DNA of 34,492 bases from a bacterium (GCA_021160245.1 JAGHCW010000036.1:1-34492), one strand, 5' to 3'. Positions 1 to 34,492 are shown, counted from the stretch's first letter. Translations and numbers: made by a program. Notes: a model not told the origin generated them from the letters alone.

Positions 1-1860
1 GTCGGGGCGCTTGATAAGAGATTCCCAAGCGCGCTTACCCCACACGGATTCTGCGAAAGCTGTTCACAAATCCTGACTGACCTTAAAATCGCGGACAATC
101 TGCTCCGAATGCAATCCTCCGCTTGTGCGGCGCACTCCCCTGAGATGGAATTGCGCGCACTCTCGCAGCTTCTAGAACTTCTGCCAGAGGTTGCTGAGGG
201 GATTCTCGTCGGGGGAATGTCCGAATGTGATCTTGGATTCTTCTTCTCAGCTCTTGCCGCCGCAATTGCCACGCAACACGTTTCGGCTTCAGGGCCAAGG
301 TCCGGTGTGCGCATCTTGCCTTTCAAAGAAGCCTGGCTTGCCGATTGCGATTATCTTTTCTGTGGAGGTCTTACGGAGATGGCCTTCCCCGGGCCACATG
401 TTGGAGACCTTTTCCTTTCAGCGGATGTCCGGACAAGGCTGCATCTTCGACCGTCAGATGAGCAGGTTCCCGAGAGCAGGTTCCTGATTCACGCCCTACT
501 CGTAACCCCACGAACGCGACTATATCTCTCATACCCGTCCACAGTTGATGATACTCCTCAGCTGCCGGCCACCTGTCTGCAGGAATTGCTGGCGCTTACG
601 CAGAGCCGCCCCTTGCGATGGGAGTCTCTTGAGCTGGAGCCTTCCGCGCCCCACAGCGGACGGGAGCTATGCACCGCTTTGGGCAACTGGGCGCGGGCCG
701 CTCAGGATGGGATTAGCGATGAGCTGATTCGCCTCGCCTTGGATATGATCGACCGAGGGGGCGATGCGGGGTCAGGGCCACGTGCACATCGCGTAATCAG
801 GGGCATCGAGGCCTCGCTTAGAAGGTCCGGCGACGCCAGTTTCAGCGGATCAATCGGAGAAGAACTAGGCGACCGTTTAATCGCGCGACTTTCCAGCAAC
901 GAGCTGTCAGCCAACCACGATTGCCCGGTACTAACGCTCTCCAGCTCCGCGCTGGAGGACTATCTAAGCTGTCCATTTCGCTTTTTCATGAAGCGAGTAC
1001 TTAGGATAACGCCACCCAAAGAGTTCGAGGAGGACATCTCTGCCCTGGATTTTGGAAACCTCGTGCATCAAATCGTCCACAGATTTTACCGAAATCGCCG
1101 AGACAACAGCGGACAGATACTCCCAGTGACGCCGGGCAATGTCGAGGCTGCGCGTGATCAAATAGGCCGAGTAGCGGCGGAACAGATGGCGATGGCGACT
1201 CTGCCCGAGTGGCTGCAGCGCAGCGTTTTATCGACCCTTCTCGGTCCCAAGGGGTTGCTTCCGCGATTTCTTCAGATCGAGGCGGGTGAATCCGGATGGC
1301 GACCCATCCATGTGGAGGCCGCATTTGGTATCAGAGACCCAGACAAGCGTGCTGGCGAGGTTTTAAGTAACGAGCATCTTCTGATTGAGTGCCAAATCTA
1401 CGGGAATCCGTTCATCGTAGCGATTCACGGCATCATCGACAGGATAGATGAGCAAATAGTTGCGGGCAGAAGGATGCTGCGAGTAGTCGATTACAAGACT
1501 GGGAAGCCCCCTCAGGCAAAGGACATCCGAGAGGGCCACGCCCTTCAGTTACCACTTTACGTCAGAGCAACCGCGGAGATTCTGGGATGCGATGTCGAGG
1601 CAGTCTATTATGGGCTCTCGTCCAAGCAAGGCGTCAAGATATATGACTATCCTAGGTCCAACCCCATACCCGAGGCGCTGGAAGGTCTTGACGAAACCAT
1701 AACTGATATCGTCCAACGCATTCTTAAGAGGGATTTTGCGCCCCAGCCGCAGGGCAACGAGAAGTATCAATGTGGCTATTGCGATTTCAGGGACATCTGC
1801 CGGCGAAGCCAGATGGGTAGTGACGATGACCGCGATTCAGGAGGTACGCATGGAGAGTAA
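1..1860 (+). CDS. addB: AddB/RecB-like ATP-dependent nuclease subunit, PD-(D/E)XK nuclease C-terminus (5' truncated by window)
   Basis: Frame 1 is open from base 1 to the TAA at 1858-1860. C-terminal nuclease has YLSCPFRFFMKRVL, GIIDRID, RVVDYKTGK, QLPLYV and a terminal Cys cluster CGYCDFRDIC. Followed by addA. Confidence 0.85.
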   Translation, partial: VGALDKRFPSALTPHGFCESCSQILTDLKIADNLLRMQSSACAAHSPEMELRALSQLLELLPEVAEGILVGGMSECDLGFFFSALAAAIATQHVSASGPRSGVRILPFKEAWLADCDYLFCGGLTEMAFPGPHVGDLFLSADVRTRLHLRPSDEQVPESRFLIHALLVTPRTRLYLSYPSTVDDTPQLPATCLQELLALTQSRPLRWESLELEPSAPHSGRELCTALGNWARAAQDGISDELIRLALDMIDRGGDAGSGPRAHRVIRGIEASLRRSGDASFSGSIGEELGDRLIARLSSNELSANHDCPVLTLSSSALEDYLSCPFRFFMKRVLRITPPKEFEEDISALDFGNLVHQIVHRFYRNRRDNSGQILPVTPGNVEAARDQIGRVAAEQMAMATLPEWLQRSVLSTLLGPKGLLPRFLQIEAGESGWRPIHVEAAFGIRDPDKRAGEVLSNEHLLIECQIYGNPFIVAIHGIIDRIDEQIVAGRRMLRVVDYKTGKPPQAKDIREGHALQLPLYVRATAEILGCDVEAVYYGLSSKQGVKIYDYPRSNPIPEALEGLDETITDIVQRILKRDFAPQPQGNEKYQCGYCDFRDICRRSQMGSDDDRDSGGTHGE

Positions 1861-4800
1861 CCGTTGGGAGGCATTGCTTGCCGGCTTGACGCCCAGCCAG
1901 CGTCGGGCGGTCATCCTGCCGGATAATATTGTGCTCCGTGCGGCTGCTGGGTCAGGCAAGACGACGGTTCTTGTTGCCAGGTTCTTGAGGACGCTGAACG
2001 CAGCACTCGCAAGGCGGCCAAGCGCTGATGTTGAGGACATTCTCCCATCGATTGTGGCGATGACGTTTACCAAAAAAGCAGCGGCGGAGCTCAAAATGCG
2101 AATCCGCGACCTCATCCCCTGGTCATTGCTCTGCTCAGAGAGGGCCGAGTCTGCTGCGCAACTCTGGCGCAAGGCAACGGACGCCATGACGCACTCCGGG
2201 ATCGGTACCATTCACTCGCTGTGCGCAAATATTCTCCGCAAGTTTCCCCTTGAGGCAGGACTCGACCCCGAATTCAGCATTCTGGACGAGACGGAATCGC
2301 GACTTCTTATGCGCGACTCTCTTAATCTGTTCATCTCTGAGCTATCGGAACATTCATCTGACTCCCAGCAGCTTGATGAGCTTCTCTCCGCCTATTCCAG
2401 AGCCAAGCTGCCCGATATAATCCTGCCAATCATGGAGCGGATTGACAAACTAAGACCCCACCTGATTTTCTACGCCGAGCAGCTCCCGGACACTATTGTC
2501 GCCCGGCTTGCAGAGCATCTGCCTCCACCCCACACGGGGAAGAACGGTCGGACCCGTAAGGCCACCGGCTATGACCCATTAGACGAGGCGCAAAGGCTGC
2601 GGGTTATCGCTCAGGCGGCACTGGGGGCTGTGTCGGTCTATTCCGCGCAAAAAAGAGCTCTTGCCGCTCTAGATTTCGACGACATTCAGACAACGCTCAC
2701 CTCACTACTATCACGACTCAGCCCCGCTGCTTTGAGAACAGTGAGGGACGGTTTCACGACGATTATGATTGATGAGTTTCAGGACACAAACAGCTTTCAG
2801 TGGGGCTTGGCCCGACTGCTATCGAGCTCAGAAGACGGGGGCCCGACCCCACCGGGCAAGCTCTTTGTTGTCGGGGATAGCCGTCAGTCGATTTACGGCT
2901 TCCGTGATGCCGACCTGAGAGCCTTTAGGCAGGCGGGGGATGAGATATCGGGCGCTCCCGGGGGGCTTCGGATCGATATGCGAGAGAATTTTCGCGCCAT
3001 GCCCGAGCTGATTGACTTCATCAACCTCTTGTTCAAGGGGGCCGGGGAGAGATCGGGCGGATTTGAGGAAGGTGATATGCTACCAGCTCGCCGGACAAGA
3101 GAGGGGGGCCACACGGGAACCGTTGAGCTGATTTTCCCGACGGATGAGGGGTCTAAGAAGGAGGGCGTAGAGGTCGAGGCGGAGATCCTGGCACGACGGA
3201 TAGCTACAATGTGTTCCGGCGATGAGGCTCTGAGCAAAGTAGTATTCGACAAGAAGACCGGGCAATGGAGGCGATGTCGGTTTGAGGACGTGGCGGTCTT
3301 AATGCTCCGGCGTACCCATTTGGCATCCTATCAGGCCGCATTGAGGCGCCATGACATCCCGTTTATGATAGCCGGAGGGCTTGGGTTTTACCAGCGACAA
3401 GAGGTTCGCGACATTTATTGCCTGCTCAGAGTTCTCACTAGCAAGGAGGACGAGGTTGCATTGGCCGGGGTTCTTTGCAGTCCCCTCTTCTCATTGAGCG
3501 ATGACGGGCTCTTTTGGCTTTCCTGCATTTCCGGGCGGGACCTTTGGTCAAAGCTCGACAAAGTGAACTTGCATGGCTTTGAGGCGGTGTCTCCCTGGGT
3601 TGATCCTCCTCTTGACTCATCTGACAGGGATTCGCTCACGCACGCTTTTGATCTTCTGGATGATCGCGCCATGATGATCGGGTCTTCGATTCTTAGCGCA
3701 AGCTCCGCGGTCCGCGAGATGCTAAGCCGCACGGCCGCTCTATCTGCCTATTCAGCCCAACCGGATGGTGATCAGGCCGTGGCCAACCTCGAGAAGCTTC
3801 TGCGATTTCTTGACGGTTGGGAGTTAAAGGGCAACAGCTCGCCTCGCAGCGCAGCTCGCCTCCTGCGGCGCTCAATGACGCAGATCGTGAGGGAGGGCGA
3901 GGCACAAAGCTCAAGAGATGACCTAAAGGGAGTGCGCGTTATGACAATCCACGCCGCGAAGGGTCTCGAGTTCCCCGTCGTGCTTCTGACTGACGTGTTT
4001 TCGGATGTCCAGTGGGGCAGTTCTGAGCCCGCTTATATCCATAGCGACCTGGGTATTGGGATCAAGGTTCCGAAGCGTGGATCTCCTGACAAAATGGTCA
4101 ATTCAGGCCTGCGGGACGCGATGAAGCTACTCCTCAAAGAGGCAGCTCTAGACGAGCAAATGAGGCTCTGGTATGTCGCCTGCACTCGTGCGAGAGACCA
4201 TCTAGTGCTTTCTGGCACGGCGAAGATGAAGGCGGAGAGGAGCTTCGGGCGGGTTGTGCTTGACCAGCTCGAACTGCCAATTGAATCGCTCACGTGTGGG
4301 TCACAAGTGCTCGATCTGCCTACCCCGTGTGGGTCCTTGAGGGCATGGACCAAACCGGACCAACTACCCGCCGGTCTTAAAGGTCTGGCCTGTTCGATGC
4401 GATTTGTCGAGAGAGCGCGTCAATTGTATGGAACGTTAAGGGACCCGGAAAAGGCCCCCACGCGGGAAGATGAAACTCGTCTGAAATATGTAGCCCCATT
4501 ACCCGCTCGGGACTCTCTGCCGGAGATACTACCCACCCACCTTGCGAGGTTCTACGCCTGCCCCAGGCGCTTCTTCTTGGAGCATATTTTATCGCCAATG
4601 AAGACGGCGCCATCCCATCTGGAAGGCGATGCAAGCGAGCCTAGCGTGCCGAAAGGCGCAGAGTTCGGGACGATGGCTCATCGAGTCCTTCAGATGCTTG
4701 ACATTTCTGACCCCGGAGCAGATGAGCCATTGGTGGCCACAATGACAGGCCGTGTGGGTCAATCGGTATCGAAGGCCCTTGCTCAAATGGTTCAGGTTTT

Positions 4801-5305
4801 TAGGGAATCAAGCCTGCATACGTCCCTTTTGGGCGCGACGAACGATAGGTGCGAGGTCACTTTCGCGCTGCAGCTTCCGTATGGTCTTCTAAGGGGCACA
4901 ATCGACCGTCTCTTCACGGGTCAGGATGGGCGACTTCATCTCATTGACTACAAGACGGATATCGAGCCGGGGCTGATTGCTAGCCGATACCGGGCGCAGA
5001 TCGCCGCATACGCATTTGCTATCAGTAAGCTTCACAACGTTCAGATGAGCGACGTCAAGGCGAGCATCTATCTAACTCGAACGGGGGAGATCGTCCCTAT
5101 AGGGATGGATGAGGCGAGTATGGATTGGATTCAATCTCTAATCAGAAGCCTTAGCGATGCCCTGCAGTGTGCAAGAAAACAGCCATACGTCGAGTGTTTT
5201 CCAGAGAACCGCGATGCCTGCAAGGGTTGCCACCATGCCATACGGCGCTCATGCCTCAGGCTTCGACGGGCTGCGGAAGCAGTGACTGCGGGTCGTAGCG
5301 ACTGA
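1850..5305 (+). CDS. addA: UvrD-family helicase-nuclease, AddA-like
   Basis: Walker A AAAGSGKT, IDEFQDTN, GDSRQSIYGFRDAD, VMTIHAAKGLEFPVV, and C-terminal nuclease GTIDRLF / LIDYKTD / QIAAYA. Start set to ATG 1850 (SD ggaggt at 1840), overlapping the addB stop; the track start at 1736 is inside addB. Confidence 0.9.
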   Translation: MESNRWEALLAGLTPSQRRAVILPDNIVLRAAAGSGKTTVLVARFLRTLNAALARRPSADVEDILPSIVAMTFTKKAAAELKMRIRDLIPWSLLCSERAESAAQLWRKATDAMTHSGIGTIHSLCANILRKFPLEAGLDPEFSILDETESRLLMRDSLNLFISELSEHSSDSQQLDELLSAYSRAKLPDIILPIMERIDKLRPHLIFYAEQLPDTIVARLAEHLPPPHTGKNGRTRKATGYDPLDEAQRLRVIAQAALGAVSVYSAQKRALAALDFDDIQTTLTSLLSRLSPAALRTVRDGFTTIMIDEFQDTNSFQWGLARLLSSSEDGGPTPPGKLFVVGDSRQSIYGFRDADLRAFRQAGDEISGAPGGLRIDMRENFRAMPELIDFINLLFKGAGERSGGFEEGDMLPARRTREGGHTGTVELIFPTDEGSKKEGVEVEAEILARRIATMCSGDEALSKVVFDKKTGQWRRCRFEDVAVLMLRRTHLASYQAALRRHDIPFMIAGGLGFYQRQEVRDIYCLLRVLTSKEDEVALAGVLCSPLFSLSDDGLFWLSCISGRDLWSKLDKVNLHGFEAVSPWVDPPLDSSDRDSLTHAFDLLDDRAMMIGSSILSASSAVREMLSRTAALSAYSAQPDGDQAVANLEKLLRFLDGWELKGNSSPRSAARLLRRSMTQIVREGEAQSSRDDLKGVRVMTIHAAKGLEFPVVLLTDVFSDVQWGSSEPAYIHSDLGIGIKVPKRGSPDKMVNSGLRDAMKLLLKEAALDEQMRLWYVACTRARDHLVLSGTAKMKAERSFGRVVLDQLELPIESLTCGSQVLDLPTPCGSLRAWTKPDQLPAGLKGLACSMRFVERARQLYGTLRDPEKAPTREDETRLKYVAPLPARDSLPEILPTHLARFYACPRRFFLEHILSPMKTAPSHLEGDASEPSVPKGAEFGTMAHRVLQMLDISDPGADEPLVATMTGRVGQSVSKALAQMVQVFRESSLHTSLLGATNDRCEVTFALQLPYGLLRGTIDRLFTGQDGRLHLIDYKTDIEPGLIASRYRAQIAAYAFAISKLHNVQMSDVKASIYLTRTGEIVPIGMDEASMDWIQSLIRSLSDALQCARKQPYVECFPENRDACKGCHHAIRRSCLRLRRAAEAVTAGRSD

Positions 5306-5317
5306 GCGCACGGCAGA

Positions 5318-7279
5318 TTAAATGCCGTCCCCATAAAAAGCAGTCGTCTTGAGCATAACGGCGGGTATTTCCTGGATGAACGGAGAGCCTGGATTCATTG
5401 CCGTCCGGCCAAATATCGAACGACGCCAGGCCCTTGTCAGAATAAGCATCTTCTTGGCGCGGGTCATACCGACATAAAGAAGACGCCGCTCCTCCTCCAG
5501 CTGCTCTCGGGTGCTGACGGAATAATGAGGCAGAAGACCCGCCTCGACACCGACGAGGAATACGACATCGAACTCCAATCCCTTGGCGCTATGAAGCGTC
5601 AGAAGCGAGACGGTGTCCTCCTGCTCCTTGAGCTGGTCCACGTCGGACAGGAGGGCGATATGGTGGGTGAAGTCAAGCGCGCTTGAGTTCGGATTTCTCT
5701 CCGCAAAGCCCCTGGCGACGGTTACGAGCTCCTTGACGTTCTCTGCCCTGGGATTCTGCTCACCCTCACCTTCATCCTCGATCAGGTAATGAAAATAGCC
5801 GGTCTCATTGATGAGATGTTCGACAAACTTCGGGGGACCCATGGCGGTTGACGCGGCTCTTAGCGCTTGCATCAGGCTGCAAAATGTGCCCAGTTTCTTG
5901 CGCAGCGCCGGCCTTACCGACTCTGCGTTCATCAGCTCGGATACCGCCCCGAAAAGCGAGATACCGGAGCCACGCGCGTGCTTTTTAAGCAAGTCGATAG
6001 AGGTCTTCCCAATACCCCTTGGAGGCGTGTTGATGATTCTCTCAAGGGCGATCTCATCATCAGGATTGACCGCGACTTTCAGATAAGCGATAACGTCCTT
6101 GACCTCCTTGCGCTCATAGAACCGGTGCCCACGCACCATAGTATAGGGTATCTGGCGCTTCAGGAGCTCATCCTCAATCGCCCTAGACTGGGCGTTCGTC
6201 CGATAAAAGACGCCGATACTCCCAAGCTCCGAATCGCAGCCATTCTGGATGTCCTGTATCTCGCTGCAGACGAACTCGGCCTCAGCCCTCTCGTCCGCAC
6301 ACGTGCAGAAAACGACCTGCTCGCCCTGGGTGTTCTCCGTGAAGAGGCGTTTTTCCATCCGGCCTCGATTCTTCTCGATCAGCGCCGACGCCGCACTCAG
6401 GATGTTCTCCGTGCTACGGTAATTCTGGTCGAGGTGAATGACCACCGCGTCCGGAAAGTCCTTCTCAAAGTCGAGTATGTTCCGAATATTTGCGCCTCGG
6501 AAGGAATATATAGACTGATCGTCGTCCCCGACAACGAAGAGGTTCTTGTGCTTTCCAGAGAGTGTCTTGATCAGCTCATACTGGGTGCGATTTGTGTCTT
6601 GAAACTCGTCAACCATGCAGTATTCGAATCTATCCTGATAAATTGAGAGGACCTCCTCGTTCTCATCAAGCAGCCGCAGCGTCAGGGCGAGCAAATCGTC
6701 AAAATCAAGCGCGTTGCAGGCAGCCGCCCGCTCAAGATATAGCTCGTAAACCCGGGCAAAACGGCTCTCACCGCGCCTCTCTAGATGCGCCTCGAGATTC
6801 TCCGGCTCCAACCCCTCTATCTTTGCATAAGATATCCACTTGCGGGCGGCCTTTACGCTGTCGGCGTTGTGAGGCTGCCCCAAGTCCTTGAGGCAGCTTA
6901 GGCAGAGCCGCTTTTTGTCGCTATCGTCGTAGATCGAGAATCCCATCTTATATGGCTGTCGGCCGCTCATCGGCTTCAGTTTCTCAATGTGGACGCGCAG
7001 GATGCGGGCGCAAAGCGAGTGAAAAGTGCATAGCAAGACCTTCTCTGCAACATCGCCGACCATCTTGATCGCCCGGCCTCGCATCTCCTCGGCTGCCTTG
7101 TTCGTGAATGTTACCGCAAGTATCCGCCTCGGATTGATGCCACCATCAAGCAGGTATGCGACGCGATGGATGATGGCCCTTGTCTTTCCGCTGCCCGCCC
7201 CGGCGAGAACCAGCACGGGGCCGTCGGTCTGGAGGACCGCATCTTCCTGACCAGAGTTAAGTCCGTTCAAAAGGTTCAT
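5318..7279 (-). CDS. ATP-dependent DNA helicase, UvrD/PcrA/Rep family
   Basis: LNSGQEDAVLQTDGPVLVLAGAGSGKTRAIIHRVAYLL, VDEFQDTN, GDDDQSIYSFRGA, LLTLHSAKGLEFDVVFLVG, EERRLLYVGMTRAK. Confidence 0.93.
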   Translation of the reverse strand: MNLLNGLNSGQEDAVLQTDGPVLVLAGAGSGKTRAIIHRVAYLLDGGINPRRILAVTFTNKAAEEMRGRAIKMVGDVAEKVLLCTFHSLCARILRVHIEKLKPMSGRQPYKMGFSIYDDSDKKRLCLSCLKDLGQPHNADSVKAARKWISYAKIEGLEPENLEAHLERRGESRFARVYELYLERAAACNALDFDDLLALTLRLLDENEEVLSIYQDRFEYCMVDEFQDTNRTQYELIKTLSGKHKNLFVVGDDDQSIYSFRGANIRNILDFEKDFPDAVVIHLDQNYRSTENILSAASALIEKNRGRMEKRLFTENTQGEQVVFCTCADERAEAEFVCSEIQDIQNGCDSELGSIGVFYRTNAQSRAIEDELLKRQIPYTMVRGHRFYERKEVKDVIAYLKVAVNPDDEIALERIINTPPRGIGKTSIDLLKKHARGSGISLFGAVSELMNAESVRPALRKKLGTFCSLMQALRAASTAMGPPKFVEHLINETGYFHYLIEDEGEGEQNPRAENVKELVTVARGFAERNPNSSALDFTHHIALLSDVDQLKEQEDTVSLLTLHSAKGLEFDVVFLVGVEAGLLPHYSVSTREQLEEERRLLYVGMTRAKKMLILTRAWRRSIFGRTAMNPGSPFIQEIPAVMLKTTAFYGDGI

Positions 7280-7800
7280 CTGAGGTCAATCACCTCGACT
7301 TCGCGCGGGGGCATTCTCTCGCCAAAAGTCAGCGCCTCGCCGAGTTGCTTCATAGTGCGCGAGCCAATCCCTGGGATTGATGAGAGGGCCGATGGCGACT
7401 CCATCCGACCGGCGGCGTCCCGATATGCGATGATCTTGGCTGCGGTCTTGGGCCCAATACCGGGGAGCGTTGAGAGAACTGAGGCCGAGGCGCTATTGAT
7501 ATTCGGTCTGGCTCGGAATTGGTCGAATATCAGGAGGCGAGCCGCTTCTCCCGTGCGCCCTGCCGACCATTCTCGATCGCCCCACTGCTCGCGGAGCAGA
7601 ATATGCCCTCCGTCGGCATCTCTTGCGCCCAACAGAGGGCTCTGAGGCGATGCTCCGCCTGCCACTATCAAATGCAGCGCGAAAAAGGCTGCAAAGCCGA
7701 CTGTAAGCACGCAAAGCGTCCATTCAGCAGTATGGTTATTATGTTTCAAAAGATGCGAATCCTCACTATCACAATCGACGAACATGTTGAACGCCCACAA
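7276..7800 (-). CDS. ComEA-like helix-hairpin-helix protein with N-terminal TM segment
   Basis: NINSASASVLSTLPGIGPKTAAKIIAYRDAAGRMESPSALSSIPGIGSRTMKQL is a canonical HhH pair, preceded by a hydrophobic segment. Stop overlaps the helicase start by 4 bp (ATGA). Confidence 0.8.
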   Translation of the reverse strand: MWAFNMFVDCDSEDSHLLKHNNHTAEWTLCVLTVGFAAFFALHLIVAGGASPQSPLLGARDADGGHILLREQWGDREWSAGRTGEAARLLIFDQFRARPNINSASASVLSTLPGIGPKTAAKIIAYRDAAGRMESPSALSSIPGIGSRTMKQLGEALTFGERMPPREVEVIDLR

Positions 7801-8054
7801 TAAAGATGCTTGAGCGAGGCGTCAAGGCGCGGTTTTGAAAAATCCCACAGAGGCAATGAGCCGCAAGGTCATTTTGCGCGCGGCGTCGCGCTTGAAAGGT
7901 GAACGGGCAGTGTTATTCTTCTTGAGGTTGGTTGCATTTCTGCATTGACCAAAGTCGGGCATTTGATCGCCCGGAGTATTTTCATTGAAGATCGAAGACC
8001 ATCGGCATCGCGGCAGTTTACGGCGACGACCTCCATAAAATTGAAGGACATATT

Positions 8055-8759
8055 ATGCAGAACTCTATTGATAAACGTCTAGCAGGAATCGATACGCTCA
8101 TTTTCGACATGGACGGCACAATTGTGCTGACGGGCGAATTCGCCTTCGAGGCGCTCACCGAGGGCGCGCGTCAGATGTTCCACGAGCTTGGGATAGACTC
8201 GCCCATCCCGTCGAATGAACAGATACTCGCGAGTATCGGCAAGCCATCGACGGAACTCCTGGCCACGCTCTTCCCAAGGCTAGATGCTCCTACCAGGCTC
8301 GCCATTCAGGATCGAATATACACAATTCACGAGAGGCGGCTCGAAGAGGGGGCTGGACGCTATGCGCCCGGAGCTCCGGGGGCGCTTGAGCTGCTGCGGG
8401 AGCTCGGCTTCAAAATGGCTCTAGTTACTAATTCAGGTCAGCGGTATTTCGACATGCACGCAAAGGCATTCGAGCTCGACAGATTCTTCCAGCTGATGCT
8501 CTGCAGCGAGCAGCGAGGCTATCCGCCAAAATGCGAGCTGATCAAAGAGGTCGCGCAGAAACTCGGCGCAACCCAAGCCGCTGTTATCGGCGATAGATAT
8601 TATGATGTTGAGGCGGCGAACGTGTACGGGATGCTCTCCATCGGATGCCTATACGGTTACGGCACAAAAGAGGAGCTATCTGGCGCCTCATTACTCATTA
8701 ACAGCCTTGATGAGCTGGCGCCGCTTTTGAGGAAAGATAGTGACCTAGAAGCCGAATAG
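8055..8759 (+). CDS. HAD-superfamily hydrolase (phosphoglycolate phosphatase-like)
   Basis: DMDGTIV motif I, LVTNSG motif II, AAVIGDRYYDVEAA motif III/IV, C-terminal GYGTKEEL. Confidence 0.9.
   Translation: MQNSIDKRLAGIDTLIFDMDGTIVLTGEFAFEALTEGARQMFHELGIDSPIPSNEQILASIGKPSTELLATLFPRLDAPTRLAIQDRIYTIHERRLEEGAGRYAPGAPGALELLRELGFKMALVTNSGQRYFDMHAKAFELDRFFQLMLCSEQRGYPPKCELIKEVAQKLGATQAAVIGDRYYDVEAANVYGMLSIGCLYGYGTKEELSGASLLINSLDELAPLLRKDSDLEAE
8672..8737 (+). repeat. 66-bp direct repeat copy 1 (inside the HAD gene 3' end)
   Basis: ggagctatctggcgcctcattactcattaacagccttgatgagctggcgccgcttttgaggaaaga; 63/66 identical to 12088-12153. Confidence 0.95.
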
Positions 8760-8808
8760 ACCGGTACATCCTGCATTGACCGAGTTCGTTGTTAAGTTGT
8801 ATTTATGC

Positions 8809-8838
8809 TTGAATCACGTTTATATTTTAGTATATATT
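8809..8838 (+). promoter_or_regulatory. Candidate sigma70-type promoter for the secreted-protein island
   Basis: TTGAAT-N18-TATATT in an AT-rich intergenic region, followed by a strong SD (gaggaggag) and the ATG at 8894. Confidence 0.4.
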
Positions 8839-8893
8839 GTCCCACAAGGCTATCTGGCAGATTAAGGTACGCATTAACTAGAGGAGGAGAGTA

Positions 8894-9460
8894 ATGAGAA
8901 AGGGAGTGTTGCTTCTGTTGATTCTTGTGACGGGCATGGTGACCGCGATAGCTACTGGTTTCTATGTTACATCAAGCCCTGAGTGTGATTCTAGCCAACT
9001 GGAATTGAAGGCAACAACCGTTAGTTCCATCGAGTTGCGGGGGCCGATTATCGAGAATGAAACGGAGGAATTGCTTGCGGTGACCGACTGCCTATACGGT
9101 GGCTATGTGCATTCCAGCTATGCACATCCAAGCCTGCCAAACACTTGCGTGGTCGGATTCGAGGTTAAACACCTGTGCTACGACGAATACGATCCTGATT
9201 GCTGTGATCATCCTGCGCCAAACCCGGTGGGCTTTGATTTCAAACGCTCTGACTCTGAGGATTGGAACTACAGCTCGGCCCCATGGTGGGCATGCGCGTA
9301 TGATGAGGTGATGGGCTGCTATGTCACTATCTACCATCAGTCCTTGAACCTGACCAAGGGCGTCACGTATGATTTTAGGTTCGTCTGCAGCGGCAGTTTG
9401 TGCATAGATCCTGATGTCCCCGCGGAAGGCCAGACTACCGGGGAGATCGACTGCGAGTAG
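8894..9460 (+). CDS. Cys-rich secreted protein of unknown function
   Basis: N-terminal signal peptide MRKGVLLLLILVTGMVTAIATG; 11 Cys in the mature part; strong SD gaggaggag before the ATG. Confidence 0.7.
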   Translation: MRKGVLLLLILVTGMVTAIATGFYVTSSPECDSSQLELKATTVSSIELRGPIIENETEELLAVTDCLYGGYVHSSYAHPSLPNTCVVGFEVKHLCYDEYDPDCCDHPAPNPVGFDFKRSDSEDWNYSSAPWWACAYDEVMGCYVTIYHQSLNLTKGVTYDFRFVCSGSLCIDPDVPAEGQTTGEIDCE

Positions 9461-9585
9461 ACTTCAACCAAATTGACTTCAAACTGACATGTCGCGGGCC
9501 TGTTAACTGCGGGGTGCCCCTCAAAACCGGACAGCTCATTGTGATGTGTAGTAAGCTATTCTTGGAGAAAGGAGGCTATCCACTG

Positions 9586-11943
9586 ATGTCTCGAGCTTCA
9601 GCTTGTATATTCTTCATCATATTGGTTATAGCGTTCACCAATTCTTCTTTAATCGCCGATGAGTGGCACAACTACTCTGCGGCCGGCTGGATGAATGTTG
9701 ACTGCGCGACGCTTGGGCCGGACGGGTCGATCTGGGCCTATGGAGGCTTGGGGAACGATGCGGGCGGCTTTTTTCAGACCGTGATTGAAGGCGACGCATT
9801 GGCCTGGCGATACTTCTCGCCCTACAATAGCCTGGCCGCTACAGACCTTGTCAAGACGCTATATGCTGACCTAATCGGGCTTTGGGTCGGTCGAATTGAT
9901 GGCCTGACTCTGTTCAATGGCCTCTATTCCGTTCTTTACACAACGGAGAACAGCCCGCTGCCGGGCAACGTGGTACTTGAGATATGTGGGGATGGCGCCG
10001 GTGGCGTCTGGGTGGCAACCAACTCGGGACTCTGCAACATCAACGGTCCGCAATGGAGTACTATTACCCACGAAAATAGCCCGCTGCCGGAGAATTTCGT
10101 GTCTGGAGCGATGTGTTTTGACTGCGACTGCGGTCGGCTCTTCCTGGCATTCCGCGAGCGGATTGATAGCGGGACGGGCCCAGCTACATACGGCCATTGT
10201 CGGCTTCTCGTTTTCGACGGAGAGAGCTGGACAGAGCACAATGAGGACAACTCCGGCATCCCCGACGGGATTGCCCAAGACATAATCCTCGATAAAACGG
10301 GGTGTATCTGGATTGCATACCAGCAGAACGGGATATGCTGCTTTGACGGCGCAAGCTGGGTTCACTACACAGATGAGAACAGCGGCCTTCCCTCTTCCCG
10401 AGTCTGCGATCTTGCGATGAACCAAGAGGGCGAGATATACGCGATATCCTCTTGCATGTGCAAGTTTGTCGAGGGCCAGTGGGTGGCTTTGCCGATACTC
10501 ACACGATGGCCATACACGAGGTTCCATGGGACGCTCTTCGACCGGAAAGGCGACGCTTGGGTCTTCTCTACGGAGGGTTACTTGCGTATCTCGGAGGGCT
10601 TGACTACGCTGCATTGCCCTGAAGGGATGAGCCTGTTGGACGCCGTAGGGTACGACAAGATACTTCCATCGCGGTTCTCGGATGCCGTTCATATCGCATC
10701 GTATGGTAGCGGAATCTCCAGGTTCGAGAATGGCGACTGGCAGACCTGGACAATCGGCAACAGCGGACTGCCATCGAAGGACGTTATAGACATTGCCGAG
10801 GGGCCCGACGGCGCCCTATGGGCGTTGACCATGCTGCCGTTAGGGGACCCGATTATGGGCACAAAGATTTATTCACTGGACAGATTCGACGGCTCACAAT
10901 GGTCAAACTTCAGCAGTGGCATTGGGTATTTCAATGGCTGTAATGCAAAGGCCCTTGTCGTAGATGAGGCATCGAACGTCTGGGTGGCCGTTGAGGGGAG
11001 AGTGTTGAGATACGACGGCGCCTTTTGGACTGCATTCCCACTTACGGGAGCGGTTGATGACGGGAGACTCTTTTCGATGGCTATAGAGCCTGCGACAGGC
11101 GCTCTCTGGGTGGGTGGAGTTGAGTCGCTTTTTAGACGGCACAATGGGGAGTGGACGACCCTTCCCACTAACTTGGGATATATCGAATCATTGACCTTCG
11201 ATCGAGATGGCGTCCTTTGGGCAACCAGCAAAAGCGGATACACCTCGGGAGGCTGGATGCGAGGCATCATGTCTTACAACGGCTCCGAGATCATGTATTA
11301 TGATCCCAGCAACACGCCGCTCCTTGGACAAGAAGTCTCTGGAGTCGCGGTCGATGGCCATAACGTGAAATGGTTCGCCGTCGAGGGCGGATACACCACG
11401 AACTCAGTGGCGAGCTTCGACGGCTCAGAATGGAAGGTCTATACCTGTGAGAACTCCGGCCTCATTAGGGCCTATGAGGGCAAGACGCCAAAGGTCATCT
11501 CCGTCGCAGTGGATAGACAGGACAGGGTTTGGTTTGGAACGAAGGGCTTCGGCGTCAGCTGCCTGTCGAACGCGGGCCAACCCGATCCGTTCCCCACAGT
11601 TGAGGTCTTCGTTGACAGCCCCATCTACTCAAACGGCGATTTCATGCGCGCCTCAATCGTCGAGACGAATCTGAGCGGAGCCGATCTTGAGGTTAATCTT
11701 CTGACCGCCATAGCTCTTCCCGACGACACGCTCCTCTTCTTCCCTGAATGGACTCCGAACCCGATGGTTTTCATGCCGCAGTGGATCAAGCCCGGAACGG
11801 TAACCATCCCGGAGGTCTTCATCGAGATAACGGTCGGCGCATGGATGCCGCGCGGCCAATATACGTGGTTCGCCGCATTCACCGACACAATTTCGGGCGA
11901 CATCATCGGCTCCATCTCCCACGCAATCTTCACGATTGAGTAG
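9586..11943 (+). CDS. Secreted beta-propeller protein (two-component-regulator-propeller-like repeats) with a C-terminal beta-sandwich-like domain
   Basis: Signal peptide MSRASACIFFIILVIAFTNSSLIA; recurrent '(E)NSxLP...G.vWvaT..G' and 'FDGSxW' units. ATG 9586 with SD aaaggagg preferred over the track start 9514. Confidence 0.75.
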   Translation: MSRASACIFFIILVIAFTNSSLIADEWHNYSAAGWMNVDCATLGPDGSIWAYGGLGNDAGGFFQTVIEGDALAWRYFSPYNSLAATDLVKTLYADLIGLWVGRIDGLTLFNGLYSVLYTTENSPLPGNVVLEICGDGAGGVWVATNSGLCNINGPQWSTITHENSPLPENFVSGAMCFDCDCGRLFLAFRERIDSGTGPATYGHCRLLVFDGESWTEHNEDNSGIPDGIAQDIILDKTGCIWIAYQQNGICCFDGASWVHYTDENSGLPSSRVCDLAMNQEGEIYAISSCMCKFVEGQWVALPILTRWPYTRFHGTLFDRKGDAWVFSTEGYLRISEGLTTLHCPEGMSLLDAVGYDKILPSRFSDAVHIASYGSGISRFENGDWQTWTIGNSGLPSKDVIDIAEGPDGALWALTMLPLGDPIMGTKIYSLDRFDGSQWSNFSSGIGYFNGCNAKALVVDEASNVWVAVEGRVLRYDGAFWTAFPLTGAVDDGRLFSMAIEPATGALWVGGVESLFRRHNGEWTTLPTNLGYIESLTFDRDGVLWATSKSGYTSGGWMRGIMSYNGSEIMYYDPSNTPLLGQEVSGVAVDGHNVKWFAVEGGYTTNSVASFDGSEWKVYTCENSGLIRAYEGKTPKVISVAVDRQDRVWFGTKGFGVSCLSNAGQPDPFPTVEVFVDSPIYSNGDFMRASIVETNLSGADLEVNLLTAIALPDDTLLFFPEWTPNPMVFMPQWIKPGTVTIPEVFIEITVGAWMPRGQYTWFAAFTDTISGDIIGSISHAIFTIE

Positions 11944-12087
11944 GCCCGAATCGCCTCCGCGACTTGCTTAATAATGCATGTATGTGATTCGTTTGCATGG
12001 TTGGGCATTGCGTCGTCTAAGTTGAGGCGGCCGGCGAGTCTGTTGTATAGTATTCATCGAAGTACTTCTAGGTTTCGGCGCCAAATG

Positions 12088-12153
12088 GGAGCTATCTGGC
12101 GCCTCGTTGCTCATTAACAGCCTTGATGAGCTGGCGCCGCTTTTGAAGAAAGA
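12088..12153 (+). repeat. 66-bp direct repeat copy 2; HAD C-terminus remnant upstream of the MBL gene
   Basis: Three transitions relative to 8672-8737. Translates as ELSGASLLINSLDELAPLLKK in frame and ends EDH-TGA, where the TGA overlaps the MBL ATG (TGATG). Confidence 0.95.
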
Positions 12154-12162
12154 GGATCATTG

Positions 12163-12792
12163 ATGAAATACGAGCAATTGACGATCGGTCCGCTTGACGT
12201 GAACTGCTACATTCTCTGGGATGAGGATTCGAACGAGGCGATGATAATTGACGCTGGAGCGGAGCCCGAACGGATTCTTTCGGCCGTTAAGCGGCTTGGT
12301 TTGACAGTGCAAATGATCGTAAGCACGCACGGTCACGTCGATCATGTTGGGGCCAATGCGCCGGTAATGGATGCTCTCGGCTGCAAGTTTATGCTGCATC
12401 AGGATGACGTGTTCATGCTGAACGACAGCTTTGGCGCACAGATAGCAAGTCTGATTGGGGCGCTGCCCTCTCCTCCTCCCGACAAGACGATGAAGGACGG
12501 CGATGTGCTGAGCTTGGGCAAGACGACTATGGAGGTTATCCACACGCCTGGACATAGCCCCGGCAGCGTTTGCCTGCTCTGCGAGGGCACGCTTTTTACC
12601 GGGGACACGTTATTCGCCGGCGCGGTTGGCCGGACAGATTTGCCGGGCGGCTTCCATAGCCAGCTCATAGAGTCCATAGATAAACGGCTACTGACGCTGC
12701 CGGATGAGACGATAGTCCTTCCGGGGCACGCTTATGGCGGACTGCGGTCAAGCATAGGGAATGAGAGGGCGAATAATCCGTTCTTGACTTGA
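12163..12792 (+). CDS. MBL-fold metallo-hydrolase (glyoxalase II-like)
   Basis: STHGHVDHVGA (THxHxDH), HTPGHSPGS, FTGDTLFAGAVGRTDLPGG, LPGHAYGG. ATG 12163 overlaps a TGA; the track start 12160 is a TTG. Confidence 0.92.
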   Translation: MKYEQLTIGPLDVNCYILWDEDSNEAMIIDAGAEPERILSAVKRLGLTVQMIVSTHGHVDHVGANAPVMDALGCKFMLHQDDVFMLNDSFGAQIASLIGALPSPPPDKTMKDGDVLSLGKTTMEVIHTPGHSPGSVCLLCEGTLFTGDTLFAGAVGRTDLPGGFHSQLIESIDKRLLTLPDETIVLPGHAYGGLRSSIGNERANNPFLT

Positions 12793-13004
12793 ACACGCAT
12801 CGGGTCCACCGGCATCTGAAGGAGGCTCACCGCGTCCTTTGCCGCCAATCTGATTGTCGGTGAGCACGCTTCTCGCTTGCTCTTTTCCCCTCTTTCGCTA
12901 CTATTATCCTGTCCCGGGCGCTCCGGTAAACCGGTTAGCCTGATTTTCCAAGATTAGACCCGACCATTTGAGGAGAGGGCGCCCTCGATTAGAGCGAGAC
13001 AATA

Positions 13005-13874
13005 GTGACTGAGACAGAGCAGTTCTCCCGACGCCAGGGTCGCACTAGAACGAACCTAAGGGCGATCCTAAACAGGAATCTCAGAACCGTCATAGCCCGC
13101 TCCTACGTAAGAATCGTCGGAGCAAACAGAGAGACGAGCTGGATACTTGGCGAGACAATCCTGCCGCTTCTGACCGTCTCCTCATTCGTCTTCGTCTATA
13201 AAATGTACAAAGCCCCTCCCGAGTTCATCGGCTATGTCGTCCTCGGCGGCGCGATGTCTGCCTATTGGTTCGGTATGCTGTGGAGCATGGCCATGCAGTT
13301 TTACTGGGAGAAGGAGATGGGGAATCTGGAGCTTTACACGATGGCGCCCATGTCGATGATGTCGATACTCGCCGGCATGGTCATAGGCGGCGTCGTGATG
13401 ACCTCCACAAGAGCGATAGCTATTCTGGTTGCTGGAACGTTCATCTTCGGCGTCCAATACGACTTTCAGCAACCGTTCCTCGCAGCTGGCGCGTTCGTCG
13501 CGACGCTCATCGCGCTCTATGGGATGGGACTCATGTTCTCGTCCATCTTCTTTCTCACGGGCAGACGAGGGTGGCACCTGATGAACCTGCTTCAGGAGCC
13601 CGTTTTCTTCGCGTCCGGCTTCTTCTTCCCCGTAAAAGCTCTCGGATCAATTGCCCCATTCATAACCTCGTTGATTCCGATCACCCTCGGACTCGACGCG
13701 ATCAGGCAATTGGCCTTTCCAGTCGGCAATAATATGGGTTTTCTTAGCCCCAAAACGGAACTCACAATTCTAATTATTCTCGCCGGGGTGTTCCTAATTG
13801 CCGCAAGCGCCTTGCTCTCCCGGATGGAAAGAAGCGGCAAAAAATCAGGCAAACTCCTCCAGCGATGGCAGTAA
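13005..13874 (+). CDS. ABC-2 type transporter permease
   Basis: GTG start; about six hydrophobic segments; EKEMGNLELYTMAPMSMMSILAG and EPVFFASGFFFPV typical of ABC-2 permeases. Confidence 0.8.
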   Translation: MTETEQFSRRQGRTRTNLRAILNRNLRTVIARSYVRIVGANRETSWILGETILPLLTVSSFVFVYKMYKAPPEFIGYVVLGGAMSAYWFGMLWSMAMQFYWEKEMGNLELYTMAPMSMMSILAGMVIGGVVMTSTRAIAILVAGTFIFGVQYDFQQPFLAAGAFVATLIALYGMGLMFSSIFFLTGRRGWHLMNLLQEPVFFASGFFFPVKALGSIAPFITSLIPITLGLDAIRQLAFPVGNNMGFLSPKTELTILIILAGVFLIAASALLSRMERSGKKSGKLLQRWQ

Positions 13875-13900
13875 ATGGCGATTCATTTGAGGTGATCTTG

Positions 13901-13994
13901 TCCGCAGATTACGCAGATTACGCAGATTTCAAGCTCGGCACGTCAAAGCTCTCCTTTCACCTCATCAATCTGCGTAATCTGCGTAATCTGTGGA
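13901..13994. repeat. Long inverted repeat with 28-bp arms built from (ACGCAGATT)n
   Basis: Arm 13901-13928 tccgcagattacgcagattacgcagatt and arm 13967-13994 aatctgcgtaatctgcgtaatctgtgga; 27/28 complementary, 38-bp loop. Confidence 0.9.
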
Positions 13995-14028
13995 CACCTC
14001 CTCTCATAACCAACCAGGATCACATATA

Positions 14029-14883
14029 ATGAGACAAAAACTCGCCCGCGCAGCACGTCAGATTTACTATTCAGCCTGGGTCGGCTGGCAGATGGAGTCC
14101 AACTGGGCGAATCCAATCGAGTTTCTAACTTACGCGCTCGTAAAGCCAATCTGCCACGTCCTGATCCTCGTCTTCATCTACAAAGTAGTCACGGGCGGCG
14201 AATCGCAGCAGAACCACTTCTACGGCATGTTCGTAGGCAACGCCTTCTTCGTCTTCGTCGCGGCCCTCATGACAGGAATCGGTGAGATGATCCACACGGA
14301 TCGAGAGCACTTCCGCGTTCTCAAATACATCTACTGCGCCCCGCTTTCGATGTTCACATATCTATCTGGCCGAGGCGCAACTAAAGTCGTTTTGACCGGC
14401 ATCAGCACGCTCCTGATGCTCATTTTCGGGCGATACGTCTTCTCTGTGCCGATCTCGCTCTTCACAATCAACTATCCCCTACTCACCATCTCGTTCGCAC
14501 TTGGCCTTCTCGGAATAGTATCATTTGGCGTCATGGTTGCCGGTTTCTTCCTCATAACCGCGAGGCACGGCGGAGTCCTCTCCGTAGGCATTGCCGGGCT
14601 CTTCTACTTGGCTTCCGGCACGCTCTTTCCGATTGCCGACCTGCCGGCATGGCTCCAACCAATCGGAAAGGCAATCCCGATAACCTACTGGATTGAGCTC
14701 ACAAGACGAGCAGTCCTCGGCGCCTCATACTTTGAAGGGCTCGAGCATTTCAGCATCGGCGAACTACTCGGCATACTCGCGGCCTCCACGTTTGTTACAA
14801 TAATAGCCGCAGTGCTATTCTTCCGCGCGATGGAGAGGGTTGCCCTGAGTCGCGAGTATATAGATAGGGTTACACATTATTGA
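14029..14883 (+). CDS. ABC-2 type transporter permease
   Basis: Multiple TM segments; topology similar to the preceding gene. ATG 14029 preferred over the GTG at 13990, which lies inside the inverted repeat arm. Confidence 0.8.
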   Translation: MRQKLARAARQIYYSAWVGWQMESNWANPIEFLTYALVKPICHVLILVFIYKVVTGGESQQNHFYGMFVGNAFFVFVAALMTGIGEMIHTDREHFRVLKYIYCAPLSMFTYLSGRGATKVVLTGISTLLMLIFGRYVFSVPISLFTINYPLLTISFALGLLGIVSFGVMVAGFFLITARHGGVLSVGIAGLFYLASGTLFPIADLPAWLQPIGKAIPITYWIELTRRAVLGASYFEGLEHFSIGELLGILAASTFVTIIAAVLFFRAMERVALSREYIDRVTHY

Positions 14884-14931
14884 GTTGACAGTTGGCGGTT
14901 GGCGGTTCAATCAAGTCATAAGTGAAAAAGG

Positions 14932-16278
14932 ATGCGGAGATTGACAGATAAACTTATCGTCCGGGAGGCTGCAGACAAGATATGCCTCAGGTGTGGCTCT
15001 TGTCTTGCCGTCTGCCCTGTATATAAGAAAGAACTGACCGAAATGGTCTCGCCTCGGGGCAAAATGTCTCTCGCCGAGGCGATACATGGCAGAGAGATCG
15101 ACGCGAGGCGCGATGTCGCTGGATATCTATCCCAATGCCTCATCTGCACGGCCTGCATGGACGAGTGCCCAAACAACCTCGATTTCGATGCCCGAATGGT
15201 AGCGGCCAGGTCCGGACTGAGGATGCAAAAGCCCAGCAATCTCCCCTTCTTTGCCGCATTTCGCACCGTCCTGCAAACCCGCTTGCTCATGAATATAGGC
15301 GCCGCCTTCGCTCGCGCATTTCGCCGCCTCGTCTTCTTCAAAGTGCCAGGCGAATCTGGAATGCACCTCAGGTTTCCGCTCATGGTTCCCAGAGACCGGC
15401 TTCTGCCGAAGATCGCCAAATCGTCATTCCTCAAATCCGATGCAGCCCGAAACGCCGCCTCGCCTGAAGATAACCGTCCATCCGCGGACCCGGTCGCATA
15501 TTTCATCGGCTGCATGGGCAATTACTCCTGCACAGAGGTTCCGGAGTCGCTTCTTCAGCTCTGCAAAAGCTATGGTCAGCCGGTCACGGTTCCGCTGAAG
15601 CAAAAGTGCTGCGGCATGCCCGCAATCGTCGCCGGAGACCTCATCTCGGCACGAAAATTAGCGAAGAAAAACATCGACGTCTTCCTATCCGCCAACTGTG
15701 AGAAGGTCGTCACGGCGTGCGGCTCGTGTGGCTCGGCCATCAAACACTACTACCCGATGCTATTCAAGGACGATCCCAAGATGAAGTCCCGCGCCGAGGA
15801 GCTGGCATCTCGCATCGTCGATGTCTCCGAACTTCTCGTGGACCAACTCGGCCAAAAAGAATTCTCCGTCAACAAAGACCTACTTAGACGACTCGGCCTC
15901 GACCCATCAAAGCCCGTCAAGGTTACATACCACGAATCGTGCCACCTCGGCCGCAGAATGGGCGTCATCAAACAACCGAAGACGATACTCGAGAACATCG
16001 AGGGTGTGGAATTCGTCCCGATGAAGGATGAAAACGTCTGCTGCGGCTGCGGCGGCCTATTCAGCGTCCACCACTACGACATCTCAAGCGCCATCACGTC
16101 CGACAAGGCCCAAAATATCAAGGCCACCGGCGCCGACATAGTCGCAACAGGCTGCCCCGCCTGCATGATGCAAATAGCCGACGGCCTCGCCCACTTAGGC
16201 CACAACATCCCCGTCATCAACACAATAGAGCTCATAGCCCCTCGTGACCGCGAATCCCGCATACCAGAGGCTGTTTAA
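14932..16278 (+). CDS. (Fe-S)-binding oxidoreductase subunit, GlcF/LutA-like (2x 4Fe-4S plus CCG domains)
   Basis: CLRCGSCLAVCPVYKKE, CLICTACMDECPNNLDFD, FIGCMGNY, CCGMPA, ACGSCG, YHESCHLGRRMGV, CCGCGG. Confidence 0.88.
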   Translation: MRRLTDKLIVREAADKICLRCGSCLAVCPVYKKELTEMVSPRGKMSLAEAIHGREIDARRDVAGYLSQCLICTACMDECPNNLDFDARMVAARSGLRMQKPSNLPFFAAFRTVLQTRLLMNIGAAFARAFRRLVFFKVPGESGMHLRFPLMVPRDRLLPKIAKSSFLKSDAARNAASPEDNRPSADPVAYFIGCMGNYSCTEVPESLLQLCKSYGQPVTVPLKQKCCGMPAIVAGDLISARKLAKKNIDVFLSANCEKVVTACGSCGSAIKHYYPMLFKDDPKMKSRAEELASRIVDVSELLVDQLGQKEFSVNKDLLRRLGLDPSKPVKVTYHESCHLGRRMGVIKQPKTILENIEGVEFVPMKDENVCCGCGGLFSVHHYDISSAITSDKAQNIKATGADIVATGCPACMMQIADGLAHLGHNIPVINTIELIAPRDRESRIPEAV

Positions 16279-16300
16279 TGAGTGGCATTTTGCTTGGTAG

Positions 16301-16320
16301 GGGCGATTCACGAATCGCTC
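16301..16320. repeat. Short palindromic intergenic element GGGCGATTC-AC-GAATCGCTC
   Basis: Near-identical to the perfect palindrome at 25779-25798. Confidence 0.7.
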
Positions 16321-16368
16321 TGCTCTAATTGAATCGGACGCCACAAGGGCAATTTGACATTCCGCCAT

Positions 16369-16397
16369 TTGACCCGAGCGCACCTTATGGCTATAGT
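16369..16397 (+). promoter_or_regulatory. Candidate sigma70-type promoter
   Basis: TTGACC-N17-TATAGT upstream of the DUF2283 ORF. Confidence 0.45.
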
Positions 16398-16541
16398 CTA
16401 TATTGAATATGATCGGGCGTTTTCGACCTATGCCGCTACGCCCTAATCCAAGAAGCCATATACACATCAGTCGAGCTGCAGCACAAAGCCTCTGAATGGA
16501 GAATCGAATCAGAATGAGGCCACCAATACGTTGCCCGATAA

Positions 16542-16799
16542 ATGAGAATAACATACGACTCGGATGTGCACGCTCTTTACATCCGCTTCATCGAAACGAC
16601 CGTAACAACGAAGCACGTGGCCGAGGGCATTGCCATTGATTATTCAGAAGACGGGCGGATTGCTGGGATAGAGGTGCTCGATGCCAGCGAGAGATTCGGC
16701 GACAGCAAGACTTTTCGCAAGGTGGTTCTTGAGAATAACGGCGCCGTTTATATCGATGGCAAAGACAATCAGATTGACAAAACAAACCAAGCCGCTTAA
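16542..16799 (+). CDS. DUF2283 domain protein
   Basis: MRITYDSDVHALYIRF...AEGIAIDYSEDGRIAGIEVLDAS is the classic DUF2283 pattern. Confidence 0.75.
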   Translation: MRITYDSDVHALYIRFIETTVTTKHVAEGIAIDYSEDGRIAGIEVLDASERFGDSKTFRKVVLENNGAVYIDGKDNQIDKTNQAA

Positions 16800-17483
16800 A
16801 GCGACGCTCAAGCCTTCGCAAAGGCGCTTGAAAAACAGGGATGGAGCAGCAACCGCATTGATCTGCTCGTCAATGAGCAAGCAACGAGACTTCAGGCCGA
16901 GAACTCGATCAGATATGGCCCGGACCTGAAAGATTCCCTGATAGTCCTCTATTGGTCGGGGCATGGATACCCGGACCAGCTTGACCGGCAGAAGCTCTTC
17001 CTTGCCTGCTACGATTCGGACATGAATATCCCGGGCTCAGGCCTCAGGATGAGCGACGTCCGTTTGAGGCTCAATGAACGCAAGGCGCTCAACGTGGTGA
17101 TCATAGCGGACGCCTGCCACGCTGGCGGGCTTGCGATGGGACGAGGCCTCTCGATGCAACAGAAGTTCAAACCGACGAACGTCCCCGAGGGCTGGCTCTA
17201 TCTTCTGGGAGCAAGGATCGACGAGAAGGCGCTTGAGCATCCCGCCCTGCGCGGAGGCCTTTTCACAACCTCGCTGCTCGAGGCGATGGATGGCGCGGCC
17301 GACGGCTTCGGAATACTGGGCGCGAAAGATGGCGTCGTAACGATGGGCGAGATCAGGGAATTCGTCCAGGCGAAGATGAGGGAAAAGGCCTTTCAGCTCC
17401 ATCTCACCGGCTCCTTCGACATCGAGGCGCATTCGAATACGGCGGACAAGGCAATCTGGGAGCTCGATCTGAGGGCGAAGTAG
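16800..17483 (+). pseudogene. Caspase-like (peptidase C14 type) coding sequence lacking its N-terminus and an in-frame start upstream of the catalytic His
   Basis: Same frame as the DUF2283 ORF after its TAA: SDAQAFAKALEKQGW...LLVNEQATR...LIVLYWSGHGYPD...VVIIADACHAGG (His and Cys motifs). The only in-frame ATG (17022) is after the SGHG motif. Confidence 0.75.
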
Positions 17484-17535
17484 GCCTGTGCAAGACAAAC
17501 TGCCAGAGGGGGGCGCCTGGCCACCACAAGTGAAA

Positions 17536-17553
17536 GCGGCATCAATCTGCCGC
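17536..17553. terminator. Hairpin between convergent genes
   Basis: GCGGCA-TCAATC-TGCCGC, 6-bp perfect stem between the caspase-like gene and der. Confidence 0.35.
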
Positions 17554-17569
17554 ACTCCAAAGGCCCCTC

Positions 17570-18904
17570 TCAATGATGCTTACGGAAATGAATCCGAATC
17601 GGAGCGCCCTCGAAGCTGAACTTCGCGCGGAGGCAGCCCTCAATATAACGAGAATACGCCTCGTCAACATCCTCCGGACGGTTCGTGAATACAGCGAAAG
17701 TCGGCGGCTCCACCGAGGCCTGCGTCATGAAGTAGAACTTGACCGGCCTCTTGCGCTTGATCATTCGATGCTTCGTAAAGACCTCGTCCCGCGCAAACCG
17801 ATTCAAAACACCCGTGCCAATGCGCCTCTTGCATTCTGAGGCGACGCTATCGATCATCGGGAAGAACTTCACAAGCCGCTGCTTGGTGATCGCCGAGACA
17901 AAAACCATCGGGGCAAACGCCGCAAACGCCATCTTCTGCTGGATGTCATTAACAAACGCGCCCATCGTCCGCTCGTCCTTTGCTATCAGGTCCCACTTAT
18001 TGATGACGACAATAAGGCCCTTGCCCTGCTCGACGACGACTGAGGCAATTCGCTGGTCCTGACTCGTGGCGGCGTCGGTCGCGTCGAGCACAAGGAGCGT
18101 TATGTCGGAGCGACGGATGCTGCGTTCGGCGATCAACATGCTCTCTTTTTCCAAGAACTCCGTGATCTTGCTCCGCCTCCGAATCCCGGCCGTATCAATC
18201 AGCATATATTCCTTTTTCTCGCAGCGAACAACGCTATCAACGGCATCGCGCGTTGTCCCCGCCACATCATGCACGAGCACGCGGTCTTTGCCTAGAAGGG
18301 CGTTGACGATCGATGATTTGCCCACGTTTGGCCTCCCAACGATCGCGCAACGGGTAATTCCATCACCCTCATCCTCATTGGACGCGGCGTCAGGCGTCGA
18401 TACGATCTCAAGCAGCCTATCGGCAAGCTCGCCTATCCCAAGATTGTGCTCGGCAGAAACGGAGAAGAGTTTCTCGAAGCCAAGAGCATAGAACTCCGCC
18501 GCGAGCGATTCGTGCTTCGGCGTGTCTATCTTGTTGACAACCAGCACGACCGAACCGGCCATCGGACGCAGGAAGGCGGCGACCTCCTCGTCCTGAGGCA
18601 CCAGCCCAGAGCGGCCATCGACCATGAAGATAATCGCGTCCGATTCGGCGATGGCGAACTCGACCTGCTTGCCCACCGCCTCGGTCATCTCATCCGGCGC
18701 ATCGCGCAAAAAGCCGCCCGTATCAACGAGCATAACCGGGACCTCGAAATCGCCCAATCGCGCCACCTCATAGTTCCTGTCTCGCGTTATGCCCGGCGTG
18801 TTCATCACAATCGCCTTCTTCCGACGCACCATGCGATTGAATAGCGTCGATTTCCCGACATTCGGGCGTCCCACAATGCTAATAGTCGGTATTTCTGCTC
18901 TCAT
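17570..18904 (-). CDS. der: Ribosome biogenesis GTPase Der (EngA)
   Basis: Two tandem G domains: GRPNVGKSTLFNR/DTGG/NKID and GRPNVGKSSIVNALLG/DTAGIRRRSK/NKWD, plus KH-like C-terminus. Confidence 0.96.
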   Translation of the reverse strand: MRAEIPTISIVGRPNVGKSTLFNRMVRRKKAIVMNTPGITRDRNYEVARLGDFEVPVMLVDTGGFLRDAPDEMTEAVGKQVEFAIAESDAIIFMVDGRSGLVPQDEEVAAFLRPMAGSVVLVVNKIDTPKHESLAAEFYALGFEKLFSVSAEHNLGIGELADRLLEIVSTPDAASNEDEGDGITRCAIVGRPNVGKSSIVNALLGKDRVLVHDVAGTTRDAVDSVVRCEKKEYMLIDTAGIRRRSKITEFLEKESMLIAERSIRRSDITLLVLDATDAATSQDQRIASVVVEQGKGLIVVINKWDLIAKDERTMGAFVNDIQQKMAFAAFAPMVFVSAITKQRLVKFFPMIDSVASECKRRIGTGVLNRFARDEVFTKHRMIKRKRPVKFYFMTQASVEPPTFAVFTNRPEDVDEAYSRYIEGCLRAKFSFEGAPIRIHFRKHH

Positions 18905-19092
18905 CTCACCTCAGTCGGCGGCTTGCTTTAATCCACAATCCGAAATCCGAAATCCACAATTCGCAGGTTTTCCATTGAATATCATAGATCAGACACTTAC
19001 CATTTGAATTATTGCATGTCGAGGTTTTGGATTGACTGCGCGGCGCGTGCGAAATGGACGAAAGGCAAACGGAATATGGTGAAGGGTGCTCT

Positions 19093-19329
19093 ATGAGAAC
19101 GTTTGATTACACAGTAGTAATTTGGAAAGAAAGAGACGCATACGTTTCAAAATGCCCCGAGCTCGGCGTCGCTAGCTGTGGAGATTCAATCACTGAGGCG
19201 AAAGAAAACCTCAAGGAAGCGGTAGAGCTTTATCTTGAGAACGCGGAAGCCCTCGGATTGCTGGAAGATGTTGAAGAGAGCCTCACGGCTCAGGAAAAAT
19301 ACACATCCCACGCGGAAGTCGTCCGGTAA
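19093..19329 (+). CDS. HicB-family antitoxin
   Basis: MRTFDYTVVIWKERDAYVSKCPELGVASCGDSITEAKENLKEAVELYLE is the HicB fold signature. ATG 19093 preferred over track start 19054. Confidence 0.85.
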   Translation: MRTFDYTVVIWKERDAYVSKCPELGVASCGDSITEAKENLKEAVELYLENAEALGLLEDVEESLTAQEKYTSHAEVVR

Positions 19330-19430
19330 TGCCAAAACTGCCTGTTCTATCCTCAAGGGAAATAATCCAGGCATTGCGAAAGGCCGGCGTTGAATACGCG
19401 CCTCGTAGAGGCAAGGGAAGTCATTCATAA
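19329..19430 (+). pseudogene. Truncated HicA-family toxin
   Basis: ATG overlaps the hicB stop (TAATG). MPKLPVLSSREIIQALRKAGVEYAPRRGKGSHS-stop; HicA-like through GSH, then stops after 33 aa. Confidence 0.8.
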
Positions 19431-19435
19431 GCAAT

Positions 19436-21208
19436 GTGAAATACTTCATGTGGCCGTGGCAGGAATTGTATGCATCTAGCCTTCAGATAACTGCGGAGCA
19501 GCTGTTTGGTTCGCTAGACAAGGCGTTAGTGCCCAATGTTTTTCTGGTAGGCATTCTGCACCGGGAGAAGTCTGGATCTTACCCGATATGTGTTGAACCG
19601 GAACACCGGGCTTGTGACCCGAGTATTTTATCCGACATTCTCGATGATGCTTCGCGACTAGGAAATGAAGACGAAAATGCGCAAGTATCTTTCACAGACC
19701 GGCGATCAACGGTACAGCAGAGGCAGAAATTGCATCTGACATCGGTTGCGAAAGCGATTAAGATCATCTTGGACCAACATGGAGAATCCAGAGTCTCTTT
19801 CTGCTCAACACCGGAACAAGTCGATCGCTATCTTGTATCGGTTGTTCTTCAAATGAGACAAGAAGCCTATGAATCTCATTACAATCTAATAACTAATCGA
19901 ATCACAATGCCCGGCGGAATAAGCTGCCCGATACCCACTTCACTCATAGACTCATCCATAAGTGAGTATCTTATGGCTGCCAGCAGAGCTCTGGCCGGGA
20001 CTAAATGCGATCCTAATATAGCTCCAGAACTGAATCCGCTGCCAGATATCGAATATATTCAGAAATTGGCCGGGAAACGTCTTATGTGGACTCCAGCCTA
20101 CGCCTCTAGACGAGTCCCGAACGTGATGGATTTGTATGATTTTTGTGAACGGATATCTTTGCAGACGTACGAATCGGCGCAGGGGGCGGGCAAAATAATC
20201 GTTTCAAAGCGAGACCATGCCGATGTCAGGACAATCGTCACATTTCATCCTGAAATCCCATTGCGGCAAATTCGTGCTGCGAGAAAGCTCCTTGAGCTTA
20301 CAAATAAGGAGAATAGCCTGCTATATGACTGCGAAGCGGGTCACATCTACGGTATCGGCCACATTCGTGAAGGATACGACGAGAAGCTTGAGAATCTGTT
20401 TGAGATTGAATTGATCAAGCATCATACATGGCGTCTCTTGCATGCCGGCCGCGGGATGATGGTTGTTAGCAATGGCGTTCCGGGACTTCCCAGCGATTTG
20501 CTGGACAATGACAAACTTGTAAGGGATTTACCGCGTATATTCCCCGGAATTAGTCAGATGGAGGCTCGAAGCCTGCGGGAGTTGGCAGTAGAGGCAACAA
20601 AGCAGACCCAAGGTACGATGCTTGTCATATCCGGCCAAGCCCAAGAAGAGGCAAACCGACTCATCTCAGAGTGTATTAAGACCGATCCATTCGTGCTCAC
20701 GAAGGAACTCATTCCTCTGGTTACATCTGTTGACGGATCTGTTCTTCTCGATCCCCGCGGGAAATGCCATGCCATTGGTGTGATTCTTGACGGAAGTGGA
20801 GAGGCCAAAGGCAAATGTCGGCTTGATCGGGGAGCTCGATTCAACTCAGCTGTTCGTTATATTAACGGAAAGAAGGAATGTCTCGCAATCGTCATCTCGG
20901 AGGACAGTTCCGTTGACCTCATACCGGATCTGAAGCCCCAGATCTCCAGAACGGAAATCCAAGACAACTTGGCAGATCTTGAACGAATCGCCCGACGCGA
21001 TCGTCTCACCGAGAAAGATACGCGTGAATTGTACGAGTTAATGGAGTGGTTGAATCATCACGAATTCTATCTAACAGGGGAGATATGCTCGAGGGTCGAT
21101 GCTCTGAAAGAGAACATCACCTCAAAGTGGCCTGACAACGAAATCAGAATCTTATTCAGGGATTTGAGATCCAATGACGAGATGGATGAGTCATACTTCC
21201 TGGATTAA
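19436..21208 (+). CDS. DisA_N/DAC-domain (predicted diadenylate cyclase-like) protein with N-terminal DACNV-like sensor region
   Basis: GTG start. C-terminal SVDGSVLLDPRGKCHAIGVILDGSGEAKGKCRLDRGARFNSAVRYINGKKECLAIVISEDSSVDLIPDLKP matches the DAC pattern (DGA-like, RHR-like and 'IVxSE' strand). Confidence 0.78.
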   Translation: MKYFMWPWQELYASSLQITAEQLFGSLDKALVPNVFLVGILHREKSGSYPICVEPEHRACDPSILSDILDDASRLGNEDENAQVSFTDRRSTVQQRQKLHLTSVAKAIKIILDQHGESRVSFCSTPEQVDRYLVSVVLQMRQEAYESHYNLITNRITMPGGISCPIPTSLIDSSISEYLMAASRALAGTKCDPNIAPELNPLPDIEYIQKLAGKRLMWTPAYASRRVPNVMDLYDFCERISLQTYESAQGAGKIIVSKRDHADVRTIVTFHPEIPLRQIRAARKLLELTNKENSLLYDCEAGHIYGIGHIREGYDEKLENLFEIELIKHHTWRLLHAGRGMMVVSNGVPGLPSDLLDNDKLVRDLPRIFPGISQMEARSLRELAVEATKQTQGTMLVISGQAQEEANRLISECIKTDPFVLTKELIPLVTSVDGSVLLDPRGKCHAIGVILDGSGEAKGKCRLDRGARFNSAVRYINGKKECLAIVISEDSSVDLIPDLKPQISRTEIQDNLADLERIARRDRLTEKDTRELYELMEWLNHHEFYLTGEICSRVDALKENITSKWPDNEIRILFRDLRSNDEMDESYFLD

Positions 21209-21483
21209 CACGATTCCGGTTCCGGACTCCTTATGAAAACAGCCCCTCTCGTCTGGAAGTTCGAAGGACCAACAACAGGGCATTCCCGAACAAAGCAAAT
21301 CGAAATCAACAGCCTGCTCCGGGAACCTTTGAAGCATGGATATGTTTGCAGTTTGAGGGGCAGGCGGCTGTTCGCTCGCACCTTGACATGGGTTTCTGTA
21401 TGCGTATATTTCGCGCATCAAGAAGCAATGGGGTCTTCATTAAATCGACGCCCGAAGCATGAGTAATGGAGTAATCGTGGGAA

Positions 21484-22431
21484 ATGATTGAGGTAAAGAA
21501 CGTCACAAAGCGTTTCGGAGCAACTGTTGCCCTTGATGGCCTCTCTTTTGAGGTCAAGAAGGGCGAGGTGCTGGGCTTTTTGGGTCCCAACGGCGCGGGT
21601 AAGACGACGATGATGCGAATCATCACTTGCTACATGCCCGCAACCGACGGCGCCGTCTCTGTCGCCGGCCACGACACATTGACAGATTCTTTTCAGGTTC
21701 GAGAGCGCATAGGTTATCTGCCCGAGAGCGCTCCACTCTATCTAGACATGAGCGTTGCCGATTACCTATCCTTTGTGGCCAAAGTCCGCGGCATTGAGAG
21801 CGGCTCAATTCGAGACCGGATCAAGAAAACATCGGAGATGTGCGGCCTTAGGAAGGTCATAGGAAAAGACATAGGCACGCTCTCAAAGGGATTTAGACAG
21901 CGTGTTGGGCTTGCTCAAGCACTCATCCACAACCCAGACATATTGATACTGGACGAGCCAACCACCGGCCTTGATCCGGCCCAAATAATCGAGATGAGGG
22001 AGCTCATCAAACGGATCGGCAAAGAAAAAACAGTCATTCTCTGCTCCCACATTCTGCCAGAGGTCGCCGCGACATGCGATCGCATCCTTATTATAGTCAA
22101 TGGGAAGCGAGTGGCCTCGGGCACTCCGGATGAGCTCACGAGTTCATCAGGCGAAAGCGTGAATATCACCGCCAGAATTCACGGCCCCAAGGAAGATGTC
22201 CGAGAAAAGATATCCGCAATGGATATGGTGATTGGCTGTCGCATCAAGGAGACTCGTGGAGATGGTCCCGCAACCTTCCTCATCAAGGCGAAGCCCGGCG
22301 ACGACGTTGGGCAAGACATATTCAAGATGGCGGTTGATAACAACTTCAGCCTGTCGGAATTGAGGGTGGAGAGGGTCAGTCTTGAGGACGTATTCCTCCA
22401 ATTGACAACTAAGGAGGTAGTATCTGAATGA
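21484..22431 (+). CDS. ABC transporter ATP-binding protein (GldA-like)
   Basis: GPNGAGKTT, LSKGFRQRVGLAQALIHNPDILILDEPTTGLDP. Confidence 0.93.
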   Translation: MIEVKNVTKRFGATVALDGLSFEVKKGEVLGFLGPNGAGKTTMMRIITCYMPATDGAVSVAGHDTLTDSFQVRERIGYLPESAPLYLDMSVADYLSFVAKVRGIESGSIRDRIKKTSEMCGLRKVIGKDIGTLSKGFRQRVGLAQALIHNPDILILDEPTTGLDPAQIIEMRELIKRIGKEKTVILCSHILPEVAATCDRILIIVNGKRVASGTPDELTSSSGESVNITARIHGPKEDVREKISAMDMVIGCRIKETRGDGPATFLIKAKPGDDVGQDIFKMAVDNNFSLSELRVERVSLEDVFLQLTTKEVVSE

Positions 22432-23144
22432 GAAACGTCTGCGCGATATTCCAAAAAGAACTTCGGTCCTACTTCAACTCTCCAGTAGCCTATATCGTGA
22501 TTATCCTCTTTGTGGGCTTCACGAGCTGGCTCTTCTTTCGCTCATTCTTTATCGCAAACCGCGCCGTGATGCGAGATTACTTCTCGATGCTGCCCTGGCT
22601 CTTCATGATCTTCGGTCCGCTGATCACAATGCGGCTCTGGGCTGAGGAAAAAAAGCTCAAAACGATGGAGCTTCTGATGACGATGCCGATCAAAGACTGG
22701 CAGGCGGTTCTCGGGAAATATATAGCCAGCCTATTCCTCTTGAGCTCGATGCTCATCCTATCACTGCCGATTGCCATCACGGTGGCGAGTCTCGGCAATA
22801 TGGATTGGGGTCCCGTCATTGGCGGCTATATCGGCGCGTTCTTGATGGGTGCCGCCTATCTCTCAATTGGGGTCTTCGCATCCTGCCTCACTGAGAACCA
22901 AATCGTGGCCGCAATCGTGAGTTTCTTCTTGAGTTTTGCGATGTGGATCATTGGAGAGAGCTTCGTAATTTTCGTCATGCCCGCGTCATTGGCCGCTCTT
23001 TTCGAGTACGTCGGCCTCGGCTCGCACTTCAAGAGCATTGGCCGTGGTGTGATAGATTCAAGAGACTTAATCTACTATTTTACGGTGATAGGCTTCTTCC
23101 TATTCCTGAACGCTAAAGGGATTGAGAGGCGCAAATGGGCATGA
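22428..23144 (+). CDS. ABC-2 permease (GldF-like)
   Basis: FQKELRSYFNSPVAYIVIILF...LPWLFMIFGPLITMRLWAEEKKLKTMELLMTMPI; overlaps the ATPase gene by 4 bp. Confidence 0.9.
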   Translation: MRNVCAIFQKELRSYFNSPVAYIVIILFVGFTSWLFFRSFFIANRAVMRDYFSMLPWLFMIFGPLITMRLWAEEKKLKTMELLMTMPIKDWQAVLGKYIASLFLLSSMLILSLPIAITVASLGNMDWGPVIGGYIGAFLMGAAYLSIGVFASCLTENQIVAAIVSFFLSFAMWIIGESFVIFVMPASLAALFEYVGLGSHFKSIGRGVIDSRDLIYYFTVIGFFLFLNAKGIERRKWA

Positions 23145-23175
23145 TGGTCTTCGAGATTTGGAGAGGGAGCAATTG

Positions 23176-24762
23176 ATGATCAAGCGGACCGCAAGTTATG
23201 GCATAAGCGCGATGGTCTCCGTGGTGATAGTCCTTGGTATTATTGTGGCAGTAAATGTCATATCCAGCCTCTATTTCGCCCGGGCAGACCTCACTGAGGA
23301 CAAGCGATTTACGGTCTCAAAGCCGACGCGAGACGTGCTCGCCGGCCTCGAGGACCTGGTCACGATAAACGTCTATTTCTCAAAGGAATTACCCTCGTAC
23401 GTAATGCCTCTGAAAACGCGTGTGAAGGACCTTCTAGACGAATACAAGGCCTATTCCGGCGGCAATCTCCAGGTTGACTTCATCGATCCGGACCTTGACC
23501 CAGAACAGAAGCAGAAGATGCAGTTCATGGGCATCCCACCCGTTCAGCTCAACGTTATCCAGAAGGATAAAGCCGAGCTCGTAACAGTCTATCTGGGTCT
23601 GGCAGTCCTTTATGAGAACAAAAAGGAAGTCATCCCGGTAATCAAGGCCACAGAAAACCTCGAATATCAGCTAACATCTTGCATCAGCAAGATTACGATG
23701 AAGGAGATCAAAACAGTTGGGCTTCTGCTGCTTTCTGACGGCATGGACATCGAGAAGGACTTCTCCATGTTGCGGGACGAGCTGAAGGGTCAATACGACG
23801 TCAAGGAGCTGGATCTGTCAGCAGGAGAGCGGGATTTCCGAGACGTCGATACGATGCTCGTTCTCGGGACAAAGGAGCTCTCGGATTACGAGAGTTTCTT
23901 AATTGACCAAGCCATTATGAAGGGGACCAACGTCATATTCCTTGCTGATATGATACAGCGAGAGCCGGGCAAACTACTAGCGACCCCAAAGCGAACGAAT
24001 CTCATTGATATAATTGCCAAGTATGGCCTGGACATTGGCGAGAATCTCGTGTTGGACAGGCATTCAGCAATGGCCTCGTTCAGTTCCGGTTTTATGTCCT
24101 TTTCGCTGCCCTATCCTTTCTGGATCAAAGTGGCTAAGGATGGCCTTTCACAAACCAACCCGGCAGTTAGCCAGCTCTCTTCGGCCATCTTCCCCTGGAC
24201 AAGCTCTGTCCAAACCGCTGCCAACGGGAATCCCAATATCAAGTTTGATGTTCTCGCCAAGTCATCAGAGAGATCATGGCTTCAAACCGGGCGTTATGAC
24301 CTCAACCCACAACAGAAGTTCGTGAAATCGTCAACATCCTCGCACGATCTAGCTATTGAGGCCACAGGAGTATTCAAGAGCGTATTTGCGGGGCAAGAGG
24401 CGCCAAAGCCTCCGACCGACCCGAAGCGCCGAACTCCCGAGAAAGCTCAGGAAGTTCTACAAGAGAGCCCGCCTGAAACAAAAATAGTCGTTATAGGTGG
24501 CTCATTCTTGGTCAACAATGAGTTCTTGAACCGCTACCGAGCCAACTTGCTCTTCGTGCAGAACCTAATTGACGTGATGACGCTTGGTCAGGGCCTGGTG
24601 GGAATCCGAGCAAGAGGTATGGATGAACGCCCGCTGGATGAAGTTTCAGAAGGAACCAAGTCCTGGGCCAAATACGGAAACATGATAGGCATTCCGATAC
24701 TCGTCATTCTGTTTGGACTCGTTCGTTACTATCTTAGAAGAAGAATGAGGGGGGCGCTATAG
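23176..24762 (+). CDS. GldG-like ABC-type uncharacterised transport system protein
   Basis: TM plus YFARADLTEDKRFTVSKPTRDVLAGLEDLVTINVYFSKELP, C-terminal TM plus RYYLRRR. ATG 23176 with SD gagggag preferred over track start. Confidence 0.88.
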   Translation: MIKRTASYGISAMVSVVIVLGIIVAVNVISSLYFARADLTEDKRFTVSKPTRDVLAGLEDLVTINVYFSKELPSYVMPLKTRVKDLLDEYKAYSGGNLQVDFIDPDLDPEQKQKMQFMGIPPVQLNVIQKDKAELVTVYLGLAVLYENKKEVIPVIKATENLEYQLTSCISKITMKEIKTVGLLLLSDGMDIEKDFSMLRDELKGQYDVKELDLSAGERDFRDVDTMLVLGTKELSDYESFLIDQAIMKGTNVIFLADMIQREPGKLLATPKRTNLIDIIAKYGLDIGENLVLDRHSAMASFSSGFMSFSLPYPFWIKVAKDGLSQTNPAVSQLSSAIFPWTSSVQTAANGNPNIKFDVLAKSSERSWLQTGRYDLNPQQKFVKSSTSSHDLAIEATGVFKSVFAGQEAPKPPTDPKRRTPEKAQEVLQESPPETKIVVIGGSFLVNNEFLNRYRANLLFVQNLIDVMTLGQGLVGIRARGMDERPLDEVSEGTKSWAKYGNMIGIPILVILFGLVRYYLRRRMRGAL

Positions 24763-25779
24763 ATGCGATCAAAACAAATATATTTCATGGCGGCAATATT
24801 CGTCGCCCTAGCTCTTGTGGCCTATTTTGCATACCAATCAAAAATGGCGCCGGAACAGCGTGCCGCGCAGACCGGAAAGAAGAAGATGTTCCCGAACTTC
24901 AAAGCCGACGAGGCGAAGAAACTGAAGATCAAATCGCTCGGGAGTGAGGCCACACTCCAAAGGGATGATACGGGAACCTGGATTGTCCCTGACAAGGGAA
25001 ACTATCCCGCGGACAAGAAGGCTCTGCAACAGATACTTGACGCGATTGAGTCAATGGATACCGGCACGGTCGTCTCGCGCAATCCAGAGAAGCAGCGACT
25101 CTACGAAGTGGACGAGATGATGGGCACCGAGGTGACCTTCCTTGATAAAAGCGACCAAGAAATCGCTCACTTCTTCGTCGGAAAAGCCGGGCAGGACTTT
25201 TTCAGCACAAATGTCCGCCTCGCCGGAACAAACGACGTGCGCCTCGTGAACAAGATGCTGAGCCACATGTTCAAGCGGCCAGGTGGCGACTGGCGCGACA
25301 AGCTCATATTCGACATAGATGAGGGCAAGATCGCCAAACTCTCCGTTACCGGGGAGGAGGGCACGGTGATATTCGGCAAGAGTGAGCAGGGAACATGGAG
25401 CACGATTGAGCCAGCCGGCAAAGAGGCCGACGCTGAAGAGATCAAGCGCTGCGCAGCCGCGTTTGCGAAGCTCCGGGCATCTGGCTTCGCGGACGAAAAG
25501 GACAAGGACAAGTTCGCGCTAGATAAGCCGGGACGTGTCATCACAGCCACAACGGATGATGGCGAGGCGCATACGCTGAACGTCTGTGGAGAAAAGAGCA
25601 AGGCGCAGTTCTTTGTCCAACGAGCCGGTAGCGATACGGTCTTTTTCATAAGCAAGTATCAGATTGACAGGATGAGCAAGTCCTGGGAACATATACTTGG
25701 AGTCGAGGTCAAAAAGAGCAAGAAGATGCACCCGCCGAAGGGTATGCAGCTCCCAAAACCGAAAAAGGAAAATAAGTAG
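24763..25779 (+). CDS. DUF4340 domain-containing protein
   Basis: N-terminal TM, repeated W.. / FAFDxP-like units; follows a GldG-like gene as commonly seen for this family. Confidence 0.75.
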   Translation: MRSKQIYFMAAIFVALALVAYFAYQSKMAPEQRAAQTGKKKMFPNFKADEAKKLKIKSLGSEATLQRDDTGTWIVPDKGNYPADKKALQQILDAIESMDTGTVVSRNPEKQRLYEVDEMMGTEVTFLDKSDQEIAHFFVGKAGQDFFSTNVRLAGTNDVRLVNKMLSHMFKRPGGDWRDKLIFDIDEGKIAKLSVTGEEGTVIFGKSEQGTWSTIEPAGKEADAEEIKRCAAAFAKLRASGFADEKDKDKFALDKPGRVITATTDDGEAHTLNVCGEKSKAQFFVQRAGSDTVFFISKYQIDRMSKSWEHILGVEVKKSKKMHPPKGMQLPKPKKENK

Positions 25780-25798
25780 GGCGATTCACGAATCGCCC
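25779..25798. terminator. Bidirectional terminator-like perfect palindrome
   Basis: GGGCGATTC-AC-GAATCGCCC followed by TTT, between convergent genes; second copy of the element at 16301. Confidence 0.6.
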
Positions 25799-25809
25799 TT
25801 TACCGCCCG

Positions 25810-27399
25810 CTAATCCAGCTTTGAGCCGAACTGAAATCCCTTTCTCTCGTAAAGCAGAAAGTGATACTTGTAGAAAACGTCGAGCAAGTCCTCACTACCG
25901 GCCAATCGGTAATCCTTGTAGAGCACCTCGTGGTCTAAGAGCATGTTCTCATAATTGTGCGCAGCCCAGTTCAAATCGCTCTTCATGTCAACCATCAATA
26001 AATAATCCGGCCTACGCCTGAAAACATACATCGGATCGAACTTCGCATGAATCTCCCCCTCAAGCCGCGCGATATAACGGTCCATTAAGCCCCGCATATC
26101 GATTATGTCCAGCCCGGAATAGTATGGAATAAGCCCCGCCTCGCCCAGCGCAACGGTCGTAGCAGGCCGAATCTGCTCGCGCATCAGTTTCGCGATCTGA
26201 TAGTATTCTTGGTTCAACATATCCCGACCCAAAAAACCTGACGGCTTCCCATTAATCCTGGCAAAGTCCAGGGAATGAAAAGCAAACACGCCGACCACAA
26301 TGGCAACAACGATTGCTGCAAACCATTTGCGCGCAGCGGCCCGATCTTGGGCGACCACAAGTCTTTGCCAAAGAAGTTGAGCTCCCTGCTGCGCCATCAG
26401 GGCAATCGCTGGAAATATCGGAATGAAGAGCCTGTAGGCGCCCATCCAATCGCCCCCGGAGTATATGACGAAAACCGACATGGCCACGAACTGCCAAAGG
26501 AGAAAAATGTATCTGAAGTCGCGATCCGATCGCCTCAGAAGCGGCAGGAAGCTGAGAATGATGAGTGGCCCGATTACCGTCCCGATGCCAAAACCCCAAT
26601 ATGTCAAACCCTCCCAGAGCCTATGTCCGCCATCGCCGGTCGCCTTCGCGTAAAATGTGTTCGGGAAAACGTCCCCATAATAGGCTAGCCGCCAACAGAT
26701 AAAGGCCACGTATGAAAGTCCAAAAGCGAGAATCCCAGGAAGCAAGGTTCGAAGAGCTATCCGCCGGCGCCAGAAATAGACAGACGTTACGATGAGTGAT
26801 GCGACGAAGAGGATGGGTATCTCCGGCCGAGTGAGCGATGCCAAGAGAAAGAAAAACGACGCATACGCGAAAAGCCGGCGCCTCGATAAGTCTGTGTTTG
26901 AGGGACCATCGGCAAGCATCCGGAGGCAGAAGAACTGTGCCATAAGGACAAAGAACGCGCACATTAGAGTCTCCAGACCTGAAACCGCCCAGCAGGCAAA
27001 CTGCATTGACGAGGCGATGAGTATCGGGGCAAGTAGCTTAATGACCAAAGATTCGCGGCGCCTCTTCGATAACAAGGCGCTTGCCCTGAAAATGAGCGGA
27101 ATGCAAAGCAGGCCAAAGAGAAGACCAATCGCCTTTGAGAAGACAAGAACACCATGGGGGAAATCAGAAAGGCCAGTCCAGATGACAAGTGACATCAAGA
27201 CCGTGAAGAGGAAGTTGGAATAGCCCTCAACGCGCTCACCCGGATTAAAGACCAGGCCGTTGCCGTTTGCCAACTGCTCAGAATAACGAAAGGTAATAAA
27301 GGCGTCATCCGTCGTAGCGTTGCTGATGTGAAACGAGGCGAATGCAAAGCACAGAATGAGACCCACAAGCAGCGCATGTTCTTGACGCCGAACGCCCAT
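25810..27399 (-). CDS. Polytopic membrane glycosyltransferase-like protein (AftB/GT39-type architecture)
   Basis: TTDDAFITFRYSEQLANGNGLVFNPGERVEGYSNFLFTVLM, many TM helices. Start chosen at MGVRRQEH (27399) to avoid overlap with map. Confidence 0.7.
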   Translation of the reverse strand: MGVRRQEHALLVGLILCFAFASFHISNATTDDAFITFRYSEQLANGNGLVFNPGERVEGYSNFLFTVLMSLVIWTGLSDFPHGVLVFSKAIGLLFGLLCIPLIFRASALLSKRRRESLVIKLLAPILIASSMQFACWAVSGLETLMCAFFVLMAQFFCLRMLADGPSNTDLSRRRLFAYASFFFLLASLTRPEIPILFVASLIVTSVYFWRRRIALRTLLPGILAFGLSYVAFICWRLAYYGDVFPNTFYAKATGDGGHRLWEGLTYWGFGIGTVIGPLIILSFLPLLRRSDRDFRYIFLLWQFVAMSVFVIYSGGDWMGAYRLFIPIFPAIALMAQQGAQLLWQRLVVAQDRAAARKWFAAIVVAIVVGVFAFHSLDFARINGKPSGFLGRDMLNQEYYQIAKLMREQIRPATTVALGEAGLIPYYSGLDIIDMRGLMDRYIARLEGEIHAKFDPMYVFRRRPDYLLMVDMKSDLNWAAHNYENMLLDHEVLYKDYRLAGSEDLLDVFYKYHFLLYERKGFQFGSKLD

Positions 27400-27451
27400 T
27401 AAACGGTCTTGGCAGCCATCGCGTTCCGTTGTGCGCCGGCGAGGCAAGATG

Positions 27452-28252
27452 TCACACCTGCGCCGGGCCCAGATAGAAATCTCGCTCGGATTCGTGAATT
27501 GAGAGTATCTCCGCCCCCGTTGATGTAACCGCAATCGCATGTTCGAATTGCGCAGAGAGCTTTCCGTCCGCGGTTACCGCCGTCCATTTGTCAGCCTTGA
27601 TCTTGAGCCGAAATGTGCCCTCATTTATCATAGGCTCGAGGCAGATGACCATCCCCTCCTGCAACATAATGCCGTGGCCCTTCCGGCCATAATGTGGAAT
27701 CTGAGGGTCCTCGTGGAGCGAACGACCAAGCCCGTGACCCACGAAATCTCTCACGGAGGAGTAGCCCTGCGACTCCACGTAGCGCTGGATTACGAAACCC
27801 AGATCACCGGTTCTCGCGCCGGGTTTAATCGCCTCAATTGCCAGCTTCAAAGACATCTTCGTGGCATTGGCCAGCCGCACGGCAGCCGGTTTGGGCTTAC
27901 CAACATAAACTGTGATAGCCGTATCCCCGTGGTATCCATTCTTCAAAACGCCTATGTCCAGCTTCAGCAGATCGCCCGACTTGAGCCTTCGAGCAGACGG
28001 TATCCCGTGAACGATCTCCTCGTTGATACTCGTAGTTATGCAGCCCGGAAAGGGTGGAGCCCCGGCCATTGAATAGCCCTTGAATGACGGGGTTGCGCCG
28101 TGAGCCAGGATTTGTGTCTCGGCTACCTCGTCAAGCTCCTTCGTCGTGATACCGGGCTCAGCATGTCCCGCCACATCCACAAGTACCTCTTTGGCAATCC
28201 GACACGATTCCCTAAGAAGGCCTATTTCGCGATTACTCTTAAGCTCTATCAA
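27452..28252 (-). CDS. map: Type I methionyl aminopeptidase
   Basis: GCITTSINEEIVHGIPS, DIGVLKNGYHGDTAIT, FVGHGLGRSLHEDPQIPHYG, EGMVICLEPMIN. Confidence 0.96.
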   Translation of the reverse strand: MIELKSNREIGLLRESCRIAKEVLVDVAGHAEPGITTKELDEVAETQILAHGATPSFKGYSMAGAPPFPGCITTSINEEIVHGIPSARRLKSGDLLKLDIGVLKNGYHGDTAITVYVGKPKPAAVRLANATKMSLKLAIEAIKPGARTGDLGFVIQRYVESQGYSSVRDFVGHGLGRSLHEDPQIPHYGRKGHGIMLQEGMVICLEPMINEGTFRLKIKADKWTAVTADGKLSAQFEHAIAVTSTGAEILSIHESERDFYLGPAQV

Positions 28253-28281
28253 TTCACGACCATAAAGTGAGAAGCATTAGG

Positions 28282-30660
28282 CTACTTGTCAAGATCCACA
28301 AGCCGCCGATACTCCGGCTGGAATCCAACCTCCAACGCGCGCCTGGGCATCTTACCCGTTGAGTTCTTCTGCACATCGATTACCAGTCTGTCGATCTCAC
28401 CCCCATGGGCGCCGGTCTCGCCTGACTTTGAATACGGAACAAAATGGGTGCAGAGTACGATGCTCATATAGGGCTCTACTCTCGGTGAAATAGACAAGGC
28501 CGGCTCAGCCACTTCGCCGCCCGGAGCACGCACATGCGCCAACCAGGGGGTCTTCGTAACTACCACAGGCGCCTTAACTCGGGCGGCCCCTTGCTGCAGC
28601 TCCTTCATCGCATACGCCAATTGAGTCTCGTTCTCAATCGGAGAGGTCTTATCACGCGAGAGCATCCCAATACTGTCTACTAGAATGAGTGAGATGTTGA
28701 TGTTGTCTGACACCATCTGACATATCTCTTGAATGTCTGAGGCGCAATACTGAGTGTGAATGGGCTCCTCTACAACAACGAGCTTGTCCCTATATCGCGT
28801 GAACTCATCTACCGCGTTGAGGTACTTCTGATACATACTTCCGCCAGCCTCGAGCCGCTTCCCTACGATCTCCCCATGGGGTATCTCGAATACATTGGAA
28901 ATCAACATATTGAAAACCGCCATTCGCCTGTTCTCGAAGCTGAAATAGAGCACGGAGTCATCATAATTCCGCAAAATATGAGATATAAGGTGAATGCAGA
29001 ACGTGGTTTTGCCAGTGCCCGGCAGGCCTGAAATAAGCGTCATCTCACCAGCTCGGAGCGATACATACTCGTCCAAAGCTGCCAAGCCTGTTGTAAGCCC
29101 GGGGCGGGATGCCTCGTAACTATCAAGGACCTCCCTGGGGTTGTAAAACGAGCGCATAAGCTCATCTTCGGAGACCGAAACGATGGCAACTTCCTCAAGG
29201 TCATCCGCACTAACCGACCACGAGAAGCCCATCTCAATGTCGTCCCGCCGTTTCGTCTCCATCTGACTGACGACATCCTCAACCTGCTTCTCAATATCTC
29301 GACCCGGCTCGCCCTTCTTCATCTGCTCAATTACGATGCACCAAAAATGCGGATCCCATTTGATGCGGTCGCCTACAGATGTAACGAGTTCTTTGGAATC
29401 CTCCTCGACGAGCGAAAGGCTAGCTCTTGCGGCATCACGCCTCGCCTTGGCGGTCTCTGCCTCATTTGTTAGATCATATCTATCGAGCAGTTCCTTCCCA
29501 ACCCAACGCCCGATTGAGTATAGCCCCGACTTGCTCATAATGCTCTTGTCGAAGTAATCAAAGCCCCGGTCTTTTACCAAATCACATAGACTGTCCTCAC
29601 TTTCGGGTAAGGGCAGCACGTCAGCCTTGATCCCCAACTCAGATATGATCGTCCCGAACCGGGAGGTCTGTTCCCGGCCATATCGACTTATTGGCGAAAT
29701 AAAGGTGAAACTCTCCGCGCCAAGCTTCCTAAGCGACTCAATCTTCACCTTTGTGGGTGCAAATCCTCGTCCCAGTGAGACCATCTGCTTGAATATCTTG
29801 AAAGTCCGATTGCTCTCGTACTGGATGGAGATCGTGTCAATCTCAAGGGCTGACAACCAAACGCTGCGCTCCGACATTATCATCGACGCGGCTTGAGACA
29901 GCCCAAACATGGCATATTCCTGAAGGTCCTCTGTGAATCCAGGAAACGGACTCCGCGCTTCTTCATTGGACGGGTCCGTGCCCACGTAGCCAACTACGTT
30001 TCCCTGGCCATCCTCATAGGCATAGAGGAAAGGACAGTTGCTCTCAATCTCGCCTGACAGCACGCCAGCGGCATTCATCTCGTTCTCCGACACATCCTGA
30101 CGTGCAAGGTGCTGACGGATGTCCTTCTGTGTTGTGTAGAATCCCACAGGAAATGACATAAGAGCTCGCTCTGTGAGCCCCATCTCTTTGAAATAAGCCT
30201 TGGCGGCAACGATCGCAGGCGCAGTGCTGCGCTGAAAGGCCTTTGCAAAATACTGATCCAAGAGCCCGAAGATGAAGAGCTTACTCGTTGTCGCCTCCAT
30301 CATCTTCATGTCGTCAGACGAAAGCCCCAGGCTCGATGTGTCTATTCCAGTCTTCTCGGCAAGAAGAGCAATACCATCCTGGAGAGAACCCCCAGTCTTC
30401 TTGACCGCAGCTCGAAGCCAATTACTGCGATAGCCGCACATCCGACAGACTGCGCTCGAACCCGCTTTGGGAAGCATGAACGTCTGCTTAGCCCCCTGGT
30501 GCTTGGGGTTCGGACAGGAAGCGACAAACGCCGTCTCTCCCTCCTTAAACCGTTTCAGCGGCTGTATCCCCTCAGGCCCCCATATCGCCTCGTGTGAAAG
30601 GCCTTTGAACAACCGTTCCGTAACTCTGTAATAAATCTCCGCACCAACAGCCTTATCCAT
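28282..30660 (-). CDS. Phage/plasmid-like primase-helicase (CHC2-type zinc finger, Toprim-like region, DnaB/Twinkle-type RecA helicase)
   Basis: N-terminal ASCPNPKHQGAKQTFMLPKAGSSAVCRMCGYRS; helicase GLTTGLAALDEYVSLRAGEMTLISGLPGTGKTTFCIHLI, LILVDSIGML. Confidence 0.75.
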   Translation of the reverse strand: MDKAVGAEIYYRVTERLFKGLSHEAIWGPEGIQPLKRFKEGETAFVASCPNPKHQGAKQTFMLPKAGSSAVCRMCGYRSNWLRAAVKKTGGSLQDGIALLAEKTGIDTSSLGLSSDDMKMMEATTSKLFIFGLLDQYFAKAFQRSTAPAIVAAKAYFKEMGLTERALMSFPVGFYTTQKDIRQHLARQDVSENEMNAAGVLSGEIESNCPFLYAYEDGQGNVVGYVGTDPSNEEARSPFPGFTEDLQEYAMFGLSQAASMIMSERSVWLSALEIDTISIQYESNRTFKIFKQMVSLGRGFAPTKVKIESLRKLGAESFTFISPISRYGREQTSRFGTIISELGIKADVLPLPESEDSLCDLVKDRGFDYFDKSIMSKSGLYSIGRWVGKELLDRYDLTNEAETAKARRDAARASLSLVEEDSKELVTSVGDRIKWDPHFWCIVIEQMKKGEPGRDIEKQVEDVVSQMETKRRDDIEMGFSWSVSADDLEEVAIVSVSEDELMRSFYNPREVLDSYEASRPGLTTGLAALDEYVSLRAGEMTLISGLPGTGKTTFCIHLISHILRNYDDSVLYFSFENRRMAVFNMLISNVFEIPHGEIVGKRLEAGGSMYQKYLNAVDEFTRYRDKLVVVEEPIHTQYCASDIQEICQMVSDNINISLILVDSIGMLSRDKTSPIENETQLAYAMKELQQGAARVKAPVVVTKTPWLAHVRAPGGEVAEPALSISPRVEPYMSIVLCTHFVPYSKSGETGAHGGEIDRLVIDVQKNSTGKMPRRALEVGFQPEYRRLVDLDK

Positions 30661-30874
30661 GTCGGCTCTCCCTCATGGAATCAAATTATTCAACTACGTG
30701 ACCTTTCTAACCGTCAGCAAACTGCAAACTAAGATATTTTGAGCAAGCCCTCAAGTCAAGCGAATCATCCAAATCATCTCGCCTCGTCATGCCGAAAGCA
30801 ACTGCCCTATATGTGCCCCACTTGTGACCCTTTTCGCTTAATGAATACAAGCCGCGGTCATAATCCCAAAATCT

Positions 30875-30888
30875 ACCCCGCGCGGGGT
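30875..30888. promoter_or_regulatory. Perfect 14-bp palindrome in a divergent intergenic region (possible operator)
   Basis: ACCCCGCGCGGGGT between the primase-helicase (-) and the terminase operon (+). Confidence 0.4.
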
Positions 30889-31079
30889 GATGCGCCAAAA
30901 CCGCGTACTTAAGCTACGCATGAGGCGTGAGAGTGATGCCCCGGCCGGAAACGCGGCGAGCAAAAGGGAAAAAACGAGAATCTGGCCAGAAGAAACAATG
31001 ATCTCACGTCAATTTCACGGACTTCCGGAATTAGATTCGCAGGCGAATTAAAGACTCAAGGCAACAGGTGGAACCATCA

Positions 31080-31556
31080 ATGAAATGTTCCGAGCTCACG
31101 ACAGATGCCGACTCAAGCAGCCGAACTAAGCTCCTTGAAAAGTGGCAAAAACTCCTGGATTTCATGGAAAAGCGATTCAACGCCGCGGCGAGGCGGGAGG
31201 AAAAGGACGGAAAGTTTGGGGCGGATACTGAAAAGACCGTCGCCACGTACATAAAGACACTTCAGGCGTTCGCCAAAGAAGTCAAGCAACTGGAAGCAAA
31301 CGGCGGCGTCGAGACCAGCGCTGCGGCACAAGTCGCTGAAGAACTCTGGACACTCAAACTGACGAATCGCGAACGGGCGACAATCGCCTCAATCCTAAAA
31401 GACCTGGACATCGTGAGTTACGAGCAACCCGGCACAAGAGGAAAAAGCAAGATTGACAGACCGAAGAGACCTGAGAATGAACACGAGCAACAAGATCAAA
31501 GAGCAATTGAATTCTCTGAGTCCGAAGGCAAAGGCGAAGATGATAACGGCTCTTAG
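31080..31556 (+). CDS. Hypothetical protein, possible small terminase subunit by position
   Basis: Helical, charged, 158 aa from ATG 31080; overlaps the 5' end of the TerL gene. Functional call is positional only. Confidence 0.5.
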   Translation: MKCSELTTDADSSSRTKLLEKWQKLLDFMEKRFNAAARREEKDGKFGADTEKTVATYIKTLQAFAKEVKQLEANGGVETSAAAQVAEELWTLKLTNRERATIASILKDLDIVSYEQPGTRGKSKIDRPKRPENEHEQQDQRAIEFSESEGKGEDDNGS

Positions 31557-33381
31557 CAGCCTTCTCAAGAACTCGCCAAGAGAGTTTCGCAAAATACAAA
31601 GAAATGTGTTCTGGGACCCCGTATATGACCGGCCGCCCTGTGACATGGAGGAATTTCTACTATCAGATAAGTACCTAGGTCTCACCGATAGAGCCTCGAG
31701 GCCCTATATTCATCAGAGACTTCTGAAACTACTCATCTTATCGGATAGCGATTCGATACGGGAGATATACCTCTGCCTCGGCAAGGACTCCGGCAAGTCC
31801 TTCTTCGCCTCGTGCATGGCGTGTCGAACAGTCTATCTGCTCTCATGTCTGCAACCATCTCCTCAAGAATCGCTCCCCACAATCGCTCCAGGATCAGGCA
31901 TCCAGATAATCAACCTCGCAACGGACAGCAAACAGGCGAATCGCTCGGTCTTCAAAGAACTCAAGACAAAAATTGTCGGCAGACCATCCTCTCAAGCAGC
32001 GAGATGGTTCAAGCTCTTTGGCTTTGAGGAAAGAGCGGACCGATTCATACTCCCAAACAACATCGAGATTATATGTGGTCATTCCCGAGCCGAGGCTTGG
32101 CTCGGAGCAAATACGATTCTCGGTATCATCGACGAGGCGTCCTATTTCCGGGAGACGCCCAATAGGAGCCTTGATGACCGAGGATACCCCACCAGCCTCG
32201 CTGAGATGAACTACAACGCGTTCTACGGCAGCTGCAGGACGAGATTCCCCGACCATTACAAGATCATCATCATCTCATCCCCAAAACATCAGGGTGACTT
32301 CCTCTTCAGGAAAATCCTGCAAACCAGAAGAAACGGAAGGAAGATTGATGTCGATTCGGTAGGCATCCGCACAGCCTATCCCACCGCATTGCCCATCGAC
32401 CGGAAACGACTAGCGTCCTCCGGGCTGAAGAAGTATGACATCGGGATTCTCGCCAGCATTGATGGTGAGAGACTCGCCATCCAGGCCCCCGCGTGGGAGC
32501 TCAAAGACGACGAGACAATTCTCGATTACGTCAATGATTTTAAGAACAACCCGGTCATGACGGCGCGTGACTTCGGCGCTCAGCCATATCTAGCAGAGTC
32601 GCCCTACTTCGACTTTGATCGGCTTAAGAACTGCTTCGATGACAGACGGAAACCGCCTCTTCAGTTCTTAAGCCAACCGGGGGACGAGCAATCAGACATG
32701 CCAGAATCCCCCATGATGCAGAAGAGAAGGCTATCTGCCGAGTTCACCGGGCATCCTGATAGACACTATTTCGCGCATATTGACTTCGCAACAGGAGGCC
32801 GGCTTGGAAAAGGGGACGCGTGTGGCTTCGCTCTTGGTCATGCGGAAGAAGCCATCAATGTCTGCAAAAAGCCCTTCTACAGAGTCGTGTTCGACCTTGT
32901 TACGAGATTTCAATTCGCAAATGGCAGGCCAGTTGACGCTGAGGAGCTTTGCGACTTCGTCCACTATCTCCAATCCGGCAAGGAACAGTTTCGCCCTCAG
33001 AGACGCCTTCAGCCCTGGGAAACGCATGACGGCGCCTACTTCACAAATCTGAGCGTGTCGATTGACGGATTCAACCAAGAGCTCCTATCACAAATGCTGA
33101 AGAAGCGAGGCGTTAGTGTCGAATACTTCTCGCCCGACAAAAGCCGCGAGTGCTGGCAAATCGCCGAGTTCGCATTCTACAAACACTGGGTCTCGATCTT
33201 CCCCCATCCGATCCTGAAAGCCGAGATTCTATCATTGCAGACGACCGACAGCGGGATACCCGACCATCCCCCTCGAGGCTCAAAGGACATTCTCGACGCG
33301 GTCGTTTCCGTCATCTACCGAACGCTAACCACAAAGCAATCAGGCACGTGCTCCCACTCGTATCTTGGAATCAAGGGATAG
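31477..33381 (+). CDS. Phage terminase large subunit-like protein (ATPase plus nuclease)
   Basis: Walker A-like CLGKDSGKS, Walker B NTILGIIDEASYF, MTARDFGAQP, nuclease-like FAHIDFATGGRLGKGDACGFALG ... VSIDGFN ... SKDILDAVVSVIY. Confidence 0.72.
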   Translation: MNTSNKIKEQLNSLSPKAKAKMITALSSLLKNSPREFRKIQRNVFWDPVYDRPPCDMEEFLLSDKYLGLTDRASRPYIHQRLLKLLILSDSDSIREIYLCLGKDSGKSFFASCMACRTVYLLSCLQPSPQESLPTIAPGSGIQIINLATDSKQANRSVFKELKTKIVGRPSSQAARWFKLFGFEERADRFILPNNIEIICGHSRAEAWLGANTILGIIDEASYFRETPNRSLDDRGYPTSLAEMNYNAFYGSCRTRFPDHYKIIIISSPKHQGDFLFRKILQTRRNGRKIDVDSVGIRTAYPTALPIDRKRLASSGLKKYDIGILASIDGERLAIQAPAWELKDDETILDYVNDFKNNPVMTARDFGAQPYLAESPYFDFDRLKNCFDDRRKPPLQFLSQPGDEQSDMPESPMMQKRRLSAEFTGHPDRHYFAHIDFATGGRLGKGDACGFALGHAEEAINVCKKPFYRVVFDLVTRFQFANGRPVDAEELCDFVHYLQSGKEQFRPQRRLQPWETHDGAYFTNLSVSIDGFNQELLSQMLKKRGVSVEYFSPDKSRECWQIAEFAFYKHWVSIFPHPILKAEILSLQTTDSGIPDHPPRGSKDILDAVVSVIYRTLTTKQSGTCSHSYLGIKG

Positions 33382-33439
33382 AGAAAACCGTTTCCATAAA
33401 ACCAGGTGAGTTCAGTCAAAATATGAGATGGAGAAATAG

Positions 33440-33613
33440 ATGAACAGAAAACTCAAAAGGAAACTACGGTTGCTCCAACTATGCCGAAAATACGGATACA
33501 AAGAAAACGAGACGCTCTTGCGGCGAAAACTGAGAAAGCAGACCAGTCCAGACAAAAGCGATGAGACACCGATTCTATTCAATCTCTCTCGCGAGGAGGA
33601 AATCAAAGAATGA
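33440..33613 (+). CDS. Small basic ORF (57 aa) translationally coupled to the sigma-like gene
   Basis: ATG 33440 to TGA 33611-33613: MNRKLKRKLRLLQLCRKYGYKENETLLRRKLRKQTSPDKSDETPILFNLSREEEIKE; ATGA overlap with the next gene. Below the ORF-track length cutoff. Confidence 0.55.
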   Translation: MNRKLKRKLRLLQLCRKYGYKENETLLRRKLRKQTSPDKSDETPILFNLSREEEIKE

Positions 33614-34026
33614 CATTGTGCAGCGACTGCCCCAACCGGGATACATGCACCGAGCTCTGTGATGAAGCACGAAAGCTCACCTACGGCGGCGGCGAGAAGC
33701 GAAAACGAAGAACATATCCTGTTGATTTCGCCTCGTTTGAGGCCAAGTCAACTACTGAACTCAATAGATTTCAGATACAGTCGCTTAATGCAATAAGTTA
33801 TCGCCCAACAGAGAGGCAGGAGCTTCGTATGCTGCTTGAGCAAATCCTGTCAACGCTCTCTGATGGCCAGCGTTTCGTCTTCGTAAAGAAGATGGAGGGG
33901 TACACGAATAGAGAGATCGCTAAATTGGCAGGTCTGACTGAGAAGGCCATAGAACAGCGCCACACACGCGCTCGCAAGCGACTGAAGCAGCTGGCGGCGC
34001 AATTCAACGGCGATCTTCGGTGGTAA
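33610..34026 (+). CDS. Sigma-70 region 4-like HTH protein with N-terminal Cys cluster
   Basis: CSDCPNRDTCTELC zinc-ribbon-like motif; LLEQILSTLSDGQRFVFVKKMEGYTNREIAKLAGLTEKAIEQRHTRARKRLKQ is sigma region 4. SD gaggagg. Confidence 0.78.
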   Translation: MTLCSDCPNRDTCTELCDEARKLTYGGGEKRKRRTYPVDFASFEAKSTTELNRFQIQSLNAISYRPTERQELRMLLEQILSTLSDGQRFVFVKKMEGYTNREIAKLAGLTEKAIEQRHTRARKRLKQLAAQFNGDLRW

Positions 34027-34036
34027 AATAGCCAGC

Positions 34037-34106
34037 CATCCAAGCGAGTTCCTGATTGGGCGTCGCAGAAGAGCATTCTCTTCGACGCCCAGGACCGCTC
34101 TGGATG
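34037..34106. other. Extended 70-nt imperfect hairpin (structured RNA, terminator or DNA site)
   Basis: Manual pairing gives about 27 bp in five helices: 37-42/101-106, 43-46/96-99, 50-53/91-94, 58-65/83-90, 69-73/78-82, loop CATT. No clear U-tract. Confidence 0.6.
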
Positions 34107-34167
34107 AATCAACTTCAAGTTCTCACTCAAAGCAAACTAACATCACCCGCCCGAATCGCAGCTGATC

Positions 34168-34197
34168 TTGACACCTTATCCCTGCAATTGTTAGACT
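34168..34197 (+). promoter_or_regulatory. Candidate promoter for alr
   Basis: TTGACA-N18-TAGACT, about 40 bp before the ATG at 34238. Confidence 0.45.
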
Positions 34198-34237
34198 AAT
34201 CATCGAAAATGAAATCGGCCTATTTCGCCCAGAAGGG

Positions 34238-34492
34238 ATGAACCAGAAGCAATTGCACACGGTTACGAAAGCCTACATAAGCCTTGCTGCTCTTAGACAC
34301 AACCTCTCTCAGGTTAGGCTCCTTGTCGGGGATGATGTCAACATAATGCCCGTGGTCAAAGCCAACGCTTATGGGCATGGTCTTCTGCCAATCTGCAAGA
34401 CTCTAGCCGCAGCCGGAATGCGTGCTTTCGGCGTAGCCACGGTTGATGAGGGCATTGCCATAAAAGAGGCCATTCCCGATTCTCGAGTAACG
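34238..34492 (+). CDS. alr: Alanine racemase (3' truncated by window)
   Basis: KAYISLAALRHNLSQVRLLVGDDVNIMPVVKANAYGHGLLPICKTLAAAGMRAFGVATVDEGI, with the PLP-Lys motif VVKANAYGHG; SD agaaggg. Confidence 0.93.
   Translation, partial: MNQKQLHTVTKAYISLAALRHNLSQVRLLVGDDVNIMPVVKANAYGHGLLPICKTLAAAGMRAFGVATVDEGIAIKEAIPDSRVT

Follow-up and report, generated by a model that had tools for sequence, protein, structure and literature searches.

The DNA analysed, called the window here, is one entire contig of 34,492 bases from a draft genome of 244 contigs (G000). This genome was compared with three relatives (G001, G002 and G003), two of which are MAGs named Candidatus Coatesbacteria. These 4 draft genomes belong to one family, are 83-95% complete and make up the whole of the phylum-level group that was compared; gene absences across them were judged by HMM only. 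The features of the window that are used below, with positions counted from its first base, are as follows.

25810-27540, minus strand: membrane protein, third gene of the primase-helicase/map operon, its order kept in the 4 genomes
27452-28252, minus strand: map, type I methionyl aminopeptidase (TIGR00500, E=1.4e-89)
28282-30660, minus strand: primase-helicase, 792 aa, a DnaG-like zinc finger and TOPRIM region fused to a DnaB/KaiC-like ATPase
30731-30759, minus strand: putative sigma70-type promoter of the primase-helicase/map operon, assigned by consensus resemblance only
30898-31022, plus strand: conserved non-coding element, about 60-180 bases upstream of the TerL block
31080-31556, plus strand: acidic, all-helical protein, 158 aa from ATG 31080, candidate small terminase subunit (TerS)
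31477-33381, plus strand: terL, terminase large subunit, 634 aa from ATG 31477 (ORF from TTG 31453)
33440-33613, plus strand: basic protein, 57 aa, pI 10.1, conserved in 4 of 4 genomes
33610-34026, plus strand: sigma-region-4 protein, 138 aa (Sigma70_r4_2, E=4.8e-11)
from 34238, cut by the contig end: alr, the final gene of the stretch

A sequence-only reading had described the five genes from the primase-helicase to the sigma-region-4 protein as one divergent, phage-like module inserted between map and alr. Its open reading frames (28282-30660 on the minus strand; 31068/31080-31556, 31453/31477-33381, 33440-33613 and 33610-34026 on the plus strand) were borne out, the 57-aa basic ORF proved to be real and conserved in every genome, alr does follow directly, and the ten other window proteins scanned include no phage structural gene, as had been said of the neighbourhood. 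The alleged module is, however, two unrelated blocks that abut in G000 only. On searching the relatives for the same gene set, we found the four-gene TerL block in each, with the primase-helicase elsewhere beside map and on a different contig from TerL in the 3 other genomes, so that the five genes are not a single cassette and the primase-helicase does not belong with TerL. Primase-helicase orthologues occur in all four genomes at 60-62% identity, and in all of them map follows directly (after a gap of 29 bases in the window), then the membrane-protein gene. The listed ATG of this last ORF overlaps map, and its true start lies further downstream. Upstream of the primase-helicase lies TTGACT (30759-30754), a 17-base spacer and TATCTT (30736-30731), and a similar promoter (TTGACT and TATCxT, spacer about 17 bases) precedes the gene in 4 of 4 genomes. 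From this conserved adjacency and the putative sigma70-type promoter before the primase-helicase, map belongs to the same operon as that gene and does not mark the border of inserted DNA. One might still suppose that the five genes form one divergent system whose primase-helicase and TerL parts have become separated in the other genomes, both genes being conserved in all four; we consider this quite improbable, as the two are linked in one genome of the four, the primase-helicase stays beside map throughout, and it has its own promoter and elsewhere lacks the TerL element upstream. The primase-helicase was accordingly rejected as a member of the TerL unit, being unlinked to it in 3 of the 4 genomes.

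The earlier view of this gene as a phage replication gene fares no better. Its first 400 residues align with the DnaG of the same genome (hhalign probability 98%, E 1e-13) and the zinc-finger residues C49, H54, C72 and C75 are retained, but in the 4 orthologues the TOPRIM Glu motif EGYMD is replaced by ALEID/ASEVD and the FDxDxAG motif by SPISRYG/TPTTREG, such that the catalytic Glu and DxD by which a DnaG-type primase is recognised are missing. Towards the C-terminus the protein matches DnaB and KaiC-type ATPases and its Walker A is intact, dN/dS is 0.11 between the two closest genomes, and a normal dnaG, well over the curated cut-off, is present in each of the 4 genomes. An active phage primase was therefore rejected on the loss of the TOPRIM residues, and from its sequence the gene is best taken as a separate, ordinary chromosomal gene that has lost its primase active site. 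Human TWINKLE, as reported in PMC9860392, has a primase-helicase architecture in which the primase catalytic residues are lost, and to that extent it resembles the present gene; the comparison is one of design and claims no membership, since the gene here is bacterial and chromosomal, coexists with a normal DnaG and keeps its zinc-finger residues.

The remaining unit is the four-gene block at 31080-34026 together with the upstream element at 30898-31022. The order of helical protein, TerL, basic protein and sigma-region-4 protein is kept in 4 of 4 genomes, each gene in single copy, with the reservation that in G001 the sigma gene is lost to a contig end and the order there is that of the first three genes. 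The flanks of the block vary: G002 and G003 have glycosyltransferase and PMT-type genes there, G000 has alr and the map operon. In each of the four genomes some 80-140 bases are shared between the helical ORF and terL. The helical protein has four predicted helices, and profile searches gave it no family match. Small terminases are helical proteins that form oligomers, and in known GTAs (gene transfer agents) TerS is small, helical and encoded immediately upstream of TerL (PMC6854486), and by position, size, helicity and terL overlap the helical protein is a candidate TerS. Its AlphaFold model is poor (pLDDT 56) and was discarded as evidence, for which reason the fit lies in position and secondary structure only. 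Downstream of terL, the basic ORF and the sigma gene share four bases in G000, stop and start being joined in ATGA. The sigma-region-4 protein carries an N-terminal motif CxxCx5Cx3C with C4, C7, C13 and C17 invariant, which may bind a metal or an Fe-S cluster, and the protein is likely the regulator of the block.

The upstream element consists of AAACCGCGTAC (30898-30908), AAAACGAGAATC (30971-30982), a gap of exactly 30 bases, and TTTCACGGAC (31013-31022). Both AAACCGCGTAC and AAAACGAGAATC are identical in 4 of 4 genomes, and in each of them AAAACGAGAATC is followed by exactly 30 bases and then TTT(C/G)ACGGA. The spacing between the first two parts differs across the four genomes (73, 116, 63 and 73 bases), so that the genomes have no common reading frame here. 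When the composite element was searched with up to three mismatches, one site per genome was obtained, always before the TerL block; the reversed element used as control gave no site in the 4 genomes, and no second copy turned up in the other 1.1 Mb of G000 that was read. With a single site per genome and none elsewhere in the 1.1 Mb read of G000, a regulon sharing the element was rejected. An RNA was also rejected, the fold being weak and not conserved and Rfam giving no match. The element could be an operator/promoter or a packaging site. Between G000 and the others, it is preserved despite saturated synonymous sites of most genes. Looking for 21-base iterons in it, we found a self-match peak at lag 21 (0.38), with nearly equal values at 22-23.

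TerL has the layout of an N-terminal ATPase and a C-terminal RNase H-type nuclease. It matches a PHROG terminase family (E=5.5e-16), and 90-97% of its length aligns with the TerLs of Streptomyces, Vibrio and Gordonia phages at about 25% identity. The residues G110/G114/K115, D227/E228, D444, D538 and D612/D615 are invariant against four phage TerLs and the catalytic residues are also retained among 16 viral relatives; a single chain thus carries the Walker A/B motifs and the RNase H-type nuclease acidic residues by which a TerL is recognised, which had already been suspected from the sequence and is upheld here. A sequence search of the PDB gave no match to TerL. Its AlphaFold model has a mean pLDDT of 69 and a pTM of 0.49 and is for that reason trusted at domain level only, and at that level it matches the HK97, T4 gp17, Sf6, P74-26 ATPase and G20c nuclease structures with probability 1.00. 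Both the ATPase and the nuclease half of solved TerLs are matched by fold; with global TM-scores as low as 0.2-0.3 over the query, the structural match is one by domain. The assignment as TerL-like, proposed at the outset, is hence supported by the family match, the phage alignments and the folds, and judging by these alignments the ancestry of the protein is that of tailed-phage TerLs. Its closest named relatives are those of the Stanwilliamsviridae (Streptomyces phage Jay2Jay) and related large phages, with the same catalytic residues at about 25% identity. The TerLs of Jay2Jay, PatrickStar, Thermus TMA and Vibrio MS01 sit in full phage genomes, unlike the Coatesbacteria TerL, and the phage loci scanned are without the helical, basic or sigma-region-4 partners found beside it. 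Among viral contigs the closest TerLs are about 25-30% identical, none with the partner proteins adjoining, and a close phage relative with the same cassette was therefore rejected. Plasmids gave two partial, weak matches only.

The phage ancestry of TerL, and a TerL gene standing without structural genes, are what a prophage remnant and a capsid-less satellite, respectively, would have in their favour, and both had been proposed for the locus. TerL is present in 4 of 4 genomes in single copy, at 68-70% identity and with no stops. Its dN/dS is 0.13 between the two closest genomes (map, 0.06), and omega is 0.09-0.13 in the pairs with measurable dS, the deeper pairs being saturated. Comparing G000 with the other three, TerL identity is 68-70% against 53-55% for the host DnaG, and over the 4 genomes the identity pattern of TerL parallels those of map and DnaG. 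GC3 is 0.62 for TerL and 0.62 for map. In the tree the four Coatesbacteria TerLs form one clade with full support on a stem of 1.84 substitutions per column, and a search of 389 other bacterial genomes turned up just two TerLs, both distant. Vertical inheritance together with co-diversification with the host, which PMC9662315 counts among the criteria for GTAs, beside coding for the structural proteins of caudovirion-like particles and the packaging of random host DNA for delivery to other cells, is seen in all four genomes, the only four available. No integrase, lysis or structural genes were found in the scanned window proteins or beside the block in the relatives. A decaying-prophage remnant or an ordinary prophage fragment is in our estimate the least probable of the readings: the block occurs in 4 of 4 genomes with host-like divergence and a conserved non-coding element, no other phage gene lies nearby, and the test for relaxed selection and frameshifts run on TerL found neither (omega about 0.1). 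A satellite that borrows the capsid of a helper phage is also very improbable, because with the primase-helicase removed no integrase or replication gene is left and there is no sign of mobility, inheritance is vertical, viral-contig matches stay at or below about 25-30% identity and those on plasmids are the two weak ones above. Presence in all four genomes, fixed order, intact residues, an omega of about 0.1 and the kept element speak for a domesticated cassette in place of a decaying prophage. This suggests that the TerL block is a vertically inherited phage packaging cassette domesticated by the bacteria. The idea of a domesticated packaging system thus stands for the four-gene block, given its single copy, purifying selection, host-like divergence and GC3, and fails for the primase-helicase.

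As to what such a cassette does, the relevant work in the literature on orphan or domesticated terminases was the GTA literature only. In Brachyspira a conserved, single orphan terL located outside the structural cluster has been proposed to serve BhGTA, whose structural genes are unrecognisable by sequence, the endolysin alone being recognisable, and whose TerLs are reported with a long-branch clade pattern (PMC9662315). The Coatesbacteria case resembles this agent (BhGTA/VSH-1, Brachygtaviriformidae) in its single-copy conserved terL outside a phage cluster, its long branch and its vertical inheritance. It differs in that for Brachyspira particles are proven and a structural cluster of 16.3 kb is known, whereas the present case is known from the cassette genes alone, and in that the Coatesbacteria terL is accompanied by a candidate TerS, the basic ORF and the sigma-region-4 gene. 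With the RcGTA-like agents of Alphaproteobacteria it shares the small helical TerS upstream of TerL (PMC6854486), host-linked evolution and scattered loci. RcGTA, however, has TerL beside HK97-type portal and capsid genes; here the TerL neighbours are host genes, and the HMMs of the portal families PF04860 and phrog_12 and of the HK97-type capsid families PF05065 and phrog_29 gave no match in the 4 genomes, so that the search for orphan portal or capsid genes elsewhere in the genome, proposed earlier, found none by this method. Among the families queried were those to which the portal and capsid of the closest phage relatives belong. Since PF04860, PF05065 and phrog_12 do detect their targets in Caulobacter, an RcGTA-type agent should have been detected, while divergent structural genes such as those of BhGTA would escape these searches. 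The absence of portal and capsid matches hence argues against an RcGTA-type agent and not against a BhGTA-like one, and the split gene-transfer agent of the sequence-only reading retains its precedent in Brachyspira though no particle gene for it was found.

By analogy with Brachyspira, we tentatively favour, as quite possible, that the TerL block is the motor of a dispersed gene transfer agent with its structural genes elsewhere. With somewhat less assurance, it may represent a new GTA lineage, independent of those already known, that Candidatus Coatesbacteria carry and whose particle genes are unrecognisable by sequence. A phage packaging module would have been captured once, before the four genomes diverged, and then domesticated. 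The sigma-region-4 regulator would act at the upstream element and switch the cassette on, the helical protein would bring TerL to chromosomal DNA, and TerL would cleave the DNA and pump it using ATP into particles whose head and tail genes lie elsewhere, too divergent to be recognised. The main rival, to which we give appreciable but lower credence, is that a domesticated TerL no longer packages into a shell and that the ATPase-nuclease and its helical partner do other DNA work, such as repair, defence, or the cleavage or transport of DNA, be it chromosomal or invading, with the sigma-region-4 protein regulating it. The HMM absence of portal and HK97-type capsid from the 4 genomes and the purifying selection without phage partners agree with this, and the single conserved element upstream might be a site dedicated to cleavage or binding. 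On the other hand, TerL motors normally need a portal, the grouping of TerS, TerL and regulator is what packaging would need, and we know of no characterised TerL with a non-packaging DNA role. PADLOC gave no defence match for TerL, and a part in a known defence system was rejected on that result.

A conserved orphan terL is one of the few sequence signs of GTAs whose shells have diverged beyond recognition. If the dispersed-agent reading is true, Brachyspira would be joined by a second case, from an uncultured lineage, which would suggest that capsid-based surveys miss such agents, and the cassette would be a concrete four-gene handle on hidden GTAs. If there is no shell, a TerL selected for other work would be still more surprising. 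On searching 1.17 Mb (about a third) of G000 by phmmer with the structural proteins of four phages, no portal or capsid match was obtained; the strongest similarity there was a partial one to tape measure (E 3.4e-8).

The gene at 28282-30660 (minus strand), which shares its operon with map, is chromosomal and conserved; it encodes a DnaG-DnaB-like fusion whose primase site is dead. This bacterial protein has a TWINKLE-like design, which is of interest independently of the other findings, and in an alignment judged by eye the Arg normally present in the K-x-R-x-G motif of DnaB is apparently substituted. Two additional TOPRIM primase-like genes, probably derived from mobile elements, are present in G002, another genome of the lineage, and the motifs of both look intact:
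L034 (G002:C167), TOPRIM primase-like gene
L036 (G002:C17), TOPRIM primase-like gene

Elsewhere in the window and in its genome (G000) are the following features:
33610-33660, N-terminus of the sigma-region-4 protein, MTLCSDCPNRDTCTELC
19436-21208, plus strand, 590-aa protein matching NCBIfam NF053872 (DS2_3_antiphage)
21484-25779, operon resembling gldA, gldF, an auxiliary protein and a DUF4340 protein
L164:15038-15967 (G000:C34), protein partly similar to the tape measure protein of Streptomyces phage Jay2Jay (E 3.4e-8)

The first residues of the sigma-region-4 protein include four Cys that are unchanged across three genomes and are reminiscent of a site for metal or an Fe-S cluster. Their CxxCx5C portion is similar to WhiB-like proteins; the PHROG WhiB match is weak (E=0.03).

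The 590-aa product is probably an anti-phage protein. Its NF053872 alignment spans nearly the full length, with a score of 530 bits that lies under the family cut-off of 630. GC of this gene is 0.48, below that of most of the window. The gld-like operon is also found in G001 (L021), close to the primase-helicase/map operon. As for the Jay2Jay likeness, it may reflect a common enzymatic or coiled-coil domain.
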